Shown: positions 1 to 40,838 of the stretch, one piece after another | Layout: the number at the start of each line of letters is the position of its first letter | Numbering within the stretch: the stretch's first letter is position 1 | NCBI GenBank assembly: GCA_016934325.1 | Contig: JAFGSV010000030.1 | Span: forward strand, 1 to 40,838 | Source of the DNA: Candidatus Aenigmatarchaeota archaeon | Lineage (GTDB): Archaea > Aenigmatarchaeota > Aenigmatarchaeia > QMZP01 > JAFGSV01 | Length of the DNA stretch: 40,838 nt | Reading direction: 5' to 3' | The notes under the pieces: generated by a model | Database searches by the model: none | Told to the model about the DNA's origin: nothing | Seen by the model: only the letters and a program-made list of their open reading frames with translations | Position numbers and translations under genes: made by a program

Positions 1-51
1 AATATAACATAGTAATATACTATCTTGTTTGTTGTTTTGTTTCACAAAAAA

Positions 52-72
52 CTTCCATAGGAAACACGGGGG
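52..72 (+). promoter_or_regulatory. Origin recognition box (ORB)-like element
   Basis: The imperfect dyad TTCCATAGGAAAC is followed three bases later by a run of five G. This matches the general form of archaeal ORBs (TTCC-n-GGAAAC followed by a G string), which bind Orc1/Cdc6. The G string points toward orc1. Confidence 0.6.
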
Positions 73-117
73 CAGGGAATCCCCATATGAAATTTCCCCC
101 AAAAAGCGGCAAAAAAT

Positions 118-134
118 CTCCACAGGAAATAAAG
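118..134 (+). promoter_or_regulatory. Mini-ORB-like element without G string
   Basis: CTCCACAGGAAATAAAG keeps the dyad part of the ORB form (TCCACAGGAAA) but lacks the G run. It lies between the full element and orc1, in the same orientation. Confidence 0.4.
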
Positions 135-182
135 CTTTTTAAGCCCCAAAGCAAATAATAATTCCAAAAATTCTAAGGTGGG

Positions 183-1409
183 ATGATGACGCAGAAATCA
201 TTGCATGAGCTTTTCAGCAGCTACGCTAACACCACGGGAATATTCAGCAACAAAGGCACGCTCTCGTCAGACTTCACTCCCAACAACATCCCCCACCGGG
301 AGAAGCAGATCCAGGAGCTCGCCATGATCCTAAGGCCCGTCCTCAGGGGCGAGAAGCCGTCGAACCTCTTCATTTACGGCAAGACAGGGACGGGAAAGAG
401 CCTTTGCATAAGGAAGGTCAGCAACACCCTGCAGGAGGTCTCGAGCGGTACCGGGAACGGGCTCAAGGTCATATACATAAACTGCAAGATGAGGAAGGTC
501 GCGGACACCGAGTACAGGCTCCTCGCGCAGATAATATCCTACTTCGGGAAGGACGTGCCATTCACCGGGCTCCCCACCAACAACCTGTACAAGGAGCTCT
601 ACAACCTGATCGACAGCAACGGGGGGAACGTCATATTCGTCCTTGACGAGATAGACGCGCTGCTCGAGAAGGTCGGGGACGACATCCTTTACAACCTGAC
701 GAGGATCAACCAGGATCTCAGCCGGGCAAAGATAACGATAGTCGGGATCTCAAACAAGGTATCGTTCATAGACAACCTCGACCCGAGGATAAGGTCTTCG
801 CTGTCCGAGGAGGAGATGATATTCCCGCCATATAACGCTAACGAGCTCAGGGACATCCTCTCCGAGAGATCGAGTACGGCCTTCAACGACGGCTCCGTCG
901 ACCATGCCGTGCTGACCAAGTGCGCGGCGCTGGCCGCCCAGGAGCACGGGGACGCACGGAAGGCCCTGGACCTGCTCAGGGTGGCGGCGGAGCTCGCCGA
1001 GAGGGCGAACAGCGGCAGGGTGACCGAGCACCACGTCGACATCGCCGAGGAGAAGCTCGACAGGGACAGGATAATCGAGATTATAAGGGCCCAGCCGAAG
1101 CAGTCCAAGCTCGTGATGCTGGCGGTGCTGAGCCTCTTCAAGAGGGGGCAGAAGAACATGCAGACGGGCGAGGTATACGAGCTATACGAGCGGCTGGCGC
1201 TCGAGAACGGCCTCAAGACGCTCACCCAGAGGAGGGTCTCCGATCTCATATCCGAGCTGGACATCATGGGCGTGATCAACGCCAGCGTTGTATCGAAGGG
1301 CAGGTACGGCAGGACGAGGAAGATAAACATACAGCTCGGCCAGAAGATCGTGGCGCTCCTTTCCAAGACGCTCGGCGCCGAATTCCCTGAAGCTTTTATT
1401 AATTTCTGA
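183..1409 (+). CDS. Orc1/Cdc6 replication initiator
   Basis: This AAA+ ATPase would bind origin boxes and start replication or load MCM. At 408 aa it has the usual family length. Walker A GKTGTGKS is at residues 66-73 and Walker B IFVLDEID at 151-158. A sensor-1 Asn is in VGISN (187-191) and the sensor-2 Arg in GDARKAL (256-262). A C-terminal winged-helix region covers about 300-400. Two ATGs are adjacent (183 and 186). AAGGTGGG lies just before them, so 186 would have the better spacing. ORB-like sites lie upstream and the polymerase D small subunit directly downstream, which fits an origin-linked replication cluster. Confidence 0.96.
   Translation: MMTQKSLHELFSSYANTTGIFSNKGTLSSDFTPNNIPHREKQIQELAMILRPVLRGEKPSNLFIYGKTGTGKSLCIRKVSNTLQEVSSGTGNGLKVIYINCKMRKVADTEYRLLAQIISYFGKDVPFTGLPTNNLYKELYNLIDSNGGNVIFVLDEIDALLEKVGDDILYNLTRINQDLSRAKITIVGISNKVSFIDNLDPRIRSSLSEEEMIFPPYNANELRDILSERSSTAFNDGSVDHAVLTKCAALAAQEHGDARKALDLLRVAAELAERANSGRVTEHHVDIAEEKLDRDRIIEIIRAQPKQSKLVMLAVLSLFKRGQKNMQTGEVYELYERLALENGLKTLTQRRVSDLISELDIMGVINASVVSKGRYGRTRKINIQLGQKIVALLSKTLGAEFPEAFINF
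1390..1404 (+). promoter_or_regulatory. TATA-like box for the polymerase D small-subunit gene
   Basis: The T/A-rich sequence GCTTTTATTAATTT lies inside the last codons of orc1. Its centre is about 26 bp upstream of the ATG at 1423, the distance expected for a leaderless archaeal transcript. The gene could therefore be transcribed apart from orc1. Confidence 0.4.
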
Positions 1410-1422
1410 CATATGTTTAAGC

Positions 1423-2355
1423 ATGGAGAAGGAGGCCATAGTCAAGAAGCTCCTGAGCCTTGGCGTGATGGCGACGCCCGACGTTATTGACAGGATCGAG
1501 AAGTCGGGGCTCGACGCTTATCTCGGCAACATCAGCAAGGGCAGCTGCATGGTGGTGCAGGAAGGATCCGGGACAGACGATGCCATCAGCTGCCGCGTCG
1601 GGCAGGTCTCCGCAAAGGCCGAGATGACGCCAGACGATTTCGTGCAGGCCATCGCCGACAAGTTCAAGAGGATCCGGGACCTGCTTCTGCGGAAGATGGA
1701 CGCCGTCTCCATCAGCAACATGAGCCGGATCAGCAGCAAGCTGTCCGTTGTGGGGATGGTGAAGGAAAAGACCGGCCAGGGGTTCGTCCTTGAAGACGGG
1801 ACGGGCGAGGTCGAGGTGAAGTCAGCCACCCCGGTTCGGCTCGATGACGTCATAGGCGTCAGGGGCTGGATTAGGGACGGGAAGCTGTTCGGGGAGGAGA
1901 TAGTATACCCCGACATCCCGGTCAACAGGCCCATCCACAGCATGAAAGGCAAGCTGCTGCTGGTCGGGAATGCCGCCGGCGCGAAGGGTGGTGCCGACGT
2001 CGTCGTCAGCCCTTACGCGGCGAGCGATGGAAGCGGGGCGGAGAAGAGCCTGCCCAACCCTGCTTGGATAACCCTCGAGAAGGGGGATAACAGCATGACC
2101 GTGGTCGTGTACAAGCCGGAAAGGCTTGCCGTCAAGAACGACGCGCTCGGCTGGCTTGCGAAGAGGTACATCGGGACCGACGGCGTGCCGGTGCCGGGCG
2201 GGGACAGGGTGCTCGAAACGATACCGGACATACTGTGGATAGTCTCCGAGAACGAGCCCTGGTCGGGCAACTACAAGGGGGTGACCCTCATCTCCTTCGG
2301 GCAGAGGAACCAGGCGCTGATAGACCTGAACACCAGGAAGATAGATATCAGATGA
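1423..2355 (+). CDS. DNA polymerase D small subunit (DP1), short and apparently nuclease-dead
   Basis: In PolD, DP1 partners the large polymerase subunit DP2 and normally has a calcineurin-like phosphoesterase domain with 3'-5' exonuclease activity. Here the OB-fold region is recognisable (about residues 95-165, SVVGMVKEKTGQGFVLEDGTG), followed by VYPDIPVNRP. The C-terminus IPDILWIVS...GNYKGVTLISFGQ aligns by eye with the DP1 segment containing HTGHxH-NGYG-YRGV-NSGT. The metal-binding signatures are gone. The DIHxGS and GD motifs are absent, GNHD reads as YAAS, the YHGRS His is lost (YKPER), and GHxH reads as SENEP. Length is 310 aa against roughly 450-700 usually. One continuous frame reaches the family C-terminus, so it is not a simple truncation. 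Identity is fairly sure; loss of activity is inferred. Confidence 0.8.
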   Translation: MEKEAIVKKLLSLGVMATPDVIDRIEKSGLDAYLGNISKGSCMVVQEGSGTDDAISCRVGQVSAKAEMTPDDFVQAIADKFKRIRDLLLRKMDAVSISNMSRISSKLSVVGMVKEKTGQGFVLEDGTGEVEVKSATPVRLDDVIGVRGWIRDGKLFGEEIVYPDIPVNRPIHSMKGKLLLVGNAAGAKGGADVVVSPYAASDGSGAEKSLPNPAWITLEKGDNSMTVVVYKPERLAVKNDALGWLAKRYIGTDGVPVPGGDRVLETIPDILWIVSENEPWSGNYKGVTLISFGQRNQALIDLNTRKIDIR

Positions 2356-2412
2356 TCCCAGCACATCAGGGCGCTACATGAGCACGAGAAATTCAACGGC
2401 CAGGTTGATGTT

Positions 2413-2420
2413 CTTTAAAC
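2413..2420 (+). promoter_or_regulatory. TATA-like box for the TctA-like gene
   Basis: CTTTAAAC is centred about 28 bp before the GTG at 2446. There is no clear ribosome binding site, which suggests a leaderless transcript starting at or next to that GTG. Confidence 0.4.
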
Positions 2421-2445
2421 CCAACATATATTACTTCTCCCCGGC

Positions 2446-3672
2446 GTGACTTATTCGGAAATCGCGATTGGCATGTTTATCGAGACGGTCCTCTTCTCGG
2501 CCGCGGGAATAGCCCTCGGGGTGCTCGCGGGGCTGGTGCCCGGCCTCCATCCCAATACGGTCCTCATGGTGCTCGCGTCGCTCGTCCTGGCTTCCGGCAC
2601 CATCAGCACATACCCCTTCCTCGCGCTCGTCGTTTCGATGTCGGTGGTAAACACAATCGTGAACTTCATCCCGAGCATTTTCCTTGGCGCCCCCGAACCC
2701 GACAGCTGCCTGTCGGTGCTGCCGGGGCACAGGATGCTGTTGAGAGGGGAAGGCTATGAGGCGCTGCACCTGACTGTCGTGGGCGGTGTGGCGGTTTTGC
2801 TGCTCACAGTGATAGCCCTGCCTTTCGTGCTCTGGTTCATACCTTTCCTATATTCGAACCTAAGGTCGTACATCCACATACTCTTACTTGCGGTTCTAAT
2901 CCTGCTCCTAATGAGCGAGAAGGGCAGAATGAAGGCCTACTCCGCCCTCTTCTTCATGGCATCGGGGATGATGGGCTTCTTCCTGCTTTCTCTCTATCCG
3001 GGTGAGCTGGTGCTGTTCCCTGCCCTGAGCGGCCTTTTCGGGTTTCCGGTGATATTGACGAGCATGGCCCAGGGGACGAAGCTGCCTCCCCAGGCGACCG
3101 ACGTCGGGAGCGGGCACGATTGGAGAAAGGGCGGCATAGGAGGCTGGCTCGCGGGGATGTTCGTCGGCATACTGCCGGGGATCGGCTCGGCGCAGGCCGG
3201 CGTCATCGCCAGCAGGGCGCTGAGGGGCAACGAGAAGGACTTCCTCATCGCCTTGGGGGGAATAAACACATCGAACATAATCTTCACGTTCATCGCCCTC
3301 CAGGCCATCGGGAAGGCGAGATCGGGGGCGGCGTGGGCTGTTTCCGAGGTTATCGGGAGGATAGGATTGTGGGACGTCGGTTTCATAGTGATGATAGCAC
3401 TGGCATCCTGCCTCATCGCAAGCAAGATAACGCTCAGGCTGGGCAGGGGAATGGCCAGGACCATGCACAATATTGATTACAGGAAGGTCAATTCGGCCGT
3501 CCTCGTCCTGATGATTGCGCTGATCCTGCTGATAACCGGGCCCGCCGGGCTGGCAATAACATCGATTTGCGCCTTGCTGGGCATGGCGTGCACCAGGGCC
3601 GGAGCGAAGAAGATGTACCTGATGGGATTCCTGATGCTCCCGACAATCATGTTCTTCTCGGGAATATCATAG
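2446..3672 (+). CDS. Archaeal TctA/DUF112-type membrane protein
   Basis: This 408-aa polytopic protein has about ten hydrophobic segments. It resembles the large membrane subunit of tripartite tricarboxylate transporters in its archaeal stand-alone form. The two family signature repeats are visible as GLVPGLHPNT (about 29-38) and GILPGIGSAQAG (about 241-252), an internal duplication typical of TctA. No periplasmic binding protein or small TctB-like gene is nearby, so the substrate is unknown and transport itself is inferred. The GTG start is favoured by the TATA spacing; the in-frame ATG at 2473 is an alternative. Confidence 0.8.
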   Translation: MTYSEIAIGMFIETVLFSAAGIALGVLAGLVPGLHPNTVLMVLASLVLASGTISTYPFLALVVSMSVVNTIVNFIPSIFLGAPEPDSCLSVLPGHRMLLRGEGYEALHLTVVGGVAVLLLTVIALPFVLWFIPFLYSNLRSYIHILLLAVLILLLMSEKGRMKAYSALFFMASGMMGFFLLSLYPGELVLFPALSGLFGFPVILTSMAQGTKLPPQATDVGSGHDWRKGGIGGWLAGMFVGILPGIGSAQAGVIASRALRGNEKDFLIALGGINTSNIIFTFIALQAIGKARSGAAWAVSEVIGRIGLWDVGFIVMIALASCLIASKITLRLGRGMARTMHNIDYRKVNSAVLVLMIALILLITGPAGLAITSICALLGMACTRAGAKKMYLMGFLMLPTIMFFSGIS

Positions 3673-3770
3673 AACGCCATTGGCGTGTTTGGGACATGGT
3701 AAGTTAACGCTTATTGCACGCGCCATTTCCATGTTAACGCACGATAAATCAATATTCACATTACTATGTT

Positions 3771-3795
3771 ACCCCCCTGTTTCTTGTGGAAACCT
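3771..3795 (-). promoter_or_regulatory. ORB-like element
   Basis: On the minus strand this reads TTTCCACAAGAAAC, then A, then a run of six G. It has the dyad plus G-string form of archaeal Orc1/Cdc6 binding sites, and the G string points left, toward orc1. Confidence 0.6.
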
Positions 3796-3871
3796 GAAAA
3801 TTGTGCAATTAACAGGCAGCAGGCGGCGTCGTGTGAAAGTGGCATGAAGAAATTACGCAAATCAGCAAAAC

Positions 3872-3895
3872 GACCCCCTCATTTCACGTGGAGAT
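3872..3895 (-). promoter_or_regulatory. ORB-like element
   Basis: On the minus strand this reads TCTCCACGTGAAAT, then GA, then a run of five G. It has the same orientation and build as the element 100 bp to the left, with a slightly weaker dyad. Confidence 0.5.
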
Positions 3896-3977
3896 TCACG
3901 CGGGTGGTGGACACGCTCTGTGAAGCTTGATGAACCGGCACAGAAACAGGCAGACTGCGGAGCCGTGATAAAATGAA

Positions 3978-6638
3978 CTAGCGGATCCTGACCATGTCGG
4001 CAGGGCCCGATGCGGACGAGAACAGGAAGGAACCGCCGCATTCGCACCTCCCCACGAGCGGGGGCCTCCTGTACGGCCTGTTGCATTTGCTGCACAGGAA
4101 GCCGTTCACGTCATTTACGCTCACGATTACAGGTTCACGCGCGGCCTGTTCCTGCTCATGCTTGTGATTGTGGTTGTTAATAGCCTCGGCGAGGCCCATC
4201 TGCTTCCCCATGCCTAGAAGCTCCTCCCTGTCGACCCCGATCGCCCCGAATATCCTCTCGAGCGGGGGGAGAAGTTGGTTGTTGATGTAGTAGTTCGAAT
4301 CGAGCTTTATCCCGTTGTCCTTCACGTAAGAAGGGTCCTCCGCCCTCTTCGACAGCAGCTGGGTGCCCTTGACAATCACATAGCCTATCCTGTCGCCCAC
4401 GCCGGGGATGTCGAGCGCTTTCCTGCCCATCATCTTCTTTATCACCTCGACATGGGGCTGCACCCCGACGTATGAATCGGGCCTCTTCGTGATCGTCTTG
4501 GTGATCACGAGCTTTTCTATGTCTATCTTCCCATCGAGCAGCTTGTTCACGATGTCCCTGAAGTACTTCACGGCCTCCTTCAGGTCGTTGTGCTTGAGTA
4601 TGATCTCTATGATCTGGCACATGGTCTCCGACGTCAGCTCGCACCAGTCCCTCCTGACGGTCTCTATGCCCTTCATCACAACGTCCTCCTTCCACTCGCC
4701 GTCCTTCCCCCTCTCGATGGACCATGCCATGTACCTCTTCTTGGTCAATGGCAGGAACCTCTTGAAGATCTTCTCGAACTCCAGCTCCATTATCCCCGGC
4801 AGCTTCTCGGTAATCTTGGTCGATAGCTCCCTGCCCATCCTCTCAGCCTCATCCAGATTCTCCGTCGGTACCTTTATCATCACGGAGTCCGTGTCCCCGT
4901 ACACGACCTCAAAGCCGTATTCGCCTTCTATGGTCTTCACGGTCTCCTGGATGGTGCGCCTCCCGAGGGATGTTATCGCGCTGGCTATCGCTATGTTGTG
5001 TATCTTGGCCCTGGAATAGCCGAAGTATCCGTAGAAGGCGTTCGCCATTACCTTCAGGGCGAGCTGCTTCATGTTCAGGCTGTCAAACACCCTGCCTTCA
5101 GCCTGGGACATCTGCTTCTTGACCTTGCCCCTCTCGGCCATCAGGTTCTCGAGTATCCTTGGCATTATCCCGTAGCGCGTCTTCCTGTCGACGAACCTGG
5201 CGCCGAGCGGGGTAGTGATGACGCCCTCTGCCTTGTCGTCGCTGACGAGAGTGGTCGGGCATATGTTATATGTCCGGATGAGGCTGGGGTACATGGACTT
5301 GAAGTCGAGCACGAGGACCATAGAATGGATCCCCCTCTTCGGCTCGAGCACGAATCCCCCCTTGAGCGAATCCTTCTTTTCCCCGTTCCCGTTCTCCTCG
5401 GGAACCCTGTCCGCCTTGGACGGGAGTATGTAGCCGGCCTTGTTGAACTCCCTGAGCAGGTAGTTCTCGATCCTCTGTATCTCCCCTCCTCCCAGTATGT
5501 CGTTCAGCAGGGATCCCGATATCTTAGCGAGCGCGACGTACTTGTCGAGCAGCTTCATCTTGAGCAGAAGGTTCATTGCGAGCCTGCTGTCCTGCAAGCA
5601 ATAATCCGCGAGCTTCTTGAACTCGGCCTGGGTCCCCCTCCAGTACTTGCCGATCTCGGACTTCTTGACGTCCCCCTTCTCCTCGCCGAGCAGCTCCTTG
5701 GAAACGAAGTCCAGCCCGTACCGCTTGAGGTTCCATCCGCTCTTGACGATCTGGAAGGAATCCGCCATGAGCCTGCCGATTATGGTTATCTTGTACCTGT
5801 TGGCGAACTTGTCGTACCTGACGTACTTGGAGGTGCACCTGCCGAACACCGGCTTCACGTTGTTCTTCCTCATCCTGTCGATGAGGTACGGCATGTCGAA
5901 GTTGTTTATGTTGTAGCCCGTGATGACGTCCGGGTCGTATTCGTTTAGTGTATCGACCAGCTTCTTCAGCATGTCCTTCTCGTCGCTGCAGGGGTCGATC
6001 CCGTCCCCGGCCCTGGTGGACAGGATGATGTGCTTCTTCCCCCTGAATCCCGGCTCGAAAACCAGAGATATCAGGACTACGGGGTCCCTCTCCGCCTCGG
6101 GCATCTTCCCAGCGTCGTCGCTGACCGTCTCAATGTCGATCGCCATGTATTTGAGCGGGGCGTCCTCGTCCTTCTCCACAGCCTCCAAGTGCTTCATCTG
6201 AACCTTCCTCTCGGCCGTGACCGATGTGGTGGCAATGCCGTTGCTTTCGGTCGTCTTGATCCATTTCATGCCCCCGATGCCGTTATCGTTCATCCACCTG
6301 TACTTGAAAAGTATGTCGGCTTCGTAAGGAACGTACCCCTTCGACCTGAGCATGTCGCGAATCTCGGGGGTCTTTGCCGGGTTCCTCAGCGTAATCTTGT
6401 AGACTTCGCTGGGCTCCTGGTAGCCGACCGGCAGGCATCTCTTCACCTTCTCTATGGACAGCACCTGCGGGTTGCCCCTGAGATGCTCCTCCAACCCATC
6501 GCCGGTCACGTAGAAGTAGGGCATGAACCCCTCGTAGAAGCCGCAGACGGTCTCGCCCTCACGGTTCTTCCCGAACACCCTCACGATGGGCTTCTCGTTC
6601 ACCAGGACATAGTCGACGTCAAGCACCTGGAACTCCAT
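3978..6638 (-). CDS. Family-B DNA polymerase with C-terminal zinc-ribbon extension
   Basis: This 886-aa protein is a replicative/repair polymerase with proofreading. Exo I is MAIDIET (D168, E170), Exo II NINNFDMPYL (D248) and Exo III YCLQD (Y346, D350). Motif A is DFKSMYPSLI (D445), motif B KVMANAFYGYFG (529-540) and motif C YGDTDS (D582, D584). All catalytic residues are present. The segment KQMGLAEAI (812-820) lies where many archaeal PolBs end with a PCNA-binding tail. Beyond it are about 65 extra residues with a Cys pattern C849-x2-C852...C865-x-C867, probably a zinc ribbon. The gene faces the orc1 group across the ORB-bearing gap. On the minus strand, TATA-like GTTTATATC near 6671-6681 precedes a short leader with a GTGGTG ribosome binding site. 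Confidence 0.97.
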   Translation of the reverse strand: MEFQVLDVDYVLVNEKPIVRVFGKNREGETVCGFYEGFMPYFYVTGDGLEEHLRGNPQVLSIEKVKRCLPVGYQEPSEVYKITLRNPAKTPEIRDMLRSKGYVPYEADILFKYRWMNDNGIGGMKWIKTTESNGIATTSVTAERKVQMKHLEAVEKDEDAPLKYMAIDIETVSDDAGKMPEAERDPVVLISLVFEPGFRGKKHIILSTRAGDGIDPCSDEKDMLKKLVDTLNEYDPDVITGYNINNFDMPYLIDRMRKNNVKPVFGRCTSKYVRYDKFANRYKITIIGRLMADSFQIVKSGWNLKRYGLDFVSKELLGEEKGDVKKSEIGKYWRGTQAEFKKLADYCLQDSRLAMNLLLKMKLLDKYVALAKISGSLLNDILGGGEIQRIENYLLREFNKAGYILPSKADRVPEENGNGEKKDSLKGGFVLEPKRGIHSMVLVLDFKSMYPSLIRTYNICPTTLVSDDKAEGVITTPLGARFVDRKTRYGIMPRILENLMAERGKVKKQMSQAEGRVFDSLNMKQLALKVMANAFYGYFGYSRAKIHNIAIASAITSLGRRTIQETVKTIEGEYGFEVVYGDTDSVMIKVPTENLDEAERMGRELSTKITEKLPGIMELEFEKIFKRFLPLTKKRYMAWSIERGKDGEWKEDVVMKGIETVRRDWCELTSETMCQIIEIILKHNDLKEAVKYFRDIVNKLLDGKIDIEKLVITKTITKRPDSYVGVQPHVEVIKKMMGRKALDIPGVGDRIGYVIVKGTQLLSKRAEDPSYVKDNGIKLDSNYYINNQLLPPLERIFGAIGVDREELLGMGKQMGLAEAINNHNHKHEQEQAAREPVIVSVNDVNGFLCSKCNRPYRRPPLVGRCECGGSFLFSSASGPADMVRIR

Positions 6639-6745
6639 AGAACACCACTGAAAGTAGTTGGGCGGAAAATGATATAAACATGATTATCCCTTGTTATATA
6701 TAATCAAAGTTGGATTTTTAAAAACTGTCTTTCGAGGCACAAAAT

Positions 6746-6757
6746 AACATTTAAAAC
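6746..6757 (+). promoter_or_regulatory. TATA-like box for NAC gene
   Basis: AACATTTAAAAC is centred about 25 bp upstream of the ATG at 6777. A second T/A box lies at 6713-6724. The position supports the ATG at 6777 over the upstream GTGs at 6759 and 6768. Confidence 0.4.
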
Positions 6758-6776
6758 AGTGAGAGAAGTGAATGGT

Positions 6777-7097
6777 ATGAACATAAATCCCAGGCAGATC
6801 GAGAAGGCGATGAAGAGGATGGGCATGCAGGCGGTGCCCATCGAGGCCGAGGAGGTCATCATCAGGACCCCCGACAAGGACATAGTGATCTCCAACCCCC
6901 AGGTCACAAATATCAACATGATGGGCCAGCAGACCTACCAGGTCGTCGGCGAGGCCGAGGAGAAGCCGCGTTCACGCTTCAGCGACGAGGATGTGAGGAT
7001 GGTGATGGAGAAGGCCGGTGTCGGCGAGGCCGAGGCGAAGACGGCGCTCGACGAGGAAGGGGACATCGCATCCGCCATACTCAAACTTAAGAAGTGA
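6777..7097 (+). CDS. Archaeal nascent polypeptide-associated complex protein (NAC alpha type)
   Basis: This 106-aa protein would form a homodimer near the ribosome exit tunnel and shield nascent chains. The N-terminus MNINPRQIEKAMKRMGMQ is typical of archaeal NAC. It is followed by the NAC beta-barrel (EAEEVIIRTPDKDIVISNPQV). A C-terminal UBA domain (FSDEDVRMVMEKAGVGEAEA to ILKLKK, about 66-106) completes the family architecture. In-frame GTGs at 6759 and 6768 would add residues not expected for the family and lie close to the TATA-like box, so ATG 6777 is preferred. Confidence 0.93.
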   Translation: MNINPRQIEKAMKRMGMQAVPIEAEEVIIRTPDKDIVISNPQVTNINMMGQQTYQVVGEAEEKPRSRFSDEDVRMVMEKAGVGEAEAKTALDEEGDIASAILKLKK

Positions 7098-7210
7098 CAT
7101 GGAAGCGACCATTACATCCCGGTTCCAACCGGCGCCGTCTTGGAGAAAGGCACGGATTCTTGAACGAGCCATCATACAAACTTAATACAGATAAATCCCA
7201 ATAATTACTC

Positions 7211-9802
7211 ATGCCGACGGACTGGAAAAGGATGAGCCTAGGCGATGCCTGCAAGAAGCTCGACACCGGCAAGGACGGCATCACCGAAGAGGGCGCAGCC
7301 AAGCGGCTCAAGATATACGGCAAGAACGAGATCACAAGGAAGAGTAAGGCGTCCCCCGTAATGATATTCATCGCCCAGTTCAAATCGCCGCTGATACTCT
7401 TACTGGTCGGCGCTGCCCTGGTGCTGGCCGGGCTGTCGTTCCTGCCGGGATCGGAATCGAACCTGGTTGACACCACGCTGATACTCATAATAGTGATCGC
7501 CTCTTGCGTCTCCGGCTTCTTCCAGGACTGGAAGGCCGAGAGGGCCATCGAGGCGCTCAGGCAGATGTCAACTCCCATTGCCAGGGTGATCAGGGACGGC
7601 AAGGAGAAGCAGATACTTACGACGGGCCTCGTGCCGGGGGACGTGATTATCGTGGAGGGCGGCGATGTCGTCCCTGCGGACGCCAAGATAATACAGGCGT
7701 TCGATATAATGCTCGACGAGTCAATCCTGACCGGGGAGTCGAGGGCCATAAGGAAGGGGCAATCGGGCATGGCCTTCATGAACACCAGCCTAATCTCGGG
7801 CAGGGGGACCATGCTCGTCATCAATACCGGCATGCGCACCCAGGTGGGACGGCTGGCCGAGAAGATGCAGGAGATAAGGGACGTGAAGACACCCTTCCAG
7901 CTCGAGCTCGCCAGCTTCAGCAAGCGCATATTCTGGCTCGTGATGATCGTCGCTGCCGTGATATTCGCTCTGGGGTATTTCAAGTTCGGGCTTTACATGG
8001 CCTTCCTGATTGCCATCTCGCTGGCGGTGGCGGCGATACCCGAGGGGCTTCCGGCGGTAGTGACACTGGCCCTGACTTTCGGGGCGAAGTTCATGGTGAG
8101 GAGCAAGGCGCTCATAAGGAGGCTCCCGGTCGTGGAGTCAATAGGCTCCATCAACGTCATATGCACGGACAAGACGGGAACGCTCACCAAGAACAGGATG
8201 TCCGTGACCCGGGTCATGTTCGACGACGTCATGTATGACAGGAAGGAGATGAACAAGGAGGACGCGAAGAGGATGGAGATGCTGATGCTGTGCTCGGCGC
8301 TGTGCAACAACACTAGCGAGGTAAGCGACGACGAGGGCAAGATGAGAAGGATAGGAGACCAGACGGAGATAGCCCTGGCGGATTTCTCGGAGAGGTTCGG
8401 ATACGGGAAGCAGGACATGGAAAGGATCTACAGGAGGACCCACGAGATATCCTTCACCTCCAAGAGGAAGAGGATGAGCGTGGTCTGCAGGTACGGGAGC
8501 AGGAGGTTCGTCTTCGTCAAGGGCGCCCCCGAGATAGTCCTTGATAGGTGCACCAGGACGCTGAGTGGGGGAAGGGTGCGCAAGCTGGACAGGATGTCAA
8601 GGGAGAAGATACTGAAGCAGGACAACGAGTTCGCTGCTCATGCGCTGAGGGTCCTGGCATTCGGCTTCAAGGAGCTGAAGAAGGACGTCCCCGAGAAGGG
8701 GATAGAGAAGGACCTCGTGTTCACCGGGCTCGCGGCCATGCTTGACCCGCCGAGGGACGAGGTGAAGCAGGCCATCAGGGAATGCGGGACGGCGGGCATC
8801 AGGGTCATCATGATCACGGGGGACAACATGGAGACGGCGAAGGCGATCGCGAACGAGGTGGGCCTTGGCAGCAAGGGCGGTATATCGGGCAAGGAGCTCA
8901 GCGGGATGAGCGACGATAGCCTCGCCAAGAGGCTCGACGAGGGGGTGAACATCTTCGCGAGGACGACGCCATTCGACAAGCTGCGGATTCTCAAGGTCCT
9001 GCAGAGGGATAACAGGGTCGCGATGACCGGGGATGGGGTGAATGACACGCTGGCCCTCAAGAAGGCTGACGTAGGCATCGCCATGGGCGAGAGGGGGACG
9101 GAGGTCGCCAAGGAGGCGAGCGACATAATACTCGTGGACGACAACTTCGCCACGATAAAGAACGCCGTGAAGGAGGGGCGCAGGATCTTCGACAACATAA
9201 GGAAGTTCGTGAACTACCTCCTAACGTGCAACTTCTCGGAGGTCTTCGTGATATTCATGGCAACGCTGCTCCTGGCGCTGAACGAGCCGGTGTTGCTTCC
9301 CGTTCACATCCTTTGGATCAACCTGCTCACGGACGGCCTGCCGGCGCTGGCCCTGGGGATCGACCCGCCCGCCCCGGACATCATGGAGAGGAAGCCCAGG
9401 AAGAAGGGCGAGAGCATACTCGACAAGAGGACCATCTACAACATAGTGTCCATCGGCTTGGCGAAGAGCGCCCTGCTGCTGACAGTCTTCATTCTCAACA
9501 TCTATCTGGCCCTGGGAGACGCAAGAACCGCCCTGTTCATGGGATTCGTCCTGTACGAGTTCCTCAGGATAGGCGTCATAAGGTACCAGGAGAAGCTGGG
9601 CTTCTTCGATAACAGGTGGCTGGTCCTGGCGCTCGTGGCGTCGCTAGCGTTGCAGCTCGTCGTCATCTACACCCCCTTAAACGCGTATTTCGGGACGGTC
9701 CCGCTCAACTTGGCCCAGTGGGGAGTCCTGCTCGTCTTCGCCGTAGTCGGCTGGTTCTGCGCGATCTACATCACCAAGCTGATCAACGCCAGGCTGAAAT
9801 AA
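7211..9802 (+). CDS. P-type ATPase, P2A (Ca2+-transporting) type
   Basis: This 863-aa ion pump has an N-terminal cation-ATPase domain (1-70) and the actuator motif LTGES (173-177). The M4 motif is IPEGLP (276-281), the phosphorylation site DKTGTLT (Asp320), and the hinge TGDGVND (about 606-612). M5 carries NFSE and M6 NLLTDG, matching the Asn/Glu and Asn/Thr/Asp ligand pattern of one Ca2+ site in SERCA/PMR1-type pumps, so Ca2+ export is the best guess; Mn2+ or another cation is possible. It lies just upstream of a Na+/Ca2+ exchanger-like gene, which strengthens a calcium-homeostasis role. Confidence 0.93.
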   Translation: MPTDWKRMSLGDACKKLDTGKDGITEEGAAKRLKIYGKNEITRKSKASPVMIFIAQFKSPLILLLVGAALVLAGLSFLPGSESNLVDTTLILIIVIASCVSGFFQDWKAERAIEALRQMSTPIARVIRDGKEKQILTTGLVPGDVIIVEGGDVVPADAKIIQAFDIMLDESILTGESRAIRKGQSGMAFMNTSLISGRGTMLVINTGMRTQVGRLAEKMQEIRDVKTPFQLELASFSKRIFWLVMIVAAVIFALGYFKFGLYMAFLIAISLAVAAIPEGLPAVVTLALTFGAKFMVRSKALIRRLPVVESIGSINVICTDKTGTLTKNRMSVTRVMFDDVMYDRKEMNKEDAKRMEMLMLCSALCNNTSEVSDDEGKMRRIGDQTEIALADFSERFGYGKQDMERIYRRTHEISFTSKRKRMSVVCRYGSRRFVFVKGAPEIVLDRCTRTLSGGRVRKLDRMSREKILKQDNEFAAHALRVLAFGFKELKKDVPEKGIEKDLVFTGLAAMLDPPRDEVKQAIRECGTAGIRVIMITGDNMETAKAIANEVGLGSKGGISGKELSGMSDDSLAKRLDEGVNIFARTTPFDKLRILKVLQRDNRVAMTGDGVNDTLALKKADVGIAMGERGTEVAKEASDIILVDDNFATIKNAVKEGRRIFDNIRKFVNYLLTCNFSEVFVIFMATLLLALNEPVLLPVHILWINLLTDGLPALALGIDPPAPDIMERKPRKKGESILDKRTIYNIVSIGLAKSALLLTVFILNIYLALGDARTALFMGFVLYEFLRIGVIRYQEKLGFFDNRWLVLALVASLALQLVVIYTPLNAYFGTVPLNLAQWGVLLVFAVVGWFCAIYITKLINARLK

Positions 9803-9827
9803 AAGCCAGCGGAATCAAGTGAATACT

Positions 9828-10763
9828 ATGACGCTGCCCATAGACCTCCTCATGTTCGCTCTGGGGATAGTCCTGCTGCTGAAGGGCGCATCGCTGTTCA
9901 CCGAGAACGCCTCCAGGATCGCGAAGAGCCTGGGGGTTTCTGACATAGTGATCGGACTGACGCTGGTGGCCTTCACGACATCCCTCCCGGAGCTTTCGGT
10001 CAGCACCTTGTCGGTCATCAGGGGATCGTCGGGATTGGCCTTGGGGAACATCATCGGGTCTAACATTGCCAACATAGGCCTGGTGCTGGGGATTTCGGCG
10101 TTCCTGACGTCCAGCATACCTGGAGGCAAGGCCGAGCTGAAGCAGGGATACATAATGCTTGCCGTGACCGTGGTCGCGGCCCTTTTCATAATCGACGGGC
10201 TTTCCTTCCTCAAGGGCGCCATCCTGGTCTCCATGCTGCTGCTGTATGTTTACTATCTGTCAAGGGACAGATCCCTCAGGGAGGGCATCGTGGAGAGGAT
10301 CATAGAGAGGGAGAGCTTCCCCAAAGGCCTTGCGCTATGCATCTTGGGGGGCGCGGGTGTCATCCTGGGATCGGAGCTGCTCATAAACTCAAGCGTAAGC
10401 ATGGCCAGGAGCTTCAGCATATCGGAGACCGTGATAGGACTTACGATCGTAGCGGTTGGGACGTCCCTGCCCGAACTCGCGACGAGCGTGACCGCAGCCT
10501 TCAAGAGGTTGCAGGGAATAGCACTGGGCAATATCCTTGGCTCCAACATCTTCAATCTGCTGATGGTGCTGGGTGCCAGCGCCATGGCCGGTCCCATAAT
10601 AGTAGAGAGCATGCTTCTTGTCTACAGCATACCCATGATGCTGCTCCTGACGGCTTTGCTGGTCCTTTTCATGAAGGCCGAGAACAAGTTGGGAAGGTTC
10701 GACGGCATCGCGCTGCTGCTGCTCTACGGTTTCTTCCTGTATCTCAAGATATTTCTGCTATGA
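9828..10763 (+). CDS. Na+/Ca2+ antiporter-like protein (CaCA family, YrbG-like)
   Basis: About 311 aa and ten hydrophobic segments, the usual size of prokaryotic CaCA exchangers. Both ion-binding alpha repeats are visible: TSLPELSVS...LGNIIGSNIANIGLVLG (about 49-85) and TSLPELATS...LGNILGSNIFNLLMVLG (about 210-247). Their conserved Glu and Asn residues form the cation site in this family. The gene follows the P-type ATPase by 25 bp, likely in one operon. ATG 9828 is preferred over GTG 9819 because AAGTGA sits 5 nt before it. Confidence 0.93.
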   Translation: MTLPIDLLMFALGIVLLLKGASLFTENASRIAKSLGVSDIVIGLTLVAFTTSLPELSVSTLSVIRGSSGLALGNIIGSNIANIGLVLGISAFLTSSIPGGKAELKQGYIMLAVTVVAALFIIDGLSFLKGAILVSMLLLYVYYLSRDRSLREGIVERIIERESFPKGLALCILGGAGVILGSELLINSSVSMARSFSISETVIGLTIVAVGTSLPELATSVTAAFKRLQGIALGNILGSNIFNLLMVLGASAMAGPIIVESMLLVYSIPMMLLLTALLVLFMKAENKLGRFDGIALLLLYGFFLYLKIFLL

Positions 10764-10782
10764 AGCAAAGCAAAAAAGAGCT

Positions 10783-11019
10783 TCAGCACGTGCAGGAGGC
10801 GACCTGGCCCGGGTGCTGAATCCTTGACGCCTTGAATACCCAGAAGCTATCACTTCCGATACCATAACGCCTGGCGACCCCGCCGCTATAACGGGAATCC
10901 AAAGACGTGTGGAAACGGATGATGGACGGTTCGGCATCATCAATGCCACCGAAGCCATCGGAACCCAAATCTCTAATCATATCGTCTCGCTTTCCCCAAC
11001 TTCCGTACATTGTGGTCAT
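10783..11019 (-). CDS. Possible small protein, unrecognised (78 aa)
   Basis: I do not recognise this protein. Support comes only from signals. On the minus strand, TATA-like TTATAAAAG (11058-11066) would start a transcript near 11036. The short leader contains GTGAG (11023-11027), three bases before the ATG at 11019. The predicted protein is polar, rich in Gly, Ser and Asp, and has no membrane segment. Codon choice is less biased than in the neighbours, so it could be chance. It is convergent with the exchanger gene. Confidence 0.3.
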   Translation of the reverse strand: MTTMYGSWGKRDDMIRDLGSDGFGGIDDAEPSIIRFHTSLDSRYSGGVARRYGIGSDSFWVFKASRIQHPGQVASCTC

Positions 11020-11122
11020 TAACTCACTTCTGATAATATGATCCGTTGCACAAAACGCTTTTATAATAATAACGCCCTTAATTTTATAAAATCAATATCA
11101 TATCCGCAGCATTTCTGCAAAG

Positions 11123-11133
11123 ATTATAAATAG
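11123..11133 (+). promoter_or_regulatory. TATA-like box for STT3 gene
   Basis: ATTATAAATAG is centred 25 bp before the ATG at 11153, an almost ideal archaeal box A for a leaderless transcript. Confidence 0.6.
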
Positions 11134-11152
11134 GTCGGGGATATTAGATACT

Positions 11153-13363
11153 ATGAGATTGGGGGAAGTCACGGAGAGGGCAAGGGGGATGCTGACCCTG
11201 AAGTTCTTTGTCAGGTACTGGTGGCTGTGGTGCCTGATACTCATAGTGGTATTCACCTTCTGGGCCAGGAACATACCGGCCAAGTACGGCGAGCTGCAGG
11301 CGCTTGACCCCTTCTATGCATACAGGATGAACCTGTACATGCTCGAAAACAATCTGCAGCTGCCGCAGCATGATTACATGAGGTACTGGCCTGACGGGGT
11401 CTCCATCGAAAAATACGGTCCCCTGCTGTATTTCTACGTCCCCGTCGTCATATACCTGGCGTTCCTGTTCGTCGGCATCAGCATGCCATATCTCGATTTC
11501 GCCCTGCTCTATCCGGCCTTGATGGGCGCGATTTCGGTCTTCATCATCTACTGGATAGCGGTCGAGGTCTTCAAGGACAAGAAGGCCGGCATCTTCGCGG
11601 CCGTTTTCCTGGCGACGATTCCCGCCTACATCTCAAGGACGTCAGCCGGCTTCTTCGACAAGGAGGCGACCGGAGGCACCCTGATGCTGCTTGGCATATA
11701 CATGTTCGTCAGGGCTTGCAATAAGGATTCATGGAAGATCGGACTGCTGTCCATGATTCCCGTGGCAATCGCCATAGGCTCGTGGGGAGGAGCCCAATTC
11801 ATAATGTTCATAATTTCCGGATTCATCATATTGAAGCTGGTTCTCAACCAGTACAATGACGCCATGATCAAGGCAGCCATCCCCTGCCTTTTAGCGGCGG
11901 TGCTTTCACAAAGGTACATCATAGGTTACTACACCTGGCCTTTCGAGCAGGTCATTTCGATCGTTGCGATAGGCCTCATAGCTTTGCGGTACGCTGCCGG
12001 CAGGTACAAGCTGGTCAGAAAAGACCAGCTGCCATACCTGATACCGGCAACATTGGCGCTCATCATACTGACGGTGCTGTTCGGATCGATGTTCTCGGAC
12101 TTCTTCTGGAGGCTCATCAACAGGGTCCTCGTGCTGACGCAGTCCGGCGGTGAGAAGGGGTACATAGGCAGCACCGTCGCCGAGCAGATGACGGGAAGCT
12201 GGAACGACATAACATCAAGGGCAAACGTAGCCTTCGCAAGCTCGATCCTGCCAGTCAGCGCGCCCTTCGATACGCTGTTCAGCATATGGTTCCTCATGAT
12301 ACTGGGGTCCCTGGTTATATTCTACAACCTGTATTCGAGGAGGGAATGGATGCTCATGCTTCCTTTGCTGTGGCTTCTGATGTCCATACAGACCGTGTTC
12401 TTCATGGTCAGGCTGGTCTTCTTCCTGGCACCACCGGCTGCGCTCGTGGCGGCTTATTTCCTATCGGAAGCCCTGAACAGGTTCAAATCCCTGAATTACA
12501 TGAAGAGCAGGTCGGGCCTCAGGAAGCTGAACTTCGCTTCCATACCACTGATAGCTTTCGTGTCCATGCTTATACTCGCCAATCTCGCCGCGGGTTACAT
12601 TTTCTGCAATTCAATAGGCCCGTCATTCAACAGCTACTGGGGTGAAGCGATGGACTACCTGGCCGAGGAGACCCCGCTGAATGCAAGCGTCCTGTCCTGG
12701 TGGGATTTCGGCTACTGGTTCCAGATGAGGGGCCAGAGGCCGAGCACCGCCGACGGGGGGAACCTCAACGGGTCCGTCAACGAGCAGATCGCAGACTGGT
12801 ACGTTGCGGACAGCCAGAACTGGACGAGCTACAGGAGCTGGCTGACTGGCAAGGACGTGAGCTACATACTCATGGATTACACGCTGCCCGGGAAATATGG
12901 AGCGATATCCAAGATCGCCAGCAGGGGCAAGACGGTCATCGGGATGCTGCAGTTCCAGCAGTCCGGCGTGTACCCCCAGGAGAACAAAACCATAGTGGAA
13001 TACAAGGCGGGGCAGTACACGATATGGCTGCCCGTCAGCGAATCCGGGAACATCGCTGGGGCCCCGATATTCATGATTTCTCAGGGAGACCAGTACCTGG
13101 GCAGGACTTACGTCACCGACCTTTGCACGACCAGCGGCATCATCAAGTTGCCCGCGCCGGAGAATGGCGACACCATGCCGGGCTGCATCACGATCACGGC
13201 ATACGGACTGTTCTACATACCCACGGAGGCGGAGTACAGCACATTCACCAACCTCATGTTCATGGACGGGTACGGCATACCGGACGTCAAGAAGGTCTTC
13301 GACAACAATCTTATCAAGATTTACAAGCTGGAAATAAACGAGACGGCGGATGCTTTAAGCTAG
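11153..13363 (+). CDS. STT3/AglB-type oligosaccharyltransferase
   Basis: This membrane enzyme transfers a lipid-linked glycan to Asn in N-x-S/T sequons on the outer face of the cell membrane. The 736-aa protein has a short cytoplasmic start, then about 11-13 transmembrane segments up to about residue 490, then a soluble C-terminal domain. The signature WWDFGYW is at about 517-523. The acidic loop motifs are present as LDPFYAYR (Asp52) and GFFDKEATGG (about 164-173), which bind metal and substrate in this family. A GPT/Alg7-like gene and diacetamido-uronic acid sugar genes in the same window suggest a complete N-glycan pathway nearby. Stop is TAG. Confidence 0.95.
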   Translation: MRLGEVTERARGMLTLKFFVRYWWLWCLILIVVFTFWARNIPAKYGELQALDPFYAYRMNLYMLENNLQLPQHDYMRYWPDGVSIEKYGPLLYFYVPVVIYLAFLFVGISMPYLDFALLYPALMGAISVFIIYWIAVEVFKDKKAGIFAAVFLATIPAYISRTSAGFFDKEATGGTLMLLGIYMFVRACNKDSWKIGLLSMIPVAIAIGSWGGAQFIMFIISGFIILKLVLNQYNDAMIKAAIPCLLAAVLSQRYIIGYYTWPFEQVISIVAIGLIALRYAAGRYKLVRKDQLPYLIPATLALIILTVLFGSMFSDFFWRLINRVLVLTQSGGEKGYIGSTVAEQMTGSWNDITSRANVAFASSILPVSAPFDTLFSIWFLMILGSLVIFYNLYSRREWMLMLPLLWLLMSIQTVFFMVRLVFFLAPPAALVAAYFLSEALNRFKSLNYMKSRSGLRKLNFASIPLIAFVSMLILANLAAGYIFCNSIGPSFNSYWGEAMDYLAEETPLNASVLSWWDFGYWFQMRGQRPSTADGGNLNGSVNEQIADWYVADSQNWTSYRSWLTGKDVSYILMDYTLPGKYGAISKIASRGKTVIGMLQFQQSGVYPQENKTIVEYKAGQYTIWLPVSESGNIAGAPIFMISQGDQYLGRTYVTDLCTTSGIIKLPAPENGDTMPGCITITAYGLFYIPTEAEYSTFTNLMFMDGYGIPDVKKVFDNNLIKIYKLEINETADALS

Positions 13364-13406
13364 CCGGCCAATGAGAAAATGACATCCGAAACCCTAAATT
13401 GCCGGT

Positions 13407-14765
13407 CTAGTTGAATCCGAGGATCATCCTGAGCCCCTTTATGTTCCTGATGAGGTCTCCCGGCGACCTGATCTTCAGCACCCTCTTCGTGACGTAGGTG
13501 GGGCGGAAATAGAACCTCCTGAACGCTTCCCTGTGGATCCTCCTCACCTCGGCCTCGTTCTTGTAGCCGAAGGGCACGAACACGGGGTTCCACTCGTTGT
13601 ACTCGTCGAACTTCTTGCTTAACCGACCCCATTTCGAGGCCTCCCTGTACAGCTTCGTGCCGGGGAAGGGCGTGGTTATGGTGAACTGAGAGTAATCCGC
13701 GTCAAGCTCTATCGCGAACCTGATGGTCTTCATGGCCAGCTCGGGGGTCTCCCCTGGCAGAGCTATCATGAAGGATCCCCTGACCTCTATCCCGGCGGCC
13801 TTTGTGGCCTTGACTGCCTTCCTGGACATGTCCAGCGTTATCCCCTTCTCTATGTTGTCCAGCAGCCGCTGGTCCCCCGCCTCTATGCCGTAGAAAATGT
13901 TCCAGCAGCCGGCGGCCTTCATCTTCCTGAGCATCTCGTAGTCGACGAAGTTCACCCTGGAGTAGCACGACCATGCGATGTCGATCCCCTCTTCGATGAG
14001 CCGGTCGCAGAAATCCAACACCCACTGCCTCTTCATGGTGAACAGGTCGTCCCAGAAGGATATCTCGGTGGTGTTGTACTCCCTGATGACATGCTTTATC
14101 TCCCTGATCACGTTGTCCACGCTCCTTGCCCTGTAGTTGTAGCCGTACAGGTCCTTGCAGCAGTATGTGCAGCTGAAGGGGCAGCCCCTGCTGATGATCA
14201 TGTTTATCGCATATGGCGAGCGCTTGTAAGTGTTCGGCAGTGCCTTGTATGCGCGCATGGGCAGCAGATGGCGCGCCGGGAAGGGCAGGGAATCAAGGTC
14301 GTCGACGCGCTTGCCTATTATGACCTTCTTCATGGCGTATTTGCCGGGATCCCTGAGAATGTCGACTATGGTTATGTCACCCTCGCCCACCAGGACGAAA
14401 TCGGCGCCCGTCCTCTTCAGGGTGCTGTCGGGCATTATCGTGGCGTGCGGGCCGCCGACACCGAGCAAGACATCGGGATGATCCTTCTTGATCCCCCTGC
14501 TCAGATTCTCAACCCTCCCGATGGTTGTCGTCAGCGCAGTCATGCCTATGAAATCCGGCCTCGTACTCTCCACATTCCGAAGAACATCATCCATGCCGTA
14601 GCCAAGAGCAGGCGCGTCGATTATACTAACCTCATGCCCCTCCTTGAGGAGCACCGCCGCCATGTAAGCCAGTCCGAGCGGGGCGAGATGGCCGCCGACA
14701 TCGCCGACCTTCTTGCTGTATCTCTCATCGACGCTAATGGGAGGGAATATCAGCAGGACTTTCAT
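13407..14765 (-). CDS. B12-binding-domain-type radical SAM protein
   Basis: A 452-aa protein of the BchE/hopanoid-HpnR-like architecture. An N-terminal cobalamin-binding-type Rossmann domain (MKVLLIFPPIS...GVGGPHAT, about 1-140) is followed by a radical SAM domain with the [4Fe-4S] motif CPFSCTYC (Cys195, 199, 202). The B12-ligating DxHxxG motif is not visible (IIDAPALGYG), so cobalamin may be bound without it or not at all. Substrate unknown; such proteins often modify lipids, cofactors or sugars. The ATG at 14765 is preferred over an upstream one (14783) because GGGAGG lies 8 nt before it and a TATA-like GTATTATATTTTC lies near 14801-14813. Confidence 0.9.
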   Translation of the reverse strand: MKVLLIFPPISVDERYSKKVGDVGGHLAPLGLAYMAAVLLKEGHEVSIIDAPALGYGMDDVLRNVESTRPDFIGMTALTTTIGRVENLSRGIKKDHPDVLLGVGGPHATIMPDSTLKRTGADFVLVGEGDITIVDILRDPGKYAMKKVIIGKRVDDLDSLPFPARHLLPMRAYKALPNTYKRSPYAINMIISRGCPFSCTYCCKDLYGYNYRARSVDNVIREIKHVIREYNTTEISFWDDLFTMKRQWVLDFCDRLIEEGIDIAWSCYSRVNFVDYEMLRKMKAAGCWNIFYGIEAGDQRLLDNIEKGITLDMSRKAVKATKAAGIEVRGSFMIALPGETPELAMKTIRFAIELDADYSQFTITTPFPGTKLYREASKWGRLSKKFDEYNEWNPVFVPFGYKNEAEVRRIHREAFRRFYFRPTYVTKRVLKIRSPGDLIRNIKGLRMILGFN

Positions 14766-14783
14766 GGCTCCAGCCTCCCGCAT

Positions 14784-15009
14784 CCCGTACCAGCTTCAAT
14801 GAAAATATAATACAACATGCTGACCATTTGTATAGTAGGCCCAAAGTCTTTTTATATTGAATTCGCACCAGATTTTTCAAGGCGACTGAGGCACATTATA
14901 CAAGACCGTGAACTTCATTTTCTTTGTTATTTAAATTAAAAAACAACAATAGAATGGGTTAGCTATCATATCGAAATATCACTATAATAGATATGAGAGT
15001 GACGCAACA
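14784..15009. other. AT-rich intergenic region with divergent promoters
   Basis: No gene seen. The left end carries the TATA-like box of the minus-strand radical SAM gene. The right part holds T/A-rich boxes (TTATTTAAATTAAA at about 14928-14941 and CACTATAATAGAT near 14981) and a GAGTGA ribosome-binding-like site just before the ATG at 15010. Confidence 0.5.
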
Positions 15010-15381
15010 ATGAAAATACTAATCGATATCAGATATCGTCATCTGCTTTTATCTGTAACTTGCATAGCAATACTTCTTGGCATAGGGATTGTCATGGCAT
15101 AGGGTTCGAACTACCCCGAGCTTCACGGACACGATTCTGGCGAGCTGGTGATCGATCAATTCTCTTACAGCGGTTATTATTATCAAGAATCTGACGGCGA
15201 CGGCACCCGGGAAAATAACATGGGGCAGCATCTGTTCTGCATGCTATCCAGGGTGGCTTCAGGAGGTCTCAACTCGGAATGCAGGGTTTATTTGGGTTCG
15301 GGGAATTGGATATTGCGGGCGGTGGACCCGGATGATCAATATACCGATACCCAGCGCTGCGGCGCTATCTGTTTTGACTGA
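15010..15381 (+). pseudogene. Small secreted-protein gene interrupted by an in-frame TAG
   Basis: The ATG at 15010 opens a clear signal peptide: a short charged start, then HLLLSVTCIAILLGIGIVMA. An amber codon follows at 15100-15102. The same frame then continues without interruption to TGA at 15379-15381. It encodes a mature-like domain starting GSNYPELHGHDSGELV and ending with a Cys-rich pattern (HLFCML...SECRVY...NWILRA...CGAICF). The stop falls exactly at the signal-peptide boundary and could come from a single Tyr (TAT/TAC) change. TAG is used as a normal terminator by other genes here (STT3, polB, TctA-like), so a decayed gene is the simplest reading; readthrough or an assembly error are alternatives. 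Base composition is lower in GC than the flanks. Confidence 0.6.
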
Positions 15382-15382
15382 A

Positions 15383-16435
15383 TCATATGACCTGCATGAA
15401 CCAGAGTCCAAGCGCGAACAGCGCGAGTATGACCTCGACGCCGATAATGCTCAGCACCCAGTCCCTCTCGTAGACCTTCTCCTTGAACCTCTTCGCTATT
15501 AGGTACCCGAATGGCTCGAAGCCGTATATCCTGTCAGTGTACTCAAGGCTGCCGTCCGGATGGACGAGCGTGGCGAACGCCTCCGGAAGCACGAGATCTG
15601 GGTCATGCATCTTGTCGATTTTGAATTTTACGAACATGAATGCATCGAAGAGGTACGGGATGAACAGGATAAGCGCTACCCTCTCCATGTTTCCGAGTAT
15701 CGCGATGCACGCTATCGACGCCCCGACGGCGTACGTGAGGCTGTCCCCGGGAAAGATGCTTGCTGGGGGCTTGTTGTACCACAGGAAGGCGAGCAGCGAG
15801 AAGACCATGCACAAAGACATCACGGTCACCCAGCTTGAGCCGGACATCCACGCGACGAAAGCCAGCGTGGTCAATATGACGACGCCCATCCCGGCCTCAA
15901 GGCCGTTATGGCCGGACATCATGTTGAACCCGTTGGTAGCTCCTATGATACCTATCGGGACTATTACAAGAGGGAATAATATGCCGAAGTCCACGAAGCC
16001 CAAGAACGGAACGCTCATCACCGAGTGCCCAGCATTGACGACGGCCAGCGGAATCGCTATAGGTAAAGTGAACATGACCTTGAGATGCCTCCACTTCTCC
16101 GCGGCGGCCCTCCTCCTCAGAAGCACCTTAATGACATCGTCGATGAAGCCGACGAAGCCCGCGAGCAGGACCGTGACGAGCATGGCGAATATCTCAACGA
16201 GCATCACGGGATCCAGGAGATAGAACGTCTTGATTGAGATGTACAGAAGGATGCCGAAAACGGCGCCGATCATGACGACCACGCCGCCCGGCTCGGCCAC
16301 TGCCGGCTTCGGATCGGGCCTGCCCATGTCCCTGCCGACGAGCCCGATCTCATGCATCTTCCTCCTCCATCCCGGCATTATGACCAAAGTAAGCAGGAAC
16401 GCCAGGGCGAAGCACGAAAACAGTATCAATTCCAT
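15383..16435 (-). CDS. GPT/Alg7-type polyprenyl-phosphate HexNAc-1-phosphate transferase
   Basis: A 350-aa multi-pass enzyme that would load the first sugar phosphate on dolichol phosphate for glycan assembly. Family motifs: FIDDVIK (Asp99, Asp100, Lys103), TNGFNMMSGHNGLEAG (about 167-182, archaeal/eukaryotic GPT form), and FPGDSLTYAVGA. About ten hydrophobic segments. A longer frame starting at 16519 adds a charged 28-residue leader without membrane character. The ATG at 16435 follows GGTGGTGGC and begins at the first membrane segment, so it is preferred. It likely feeds the STT3 pathway. Confidence 0.92.
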   Translation of the reverse strand: MELILFSCFALAFLLTLVIMPGWRRKMHEIGLVGRDMGRPDPKPAVAEPGGVVVMIGAVFGILLYISIKTFYLLDPVMLVEIFAMLVTVLLAGFVGFIDDVIKVLLRRRAAAEKWRHLKVMFTLPIAIPLAVVNAGHSVMSVPFLGFVDFGILFPLVIVPIGIIGATNGFNMMSGHNGLEAGMGVVILTTLAFVAWMSGSSWVTVMSLCMVFSLLAFLWYNKPPASIFPGDSLTYAVGASIACIAILGNMERVALILFIPYLFDAFMFVKFKIDKMHDPDLVLPEAFATLVHPDGSLEYTDRIYGFEPFGYLIAKRFKEKVYERDWVLSIIGVEVILALFALGLWFMQVI

Positions 16436-16519
16436 CGAGCCACCACCAAACGGATTCTCCCTTCTCTTAATTTTGCGCCATTCCTTAATAATATTGCCGT
16501 GATGCCGCATCTGCCGCAA

Positions 16520-16531
16520 AGGTTTAAAGAT
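16520..16531 (+). promoter_or_regulatory. TATA-like box for the DUF362 gene
   Basis: AGGTTTAAAGAT is centred about 28 bp before the ATG at 16554. The upstream ATG at 16536 would lie before the expected transcription start, which argues for 16554. Confidence 0.5.
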
Positions 16532-16553
16532 TTAGATGCCAGCGAAGAATAAT

Positions 16554-17726
16554 ATGGTTATGGAAAGGGGGCATGGCAAGGCCAAGGCCGTGGTCGCCGC
16601 GGCCAGCGCGGGCACCGACATCCCCGGCGCCGTCGATCGCGTTCTCAAACTCATCGGGGGGATCGGCACGGGGGCGGAAAGCGCGCTGATCAAGCCGAAC
16701 GTCGTATTCGCGATCAGGCCTTCCAGCGGCATAGTCACCAATCCCCTCGTTATCGAGGGCATCATGAAGCATCTCATATCCAATGGGCTAGACCCGGGGA
16801 ATATCGTCGTTGGGGAGTCCGGGTCAATGGGCTTCGACACGGGCAAGGCGTTCAGAAAGACAGGCACCACGGAGCTCTGCAGGAGGTACGGCGCCAAGAC
16901 ACTGGATTTCTACGGGAAGGATATGGTCACGAAGCGTGTCACCATAGACGGGAGGGATATCAGGATCGACATCGCGAAGGCGGTGTTCGACGCCGATCTC
17001 GTCGTCAATGCGCCTGTAATAAAGACGCATTTCCAGACCGGAATCTCAATGGCGGTGAAGAACATGTTCGGTGCCGTCGGCTTCGAGTCGAGGAAGACGA
17101 TCCACAAGTACTGCCTTGACGAGGGCCTGGCCCACATAAGCAAGATTCTACCGCGACACGTGACAGTAGGCGATGCAACGATCGGCTTGCAAGGATTCGG
17201 CCCCTCGATAAAGGGAATGCCGGGGAAGTGGGGGCTGGTCTTCGCCAGCAAGGACCCGGTGGCCCATGACTCGGCGATATGCAGGCTGTTCGGGGTGGAT
17301 GTTCCCGAACACGTGAAGATGGCAGCCGATATCGGTGCAGGTGTCATGGACCCAGCCAGCATAGAGATAATCGGAGAGAAACAAAGCATGTTGAGTAGGA
17401 AGATGAAGCCACCTCTCGGTCAGTTCAGCCCGCTGGACGGGGTGAACGCCATTGACGGGGGCGCCTGCGCTTATTGTCTTTATGCGGTTTATCTCGTCCT
17501 GCAGAGGCTGGCCACCCAGGGCGTGAAGCCCAAAAGAAGGATAGACATCCTGTTCGGCCGAGACATAGACGAGAGCGCCTGCGACCCGAAGAGGGAGAAG
17601 ATACTGTGCGGGGACTGCACCGAGAGGTTCAAGGAAAAGTACGGGAACCTGATATCTGGCTGCCCTCCCAAGAAGTCCGAGATAATCAGGGTTGTCAGGA
17701 AGATGATTGGTGCGGACGAGCGGTGA
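16554..17726 (+). CDS. DUF362-family protein
   Basis: About 390 aa. The body matches DUF362: ALIKPNVV near the start, GESGSMGFDTGKAF, then the hallmark LVVNAPVIKTHFQTGISMAVKNMFG. DUF362 proteins are often linked to iron-sulfur centres, but their reactions are mostly unknown. A C-terminal part adds Cys pairs: GGACAYC (about Cys305/Cys308), then a CDP...CGDC...GCPPKK cluster over the last 70 residues, possibly a metal site. It is convergent with, and overlaps by 32 bp, the Gfo/Idh/MocA-like gene. Function not assigned. Start chosen from the TATA position; ATG 16560 is also possible. Confidence 0.85.
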   Translation: MVMERGHGKAKAVVAAASAGTDIPGAVDRVLKLIGGIGTGAESALIKPNVVFAIRPSSGIVTNPLVIEGIMKHLISNGLDPGNIVVGESGSMGFDTGKAFRKTGTTELCRRYGAKTLDFYGKDMVTKRVTIDGRDIRIDIAKAVFDADLVVNAPVIKTHFQTGISMAVKNMFGAVGFESRKTIHKYCLDEGLAHISKILPRHVTVGDATIGLQGFGPSIKGMPGKWGLVFASKDPVAHDSAICRLFGVDVPEHVKMAADIGAGVMDPASIEIIGEKQSMLSRKMKPPLGQFSPLDGVNAIDGGACAYCLYAVYLVLQRLATQGVKPKRRIDILFGRDIDESACDPKREKILCGDCTERFKEKYGNLISGCPPKKSEIIRVVRKMIGADER

Positions 17727-18573
17727 TGCCAACCGGACCGGCCAGCATCGTCTTTGCCTCCAGCGTCTTCTCGAGAACCCTCCCCACGAAGGCATAGCTG
17801 ACGGGATTCCCTTCACGATTCATGAAATCACTTACCAGTGCCATCAGTGGCTCCTCTTTCCGCACGAAATAGCTTCTGAAGCTCCAGGCCCCGGCATCGC
17901 ACAGGTTGGGATCGCTGATTCTCGCATCTAGTATATGGATTTCCTGCCTGAGCAGGTCGGCCCTTATCCTGAGAGTCTTGCAGAAAATCTCGATTATCCT
18001 CTCCTTGTACTCGTTGACGTTGCTGGCAGTCAGCTGAGCGTCGACCTCTCCTATTCTCATCATCAGCGTGCATCTGCTCCTTCCCTTGTCGGCAAAGCAT
18101 GACATGATTTCCATAGAAGCCTTTTCGGCGCCGGTAATATACATGAGGGTGCCTATTCCGTGCAACACAGAATCCTCGACAATATCTATCTTGGAGTGGC
18201 TTATGGGGCCAATCCTGTCCAGCCGCATCCCTAGAACCTTCCTTCCCTTTATCAGCTCCGATACATTTCTGACGACAGGATTGAATATGTCGAATGAACC
18301 AATGTACAGCTTCAATCCGTGCTCGCGTGCATACTGCACGAAAGAGAAGTCCCCCGAAGGGCCGAAGATGAGCTGCTCTGAGAAGACGTCAATACCTCCC
18401 CTGAGTGCCCTGCTTATGTTCTCTGGTGTGCAAAGCGCCCCCGAGAAGAAGGCCATGTCGCAATCCAGTTCACGAGGGAGCTTCCTGGCCTTTCTCACGT
18501 ACAGCCCCTCCTTCTCAAGCAGATATCTGAACCTGTCCGAGAAGTAATCCATGCCGACTACCAGCGCCTTCAT
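17695..18573 (-). CDS. Degenerate Gfo/Idh/MocA-like protein
   Basis: A 292-aa protein. The middle region LKLYIGSFDIFNPVVRNVSELI, followed by KVLGMRLDRIGP and the segment IVEDSVLHGIGTLMYITGA, aligns by eye with the corresponding region of the WlbA/WbpB-like oxidoreductase in this window (GHIERFNPAVQRLKELI ... NVIIDIAVHDIDVFNYLLG). The N-terminal GxGxxG nucleotide-binding loop is not visible (VVGMDYFSDRF) and the EKP catalytic motif reads as SEQ, so it is probably not a normal dehydrogenase. It overlaps the Lrp-like gene by 4 bp (ATGA), so the two are translationally coupled. It may be a sensor or partner for that regulator, or an altered enzyme of the acyl operon's pathway; both are guesses. 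Confidence 0.65.
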   Translation of the reverse strand: MKALVVGMDYFSDRFRYLLEKEGLYVRKARKLPRELDCDMAFFSGALCTPENISRALRGGIDVFSEQLIFGPSGDFSFVQYAREHGLKLYIGSFDIFNPVVRNVSELIKGRKVLGMRLDRIGPISHSKIDIVEDSVLHGIGTLMYITGAEKASMEIMSCFADKGRSRCTLMMRIGEVDAQLTASNVNEYKERIIEIFCKTLRIRADLLRQEIHILDARISDPNLCDAGAWSFRSYFVRKEEPLMALVSDFMNREGNPVSYAFVGRVLEKTLEAKTMLAGPVGITARPHQSSS

Positions 18574-18995
18574 ATGAAACCCTCCTTGCCAAGCATCACG
18601 GTCTTGTAGCTCCTTATCTTGTCGTTGTACGCGAGAACCGATGTCAGGAAATGCCTCATCTGCTGCTCGTTCTCGAATACGGTCAGGACGAAATAGTCGA
18701 AATCCCCGCCCACCTTCAGGACGCGCTTGACATTGCCGAACTCGTTGATCTTCTGGATGAAGCTCTTATCGAGCGGCTGGAAGAACTCGAGCATGAACAG
18801 GACGGGCAGTAGGCCGAAGGCGGAATAGTTGACTATGTATTTCTTCCTGATGGCCTTCCCCCTCTCAAGCTTCTTGATGTGGCCGTGGACCCCGGCCGGT
18901 GTTATGTTAAGATTTTTAGCAAAATCAGATATTTTTGTGACGTTCTTATCCTCTATCAGGCTCAGTATCCTGCTCAACGATCTTGTCAGCTTCAT
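18570..18995 (-). CDS. Lrp/AsnC-like transcriptional regulator
   Basis: A 141-aa protein. An N-terminal winged helix-turn-helix (about 8-55, LSLIEDKNVTKISDFAKNLN then ITPAGVHGHIKKLERG) precedes an alpha/beta ligand-binding-like domain (VKRVLKVGGDFDYFVLTVFENEQQMRHFL). The order and size are those of Lrp/AsnC regulators. It is divergent from the ACP operon across about 84 bp that contains a perfect 17-bp inverted repeat, so it probably controls itself and that operon. A minus-strand TATA-like CATAAAAATAG (19016-19026) sits 26 bp from the ATG, fitting a leaderless transcript. Confidence 0.85.
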   Translation of the reverse strand: MKLTRSLSRILSLIEDKNVTKISDFAKNLNITPAGVHGHIKKLERGKAIRKKYIVNYSAFGLLPVLFMLEFFQPLDKSFIQKINEFGNVKRVLKVGGDFDYFVLTVFENEQQMRHFLTSVLAYNDKIRSYKTVMLGKEGFI

Positions 18996-19032
18996 AATAA
19001 TCTTAATATTTTTAACTATTTTTATGATAATT

Positions 19033-19049
19033 GATTAAATATGTTAATC
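19033..19049. promoter_or_regulatory. Perfect inverted repeat, candidate operator
   Basis: GATTAA-ATATG-TTAATC is a perfect 6-bp inverted repeat with a 5-bp spacer. It touches the TATA box of the acyl operon (19050) and lies 6 bp upstream of the TATA-like box of the divergent Lrp-like gene. Size and position suit binding by the Lrp-like protein. Confidence 0.5.
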
Positions 19050-19058
19050 TTTATAAAG
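19050..19058 (+). promoter_or_regulatory. TATA box of the ACP/acyl operon
   Basis: TTTATAAAG is centred 26 bp before the ATG at 19080. This supports a leaderless transcript beginning at that ATG rather than at the upstream ATG at 19041, which lies before the box. Confidence 0.6.
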
Positions 19059-19079
19059 ACCACATTTCTACTATCATCT

Positions 19080-19850
19080 ATGACCGGGGGCTCAATGATC
19101 TCTGATGATGCGAAAATCGGGGAGGATGCGAAGATCGGCAAGCTGGTCATCATAGAGGAGGGATGCGTCATCGGCAATGGCGTTTCCATCGGCGACAGGG
19201 TGACCTTGCACAAGGGAACAAGGATTGGTGACAACTCGGTCATACAGGAGAGCTGCATCATAGGAAAGCACCCCAGACCGGGGCCGAGGACTTCGCACAA
19301 AATCGACCCGCAGCCGGGTGCGGTCATTGGTGAGAAGGTTCTGGTCGGCGCGTTCTCAATAGTTTATGCAGGCACGGTCATCCATGATTACTGCTACGTC
19401 GGTGACTTCGTCGGGATCAGGGAGAAATGCGACATAGGCGAGTACTCGACGGTCGGCCGGGGAGTCCTTATCGAGTTCGGCGTGAAATGCGGGCATCATG
19501 TAAGGATAATGAACAACGCCCAGATCACCGAGGGCACGAGAATCGGGAACAACGTTTTCGTGGCGCCCGACGTAAGCACGATGACCGACAGGAAGATGGC
19601 AAGGGACGACAACATATTCGTTCCCCCGGTCTTCGAGGATAACACCAGGATCGGCAGCAACGCCGTCATACTTCCGGGAGTCAGGGTCGAGAAGGAAGGG
19701 ACCGTGGGCGCTGGCTCTGTAGTGATGAAGGACGTGAAGGAGAACCAGATCGTGGTCGGGAACCCGGCCAAGCTCGCGGGGATCGTCATGAAAAGGGACA
19801 GGCTGAGCCCGGACGGCACGCCGAACTGGAGGCTGAAGGGAAAGGAGTGA
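19080..19850 (+). CDS. Left-handed beta-helix (hexapeptide-repeat) acyltransferase
   Basis: A 256-aa protein and the first gene of the acyl operon. It is built almost entirely of hexapeptide repeats ([I/V]Gxx[A/V]x), for example IGEDAKIGKLVIIEEGCVIG and later TRIGSNAVILPGVRV. It ends with the NPAK loop (IVVGNPAKLAG) typical of sugar and amino-acid N/O-acyltransferases of this fold. These enzymes move an acyl group from CoA or ACP to an amine or hydroxyl. The adjacent carrier protein makes acyl-ACP a likely donor; the acceptor is unknown. Starting at the upstream ATG (19041) would add 13 residues that overlap the TATA box. Confidence 0.85.
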   Translation: MTGGSMISDDAKIGEDAKIGKLVIIEEGCVIGNGVSIGDRVTLHKGTRIGDNSVIQESCIIGKHPRPGPRTSHKIDPQPGAVIGEKVLVGAFSIVYAGTVIHDYCYVGDFVGIREKCDIGEYSTVGRGVLIEFGVKCGHHVRIMNNAQITEGTRIGNNVFVAPDVSTMTDRKMARDDNIFVPPVFEDNTRIGSNAVILPGVRVEKEGTVGAGSVVMKDVKENQIVVGNPAKLAGIVMKRDRLSPDGTPNWRLKGKE

Positions 19851-19855
19851 TTCGG

Positions 19856-20113
19856 ATGGCAGACGGAGACATCGAGGAAAGGATCAGGAAGGTATTCACG
19901 AGCGTATTCGAGGGCGTCAAGGCGGAAGACGTGACCTTCGACGGGAAGCATGAGGAGTTCGACGAATGGGACTCGCTCACGCACATGAACCTCGTGTCGG
20001 CGCTCGAGGAGGAGTTCGGGATAAGCCTCAGCGTCGATGACATCTCGGAGATGGACACCGTGACGAGGGTCCTGGAGACCGTGAAGAAGCTGCATAACGG
20101 CAAAGGGGGGTAG
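19856..20113 (+). CDS. Acyl carrier protein
   Basis: 85 aa, acidic and helical, with the phosphopantetheine site EWDSLTHMNLV (Ser40). An FGISLS...DISEM...VTRVLE tail is typical of ACPs. ACPs are uncommon in archaea, which make isoprenoid lipids. Here it lies 5 bp after the acyltransferase and six genes ahead of an AcpS-type enzyme, so carrier and activating enzyme travel together. GGAG (19844-19847) lies 8 nt before ATG 19856; a GTG at 19847 would overlap the upstream gene and is less likely. Confidence 0.93.
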   Translation: MADGDIEERIRKVFTSVFEGVKAEDVTFDGKHEEFDEWDSLTHMNLVSALEEEFGISLSVDDISEMDTVTRVLETVKKLHNGKGG

Positions 20114-20118
20114 GTCAG

Positions 20119-21636
20119 ATGAACCTCACCCGGCTTATCCTGGAGAGAAATTCCGGCAATACGGAATCGATATGCCTGACGCAAGGCGATGATAGCTATT
20201 CCTACGGACAGCTGTTCGCCATGGTTGGCAAGGTGAAGGGATTCCTCTCGGGGAAAACAGGGAAAGGCGACAGGGTCGGATTGCTTTGCGAGAACGGCAT
20301 TGGATTCGTCTCGGCATATCTCGCCTGCCTCGATTCGGGGGTCGTGGTGGTGCCGACGAACACGAGCTCCTCCCGGGAGGAGCTGGAGTACATGGCCGGA
20401 AACTGCGCAATCAAGTTGTTCATCTGCTCCGCCAAGATGAGGAAGAAGCTGGAACTCGGCATACCGGATCATGACATATCGGGAATCCTTGAAGGTGACG
20501 GACCCGAAGCGCGGATAGGGAAGGAGAACCTGACGGATAAAGGTGATCTGGCGGCGTTGATGCATACATCAGGCAGCACCGGCAAGCCGAACGCCGTCAT
20601 GGTGACCCACGGCAACCTGCTCGCGAACACGTCATCCATACTCGGATATCTCGACATGAAGCCGAGCGACAGGACCATGGTCGTCCTCCCTTTCTATTAC
20701 TGCTATGGCGCATCACTGCTCCACATGACGCTGTGCGCGGGCGGACGGGTCGTCATAAACAACAAGTTCATGTTCCCTCAACGTGTCGCCAACGAGATAG
20801 TGGAGAAGAGGTGCACGATATTCGCTGGGGTTCCCAGCACATACCAGATAATGCTCAAGTACACGAGGATGGCTGAGATGGACATGTCTTGCCTGAGGTA
20901 TGCGCTGCAGGCGGGAGGGAAGCTCCCTGCAGACCACCTCAAGCAGCTGATGAAGGCGCTGCCCGGCACCGGCATAGTCGTCATGTACGGGCAGACGGAG
21001 GCGACGGCAAGGCTTTCATACCTCCCTCCGGACCTGCTAGAATCGAAGCTGGGGTCGGTGGGAAGAGGCATACCGGGAGTCGAGCTGAAGGTCATCGACG
21101 GAAGCGGGCGGGACGCCAAGCCCGGGGAGAGGGGCGAGATAATAGCCAGGGGAAACAACATATCGCCCGGTTACCTGAACAACGATGAAGAGACGCGCAT
21201 GACTTTCAGGGACGGGTGGCTCCATACGGGGGACATAGCCACCGTCGATGATGAAGGGTTCATATATGTCGTCGACAGGGAGAAGGACTTCGTGAAGGTG
21301 GGCGGGAACAGGGTTTCCCTGGCGGAGATAGAGAACACGGCCCTGCCGCTCAAAGGCGTAAGCGAGGCCATCGCAGTGGGCTTCCCTGACGAAATCCTCG
21401 GGGAAGCGGTCGCACTGTTCGTCGTCCCCGCGAACAACGGCCTGAAGCCGCAGGATGTGATGCGGATATGCAGTAAGGAGCTGCCGGCCTACAAGGTGCC
21501 CAAGACCGTCAGAATCATCGACAGGATACCGAGGAACGCTTACGGAAAGGTCCAGAGATTCAAGCTGCTGGAGCAGGTAAGCGTAAATCCCGGCGGACCC
21601 AAGAATACAGCAGAGAAGGTGGCCAGTGATGGATGA
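20119..21636 (+). CDS. AMP-forming acyl-CoA/acyl-ACP ligase
   Basis: 505 aa of the ANL (acyl-CoA synthetase/NRPS adenylation) superfamily. The P-loop TSGSTGKPNAVMVTHGN starts at about residue 150. Other motifs are VMYGQTEA (288-295), WLHTGDIA, VDREKDFVKVGGNRV, and the C-terminal catalytic Lys in YGKVQRF (Lys477). It would adenylate a carboxylic acid with ATP and pass it to a thiol. It sits 5 bp after the ACP gene, so the carrier's phosphopantetheine is the likely acceptor. The substrate cannot be read from the sequence by eye. Overlaps the next gene by 8 bp. Confidence 0.9.
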   Translation: MNLTRLILERNSGNTESICLTQGDDSYSYGQLFAMVGKVKGFLSGKTGKGDRVGLLCENGIGFVSAYLACLDSGVVVVPTNTSSSREELEYMAGNCAIKLFICSAKMRKKLELGIPDHDISGILEGDGPEARIGKENLTDKGDLAALMHTSGSTGKPNAVMVTHGNLLANTSSILGYLDMKPSDRTMVVLPFYYCYGASLLHMTLCAGGRVVINNKFMFPQRVANEIVEKRCTIFAGVPSTYQIMLKYTRMAEMDMSCLRYALQAGGKLPADHLKQLMKALPGTGIVVMYGQTEATARLSYLPPDLLESKLGSVGRGIPGVELKVIDGSGRDAKPGERGEIIARGNNISPGYLNNDEETRMTFRDGWLHTGDIATVDDEGFIYVVDREKDFVKVGGNRVSLAEIENTALPLKGVSEAIAVGFPDEILGEAVALFVVPANNGLKPQDVMRICSKELPAYKVPKTVRIIDRIPRNAYGKVQRFKLLEQVSVNPGGPKNTAEKVASDG

Positions 21637-22690
21637 CCGGATAATCCAGATGCTGCCCAAGGTCCATTTCCCGGGCGCGGTTTTCACGGGAGCCAACTCC
21701 CTGTTCTACCTGAAGACGCTGGACCAGGCGAAGACGCTCATCGTGGCCTCGGAGACGGCCTGGAGGCTCCACCGGGCGAAGATCGAGAAGCACATGCAAT
21801 CCAAGAGGATCATAGAAGCGGGCCACGAGCCGACGGTGGATGACATGGAAAGCCTAAAGGCGGAGGTCAGGAAAGGCGGCTACGAGAGCGTCATTGGGTT
21901 TGGCGGCGGCTCGGCCATGGACCTGGCAAAGACCAGCAGGATGCAGGACGACGGCATAAGGCTGGTGCTCATTCCCACGACGAGCGGGACCGGCTCCGAG
22001 TCGAGCAGGTACGCAATCATGATAAACGAAAAGAAAGAGAAGGAGCCGGTGACTTCCGAGAAGATGGTTCCCGACGTGGTGCTGCTTGACCATTCATTCA
22101 CCCTTTCTCTGCCACCCTTCGAGACCGCATACACATCCATAGACGCCTTGTCGCACTCGGTCGAGGGGCTTGTCTCGAGGCTTGGCAATCCATTGAGCGA
22201 CTCGCTGGCAGCAGCATCGATCGACATCATTGCTGAGAATCTACCGAAGGCCTTCAGGAACCAGCTTGATGCGCAGGCAAGGTCGGCCCTTCAGGTCGCC
22301 GGGTTCCTCGGCGGGCTGGTCCAGAGCAGCGCATCCGTGGGCCTGGCCCATTCGTTCGCCAACTGTCTCGGCCCGAAGCTGGGGATACCGCATGGGGCGG
22401 CGATAGCTGCGTTCCTGCCAGATGTCGTCAGGTTCAACATGGAGAAGTCGGAAAAGTGCGCGAAGCTTAGGAATCCGGCGTTCCTCAGGGATGGCGATGT
22501 GGCCGGGAAGCTGTCAGGCCTGCTGGGGCAGGTGGGCCTCGCGGACTACCTCAATCAGCTCGACTTCAGCCCTGTCGATATCGACGCGGCCGCGGAAAGT
22601 ATAAAGAGCGATGTCTGCACAAAGACGAACCCGTACAACCCGAGCGTCGATGAGATCAGAGGGTTGCTGGCATCTTTCGGGGTGAGATGA
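21629..22690 (+). CDS. Iron-type (group III) alcohol dehydrogenase
   Basis: 353 aa. An NAD(P)-binding segment GFGGGSAMDLAK is followed by PTTSGTGSESSRYAIM. All four metal ligands of the family are present: Asp172 and His176 in SIDALSHSVEG, His241 in GLAHSFANCLG, and His255 in GIPHGAA. It would interconvert an aldehyde and an alcohol, in context probably reducing the aldehyde made by the LuxC-like enzyme. Translationally coupled on both sides (8-bp and 4-bp overlaps). AAGGTGG lies just before the start. A GTG at 21626 is an equal in-frame alternative. Confidence 0.92.
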   Translation: MDDRIIQMLPKVHFPGAVFTGANSLFYLKTLDQAKTLIVASETAWRLHRAKIEKHMQSKRIIEAGHEPTVDDMESLKAEVRKGGYESVIGFGGGSAMDLAKTSRMQDDGIRLVLIPTTSGTGSESSRYAIMINEKKEKEPVTSEKMVPDVVLLDHSFTLSLPPFETAYTSIDALSHSVEGLVSRLGNPLSDSLAAASIDIIAENLPKAFRNQLDAQARSALQVAGFLGGLVQSSASVGLAHSFANCLGPKLGIPHGAAIAAFLPDVVRFNMEKSEKCAKLRNPAFLRDGDVAGKLSGLLGQVGLADYLNQLDFSPVDIDAAAESIKSDVCTKTNPYNPSVDEIRGLLASFGVR

Positions 22691-23784
22691 TGGGTGAGAT
22701 AGAGAACCTGCTGGGCGCAGAGCCATTCGGGATGGGAAAGGATGAGAAGAGGGAGAAGTTCCTAAGCGCGATGCGGGAGTCCCTTGCGTTCCATTGCGGC
22801 AACTGCCGGGAGTTCAGGGATTTCTGCGGCAGGCGTGGGTTCGACCCGGCCGGCAAGTTCTCGCTCGAGGACATACCATTCCTGCATGTTGATACATTCA
22901 AGACGGTCAGGCTCGTTTCGGTGCCCGAGAAGGACATAGTCAAGAGCGTGCAATCCAGCTCGACCACCGGGAACGTCCCGAGCACGGTCAGGCTCGACAG
23001 GGTGACGATCGAGAGGCAGAGGAGGGTGCTCAGCTCCATAATGGCCAGCTTCATAGGGCCGGAGAGGAAGGCGTTCATTATACTGGACAGTCCGGAGACC
23101 GTCAAGTCCAAGGAAGGGAAGATATCGTCAAGGGCGAGCGGCATAAGGGGCATGCTCCCGTTCTCAAAGCAGGTGTTCTACGCCCTGAACGAGAATCTTG
23201 AGCCAGACGCAGAATCGCTCAGAAGGGCCGTCGGCGCGATAGGGCCCGGTGTAGAGGTGTGCTTTTTCGGATTCACGTTCCTCATGTATAAGTTCGTCGT
23301 GGAGGCCGAGAAAAACAAGGAGATGCTCGACATGCTCAAGGGGCTGCACGAGCCGGTGATCGTCCACACAGGCGGCTGGAAGAAGCTCAAGGACCTCATG
23401 ATAAGCAAGGCGGAGTTCAACGAGTCAGTCGCCAAGGCGTTCAACACGGTGCCGGGGAAGGTCATAGACATGTACGGCATGACGGAGCAACTGGGGACCG
23501 TTTACCCGGACTGCGAGCGCGGCTACAAGCATGTCCCCGTGTACTCGGATATCATCATCCGTGACCCGAACACGTTCGAGCCCGTCCGAAACGGAGAGCC
23601 CGGGCTCATCCAGCTGCTGAGCCCAGTGCCCAACAGCTATCCAGGCATATCGCTCATCACCGACGACATGGGCGTGATGATCGGCGATGACGGGTGCAAG
23701 TGCGGGAGGAGAGGAGAGCATTTCATCTTCAAGGAGAGGGTCAAGAAGAGCGAGATAAAAGGATGCGGTGACACCCTGAAATGA
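22687..23784 (+). CDS. LuxE-like acyl-protein synthetase
   Basis: 365 aa. It resembles LuxE, the ATP-dependent enzyme of bacterial fatty acid reductase that forms acyl-AMP and hands the acyl group on for reduction. Visible motifs are the nucleotide loop SSSTTGNVPST (90-100), DMYGMTEQ (261-268), and a C-terminal CGRRGEHFIFKERVKKSEIK region like the hinge of adenylating enzymes. The start overlaps the dehydrogenase stop as ATGA, and its own end overlaps the LuxC-like gene as ATGA, so LuxE and LuxC partners are probably made in equal amounts. A second acid-activating enzyme in one operon suggests either two substrates or a relay. Confidence 0.85.
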   Translation: MMGEIENLLGAEPFGMGKDEKREKFLSAMRESLAFHCGNCREFRDFCGRRGFDPAGKFSLEDIPFLHVDTFKTVRLVSVPEKDIVKSVQSSSTTGNVPSTVRLDRVTIERQRRVLSSIMASFIGPERKAFIILDSPETVKSKEGKISSRASGIRGMLPFSKQVFYALNENLEPDAESLRRAVGAIGPGVEVCFFGFTFLMYKFVVEAEKNKEMLDMLKGLHEPVIVHTGGWKKLKDLMISKAEFNESVAKAFNTVPGKVIDMYGMTEQLGTVYPDCERGYKHVPVYSDIIIRDPNTFEPVRNGEPGLIQLLSPVPNSYPGISLITDDMGVMIGDDGCKCGRRGEHFIFKERVKKSEIKGCGDTLK

Positions 23785-25061
23785 GCTTAAAGACTATATT
23801 CTTCGATGGGAGGATATGCCGGAGCGAGCCGGACGGCCTGGACGAGATAGCCGACGCCCTCAGGAAGCAGGCCAGGGCTCTGCACGACATCGAGGTTGAC
23901 GAGCTTGTGGAATTCTTCGACGCCGTCGGCAGGCATTGGCTCAGGAGCCCCGGAATCAAGAAGAGGTTCGGGCCCACGCTCAAATTCCTCGCAAAGTTCA
24001 TGGACAAGGGGAACCTGACGACCCTGCTGGATACAGCCCTGAGGGACAGGCATGCGCTTGACGGTTTCGTCAAGCTAAACAAGACGAAGATGCTTTTCCA
24101 TGCCCAGCCCAGGGGGCTGACTGTACACTGGATAGCCGGGAATGTCCCTGTTCTTGGGATATTCTCCGTCCTGCAGGCGTTGCTTACCAAGAACGCATGC
24201 CTGGTGAAGGCGTCGTCAAGATCATATGAGGACATGACCGCGCTGCTTCAGTCATTCAGCGAAGTCAGCACGAAGAATCTCAAGGGAAACCGGATCGCCA
24301 AGGCCGTCGCGGTCGTCCTTGTTGAGAGGGAGGACAAGGAAAGCCAGCGAAAGCTCTCAATGTCGGCCGACGTGAGGATAGCCTGGGGCGGCAGGGAGGC
24401 GGTCGATGCCATAACGAGATTAGAGAGAAGGGCGGAGACGGAGGACATCATATATGGCCCCAAGTACTCGTATGCCGTGATCGGCAGGGAAAAATTGCGC
24501 GGAGACGTCAGGCCCCTTGCCTACAAGCTCGCCATAGACGCCTCGGCGTTCGACCAGTATGCGTGCTCTTCCCCCCATACCGTGTTCGTCGAGAGGGGCG
24601 GGAAGGCCAGCCCGCTCGATTTCGCCGAGGAGCTGGCGAAGCAGATGGACTTCGTGAGCAAGAAGGTAATACAGCCGGGGAAACCGGACCCCGGCAGGTC
24701 GCTTGACATACTGAAGGCCAGGAACGAATACGAGTTCAGGGGGCAGGTATTCTCTTCGAAGAACACGGACTGGACGGTCATATATTCCGATGAGCAGGGG
24801 CTGGCCCAGGCATGCTTCTCGAGGGTAGTGTTCGTAAGGCCGGTCGATGACATAAGCGACGTCTGCGCCTTCAGCGGCAGAGGGATGCAGACGATGGGAG
24901 TCGCCGTGTCCGACGAGAGGAGGCGGACCTTCGCCGACAGCGCAACGGTTCGCGGCATAGACAGGTGCCCGCCTATCGGGGAGATGTCCTTCTTCCAGTC
25001 CCCCTGGGACGGCATGTTCGCGTTCGACAGGCTTGTGCGCTGGGTGACGACCTATGAGTGA
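23781..25061 (+). CDS. LuxC-like acyl-CoA/acyl-protein reductase
   Basis: 426 aa. It belongs to the LuxC family (aldehyde-dehydrogenase fold), which reduces an enzyme-bound acyl thioester with NAD(P)H to an aldehyde. The catalytic Cys is visible in FDQYACSSPHTVFVE (Cys262). WIAGNVPVLGIFSVLQALLTKNA (about 115-137) matches the LuxC nucleotide-binding region, and a later segment reads FSSKNTDWTVIYS. Length is close to that of LuxC (about 480 aa in luminous bacteria), slightly shorter. Coupled by ATGA overlap to LuxE upstream and by 8 bp to AcpS downstream. No luciferase genes are nearby, so this is not bioluminescence. Confidence 0.88.
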   Translation: MSLKTIFFDGRICRSEPDGLDEIADALRKQARALHDIEVDELVEFFDAVGRHWLRSPGIKKRFGPTLKFLAKFMDKGNLTTLLDTALRDRHALDGFVKLNKTKMLFHAQPRGLTVHWIAGNVPVLGIFSVLQALLTKNACLVKASSRSYEDMTALLQSFSEVSTKNLKGNRIAKAVAVVLVEREDKESQRKLSMSADVRIAWGGREAVDAITRLERRAETEDIIYGPKYSYAVIGREKLRGDVRPLAYKLAIDASAFDQYACSSPHTVFVERGGKASPLDFAEELAKQMDFVSKKVIQPGKPDPGRSLDILKARNEYEFRGQVFSSKNTDWTVIYSDEQGLAQACFSRVVFVRPVDDISDVCAFSGRGMQTMGVAVSDERRRTFADSATVRGIDRCPPIGEMSFFQSPWDGMFAFDRLVRWVTTYE

Positions 25062-25428
25062 GGGAATGCGTTTCCACGACATAAAGGGCATCGGGGTGGA
25101 TTGCGTCGACATATCGAGGTTCGAGGACCTCAAGCCGCATTTCCTCAGGAAGGTCTACACTAAGAAGGAGATCAGATACTGCAGGTCGAAGCCCGTCCAG
25201 GCACAGCACTTCGCCGGAAGGTTCGCCGGGAAGGAATCGGTAATCAAGGCGTTCGACCGGGCCGGGAAGAGCGTAGCGATGGACAAGATCGAGATCCTGA
25301 ACACCACCTCGGGAGCGCCCGTGGTGAAGATATTGAGAGACGGGTTCGATCATTTCAGGATCTTCCTGAGCATATCGCATTCGAGAGAAGTGGCCGTCGC
25401 TTTCTGCATCGTGACATGCGAGCGTTGA
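25054..25428 (+). CDS. AcpS-type holo-ACP synthase
   Basis: 124 aa. It transfers 4'-phosphopantetheine from CoA to the ACP serine. Motifs: GIGVDCVDISRFE (Asp16 for metal), GRFAGKESVIKAF (Lys60, Glu61) and SISHSREVAVAF near the C-terminus, all as in AcpS. As last gene of the operon it gives the ACP its own activating enzyme, so the cluster is self-contained. Its 3' end is 12 bp from the convergent WbpD-like gene. Confidence 0.92.
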   Translation: MSEGMRFHDIKGIGVDCVDISRFEDLKPHFLRKVYTKKEIRYCRSKPVQAQHFAGRFAGKESVIKAFDRAGKSVAMDKIEILNTTSGAPVVKILRDGFDHFRIFLSISHSREVAVAFCIVTCER

Positions 25429-25440
25429 TGCAGCGCACGA

Positions 25441-26025
25441 TCATTTCAGGACTTCGTATACCTTGGCCGGGATCCTACAGTCCTTGCCGCACGCCTTGCA
25501 TTTCAGGACGTACGCATCGCCTTTCTTGGTTCCGGCACCAAGGACCTCCCCGCAGAAGCATACGAACCCGCGAAGCTTTGCCGGGTTCCCGTAGACGAGG
25601 CCGTGGTCCGGAACGTCCGCAGTCACCACGCTGCCTCCCCCCACCATCGAATGGCTGCCGATCGTGATCCCGCATATAATCGTGGAGTTGACTCCGATTG
25701 AGGCACCTTTCTTCACCAATGTCTTCACGACTTCCCATTTCGCGCTATGCGCCCTGGGCCTCATGTCGTTTGTGAATGCCACGTGGGGCCCTATGAAGAC
25801 ATCATCCTCGATTGTCACGCCTTTGAAGATAGAGACCTTGTTCTCGATCTTGACGTTGCTCCCAACCTTGACGCCCTCACCGACATATGCGCAGTGGCCC
25901 ACGACGCAATTGCTGCCAAGGATGGCGCCCTCCCTCACATGGGCGTAGTGCCACACCTTGGTGCCGCTGCCTATCCTCGATCCCTTATCGGCCGTGGCCG
26001 TCTCGTGTACGAAAGCTCCTTTCAT
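25441..26025 (-). CDS. WbpD/WlbB-like sugar N-acetyltransferase with C-terminal zinc ribbon
   Basis: 194 aa, left-handed beta-helix with HxxA-type start [21 protein letters not shown]. Other segments: [15 protein letters not shown], the catalytic-type region [17 protein letters not shown], and [14 protein letters not shown]. In WbpD-type enzymes this transfers acetyl to the 3-amino group of UDP-GlcNAc(3N)A. The C-terminus has CFCG...CKACG, a four-Cys ribbon seen in some members. It is the last gene of a three-gene set with the aminotransferase and dehydrogenase, 17 bp after the latter. Confidence 0.88.
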
Positions 26026-26042
26026 GTTTCACACGCTCCGCT

Positions 26043-27005
26043 TCATATGCACTTCATGATATCGGTGGCGATCCTGAGGACGTTCAGGCCCTCGGCGCCG
26101 CTCACGAGGGGCTCCCTGTCGTTCTTAACGGAATCGATGAAGTCCTCGAGCTCGAGCTTGAGGGGCTCCTGCTTCCTGACCCTGATCAGCCTCTTCCTGG
26201 GCTCCCCGAACCTGACCACGAAATCCCCGAACTTGTCGAAGGTCTTCCTGTAGTTGCTCTCGTGCATCTCGAGGTCCTGTGTTATGTAATTGAGCTCGGC
26301 ATAGCCTTTGGTGCCCGTGACGTTGAGCACCCTTATCTTGACGGGGGTGATCCAGTTGACCTCTATGAGCCCGTTGGTGCCGTTGTACTTCATGAATATG
26401 TCGGCATAGTCCTCCCTGTCATTCACAAGCGCCTTGCCTGCCGACGCGCTTATCTTCACGGGATCCTTTCCGAGCAGGTAGTTGAAGACGTCAATGTCGT
26501 GGACGGCGATGTCTATGATGACGTTGGCGTCCTTTATCCTCGGCGGGAACAGCCCGACCCTCCTGGCCAGGATGGAAGTGATCTCCCCCAGCTTCCCGGC
26601 GTCGATCAGCTCCTTAAGGCGCTGGACAGCCGGATTGAACCTCTCTATGTGGCCGACGGCGAGCTTCAAGCCCTTCTTCCTGGCGAGGCGGACGATCTCC
26701 TCCGCGTGCCTGATGTTCTTCGTTATGGGCTTCTCGATGAGGAGGTTCACGCCCCTTTCAATCACGTCCTTTGCGACCGTGTAATGCAGCGACGTCGGGA
26801 CGCACACGGAGACAGCATCGGGCCTTTCCTTTTCAAGGAACTCCCTGTGGTCCTTGTAGTGCCGGCAGCCGCACCTCTTTGCGACCTCCCTTCCCGTGTG
26901 CTCGTCGGGGTCCGCGATGCCGACCAGGTTCACGCCAGGCATCTCGGAGTAGATGCGCGCGTGGTTCTTGCCCATGCTCCCTGCACCTATGACGCCGACT
27001 TTCAT
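26043..27005 (-). CDS. WlbA/WbpB-like UDP-GlcNAcA 3-dehydrogenase (Gfo/Idh/MocA family)
   Basis: About 320 aa. N-terminal Rossmann fold with VGVIGAGSMGKNHARIY, the family EKP motif in LLIEKPITKN, and the C-terminal-domain segment AVGHIERFNPAVQRLKELI. It would oxidise the 3-position of UDP-N-acetylglucosaminuronic acid before transamination. The ATG at 27005 is chosen because AGGTGA, which contains the stop of the upstream aminotransferase, lies 5 nt before it; an in-frame ATG lies three codons earlier. Its intact motifs contrast with the degenerate paralogue at 17695-18573. Confidence 0.88.
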   Translation of the reverse strand: MKVGVIGAGSMGKNHARIYSEMPGVNLVGIADPDEHTGREVAKRCGCRHYKDHREFLEKERPDAVSVCVPTSLHYTVAKDVIERGVNLLIEKPITKNIRHAEEIVRLARKKGLKLAVGHIERFNPAVQRLKELIDAGKLGEITSILARRVGLFPPRIKDANVIIDIAVHDIDVFNYLLGKDPVKISASAGKALVNDREDYADIFMKYNGTNGLIEVNWITPVKIRVLNVTGTKGYAELNYITQDLEMHESNYRKTFDKFGDFVVRFGEPRKRLIRVRKQEPLKLELEDFIDSVKNDREPLVSGAEGLNVLRIATDIMKCI

Positions 27006-27010
27006 GCAAA

Positions 27011-28096
27011 TCACCTGAACTTCTCCATCACTTCAACGACCCTTTTCAGTTCGGCTTTTTTAAGCTTGGGGTGAACGGGCAGGGAGATCACCTGCTCCGA
27101 TAGCGATTCGGCCACCGGGCAGATCCCCTTTTCATAACCAAGCGACCTGTATGCGGGCTGCAGGTGAACAGGCGTTGGATAATATATCCTCGCGCCGACG
27201 CCGCTCGAGTTCAGGTGCTCAAACAGGTCGTCCCTGATCCCCGCCTGGACCTTCACGGTGAACTGGTGCCACACGTGCTTGACGCCCTTGCTGACATAGG
27301 GGACCTCCACCCAGTCGAGCTTCCCCAGCCGCTTGCTCAGGAAGCGCGCATTCCTCTCCCTCTGCGAATTCAACTTGGCGAGCCTGCCGAGCTGGACGAG
27401 CCCGATGGCGCCCTGCATGTCCATCATCCTGTAGTTGTAGCCTATCATGACGTGGTCGTACCGGCCCAGCTGGCCCTGGTTCACGATGACCTTCGCCTTC
27501 TGGGCCGCTGCCTCGTTGTCCGTCAGTATCATTCCCCCTTCCCCCGTGACCATGTTCTTGGTCGCATAGAAGGAGAAGGTGGACAGGTCCCCCAGGGAGC
27601 CCACGCGCTTCCCCTTGTATTCGGCGCCGTGCGCCTGGGCGCAGTCCTCGATGAGCAGCAGGTCGTTCTCCTTGCAGATCTTCTGCATCGCTGCCATGTC
27701 GCATGGCTGCCCGTACAGGTGAACGACCAAGACAGCCCTGGTCTTCCCGGTTATCTTGGATTCTATCTTGACAGGGTCAATGTTGAAGGTCCTCTGGTCT
27801 ATGTCCGCGAAGACCGGCACCGCCCTGTTATATAGTATGCTATTGCCGGTGGCTATGAACGTGAAAGGGGTCGTTATGACCTCGTCCCCATCCTTTATCC
27901 CCACGGCCTCAAGGCCGACCTGCAGCGCGGCCGTTCCCGAGGAGCACGCTACCCCATGCTTGGTGCCTATGAAAGAAGAGAACCTTTTCTCGAACTCCTG
28001 CACGCTCTTGCCCTGCGTGAGGTTGCCGGACCTGAGCACCCTGACGGCCGCCCTGATTTCCTCGGAGCCCAAGGCCGGACTGGCTATCGGTATCAT
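27011..28096 (-). CDS. WbpE-like sugar aminotransferase (DegT/DnrJ/EryC1 family)
   Basis: 361 aa, PLP-dependent. The PLP Lys is in FSFYATKNMVTGEGG (Lys180); VACSSGTAALQVGLEA (49-64) and EDCAQAHGAEYKGKRVG (150-166) are typical family segments. In the WbpB-WbpE-WbpD pathway it aminates the 3-keto sugar. It heads the operon. A TATA-like CATTTAAAAA box on the opposite strand sense (28119-28128) is about 28 bp from the ATG, fitting a leaderless transcript. This diacetamido-uronic acid occurs in known archaeal N-glycans. Confidence 0.93.
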   Translation of the reverse strand: MIPIASPALGSEEIRAAVRVLRSGNLTQGKSVQEFEKRFSSFIGTKHGVACSSGTAALQVGLEAVGIKDGDEVITTPFTFIATGNSILYNRAVPVFADIDQRTFNIDPVKIESKITGKTRAVLVVHLYGQPCDMAAMQKICKENDLLLIEDCAQAHGAEYKGKRVGSLGDLSTFSFYATKNMVTGEGGMILTDNEAAAQKAKVIVNQGQLGRYDHVMIGYNYRMMDMQGAIGLVQLGRLAKLNSQRERNARFLSKRLGKLDWVEVPYVSKGVKHVWHQFTVKVQAGIRDDLFEHLNSSGVGARIYYPTPVHLQPAYRSLGYEKGICPVAESLSEQVISLPVHPKLKKAELKRVVEVMEKFR

Positions 28097-28118
28097 AGTT
28101 GTAATCTTATTGCAGATA

Positions 28119-28128
28119 CATTTAAAAA
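28119..28128 (-). promoter_or_regulatory. TATA-like box for the WbpE-like operon
   Basis: On the minus strand this reads TTTTTAAATG, centred about 28 bp upstream of the ATG at 28096. Confidence 0.5.
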
Positions 28129-28174
28129 GACATAACGATGAGAAGCGACCATATAGGAAGAAGGGGCATTGCCC

Positions 28175-28381
28175 TCATTTCTTCTTCTTTTCAAGCTTCT
28201 TAACCTCTTTCTCGAGCTCTCGCTCCTCGAGCTCGAAATTCTTCTCGACCCTCTCCAGCCTCTTCTCTATCTTCTTCAGCTTGAATATCTCGAATGCCAG
28301 GTAGAGGATGCACAGGACGATGATGCCGCTGAAGACCGTCAGCACCTCGGCAATCGAAACCTCGAGGCCAAACAACCACAT
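28175..28381 (-). CDS. Small single-pass membrane protein with coiled coil
   Basis: 68 aa. One N-terminal transmembrane segment (about 9-32, VSIAEVLTVFSGIIVLCILYL) is followed by a charged heptad-like coil rich in Lys and Glu (FKLKKIEKRLERVEKN to the C-terminal Lys run). No family recognised. It starts one base after the stop of the upstream membrane protein, and a strong AAGGAGG site lies within that gene's last codons, so the two are clearly co-expressed and may form a complex. Confidence 0.75.
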   Translation of the reverse strand: MWLFGLEVSIAEVLTVFSGIIVLCILYLAFEIFKLKKIEKRLERVEKNFELEERELEKEVKKLEKKKK

Positions 28382-28382
28382 T

Positions 28383-28949
28383 TCATTCCCTCCTTAGGAG
28401 ATATACACTATATACCAATATTAGTATATAAACCACGAATATGACGTTCAGGAAGCCTCCCGGGCCCTCCATGTGCACGGTCGCCTCGTCGTGCAGGACT
28501 ATCCCTCCCCCGGCCGCCCTGCCCGTGATCGTGTAGTCCCCGCTCAGTATGTCCATGGGGACCTCGAACTCGATTATCCTGAAGGCCGTCTTCTCGTCGC
28601 CGAAGTACTTGATGCTCTCGTCGTACAGGATTTGCGCCGTCTGCATGGTGTTCGGGTTCACGATCACTTCCTTGGGTATCCTGGTGTACATCATCCCCCC
28701 ATCCACGAGCTTCCCGCTCGGGCTCAGTATCTCGACCTCTATGTCGGCGGTGCCCATCTTCCCGTACGTGTCAAGCCTCAGCACCACGAACCCCTCTTCG
28801 CCGGCCAGGTAGTAGAACTTGTTGGTAATCACCTCGAGGCTGGGCTCGCCGCCTTCCGGTGCCGTGATGGCGTCCTCGGCCAAGGCGCCGCGTGCTAATG
28901 GCGATGAGGCCACCAGAACGATAAATAGCAGCGTCCATTGCATCCTCAT
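28383..28949 (-). CDS. Secreted, membrane-anchored beta-sandwich protein
   Basis: About 188 aa. A signal peptide (MRMQWTLLFIVLVASSPLA) precedes an Ig-like/macroglobulin-like extracellular region (YYLAGEEGFVVLRLDTYGK ... ADIEVEILSPSGKLV ... GDYTITGRA). It ends with a C-terminal transmembrane segment (VIFVVYILILVYSVYLL) and a short basic tail. Such beta-sandwich domains often mediate contacts at the cell surface. Function unknown. ATG 28949 is chosen over the frame's earlier ATG because a minus-strand TATA-like CAATAAATTG (28971-28980) is centred 26 bp from it. Confidence 0.75.
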   Translation of the reverse strand: MRMQWTLLFIVLVASSPLARGALAEDAITAPEGGEPSLEVITNKFYYLAGEEGFVVLRLDTYGKMGTADIEVEILSPSGKLVDGGMMYTRIPKEVIVNPNTMQTAQILYDESIKYFGDEKTAFRIIEFEVPMDILSGDYTITGRAAGGGIVLHDEATVHMEGPGGFLNVIFVVYILILVYSVYLLRRE

Positions 28950-29011
28950 AACATAATTTACGCCAAGCGGCAATTTATTGTTTTCAGACAATTTCCAGGG
29001 GAATCCAAATT

Positions 29012-29038
29012 AAAGTCAATCGTCGAACTGAAAGTCAA
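29012..29038 (+). repeat. Direct repeat AAAGTCAA upstream of the HMG-CoA synthase TATA box
   Basis: AAAGTCAA occurs at 29012-29019 and 29031-29038, 19 bp apart start to start, with the second copy ending 2 bp before the TATA-like TTTAAATA (29041-29048). The placement suggests a regulator-binding site for the mevalonate operon. Confidence 0.35.
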
Positions 29039-29040
29039 CA

Positions 29041-29048
29041 TTTAAATA
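29041..29048 (+). promoter_or_regulatory. TATA-like box for the mevalonate-entry operon
   Basis: TTTAAATA lies 37-44 bp before the ATG at 29085. A transcript starting about 29070 would have a short leader containing AGGT just before the ATG. Confidence 0.45.
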
Positions 29049-29084
29049 GATTGCGGTGCTCCTTAATAGAAACAGGTAAAACTT

Positions 29085-30128
29085 ATGGCCGTTGGCATCG
29101 TGGGTTACGGGGCCTACATCCCCAGGTGGAGGATAAAGTCCTCATCGATAGCCGAAGTCTGGGGATCTGACCAGGGGAGGACCAACTCTCTCGTGGACGA
29201 GAAGGCGGTGAGCAGCCTCGACGAGGACGCTGCGACGATGGCAGTCGAGGCAGGGAAGAGCGCGCTGCTGAGGGCGGGCATAAACCCCAAGGACATAGGG
29301 GCCCTTTACGTTGGTTCCGAATCCCATCCCTACGTCGTGAAGTCGACCTCGTCCATAGTCGCCGAGGCCCTTGACGCGACCCCCGACCTGACCGCCGCGG
29401 ACCTCGAGTTCGCGTGCAAGGCGGGGACGGCCGGCATGCAGATGGCCATGGGCCTCATCGAGTCCGGCAGGATCAAGTACGGCATGGCCATCGGTTCCGA
29501 CACCGCCCAGGGAAGGCCGGGAGACGAGCTGGAATACACGGCCGCTTCCGGGGCAGCTTCTTACATTCTGGGAAGCAGGGGCCTGATCGCCAAGATCAAC
29601 GACACGTGCTCGTACACCACCGACACCCCCGATTTCTGGAGAAGGGAGGGCGAGGAGTTCCCGAGGCACGGGGGAAGGTTCACGGGCGAGCCGGCCTACT
29701 TCACCCATGTGCTGGCGGCGACCAGGGCTTTGCTCGAGAAGACGGGGACCACGGTCGAAGATTATGACTATTTCGTATTCCACCAGCCCAACGCGAAGTT
29801 CCCGCTGAAGGCGGCGAAGACGCTGGGGATACCGGCCGGGAAGATCATGCAGGGTCTGCTGGTCTCCCAGATCGGTAACACGTACTCCGCTGCGAGCCTT
29901 CTCGGCCTGGCGGCGGTGCTGGACGTCGCGAGGCCCGGGGAGAACATACTGCTTACGTCGTTCGGGTCGGGCGCGGGCTCCGATTCGTTCTCCATCACGG
30001 CCACCGATCTCATAACCAAGAAGAGGCGCTTGGCGCCCTTCGTCAAGAACATGATAGCGGTGAAGGAATACATAGGCTATGCCCATTATATCAAGTTCAG
30101 AAGGAAGCTGAAGGGGGCCATGAGATGA
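29085..30128 (+). CDS. Hydroxymethylglutaryl-CoA synthase (archaeal type)
   Basis: 347 aa, the usual archaeal length. It condenses acetoacetyl-CoA with acetyl-CoA to HMG-CoA for the mevalonate pathway that makes archaeal isoprenoid lipids. The N-terminus VGIVGYGAYIPRWRI is typical. The catalytic Cys111 is in DLEFACKAGTAGMQ and the conserved His in YFVFHQPNAKFP; SFGSGAGSDSF is near the C-terminus. The stop overlaps the thiolase start as ATGA, part of the conserved HMGCS-thiolase-DUF35 operon. Confidence 0.97.
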   Translation: MAVGIVGYGAYIPRWRIKSSSIAEVWGSDQGRTNSLVDEKAVSSLDEDAATMAVEAGKSALLRAGINPKDIGALYVGSESHPYVVKSTSSIVAEALDATPDLTAADLEFACKAGTAGMQMAMGLIESGRIKYGMAIGSDTAQGRPGDELEYTAASGAASYILGSRGLIAKINDTCSYTTDTPDFWRREGEEFPRHGGRFTGEPAYFTHVLAATRALLEKTGTTVEDYDYFVFHQPNAKFPLKAAKTLGIPAGKIMQGLLVSQIGNTYSAASLLGLAAVLDVARPGENILLTSFGSGAGSDSFSITATDLITKKRRLAPFVKNMIAVKEYIGYAHYIKFRRKLKGAMR

Positions 30129-31309
30129 ATTCACCGAGGAGGGACGTGGCCATCATCGGGGTCGGGATAACCAAGTACGGCGAGCACTGGAACCAGGGCC
30201 TCAAGCACCTCATCACGGAGGCCGGCGTGAGGGCCATCAAGGACGCCAGGATATCCGGGAGCGACATAGAGCTCATCGTCGGCGGCTCCATGTCCAGCGG
30301 CATGTTCGTCGGCCAGGAGCACACGGGGGCATTGTTCGCCGACTACATGGGGCTGAACCCCAAGCCGGCGATCAGGACCGAGGCAGCGTGCGCAAGCTCG
30401 AGCGTCGCCCTTCGGGTGGGCTGCATGGCCATAGCGTCGGGGATGCACGACTGCGTGGCCGTGGGCGGCGCGGAGAAGATGACGGACGTCTATGGGTCGC
30501 AGGCCACCACCGCCCTGGCGGGGGCCATGGACAGGGACAACGAGGCATACTTCGGCCTGACGTTCCCGGGAGTCTACGCGATGATGGCGAAGAGGCACAT
30601 GCACCAGTACGGCACGACCAGGGAGCAGCTCTCGCTCGTCGCGATCAAGAACCACGACAACGCCATGCACAACCCGTGCGCGCAGTACCACAGGAAGATC
30701 GGGTTGGAGGACGTCTTGAAATCGCCCCTCGTGGCGGACCCCCTGAGGCTGCTTGACTGCTCACCCATAGCGGACGGGGCTGCATGCATAATAATTGTTC
30801 CCGCGGACCAGGCGAAGAAATACACGGACACGCCCATATACATAAGGGCGTCGGCGCAGTCGTCTGATACTCTTGGCCTGTACATGAGGAAGGACATCAC
30901 CACGATCAGCGCCAACATACACGCGGCGAGGCTCGCTTTCCAGATGGCGAATATGAAGCCGGCGGACATAGACCTCGCGGAGGTGCATGACTGCTTCACG
31001 ATAAACGAGATCATAAGCTGCGAGGACCTGGGCTTCTGCAAGAAGGGCGCCGGGGGAAAGACCGTCGAGGAAGGGGAGACCCAGATAGGGGGCAGGATAC
31101 CCGTCAATACCAGCGGCGGGCTGAAGGCAAAGGGGCACCCCGTAGGCGCGACTGGAGCCGGCCAGATCGTGGAGCTGGTCGAGCAGCTGAGGGGAGACGC
31201 GGGCAAGAGGCAGGTGAGCGGTGCCGAGACGGGCCTTGCTCACAACGTTGGCGGGTCAGGCAGCACGGTCGCCATACACATACTTTCCAGGAACAGGGGG
31301 AGGGCGTGA
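30125..31309 (+). CDS. Acetoacetyl-CoA thiolase (archaeal type)
   Basis: 394 aa. It condenses two acetyl-CoA to acetoacetyl-CoA. The nucleophile Cys89 is in RTEAACASSSVALRVG and the catalytic His in LKAKGHPVGATGAGQ. The C-terminal segment GLAHNVGGSGSTVAIHIL is the archaeal form, with His where bacterial enzymes often have Cys. In archaea this enzyme forms a complex with HMG-CoA synthase, bridged by a DUF35 protein, that passes on the unfavourable intermediate; all three genes are adjacent here. Confidence 0.95.
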   Translation: MNSPRRDVAIIGVGITKYGEHWNQGLKHLITEAGVRAIKDARISGSDIELIVGGSMSSGMFVGQEHTGALFADYMGLNPKPAIRTEAACASSSVALRVGCMAIASGMHDCVAVGGAEKMTDVYGSQATTALAGAMDRDNEAYFGLTFPGVYAMMAKRHMHQYGTTREQLSLVAIKNHDNAMHNPCAQYHRKIGLEDVLKSPLVADPLRLLDCSPIADGAACIIIVPADQAKKYTDTPIYIRASAQSSDTLGLYMRKDITTISANIHAARLAFQMANMKPADIDLAEVHDCFTINEIISCEDLGFCKKGAGGKTVEEGETQIGGRIPVNTSGGLKAKGHPVGATGAGQIVELVEQLRGDAGKRQVSGAETGLAHNVGGSGSTVAIHILSRNRGRA

Positions 31310-31311
31310 CG

Positions 31312-31716
31312 ATGGAAGAGAAAGCTGTGTCCTTCTACTGGAGGGGATTCAAGGAGCGGTACGGGCTCGTCGGCTCGAAGTGCGAGCTGTGCTCAAGGCA
31401 TTTCTTCCCAGGCAGGGTGATTTGCCCCGAATGCAGGAGAAAGGGGAAGATGCATGAGCACAGGTTCAGCGGGAAGGGAAAAGTATATTCGTACACCGTC
31501 ATAAGGACCCCCCCGACCGGCTTCGAGATATACATCCCCTACGTCGTCGCGATAGTGGACCTCGAGGAGGGCGCCAGGGTGGTCTCCCAGCTTGTCGACG
31601 TGAAGCCAGAGGAAGTCAGTATTGGCATGCCCGTCGAGGCGTGCTTCAGGAAGATCAGGGAGCAGAACCAATCTGGCCTCGTCCTGTACGGATTCAAGTT
31701 CAGGCCTCTGAAATAG
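31312..31716 (+). CDS. DUF35 zinc-ribbon/OB-fold protein, thiolase-HMG-CoA synthase scaffold
   Basis: About 134 aa. A zinc ribbon (CELCSRHFFPGRVICPECRRKG, about 21-42) is followed by an OB-fold (GKGKVYSYTVIRTPPTGFE...IPYVVAIVDLEEGARVVSQL). This is the DUF35 partner known to hold the archaeal thiolase and HMG-CoA synthase together. ATG 31312 is preferred: a GGGGGAGGG ribosome binding site lies 8 nt upstream. A GTG at 31306 overlaps the thiolase stop and is an alternative. Confidence 0.93.
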   Translation: MEEKAVSFYWRGFKERYGLVGSKCELCSRHFFPGRVICPECRRKGKMHEHRFSGKGKVYSYTVIRTPPTGFEIYIPYVVAIVDLEEGARVVSQLVDVKPEEVSIGMPVEACFRKIREQNQSGLVLYGFKFRPLK

Positions 31717-31782
31717 GATAGTGATTCACTTCACAATTTATGATATAATCAAGGATAAAAAAGTTACCGCTCTTCTTCTATT

Positions 31783-32406
31783 ATGCATTCAGCTTATCTA
31801 ATACGGCATGGGAATGCGAATTATTTCACCGGCAAATTAACCGATTTGGGTAGACAACAGGTTAAGTCCTTATATCGCGTATTGGATGCTAGATTGCCAG
31901 AGGGCATCACATGCTCAATGGCGATATCCGACAGCGGACGCACTACCGAAACGGGAGATATTTTATTACCATTGCTGGAAGAGAAGAGCGGAAATAAGGT
32001 TGAGGTCATCATAGAACCCCTCTTGTCCAAGACAAGATGTGAGGGAGGTGATTCAAAAATGATTTCAAATGGGAGAGAAAACATGGTCCTTATAACGAAA
32101 TACGCAGAAAGTGGTGATTATGGGTTTTTCATTGGCCATGATGGATTAATAGTTGCTACTGCAATCGCTATTGCAGATGATAAATCAATAGAATTACCAC
32201 AATATCTGAGATTAATAGAATATGAGGAATCTCATATTGAAATGGTTATGGATGATCAAAAAGTGAATCGGGAAGCAGCAATTAAAATGATGAAAGAATG
32301 GTGTATAGAGCCTGTGAATACAATCCCTAATATGGATGAAGCATCGGCGTTATTCTTCGACTTCAAAAATGGCAGATTCGAATACATCTTACCTTCGCAC
32401 GAATAA
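31783..32406 (+). CDS. Histidine phosphatase superfamily protein, lower GC than neighbours
   Basis: 207 aa. The catalytic RHG motif is at the N-terminus (AYLIRHGNANYF) with TDLGRQQ after it. A later SDSGRTTETGDI segment and FFIGHDGLIVATAIA (second His) follow the phosphoglycerate mutase-like pattern. The usual serine-containing ERxxET middle loop is not obvious. Substrate unknown. By eye GC is about 40%, with A/T-ending codons, against over 55% in genes on both sides, which suggests recent acquisition. A TATA-like GATAAAAAAG (31754-31763) lies about 25 bp before the ATG. Confidence 0.8.
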   Translation: MHSAYLIRHGNANYFTGKLTDLGRQQVKSLYRVLDARLPEGITCSMAISDSGRTTETGDILLPLLEEKSGNKVEVIIEPLLSKTRCEGGDSKMISNGRENMVLITKYAESGDYGFFIGHDGLIVATAIAIADDKSIELPQYLRLIEYEESHIEMVMDDQKVNREAAIKMMKEWCIEPVNTIPNMDEASALFFDFKNGRFEYILPSHE

Positions 32407-32450
32407 TCATGAGCCGTCAACTTTATTAGATTAAGAACCCCTAAATGAAC

Positions 32451-33386
32451 ATGGATAAATTATCCAGATTACAACTTAGGTTCGATGAGCCGGCTGGCGC
32501 CGGGCTTGAGGATATGTACCAGTACCTCGAGGAGATGCTGGTCAAGGATGATTTCAGCGGGGTCGTTGTGAAGTATGTCGATGAGGACGAAGATGATGAG
32601 CAGGAATCGGAGAGGGAATACAATGCGGATATCAGCCCGTCCTCCTCGAATATCGGGATGGGCCACGAAGAGAAGATGCGGGTGAGGCGCTACAACAGCG
32701 ACATGGATTCTGAATCCATGGGGACGCAGGAGATGCAGGCCGGATCGCACGCCAAGAAGCTCAGGGACGAGGATGCGGCGAACCCTGACCATGGCCTGCT
32801 CCTCCAGTCGCAGGGAGATGTTGCCGCTGTGGAATACAACGGCACGTTGGGGCAGGCCCATTCAGAGGGGATGGCCAAGGGCCATGAGATGATCAAGTGT
32901 TCGGCGGACGTTCTGGACATAGAGTACGAGGCCCCTGAGCTGATAAACGGGCAGCGGACTTATCAGCGCATCGTCTTCGAGGCCGAGCGGGACGGCGAGA
33001 CCGTCTACGAGACGACCATGAGGAAGTTCATGCAAGCGGGAATGGATGCGAAGGCGGAATACGACCCCGATTTCGGCACGATGATATTCACTTCGCTGAA
33101 CAGCCGCGAGGAGGGCGCGGACGGCAACTTCAACGAGTTCTACCTGAATGGCGCGATCGGGGAGAATGCCATAGACCAGCAGCGCCTGAAGAAGGGAGAC
33201 GTCGTGGAATGGAGATACGCGGAGGAGACCGACGGGTCTTGCGGAGGGGTCCCTGACTTCCAGAGGATCAAGGGCATGCTGCAGCAGTACAGCTCGAACG
33301 GGAACGGATACGGCCCCCCTGACAATATGGTAATCAGCCCGTTCACCCCGCCGAACCTGCAGTTCAATTACGGAAACGGCCGCTAG
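32451..33386 (+). CDS. Acidic protein with DUF4430-like C-terminal domain
   Basis: About 311 aa with no signal peptide or membrane segment. The middle is acidic and low-complexity (DEDEDDEQESEREY, then a Met/Ser/Asp-rich stretch to about residue 150). The C-terminal region GETVYETTMRKFMQAGMDAK ... NEFYLNGAIGENAIDQQRLK and KKGDVVEWRYAEE resembles the DUF4430 fold found in cobalamin-binding and surface proteins. It ends with an Asn/Gly/Pro-rich tail. I do not recognise the whole protein. ATG 32451 is chosen because TATA-like CTTTATTAG (32421-32429) is 26 bp away; ATG 32445 is also in frame. Confidence 0.65.
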   Translation: MDKLSRLQLRFDEPAGAGLEDMYQYLEEMLVKDDFSGVVVKYVDEDEDDEQESEREYNADISPSSSNIGMGHEEKMRVRRYNSDMDSESMGTQEMQAGSHAKKLRDEDAANPDHGLLLQSQGDVAAVEYNGTLGQAHSEGMAKGHEMIKCSADVLDIEYEAPELINGQRTYQRIVFEAERDGETVYETTMRKFMQAGMDAKAEYDPDFGTMIFTSLNSREEGADGNFNEFYLNGAIGENAIDQQRLKKGDVVEWRYAEETDGSCGGVPDFQRIKGMLQQYSSNGNGYGPPDNMVISPFTPPNLQFNYGNGR

Positions 33387-33389
33387 CTC

Positions 33390-33992
33390 TCATTTCCTGC
33401 TCTTGGATGCAACGACCGAAAGGCCCGCGGCAACGGCCGCCCTTTCCGCATCGAGCCTTGAATCGGCACCCGACAAGATGATGACGTCCCCGTCCTCGGT
33501 CTTGAGCGACCTTTCAGCGGCTTCGGCATATGCAGTCTTGTGATTCGGAACCCCTGCAAGCAGCATGCGTCCGCCATGCCTGACGAGAGTGATGATTTTC
33601 GCGCCGAACCTGACGCCCTCGTCCCTCTGCTCTATGCCAGATGTGACCTTCCTTGCCGCGCCTTTCACGACCAAAGCGACAGTGGATTTTGAGAATTGCG
33701 GTATACGAATCTCACGAAAATCGGAAAACGCGCCAGTGAACGAGAACGCTGAGGCTCCTCTCCTGGTGGGATAGACGCCCCTTGTGCCCTGATCCACCAG
33801 CCCCCTTTCCCTCAGGTATTTGAGCATGGTCTTCACCGTGGCTTCGCCAAGCCCCAGATCCTTCATCAGCGATGTCCTCCCCTTGGGAGTTTTCGAGATC
33901 GCCAGGAACAGGCGGACCAGGTCGGGGAACCCGTAGCCGGACCTCTTGTCTATCTCGAGATTAGGGAGCCTGTCAGGCGCCAAGCGAACCAC
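33390..33992 (-). CDS. DUF4443-like winged-helix protein
   Basis: 200 aa. The N-terminal winged helix (about 20-75, YGFPDLVRLFLAISKTP ... LGEATVKTMLKYLRERGLVD) resembles archaeal DUF4443 regulators. It is followed by an alpha/beta domain with VALVVKGAARKVTSGIEQRD and a conserved-looking DGDVIILSGAD. It starts with GTG, overlapping the end of the geranylgeranyl reductase by 20 bp, so the two are coupled; it could sense a lipid or redox state, but that is a guess. No other good start exists near the family N-terminus. Confidence 0.75.
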   Translation of the reverse strand: MVRLAPDRLPNLEIDKRSGYGFPDLVRLFLAISKTPKGRTSLMKDLGLGEATVKTMLKYLRERGLVDQGTRGVYPTRRGASAFSFTGAFSDFREIRIPQFSKSTVALVVKGAARKVTSGIEQRDEGVRFGAKIITLVRHGGRMLLAGVPNHKTAYAEAAERSLKTEDGDVIILSGADSRLDAERAAVAAGLSVVASKSRK

Positions 33993-35052
33993 CCAGCATT
34001 CTTGAGAACGGGAAGTCGAAATCCATGCGGCCTTGCAGCCCCTTCATGGAATCCAGATTGTGCATTATCCTCGACAGCTCGCTGCCCTCGAGATCCTTGT
34101 AGAGCTCCCTGAGCACAAGACCCGCCTGCATGTCCCTGTACAATATCTTCTTCCACCCTTCCTCGTACTTAGACAGCATGGCCTCGGTGAAATCGTCTTG
34201 CTCGACCGCCTTTCCGATGACCCTGGATGCCTGTTGCGCAGCCAGCAGGCCGTATGTCACCCCTCCGCCCGACCAGGGCTTCGTCTGGCACGCCTCATCG
34301 CCGGCGAGCAGCAGCCTGGCGGCGTACGTCCTGACAAGGCCGATCGGTATGGGGGCGGCGGCCTTGCCCGCCAGCTTCATCTTGCCCAGACCGAAGAACC
34401 TTCCGACTCCGGCAATCGTGACACCAGTGCCCATGGCCCCGTACTCGGTCTGGTGCCCCCTCGGGATCCTCCAAAGGAAGCCTCCCGTGGCCTTCCGCTT
34501 GTTGTACCAGAGTTCAACACAATCGGACCGGTCCTCTTGCTCGGCCAGCATGACGATGCCGCTGAGCAGCTCGGGGGGCCTGGCTCCGATGTGCCTCGCG
34601 GCGACCGAATATGCCCCGCCGCAGCCGGCGGCCATCTTGGATTCGAAAGAGGCCTTTCCCGCGCCCAGCCTGATTCTGTCAGGCTTGACCGACACATGCC
34701 GGACGCTGGTCCCGAATCTCATGTCGCAGCCAAGCGATTCCGCATGCTCGGCGAGCCTCTTGTCCAGCAAATCCCTGTCGATCACATATGCGGCCGTGCC
34801 CTTCTTCCGCAGCTCCAGCTCCTCTCCCAGGAAATGGATTCTGGCCCCTTTGACGGAGTGCTGTATGAGCCCGGGGGTCTGCACGATGTGCCCCGGCAGG
34901 ATATCCTTGAGCCTACCGGACACGAGGCCTGAGCATGCCTTGCCGCCGGGGATCCGCTTCCGCTCCAGGACCTGGACGCTCATGCGGGCTGCGCACAGCG
35001 ATGCGAGATAAGAACCCACGGGTCCGGCCCCGATCACGGTCAGGTCATGCAT
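33973..35052 (-). CDS. Geranylgeranyl reductase family FAD enzyme
   Basis: 359 aa. An N-terminal FAD-binding Rossmann motif (VIGAGPVGSYLASLCA) leads into LERKRIPGGKACSGLVSGRL, the Cys-containing segment typical of archaeal digeranylgeranylglycerophospholipid reductases. A second FAD motif is in LLLAGDEACQTKPWSGGGV. The likely role is saturation of isoprenoid lipid chains, though related enzymes act on other isoprenoids. A minus-strand TATA-like TATTTTAAT box (35077-35085) lies near 26-28 bp from the ATG. Confidence 0.9.
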   Translation of the reverse strand: MHDLTVIGAGPVGSYLASLCAARMSVQVLERKRIPGGKACSGLVSGRLKDILPGHIVQTPGLIQHSVKGARIHFLGEELELRKKGTAAYVIDRDLLDKRLAEHAESLGCDMRFGTSVRHVSVKPDRIRLGAGKASFESKMAAGCGGAYSVAARHIGARPPELLSGIVMLAEQEDRSDCVELWYNKRKATGGFLWRIPRGHQTEYGAMGTGVTIAGVGRFFGLGKMKLAGKAAAPIPIGLVRTYAARLLLAGDEACQTKPWSGGGVTYGLLAAQQASRVIGKAVEQDDFTEAMLSKYEEGWKKILYRDMQAGLVLRELYKDLEGSELSRIMHNLDSMKGLQGRMDFDFPFSRMLGGSLGA

Positions 35053-35128
35053 AATACATAAATAAAAAGCATGGGCATTAAAATACCCTTGCGCAAAATA
35101 TTATAATCCTCCGGACAACGGGAAGGGG

Positions 35129-36022
35129 ATGATTGACATGGCAGGCTCAAGGAAGATAAACGTTTTTGGGCTCAGGTTCGACTTCAGGCTGCTGGCCCTG
35201 TTCCCGGTATTGCTGCTGCTCGTCTCGGCCGGATTGCTGGTTGCCCAGTACAACAGCACCGGGGAGTGGTTCAAGAGGAGCATCGAGCTCAGGGGCGGAA
35301 CGCTGCTTAACGTACAGACAGCGCAAGCCGTCTCCGTCAGCGAGATAGAAGATGCGCTGTCCACGGATTTCGGATCGATAAGCGTGCGCGTCATAAGGGG
35401 CTTCGGGGAGCAGGGGGCATCGATAGAGATGGACGCCGAGATCAACTACACGCTCGTGCTCGGCAGGCTGGACGAAAGCGGGATCGACGTGACCGACTTC
35501 TCCCTCGAAAACATAGGCCCCAGCCTCGGATCGCTTTTCTGGTCGCAGGCCCAGACCGGGATAATAATCGCATTCATCCTGATGGGCATCATAGCCTTCG
35601 TTGTATTCCGGACCTTCGTCCCTTCCATAGCCATCATAGTATCGGCGGCTTCCGACATAATCGTGACGCTGGCCTTGATGCAGGTGTTCGGCATAGAGTT
35701 CTCGCTGGCTTCCCTGGGAGCCCTGCTCATGCTCATAGGTTACAGCGTGGACACGGACATAATGCTGACCAGCAGGCTGCTCCGGGAATCCGGGGAAGGC
35801 ATGAGCATGGGGGACAGGATGATGAGGGCATTCAAGACAGGCCTCACCATGACGCTCACGAGCATAGGCGCCGTGGCGGCAATCATCATCATACCCCTGC
35901 CCGCGGTGCTGGTCCAGATAGCGAGCGTAATCTTCATCGGCCTTTCCGTGGACATCGTGAACACGTGGATGCTCAACTCCGTGCTGCTCAGGTGGTATTG
36001 CGAGAGAAGGGGTGTTGACTGA
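35129..36022 (+). CDS. secF: Protein-export membrane protein SecF
   Basis: 297 aa. One N-terminal transmembrane segment, an extracellular P1 domain beginning at SIELRGGTLLNV, then five more membrane segments. The SecF signature is IGYSVDTDIMLTSRLL (about 204-219). With SecD it assists protein export through SecYEG. The stop and the SecD start share one base (TGATG), a coupled pair in the SecF-SecD order typical of euryarchaea. TATA-like ATTATAATC (35099-35107) is about 26 bp from ATG 35129; ATG 35138 with an upstream GGAAGGGG is an alternative. Confidence 0.95.
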   Translation: MIDMAGSRKINVFGLRFDFRLLALFPVLLLLVSAGLLVAQYNSTGEWFKRSIELRGGTLLNVQTAQAVSVSEIEDALSTDFGSISVRVIRGFGEQGASIEMDAEINYTLVLGRLDESGIDVTDFSLENIGPSLGSLFWSQAQTGIIIAFILMGIIAFVVFRTFVPSIAIIVSAASDIIVTLALMQVFGIEFSLASLGALLMLIGYSVDTDIMLTSRLLRESGEGMSMGDRMMRAFKTGLTMTLTSIGAVAAIIIIPLPAVLVQIASVIFIGLSVDIVNTWMLNSVLLRWYCERRGVD

Positions 36023-37821
36023 TGCTTAAGTACTGGAGGCTGCTGCTCCTTCTGGTGGTCGTGCTCGGATCGATCCTGGCAATAGGCCTCAAGCCAAGGA
36101 ATTCGGGCGTTGAGATAGTCTACGTCACCAAGGACTCCCCCGCGTCCGGGCAGCTGAAGCAGGGGATGCTGATCTCGGATGTGAACGGCCGGCAGATAAC
36201 CAGCATGGAAGACTGGGAAAAGGCTACTGAGGGGATCACGGGCCCGATAACCATGATAGTGGATTACGAGCTGAAGAACTTCCTGGTCAACGAGACGCTG
36301 GGCATAGAGGTGCAGGAGCAGCAGAGGCTGAATCTCGATTTCGGGATGGACCTGAGGGGAGGCACGAGGATAATCCTCAAGCCCACGGAGAACGCCACCA
36401 GGTCGACCATAGAGCAGGTGATAGGGACCCTGCAGACGAGGATAAACATCTACGGCCTGAGGGAGATAAAGTTCTTCCCGGTGGAGTCCCCGGACGGCTG
36501 GTACGTGCAGATAGAGGCCACGGGCCTCGGATCCAAGGTGGTCGACGAGCTGCTCGCATCCAAGGGGTCGTTCGAGGCGATAATCTCCAAGCCGGTCGAG
36601 CTGAGGGACGGCGCCGGAACGATCAGGCTGCTGGAGAACGGATACGGCGTGGATGACAGGAACGGCACTGTCTTCGTCGACGGGAAGGCTGTCCCTGGCA
36701 ACGGGACCTTCGTGCTGGAGGACATAACCTTCGAGGTCGGGAACAGGACCGACGACGGCATCATATTCATGGCCACGGTGTTCGGCGGAGATGACATAGA
36801 GCTGGTGTACACGGACCCACAGCACTCGGGGATCGTGCCCAGCGGGGATTACTACAGGTTCTACTTCACCATACTCGTCTCCAGCGAAGGCGCGCAGCGC
36901 TTCGCCAAGGTGACCTCCAACATACCGGCCCAGATGGACCTGAACAGCGGCGAGTACTTCCTGAAGGACAGCAGCATATTCCTTTACCTGGACGGCAATC
37001 TGCAGTCGAGCCTCAGGATAGCGTCAAGCCTGGGAGGGAAGGCATACCCCACCCCCCAGATCGACGGGGCCAGGTCCAGTATGGAGGACGCGGCGGCGGA
37101 GAAGATGCAGCTTCAGACCATTCTCAGGTCGGGGGCCCTTCCGGTCAGCATGGAGACCTCATCGATATCGATCATATCGCCGACCCTCGGATCGAACTTC
37201 ATCCAGTCGGCATTGCTGGCTGCCTTGGTAGCCGGGCTCATGGTGGTCGTAATCATTTTCATAAGGTACAGGAGCCTCAAGATTGGCATTCCGCTGGTCT
37301 TGACCGGCCTCTCAGAGGCCGTCATAATCCTCGGGATCTCCGCGATGAACGACAGCGCCGTATGGACGGGCATACTCTTCGTCAACCTCGCCATCATAAC
37401 GATCGTATGGATCAGGCTGAAGGAATCGGACACATCCGCCTGGATAGGCGCCATACTCATACCCATGCTAGGCATGATGAGCTGGAACATAGACCTGCCC
37501 GCCATAGGCGGCATAATCGCGGCCATCGGCGTCGGCGTGGACCAGATGGTTGTCATCGCGGACGAGACTCTCGGCGGCAGGATGGTGACCAAGAAGATCT
37601 ACAGCCTCAAGGAAAGGATAGGGAAGGCGTTCTTCATCATCTTCACGGCGGCGAGCACCACCATCGCCGCGCTGCTGCCCCTGCTCTTCGTCGCGGCCGG
37701 CGTGTTCATCAGGGGATTCGTCATAACGACGATAGTCGGCATACTGGTCGGGATCCTGATCACGAGGCCCGCTTATGCCAAGATAATCGAGATGACCGTC
37801 GAAAGAAGAGATGAGGATTGA
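36022..37821 (+). CDS. secD: Protein-export membrane protein SecD with PDZ-like insert
   Basis: 599 aa. TM1 at about 7-22 is followed by a region (about 28-95) that looks like a PDZ domain: VEIVYVTKDSPASGQLKQGM then LISDVNGRQITSMEDWEKA. The conserved SecD entry motif LDFGMDLRGGTRIIL comes after it. The large P1 domain and six-TM core then end with IGVGVDQMVVIADE (about 489-502). The family core is complete. Most SecD proteins I know go from TM1 directly to the DLRGG motif, so the PDZ-like part is an addition that may bind substrate C-termini outside the cell. Confidence 0.95.
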   Translation: MLKYWRLLLLLVVVLGSILAIGLKPRNSGVEIVYVTKDSPASGQLKQGMLISDVNGRQITSMEDWEKATEGITGPITMIVDYELKNFLVNETLGIEVQEQQRLNLDFGMDLRGGTRIILKPTENATRSTIEQVIGTLQTRINIYGLREIKFFPVESPDGWYVQIEATGLGSKVVDELLASKGSFEAIISKPVELRDGAGTIRLLENGYGVDDRNGTVFVDGKAVPGNGTFVLEDITFEVGNRTDDGIIFMATVFGGDDIELVYTDPQHSGIVPSGDYYRFYFTILVSSEGAQRFAKVTSNIPAQMDLNSGEYFLKDSSIFLYLDGNLQSSLRIASSLGGKAYPTPQIDGARSSMEDAAAEKMQLQTILRSGALPVSMETSSISIISPTLGSNFIQSALLAALVAGLMVVVIIFIRYRSLKIGIPLVLTGLSEAVIILGISAMNDSAVWTGILFVNLAIITIVWIRLKESDTSAWIGAILIPMLGMMSWNIDLPAIGGIIAAIGVGVDQMVVIADETLGGRMVTKKIYSLKERIGKAFFIIFTAASTTIAALLPLLFVAAGVFIRGFVITTIVGILVGILITRPAYAKIIEMTVERRDED

Positions 37822-37831
37822 TTCGCCAGCA

Positions 37832-38032
37832 CTAGAACCACATGGCATCCGAAAAATCGCCATTTCTGTTATGCTTGCCTAAATCGCCAAGCATGAGCAT
37901 TGGAGAAAGCTGATCCGGGTCATCAAAATACCGATCGAATGCGCTATGGCTCACGGGATATCGGCAATCGCTGGCATCGCTGCCGGAGCCCTTGACGATC
38001 CCATTCGCAGGTTCGGCATCCTCATGCCCCAT
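37832..38032 (-). CDS. Possible small protein with its own promoter (66 aa)
   Basis: Not recognised. A minus-strand TATA-like CATTTAAAAATC (38053-38064) is centred about 27 bp from the ATG, ideal for a leaderless transcript, and nothing else in the gap needs it. The protein is acidic, with a central RYPVSHSAFDRYFDDPDQ and no membrane segment. It ends in TAG ten bases before the convergent SecD stop. The small size and lack of a known family keep confidence moderate. Confidence 0.45.
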   Translation of the reverse strand: MGHEDAEPANGIVKGSGSDASDCRYPVSHSAFDRYFDDPDQLSPMLMLGDLGKHNRNGDFSDAMWF

Positions 38033-38067
38033 AAACAGGATAAACCGAAAAGATTTTTAAATGCGAC

Positions 38068-38643
38068 TCAGCTGATCGACCACTGATTGTCCTTCACCTT
38101 GCTCACGTTGCCGTCAAGCAGCACATGGTCCGTCACATGGATGTCGCCCGAGAAGTCGTATATCTCTATGTCGTCCCCTGTCGCTGTGATGTTCGTCTTC
38201 TCGCTAGTCACGACGAAGCCGACATCCTTGAGGATAAGCCTGGATATCTTCACGCCCACTATGTCGGTCGAGCCCAGCTCGGTATTCAGCCTGATGTCCG
38301 AGCCGGTGGGAACGAACTCGGAGGAGTTCGCCATGAAATCGAACCTGGCCGAACCCTTGAAGTTGTATATGCCCGACTTCCCGGCGGATATGTTCACCGG
38401 CGCTTCCAGGTCCAGCGTCAGGTTGTCAGCGATGAGCTTGATCATCACCCTGGTCTCGACCTTCTGCGGGGTCGAGAAGAACGAGCCGAGGGGCGATTCG
38501 GACAGCCAGTCACCCAGGTTCCCAGTGCTGTTCATGAACATGTCCCTTATGCCCGTCGAGCCGACCAGCGCTGACGAGACCACAATGAGGACGGCGAATA
38601 TGGCGGCGAGTATCTTCCACTCCAGCAGACCTTTCATACGCAT
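38068..38643 (-). CDS. Membrane-anchored extracellular beta-rich protein
   Basis: About 191 aa. One N-terminal membrane segment (KILAAIFAVLIVVSSALVG) precedes an outward beta-rich domain with repeated short strands (ETRVMIKLIADNLTLDLEAP ... VKISRLILKDVGFVVTSEKT ... TATGDDIEIYDFSGDIHVTD). The repeated strand pattern recalls LptC/OstA-like beta-jellyroll proteins, but I see no firm match. ATG 38643 is preferred: TATA-like AGTTTAAAAC (about 38672-38682) would start the transcript near 38651. Upstream ATG and TTG codons in frame lie too close to the box. Confidence 0.7.
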   Translation of the reverse strand: MRMKGLLEWKILAAIFAVLIVVSSALVGSTGIRDMFMNSTGNLGDWLSESPLGSFFSTPQKVETRVMIKLIADNLTLDLEAPVNISAGKSGIYNFKGSARFDFMANSSEFVPTGSDIRLNTELGSTDIVGVKISRLILKDVGFVVTSEKTNITATGDDIEIYDFSGDIHVTDHVLLDGNVSKVKDNQWSIS

Positions 38644-38685
38644 ACCTAACCCACGATTATACATTAACAACTTAAGTTTTAAACT

Positions 38686-38716
38686 TATATGATATATTTA
38701 TATAACCTATCATATA
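38686..38716. promoter_or_regulatory. Inverted repeat between divergent promoters, candidate operator
   Basis: TATATGATA (38686-38694) and TATCATATA (38708-38716) form a perfect 9-bp inverted repeat with a 13-bp T/A-rich spacer. The spacer itself contains the TATA-like box of the DUF1512 gene, and the left arm borders that of the minus-strand gene. Confidence 0.4.
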
Positions 38717-38748
38717 GGTAAAGTTGAGCCAAGATTCCACGTGATCTA

Positions 38749-39924
38749 ATGTATCTGAACCAGCTTATAGGCCAGGGAGGAGACATCGTCTCATGGCTAG
38801 TCTGGCTGATATTCTTCATGGTATTCTTCATGTTCTACCCGAGGATAATGCTGTCCCAGATAATGTGGAAGCTGGAGGGGAGCGCGAAGAGGCTCGAGCT
38901 GCTCTCCACAAAATCCAAGAAGTACCTGTTATCGGAGATAAGCAAGAAGCCGACCAATGTGGTTAAGGACAGCGTCAACAGGTTCTTCGAGTTCTTCGTC
39001 ATCGAGCCGGTAAGCCTCGACCCGTACGGCATCATCAAGAAGGTCGACCACCTGGTGAAGAACGAGAAGGCGAGGTTCAGGTATTTCACGGAACAGGTGG
39101 CGCCGCACATGAACGAGGAAAGGAAGGCGAACATTCAGATGGGCTTCGCCGGGGGGATACAGCTGCACATGATCGCCAAGATCGTCAGGCATTACGTCGA
39201 GATGATAAAGAAGACCAAGTCCTACCAGATCGCGATGATCATACAGATGCAGTTGCCGCTTATAGAGAGGATAGCCAAGGCGATGTACGAGGGGACGAAG
39301 TCCCTCGCCAGGGGAGAGCCGATAGGCGACGGGATCGGGCCTTGGATAGTCGCGAACCTCTCGGGGGACGCCCGCCAGAGCGAGATCGAGGAGGGCATAA
39401 TACTTTCGAAGGTCGACTTGGAGGGCAGGCACGCGTTCTTGCTTAGGGCGAGGGGCCCGGGAGGCCGCATCGGCTACCCGGGGAAGGCCGTGGAGCGCGT
39501 AATGAAGAAGCACAAGATAGCCAGGATAATCACGATCGACGCCGCCGCCAAGCTGGAGGGCGAGGAGACGGGGTCCATCGCCGAGGGAGTGGGCGTGGCC
39601 ATGGGAGGCCCCGGGGTAGAAAGGAGCTACATAGAGAATGCGGCCTTGACGAAGGACCTCCCCATGGACAGCATCGTGGTCAAGATGTCGGCCGAGGAGG
39701 CCATACAGCCCATGAGGAAGAAGATGATAGAATCCCTGCCGCTGGTCAAGGAATCCATCAAGAGGAGCCTTTCGATGGCCAAGAAGGGCGACAGCGTCAT
39801 TATAGTCGGGGTCGGCAACACGTCGGGGATAGGCACGCAGAAAGCCGATGCCGACAATGTCGCGAAATGGGTAAACAACTACGAGAAGAAGCTCAAGGCC
39901 AAGAAGAAAAGGAAGAAGGATTGA
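38749..39924 (+). CDS. DUF1512 family archaeal membrane-anchored protein
   Basis: 391 aa. An N-terminal transmembrane segment (VSWLVWLIFFMVFFMFYP, about 14-31) precedes a large cytoplasmic-looking domain. Segments that identify DUF1512 include EPVSLDPYGIIKKVDHLV, GDGIGPWIVANLSG, ARGPGGRIGYPGKAVE, and GVGVAMGGPGVERSYIE near the end, plus a Lys-rich tail. The family is archaeal and has no known function; the Gly-rich loops suggest nucleotide or phosphate binding. GTGATC (38741-38746) is a good ribosome binding site 2 nt before the ATG. Overlaps the convergent next gene by 32 bp. Confidence 0.9.
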   Translation: MYLNQLIGQGGDIVSWLVWLIFFMVFFMFYPRIMLSQIMWKLEGSAKRLELLSTKSKKYLLSEISKKPTNVVKDSVNRFFEFFVIEPVSLDPYGIIKKVDHLVKNEKARFRYFTEQVAPHMNEERKANIQMGFAGGIQLHMIAKIVRHYVEMIKKTKSYQIAMIIQMQLPLIERIAKAMYEGTKSLARGEPIGDGIGPWIVANLSGDARQSEIEEGIILSKVDLEGRHAFLLRARGPGGRIGYPGKAVERVMKKHKIARIITIDAAAKLEGEETGSIAEGVGVAMGGPGVERSYIENAALTKDLPMDSIVVKMSAEEAIQPMRKKMIESLPLVKESIKRSLSMAKKGDSVIIVGVGNTSGIGTQKADADNVAKWVNNYEKKLKAKKKRKKD

Positions 39925-40838
39925 AGAATCCTTCGCTACCGCCGCTCTCGTTCTGCCCTGGTTCGGGGCTGTATTCGTCAGGCCCGGGGGATTCCTGCAG
40001 GAAGCTCTCTGCAAGCGGCGCGGTCTCGGCCTGCTCATCATCATCCTCTTTCACCGGCCCCCTTTCAAGCAGCAGCTTCCTCTCGGCCCGGGAGACGGCA
40101 TCCTTCAGGTTGCCCAGCAGGGCCGGCTCGACGCACAGGCAATCGGCGCCTTGCCTCAGCAGGGATTCGACGTTTTCGATGTTCAGGTAGTCCGGCTCGA
40201 TGCTCACGCAGGCCTTGGCCCCCACCTCCCTGCAGCTGTCGAAGACCCTGGATATCATGCCGAGCACGGCGGGATGCATCTCGTTGTCGGGCCTCTGCAG
40301 CCCCATGCTTAGCTGGACGAGGCTCTTCAGCTCTATGTTGGCCATGACGATGCCGTCCTTTATGAACGAGCCGGCCACCTGCGCCATCGCGGGGGTTCTG
40401 ATCGACACGCCCAGCCGGACACCGCCCGGGATCTGGAACCTCCACCTGCCTATGTCATTCTCTCCCCTGGTAACCGGAATCAGGACGCCGGTTACGGTAG
40501 ACCCACCTTCCTCGAGCCTCTTCGCCAATTCTACCGCAAGCGGGAAATCATGCTCCCCCCCGCTCTGCAGCCAGACGCGCTTCCCTCCCAGGGACCTTAT
40601 GCCAGGGGACGCATCGCCTGCGACGGCGGCCGAACCTGCCTCATGGGAGCCTAGCGTTACTATGTATCCGTCCGCTCCCTCCACTCTGGTTATCTTCCCC
40701 ACACCGACCTTCACGAACAGCTTGGTTCCGATAGGCTGCCTTTCCTCTGCAGGGCGCACCTGCTCGCCAGGCTCCATTGGCTTGGGAGCGGGCTGGAAAT
40801 GCTGCAAGGACGGCCCAGCGGCGGGTTGGAAGTGCGGG
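39893..40838 (-). CDS. Unrecognised protein, open at the right edge (5' end outside the window)
   Basis: At least 304 aa from an internal TTG, but the frame stays open to the window end, where it reads PHFQPAAGPSLQHFQPAPKP, a short HFQPA repeat. The true start is probably beyond the edge. After this Pro/Gln-rich start comes a beta-rich segment (GTKLFVKVGVGKITRVEGAD). An alpha/beta domain with IELKSLVQLSMGLQRPDNE and GAKACVSIEPDYLNIENVE could be a TIM-barrel-like fold. The last 65 residues are acidic and Ser/Pro/Glu-rich, likely disordered. No signal peptide or membrane segment is visible. Confidence 0.65.
   Translation of the reverse strand, partial: PHFQPAAGPSLQHFQPAPKPMEPGEQVRPAEERQPIGTKLFVKVGVGKITRVEGADGYIVTLGSHEAGSAAVAGDASPGIRSLGGKRVWLQSGGEHDFPLAVELAKRLEEGGSTVTGVLIPVTRGENDIGRWRFQIPGGVRLGVSIRTPAMAQVAGSFIKDGIVMANIELKSLVQLSMGLQRPDNEMHPAVLGMISRVFDSCREVGAKACVSIEPDYLNIENVESLLRQGADCLCVEPALLGNLKDAVSRAERKLLLERGPVKEDDDEQAETAPLAESFLQESPGPDEYSPEPGQNESGGSEGFFNPSSFSSWP

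Follow-up and report, generated by a model that had tools for sequence, protein, structure and literature searches.

The locus studied here raises the question of what a relative of DP1, the small subunit of the archaeal polymerase PolD, does when its nuclease motifs have disappeared and a B-family DNA polymerase (PolB) is encoded close by. The window, i.e. the whole stretch of DNA that was analysed, comprises positions 1 to 40,838 of contig JAFGSV010000030.1 of a Candidatus Aenigmatarchaeota archaeon (GCA_016934325.1), a 1.24 Mb assembly of 35 contigs that is 79% complete. The gene in question (1423..2355, + strand, ATG start) encodes a protein of 310 aa and was delineated from its open reading frame, DP1 profile matches and an AlphaFold model. 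It lies directly downstream of a gene for an Orc1/Cdc6 replication initiator (183..1409, +) and is followed by a TctA-like membrane protein gene with no known role in replication (2446..3672, +) and by the gene of a Pol delta-like PolB of 886 aa (3978..6638, −), which is convergent to it at a distance of 1.6 kb. Over the PolB, the nearest named records are 63-68% identical and are labelled Candidatus Aenigmatarchaeota or simply archaea, including the chromosome CP070804; CP070801 holds a further relative with 54% identity. The initial annotation took the 310-aa protein for a PolD subunit that had lost its nuclease site. As shown below, the loss of the site is upheld and the assignment to PolD is not.

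The DP1 profile NF003118 matched the protein at residues 63-169 only (E=5.9e-16), with 58.5 bits, far under the curated cut-off of 445 bits, and no Pfam family passed its own cut-off. A single-sequence phmmer search of the PDB returned only noise, and a profile built from 10 homologues was required. This profile found the solved DP1 structures with E-values from 4e-18 (6knb) to 7e-14 (1.5e-14 for 5ihe), the best match including an extra weak stretch, residues 210-294, in the DP1 C-terminal core; Pol epsilon subunit 2 was found at E=0.07, and RPA subunits gave weak matches. The AlphaFold model (pLDDT 82.5, pTM 0.74) matched P. abyssi DP1 best (E=2.2e-13) and after it the B-subunits of Pol delta, epsilon, zeta and alpha (from E=3e-10). 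At E<=0.001 the model has 46 PDB matches, each of them a DP1 or a eukaryotic B-subunit. Given these profile and structure matches, the 310-aa protein is a genuine DP1/B-subunit homologue, and the OB region and C-terminal core are indeed retained, as had been read by eye.

The protein begins with a helical segment (residues 1-40, 1423..1542, +) in which G14 and P19 are conserved. It continues with an OB fold (residues about 95-166, 1705..1920, +) carrying the E-D-x-T-G and P-D-x-P signatures common to active DP1, and ends in what is left of the phosphoesterase domain (residues about 177-310, 1951..2352, +) from which the core between motifs I and IV has been deleted while P268-D269 and N283-Y284-K285 are kept. 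The N-terminal segment, OB fold, C-terminal core and overall fold are those of P. abyssi DP1 (5ihe, 6hmf, 8ppt). In P. abyssi DP1 the metal ligands are D360, H362, D404, N450, H497, H560 and H562, and H451 is catalytic (PMC10721889). Unlike this enzyme, the window protein has neither the active-site residues nor a DP2 partner. Intact DP1s of the same class read SDLHVGS, AGDLVDG, PGNHDIV, MYHGYSY and SGHLHTV at the five phosphoesterase motifs. In the alignment with them, none of the five is found in the 310-aa protein: motif I and the GD are absent, VYKPER stands for YHG, and IVSENEP stands for SGHLHT, with SENEP (2245..2259, +) at the position of the GHxH of motif V in active DP1. Alignment to the DP1 families supported both the homology and the loss of DIHxGS, GD, the YHGR His and GHxH (replaced by SENEP), as well as the shortening to 310 aa, about 165 residues below the intact DP1s of the class. 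The proposal that GNHD now reads YAAS held only in part: a SPYAASD does occur near motifs II-III, but the correspondence is approximate because the segment between the motifs is deleted. At most two of the eight active-site residues are matched in any of 31 sequences of the window's order, and these matches are probably due to chance alignment. The protein would be expected to have no nuclease activity. A search of the 79%-complete assembly with the DP1 model found no second, intact DP1. The only two other matches, on contigs C20 and C21, were rejected: they correspond to a lone calcineurin-type phosphoesterase of 307 aa without an OB fold and to the OB domain of an aminoacyl-tRNA synthetase-like protein.

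The neighbouring PolB has its exonuclease motifs (DIET, NNFD, YCLQD) and its polymerase motifs (DFKSMYPS, YGDTDS) intact, with residues that are invariant in the alignment, in agreement with the annotated exonuclease-proficient PolB next door. Its best PDB matches are catalytic subunits of Pol delta (568 bits), by a small margin over archaeal PolBs (545 bits). The last 40 residues carry a zinc finger, CSKCNRPYRRPPLVGRCECGG (4017..4100, −), with one CxxC...CxC motif. This finger is homologous to Zn-III of DP2 (DP2 model positions 1042-1070) and near-identical to CTSCNAIYRRPPLSGKCLKCKG, found at the Zn-III position of DP2 in family f10 of the same class. Across the class, almost every PolB whose tail could be read ends in such a finger. 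The PolB has little of the helical bundle found in the DP2 tail; a Foldseek search with a model of the PolB tail ranked PolD DP2 chains first, weakly (E=0.024), and has a supporting role only, the model being of low confidence outside the finger. In PolD, the basic loop KxRRxP of Zn-III sits in the acidic OB/phosphoesterase groove of DP1, and nanomolar affinity for DP1 has been measured for a 20-aa peptide of Zn-III (PMC6355029). The window PolB has the RR pair of this docking loop, which some relatives of its order lack.

In view of the DP2-like finger on the neighbouring PolB, the most plausible reading of the 310-aa protein is that of a PolB B-subunit. We propose, with a probability of about 0.86, that it is a non-catalytic scaffold subunit of the PolB encoded at 3978-6638, and that this PolB replaced the catalytic subunit of PolD while DP1 was kept as a partner. 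From the computed homology, predicted fold, motif loss, DP2 absence, finger homology, gene neighbourhood and purifying selection, we infer the physical complex, the nuclease inactivity, the scaffold role and the order of events. In the ancestor of most Aenigmatarchaeota, the PolD catalytic subunit would have given way to a Pol delta-like PolB bearing the DP1-docking finger of DP2; DP2 would have been lost and the old small subunit retained as the partner of PolB. The DP1 nuclease would have become dispensable after this swap because PolB has its own DnaQ-type exonuclease; it would have been disabled first at GNHD, and its core deleted later in the window's order. By analogy with PolD and the eukaryotic polymerases, PolB and the B-subunit would form a physical complex in which the zinc finger docks in the OB/phosphoesterase groove. 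The docked subunit would stabilise the polymerase tail and couple it to the other replisome components.

The genes for the B-subunit and PolB are at most 5 kb apart in 95 of the 99 cases in which they share a contig. They are mostly convergent in the window's order, as in the window, and mostly on the same strand with PolB downstream of the B-subunit in the remaining class. Across 100 B-subunits, 25 columns hold a conserved residue in at least 75% of the sequences, including E124-D125-x-T127-G128, P163-D164-x-P166, R248, P268-D269 and Y284-K285. None is a metal ligand, and at nearly all of them active DP1 has the same or a similar residue. Judging from these columns, it is the scaffold that selection retains, not the nuclease. 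Conservation is highest in the OB fold, and this, together with the weak matches to RPA subunits, could also suggest a DP1 remnant that is not bound to a polymerase and acts alone, for example as an OB-fold protein binding single-strand DNA or primase. We consider this improbable, since residues of the C-terminal core (P268-D269, Y284-K285, R248) are conserved too, the PolB gene lies nearby and the matching finger has been retained on PolB. The single-contig genome G034 has two B-subunit genes from different branches, at 458646-459605 (+) and 706021-706941 (−) (loci L062 and L011), only one of which adjoins PolB.

As a true DP1 homologue from an assembly that is only 79% complete, the protein could be the small subunit of a PolD without proofreading, as first annotated, and in that case PolD would need proofreading from elsewhere. 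This is contradicted by the distribution of DP2, and the probability that we leave to it is very small. In the window's own genome (79% complete), the DP2 model gave a single match, namely the PolB tail. When 145 genomes of the class and 156 of the phylum Aenigmatarchaeota were searched, a full DP2 was found in 10, all of family f10, and DP2 was absent from the other 146 of the phylum. Outside f10 it was found in 0 of 134 genomes of the class, among which are the single-contig chromosomes G005 and G034 as well as 38 of the 39 genomes with a completeness of at least 90%. The DP2-like finger sits on PolB, and no PolD remains to be proofread. With a score below the cut-off, no motifs and no DP2 partner, the protein falls outside NF003118 on three counts.

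Intact DP1 was likewise found, at the strict threshold, in eight genomes, all of f10; one further match at this threshold, in G086 (family f15), was rejected as an eroded B-subunit. The type of PolB found in the window is present in 115 of the 134 non-f10 genomes versus 0 of the 11 f10 genomes, the non-f10 genomes scored as lacking it including some with fragmented PolBs or with open frames of 1300-1400 aa that resemble intein insertions. PolD and this PolB are thus mutually exclusive across the 145 genomes of the class, a pattern that goes back to few evolutionary events, probably a single swap, and not to many independent cases. PolB open frames that look enlarged by inteins, with about 1320-1400 aa, were seen in G051, G081, G108, G132 and G142, and such genes would account for some of the apparent absences at the strict threshold. 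Most genomes of the order formed by f1-f5 (e.g. G009:C5:63512-65890 and G026:C40:12848-15259) encode a further PolB of about 820 aa, which shares 28-35% identity with that of the window; it was not found in the window's own 79%-complete genome.

The source genome is an incomplete draft, and the motif-bearing segment might have been removed by a frameshift, pseudogene formation or an assembly error, but this explanation has next to no probability given the confident fold, dN/dS far below 1 and homologues in independent genomes of the family, including the single-contig CP070804, that span the full length (about 300-311 aa) without a stop. The dN/dS (NG86) is 0.09 and 0.22 for two B-subunit pairs of the window's order; values in other families are lower, with synonymous sites often near saturation. 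With homologues of about 300 aa throughout the order and purifying selection, the 310-aa form is no sequencing accident.

Erosion of the nuclease is graded within the class. It was scored from the eight active-site residues in 110 sequences, the eroded segments being aligned with uncertainty, and calls of single residues in divergent families need care. Family f10 has all eight residues in 7/7 scored DP1s (median 475 aa), a count that omits an eighth, intein-bearing f10 DP1. In the latter (L158, genome G058; 847 aa) the apparent intein lies within motif II, and the DP2 open frame of 1466 aa on G058:C34 is also interrupted, probably by a further intein. A clade of 29 sequences from f6, f13, f15, f24, f25 and f30 (support 99-100, median 361 aa) often retains SDLHLDE, AGDI, xIH and GHTHEP. 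At motif III it reads PGExD, PGNMD or similar, and GNHD in 0/29. The mean retention of the eight residues in this ligand-keeping clade is 0.55 versus 0.27 for 106 other domain positions that are invariant in f10 (resampling p=0.03). Six of the eight are retained in 3/3 sequences of f15, and f21 has partial motif remnants. No active-site motifs are left in the window's order (31 sequences, median 300 aa) or in most other families. A tree built without the nuclease columns requires no fewer than 10 changes between the kept and lost states; erosion therefore probably occurred repeatedly, and the tree does not place the B-subunit root. A single clade of all B-subunits outside the ligand-keeping clade appeared in a first tree and was dropped, as it was lost without the nuclease columns. 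B-subunits of f6, f15, f24, f25 and f30 (e.g. L094, L132, L102, L135), which retain most metal ligands and read PGExD or PGNMD for GNHD, are possible metal-binding intermediates. A tentative idea, which we regard as rather unlikely, is that Aenigmatarchaeota preserve an ordered transition in which the polymerase swap was followed by loss of GNHD (often to PGExD) with the other ligands under selection, and then by repeated deletion of the domain. The intermediates (f15, f25, f30, parts of f6 and f21) may then bind metal or have an altered nuclease activity, which would give a polymerase with two unrelated editing sites.

The kind of system, with inactive DP1, B6-aenigma1 PolB and loss of DP2, was already described in 2020, and the window locus is a further member. 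Kazlauskas et al. reported that most Aenigmarchaeota have no DP2, that a Zn-III-like finger is present on their B6-aenigma1 PolBs and that their DP1 is inactive (PMC7544198). The window protein resembles the inactive DP1 of their group 'Aenigma_GB_GCA_002789635-like' in phylum, in the missing DP2 and in a PolB with a single Zn-III-like finger and an intact exonuclease. It was assigned there by description, its inactive DP1, lack of DP2, co-occurring zinc-finger PolB and Aenigmarchaeota origin being those of the group. The PolB is assigned to B6-aenigma1 by its features, being delta-like with one Zn-III-like C-terminal motif. Unlike the inactive DP1 as described, the nuclease core is wholly deleted in the window's order. 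Targeted searches of an open library of papers turned up no later work in which the system is named or the complex tested. Newly added here are the PolD-retaining family with the exclusive distribution, the gene neighbourhood, the predicted fold, selection and the graded nuclease loss.

The parallel with the inactivated B-subunits of eukaryotes, also drawn in the initial annotation, is corroborated by the fold matches to Pol delta, epsilon, alpha and zeta B-subunits and had been proposed for the phylum in 2020 (PMC7544198), when it was suggested that eukaryotic B-subunits may derive from the Aenigmarchaeota group (PMC7544198). According to the predicted structure and the missing motifs, the 310-aa protein has their architecture, an OB fold with an inactivated phosphoesterase fold, and the same genome encodes its proposed partner, a PolB with a DP2/CysB-related zinc-finger tail. 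Unlike the similarity in fold, sequence similarity to the eukaryotic B-subunits is almost undetectable, and where the window PolB has one metal motif in its tail, Pol alpha and epsilon each have two in theirs (PMC7544198). The locus bears on how eukaryotic polymerases gained an inactive DP1-derived B-subunit together with a DP2-derived zinc finger. This eukaryote-like combination is present in living archaea, beside a PolD-complete sister family and intermediates, and the order of polymerase swap, nuclease loss and domain shrinkage is thereby open to biochemical and comparative testing. It also calls for caution, as a DP1-like match in an archaeal genome does not mean a functional PolD.

Elsewhere in the window, at 20119-25061, a row of genes encodes an AMP-binding enzyme, an iron alcohol dehydrogenase and LuxE-like and LuxC-like acyl reductase proteins. 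It looks like a module of the fatty-aldehyde type, seemingly unusual for such an archaeon.

What the first reader, a model, noticed from the sequence alone, without database searches (positions are those of the whole stretch)
19050..25428. Self-contained archaeal ACP operon for activating, reducing and transferring an acyl group
Seven genes with overlaps or gaps of at most 5 bp encode acyltransferase, ACP, AMP ligase, Fe-alcohol dehydrogenase, LuxE-like synthetase, LuxC-like reductase and AcpS. All key residues I can check are present (ACP Ser40, ligase Lys477, dehydrogenase Asp172/His176/His241/His255, LuxC Cys262, AcpS Asp16/Glu61). There is no ketosynthase, dehydratase or enoyl reductase, so it cannot build a fatty chain by itself; no luciferase is present. 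In an archaeon with isoprenoid lipids an ACP with a dedicated AcpS is notable. The simplest model is: acid to acyl-ACP, then either transfer by the hexapeptide enzyme or reduction via LuxE/LuxC to an aldehyde and by the dehydrogenase to an alcohol. Neighbouring glycan genes suggest an envelope target. I do not know of a described archaeal pathway with this gene set.
Basis: partly seen in the sequence, partly recalled or inferred. Interest (0 to 1): 0.85.

Follow-up and report, generated by a model that had tools for sequence, protein, structure and literature searches.

The report
Archaeal operon making glycan acyl decorations
A tiny archaeon carries a compact seven-gene set, sister to the genes that make the tetronate decoration of the cholera O-antigen, with its own enzyme for arming the carrier protein, and probably uses it to build a small hydroxy-acid and attach it to an amino sugar of its protein glycans rather than to make fats or light.

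Summary
The operon is real: seven same-strand genes at 19041(or 19080)-25428, with Pfam matches above cut-off and catalytic residues conserved. The host is a Ca. Aenigmatarchaeota MAG. The set recurs in a second Aenigmatarchaeote (G036), in Asgards in the same order, and with a FabG-type reductase instead of the Fe-ADH in methanogens, a Nanohaloarchaeon and flagellin-glycosylation islands. It also recurs in Vibrio-type genomes as ACP-ligase-Fe-ADH-LuxE/LuxC beside gmhD, the layout of the cholera O1 tetronate genes rfbKLMN. Window LuxC, LuxE and Fe-ADH group with those Vibrio proteins (support 100; 100/98; 97/95). So it is an archaeal variant of a known bacterial kind, not a fatty-acid, wax or light pathway. 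Best model: LuxE+LuxC reduce one carboxylate of a C4 diacid (perhaps malate), Fe-ADH makes the hydroxy-acid, the ligase loads it on holo-ACP, and the QdtC-like hexapeptide enzyme transfers it to an amino sugar for AglB N-glycans. Substrate, product and acceptor are inferred. The archaeal twist is a bundled AcpS: among 100 relatives it occurs only in the three with the operon. AglB, single-copy, is close by in three DPANN genomes. Published Aeromonas masses (376.14 and 102 Da) fit a C4 dihydroxyacyl group.

The parts
19050..19057 (+). TATA-like box (tttataaa), probable operon promoter; predicts a leaderless start at ATG 19080
   Evidence: sequence; inference
19080..19850 (+). HEX: hexapeptide (LbH) acyltransferase, QdtC/NeuD-like; longest ORF begins 19041
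   Evidence: Pfam Hexapep 123 bits; best solved relative QdtC 3fs8 E 8e-25; orthologues beside the operon in Sigynarchaeota, Nanohaloarchaea, Acidobacteria
19847..20113 (+). ACP (acyl carrier protein), Ser43 (Ser40 from the internal ATG)
   Evidence: PF00550 28.2 bits; Ser in 76/76
20119..21636 (+). LIG: AMP-forming acyl ligase, Lys477 (RfbL/WbeL-like)
   Evidence: PF00501 242 bits; Lys in 80/80; 26% identity to Vibrio counterpart, E 2e-45
21626..22690 (+). Fe-ADH: iron alcohol dehydrogenase (RfbM-like)
   Evidence: PF00465/PF25137; clade with 8 other operon Fe-ADHs incl. Vibrio, 97/95, against 22 other Fe-ADHs
22687..23784 (+). LuxE-like acyl-protein synthetase (counterpart of the N-terminal half of RfbN)
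   Evidence: PF04443 230 bits; Cys360; clade with Vibrio RfbN-like 100/98
23781..25061 (+). LuxC-like acyl reductase (counterpart of the C-terminal half of RfbN)
   Evidence: PF05893 284 bits; Cys262; clade with Vibrio RfbN-like 100
25054..25428 (+). AcpS: holo-ACP synthase
   Evidence: PF01648 60.7 bits; only PF01648 match in own genome, present in only 3 of 100 relatives
25441..26025 (-). neighbour: 3-N-acetyltransferase, WlbB/WbpD-like hexapeptide
   Evidence: 3mqg E 2e-44
26043..27014 (-). neighbour: UDP-GlcNAc 3-dehydrogenase-like (Gfo/Idh/MocA)
   Evidence: NF040723 362 bits, cut-off 450; 7bvj
27011..28096 (-). neighbour: DegT/DnrJ sugar aminotransferase
   Evidence: PF01041 443 bits
15383..16519 (-). 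neighbour: MraY/WecA-like polyprenyl-phosphate sugar-phosphate transferase
   Evidence: TIGR00445 62 bits
11153..13363 (+). neighbour: AglB/STT3 oligosaccharyltransferase, single copy in genome
   Evidence: TIGR04154 124 bits; PF02516

Best explanation
An archaeal version of the bacterial RfbKLMN(O) glycan-acylation pathway. AcpS arms the ACP. LuxE adenylates one carboxylate of a short (C4) dicarboxylic acid, probably malate or succinate, and passes it by Cys360 to LuxC Cys262; LuxC reduces it with NAD(P)H to a semialdehyde; the Fe-ADH reduces that to the hydroxy-acid (2,4-dihydroxybutyrate = 3-deoxy-glycero-tetronate, or a close C4 relative). The ligase adenylates the remaining carboxylate and loads it on holo-ACP; the QdtC-like hexapeptide enzyme transfers it to an amino sugar, probably a 3-amino sugar nucleotide made by the adjacent dehydrogenase/aminotransferase, which enters AglB-dependent N-glycans. 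Shown here: gene content, conserved residues, shared descent of LuxE, LuxC and Fe-ADH with the Vibrio set, AcpS coupling, AglB proximity. Inferred: chain length, substrate, order of steps, acceptor.
For: Same gene order ACP-ligase-FeADH-LuxE-LuxC in G036, Thor-, Hel- and Sigynarchaeota (the last with HEX in front, as here) and in two Vibrio-type genomes (G227, G474) with LuxE-LuxC fused (825 aa), ligase 473 aa, gmhD alongside one (NF008360 609 bits); published wbeL is 471 aa and the O1 locus starts at gmhD (PMC3441752). Window LuxC and LuxE are sister to these Vibrio proteins; Fe-ADH operon clade 97/95 against 22 other Fe-ADHs, most from the same genomes. AcpS in only 3 of 100 relatives, exactly the 3 with the operon and adjacent to it (chance 1/161,700). 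PPTase nearby in 10-12 of 13 archaeal vs 1 of 68 bacterial loci. AglB single-copy and 5.7, 0.2 and 2.0 kb from the operon in three DPANN genomes. C4 chemistry: 16 of 19 Clostridium copies lie beside 4-hydroxybutyryl-CoA dehydratase (1u8v, 819 bits) and a CoA transferase; Aeromonas group II islands with the FabG version have a 376.14 Da pseudaminic derivative and an unexplained 102 Da unit, against computed 376.148 and 102.032 for a dihydroxybutanoyl group, while A. caviae Sch3 has plain Pse5Ac7Ac. HEX best solved match is a 3-amino-sugar N-acyltransferase. Own genome has a malate dehydrogenase.
Against: No enzyme or glycan of any archaeon was assayed. The ligase tree does not place Vibrio next to the window (long branch). 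A Fe-ADH ligand His is Gly in G036, and G036 has no hexapeptide gene at the operon. The rfb pathway was itself proposed from sequence. Asgard and Clostridium copies carry a MaoC hydratase, so the chemistry may vary between lineages. 376/102 Da also fit isomers such as O-methylglyceroyl; the Aeromonas link is my inference.
Confidence: 0.68

Rival explanations
1. Same pathway family but a different acyl group or acceptor: for example 4-hydroxybutyryl from succinate, 3,4-dihydroxybutyryl, or O-acylation of a sugar or lipid-linked glycan rather than N-acylation of a 3-amino sugar.
For: Clostridium copies sit with 4-hydroxybutyrate genes; FabG replaces the Fe-ADH in many relatives; two hexapeptide enzymes near the window operon.
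Against: Window is closest to the Vibrio tetronate-type set.
Confidence: 0.2
2. Fatty-acid reduction to fatty aldehyde/alcohol (bioluminescence-like or wax/ether-lipid route), as the LuxC/LuxE names suggest.
For: LuxE/LuxC families were first described for tetradecanoic acid; the ligase's best models are fatty-acid CoA ligases.
Against: No luciferase or ketosynthase; NCBIfam LuxE and LuxC equivalog scores are far below cut-off (97 vs 550; 135 vs 750); relatives sit in glycan loci.
Confidence: 0.05
3. Remnant of a type II fatty-acid or polyketide system, or a recently acquired gene cluster without a function here.
For: Bacterial-type genes, patchy (AcpS and operon in 3 of 100 relatives).
Against: All catalytic residues kept over deep divergence; a second Aenigmatarchaeote with 54% LuxE identity keeps the set; no FAS ketosynthase.
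Confidence: 0.03

Closest known systems
V. cholerae O1 O-antigen tetronate genes rfbKLMNO / wbeKLMNO (VC0248-VC0252)
   Same: ACP, acyl ligase, Fe-ADH, LuxE and LuxC in the same order, transferase, amino-sugar glycan neighbourhood; LuxE, LuxC and Fe-ADH form supported clades with Vibrio-type copies
   Different: Archaeal host; LuxE and LuxC separate genes; AcpS bundled; hexapeptide gene first; target appears to be AglB N-glycans, not LPS
Flagellin glycosylation islands of Aeromonas and Enterobacteriaceae (PMC7874193, PMC4875605)
   Same: ACP, AMP ligase, LuxE, LuxC beside amino-sugar (pseudaminate) genes
   Different: FabG-type reductase instead of Fe-ADH; no AcpS; more distant LuxE/LuxC; O-linked flagellin
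luxCE fatty acid reductase of luminous bacteria (7xc6)
   Same: LuxE and LuxC families and acyl-transfer cysteines
   Different: Here with ACP, ligase, ADH, AcpS; no luciferase or LuxD; scores far below the lux equivalog cut-offs
Clostridium ACP-ligase-LuxE-LuxC loci beside AbfD/CoA transferase
   Same: Same four core proteins
   Different: No Fe-ADH of this type in the locus, no PPTase, catabolic C4 context

Membership tests
RfbKLMN(O)-type tetronate/hydroxyacyl pathway | ACP, AMP ligase, Fe-ADH, LuxE and LuxC in one operon | tested here: met
RfbKLMN(O)-type tetronate/hydroxyacyl pathway | LuxE, LuxC and Fe-ADH share the Vibrio subfamily | tested here: met
   100/98, 100, 97/95 support
RfbKLMN(O)-type tetronate/hydroxyacyl pathway | Ligase shares the Vibrio subfamily | tested here: inconclusive
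   Vibrio ligase on a long branch
RfbKLMN(O)-type tetronate/hydroxyacyl pathway | LuxE-LuxC fused in one protein (RfbN); a variable rather than defining trait of the wider family | tested here: not met
   separate overlapping genes here; fused in Vibrio-type genomes and the Nanohaloarchaeon
RfbKLMN(O)-type tetronate/hydroxyacyl pathway | Acyltransferase present (RfbO counterpart) | tested here: met
   hexapeptide enzyme 19080-19850; direct comparison with RfbO not possible
RfbKLMN(O)-type tetronate/hydroxyacyl pathway | Product is 3-deoxy-glycero-tetronyl on an amino sugar | not testable with these tools
   needs enzymology or glycan MS
Flagellin glycosylation island type | FabG-type reductase in the set | tested here: not met
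   Fe-ADH instead
lux fatty acid reductase | luxAB luciferase and LuxD; LuxC/LuxE above equivalog cut-off | tested here: not met
Type II fatty acid synthesis | Ketosynthase (PF00109) in the genome | tested here: not met
   only the thiolase matches; genome 79% complete

The most novel reading that the evidence does not exclude
In some archaea that lack fatty-acid synthesis, a complete ACP/AcpS carrier system exists only to put a short hydroxyacyl group on an amino sugar of AglB N-glycans: ACP-dependent acylation of archaeal N-glycans, a chemistry I know of no report for, obtained by exchange of an intact operon between bacteria and DPANN/Asgard archaea.
Probability: 0.5. Interest if true: 0.68.

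Novelty: new variant of a known kind. Interest (0 to 1): 0.56.

Why it matters
It gives a concrete reason for ACP and AcpS in archaea that have isoprenoid lipids and no fatty-acid synthase, predicts a new decoration on archaeal N-glycans, and links three scattered observations (cholera tetronate, the unexplained 376 and 102 Da flagellin units of Aeromonas, Clostridium LuxE/LuxC) under one C4 hydroxyacyl chemistry that can be tested.

Tried and rejected
Fatty-acid synthesis remnant: no ketosynthase. Bioluminescence: no luciferase, low lux scores. A shared GNAT-type acyltransferase in G036 and the Vibrio-type genomes: the two genes after LuxC are not detectably homologous. Sfp-type PPTase in Sigynarchaeota: no Pfam match, only a profile match to the Helarchaeal one, so counted as probable. 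FIST-LuxE-LuxC loci in G013 and G008 are a different system without ACP. V. cholerae itself could not be fetched; paper searches for wbe gene names and for archaeal LuxE/ACP found nothing relevant. Archaeal LuxE/LuxC are not one clade (3-4 label changes), so a single archaeal origin is not supported.
Full report
WHAT IS THERE. The seven genes lie as described on the + strand, 19041-25428, with Pfam matches above cut-off. Junctions are overlaps of 4-11 bp and one 5-bp gap. The first gene probably starts at 19080: a TATA-like tttataaa at 19050-19057 sits 27 bp upstream (inference). Catalytic residues are conserved over the family; the only oddity is the second Fe-ADH metal ligand, Gly in one relative. 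The host is a 1.24 Mb, 79% complete genome; its same-order relatives that could be named are Ca. Aenigmatarchaeota.

RECURRENCE. One genome-collection scan with a LuxE alignment gave 80 loci. Nearly all have ACP-ligase upstream of LuxE-LuxC. The reductase differs: Fe-ADH in the window, G036, Thor-, Hel-, Sigyn- and Heimdallarchaeota; FabG-type in Aeromonas, Alteromonas and many others, and in methanogens, a Thermoplasmata MAG, a Nanohaloarchaeon and the Aenigmatarchaeote G010; neither in Clostridium. The Sigynarchaeal order HEX-ACP-ligase-FeADH-LuxE-LuxC is that of the window.

THE KNOWN COUNTERPART. From memory I recognised the V. cholerae O1 rfbKLMNO set; the papers confirm the tetronate assignment of VC0248-0252 and LuxE in RfbN (PMC3441752, PMC4772473). 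Their loci read ACP, ligase (473 aa), Fe-ADH, LuxE-LuxC, with gmhD near one, matching the published layout (wbeL 471 aa; locus flanked by gmhD). I call them Vibrio-type; their species is not known to me. Trees: window and G036 LuxC with these, SH-aLRT 100; LuxE 100/98; nine operon Fe-ADHs one clade at 97/95 against 22 other Fe-ADHs, most of them paralogues from the same genomes. Pairwise identities: LuxE 38%, LuxC 37%, Fe-ADH 26%, ligase 26%, ACP 28%. The ligase tree is inconclusive. This shared descent of three proteins in the same gene order is why I file it with the tetronate type rather than merely the LuxE/LuxC family.

THE ARCHAEAL ADDITION. Among 100 relatives PF01648 occurs in three genomes, exactly those with ACP-ligase-LuxE-LuxC, each time next to it. 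Across all loci a PPTase lies nearby in 12 of 13 archaeal and 1 of 68 bacterial loci, or 10 of 13 if only Pfam-supported ones are counted (p 1.6e-9; rows are related, so p is a guide). Bacteria have a housekeeping AcpS; these archaea do not, so the operon must carry its own (inference).

TARGET. AglB is single-copy in G000, G036, G010 and the Nanohaloarchaeal genome, and lies 5.7, 0.2, 33 and 2.0 kb from the operon. The window's convergent neighbours are an amino-sugar set: UDP-GlcNAc 3-dehydrogenase-like, aminotransferase, WlbB-like N-acetyltransferase; the Nanohaloarchaeal locus has the dehydrogenase, aminotransferase, MraY-like transferase and AglB too. The operon's hexapeptide enzyme is nearest to QdtC, a 3-amino-sugar N-acyltransferase.

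PRODUCT. Three lines point to a C4 hydroxyacyl: kinship with tetronate genes; 16 of 19 Clostridium copies beside 4-hydroxybutyryl-CoA dehydratase, the other three loci being cut short at about the place where it would lie; and published Aeromonas masses. In strain AH-3, whose island has ACP, FabG, ligase, LuxE and LuxC, the linking sugar is 376.14 Da and a 102 Da unit is unexplained; swapping one acetyl of Pse5Ac7Ac for dihydroxybutanoyl gives 376.148, and the acyl residue is 102.032. A. caviae Sch3 carries plain Pse5Ac7Ac. That reading of the Aeromonas data is mine and isomers fit equally. A malate dehydrogenase is encoded in the own genome.

MECHANISM AND LIMITS. The linear model is in Best explanation. 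Shown: genes, residues, descent, couplings. Inferred: substrate, order, acceptor. The rfb pathway itself was proposed from sequence, and only its general role is backed by wbeL mutants. Confidence in the pathway kind is high; in tetronate specifically about 0.4.

Noticed in passing
L002:993-1280 and 1378-1677 (G000 contig 26): Two small ACP-like ORFs between the ribosomal protein L15 gene and secY; the second matches PF00550 (25.5 bits) with its Ser, the first has no Pfam match. An odd place for a carrier protein.
   Followed up: partly
L011:5876-9615 and L007 (G013, G008): FIST-domain protein followed by divergent LuxE and LuxC, no ACP nearby: a second, different archaeal LuxE/LuxC system.
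   Followed up: no
L019, L021, L086 and 13 other Clostridium loci: ACP-ligase-LuxE-LuxC conserved next to 4-hydroxybutyryl-CoA dehydratase and a CoA transferase, with a PAS-like regulator in some; function apparently undescribed.
   Followed up: partly
L013:648-1139, L028:5540-6172, L082:5571-6080, L016:5019, L019:11416-11826: MaoC-like hydratase beside the operon in Asgard archaea, a planctomycete and some Clostridium, hinting at a dehydration or hydration step in those variants.
   Followed up: partly
L047:4491-6953: Nanohaloarchaeal LuxE-LuxC fusion of 820 aa, the RfbN architecture, in a locus with DegT, HEX, AcpS, UDP-GlcNAc 3-dehydrogenase, MraY-like transferase and AglB.
   Followed up: partly
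window 29085-31716: Archaeal HMG-CoA synthase, thiolase and DUF35 genes (mevalonate pathway), ordinary.
   Followed up: no
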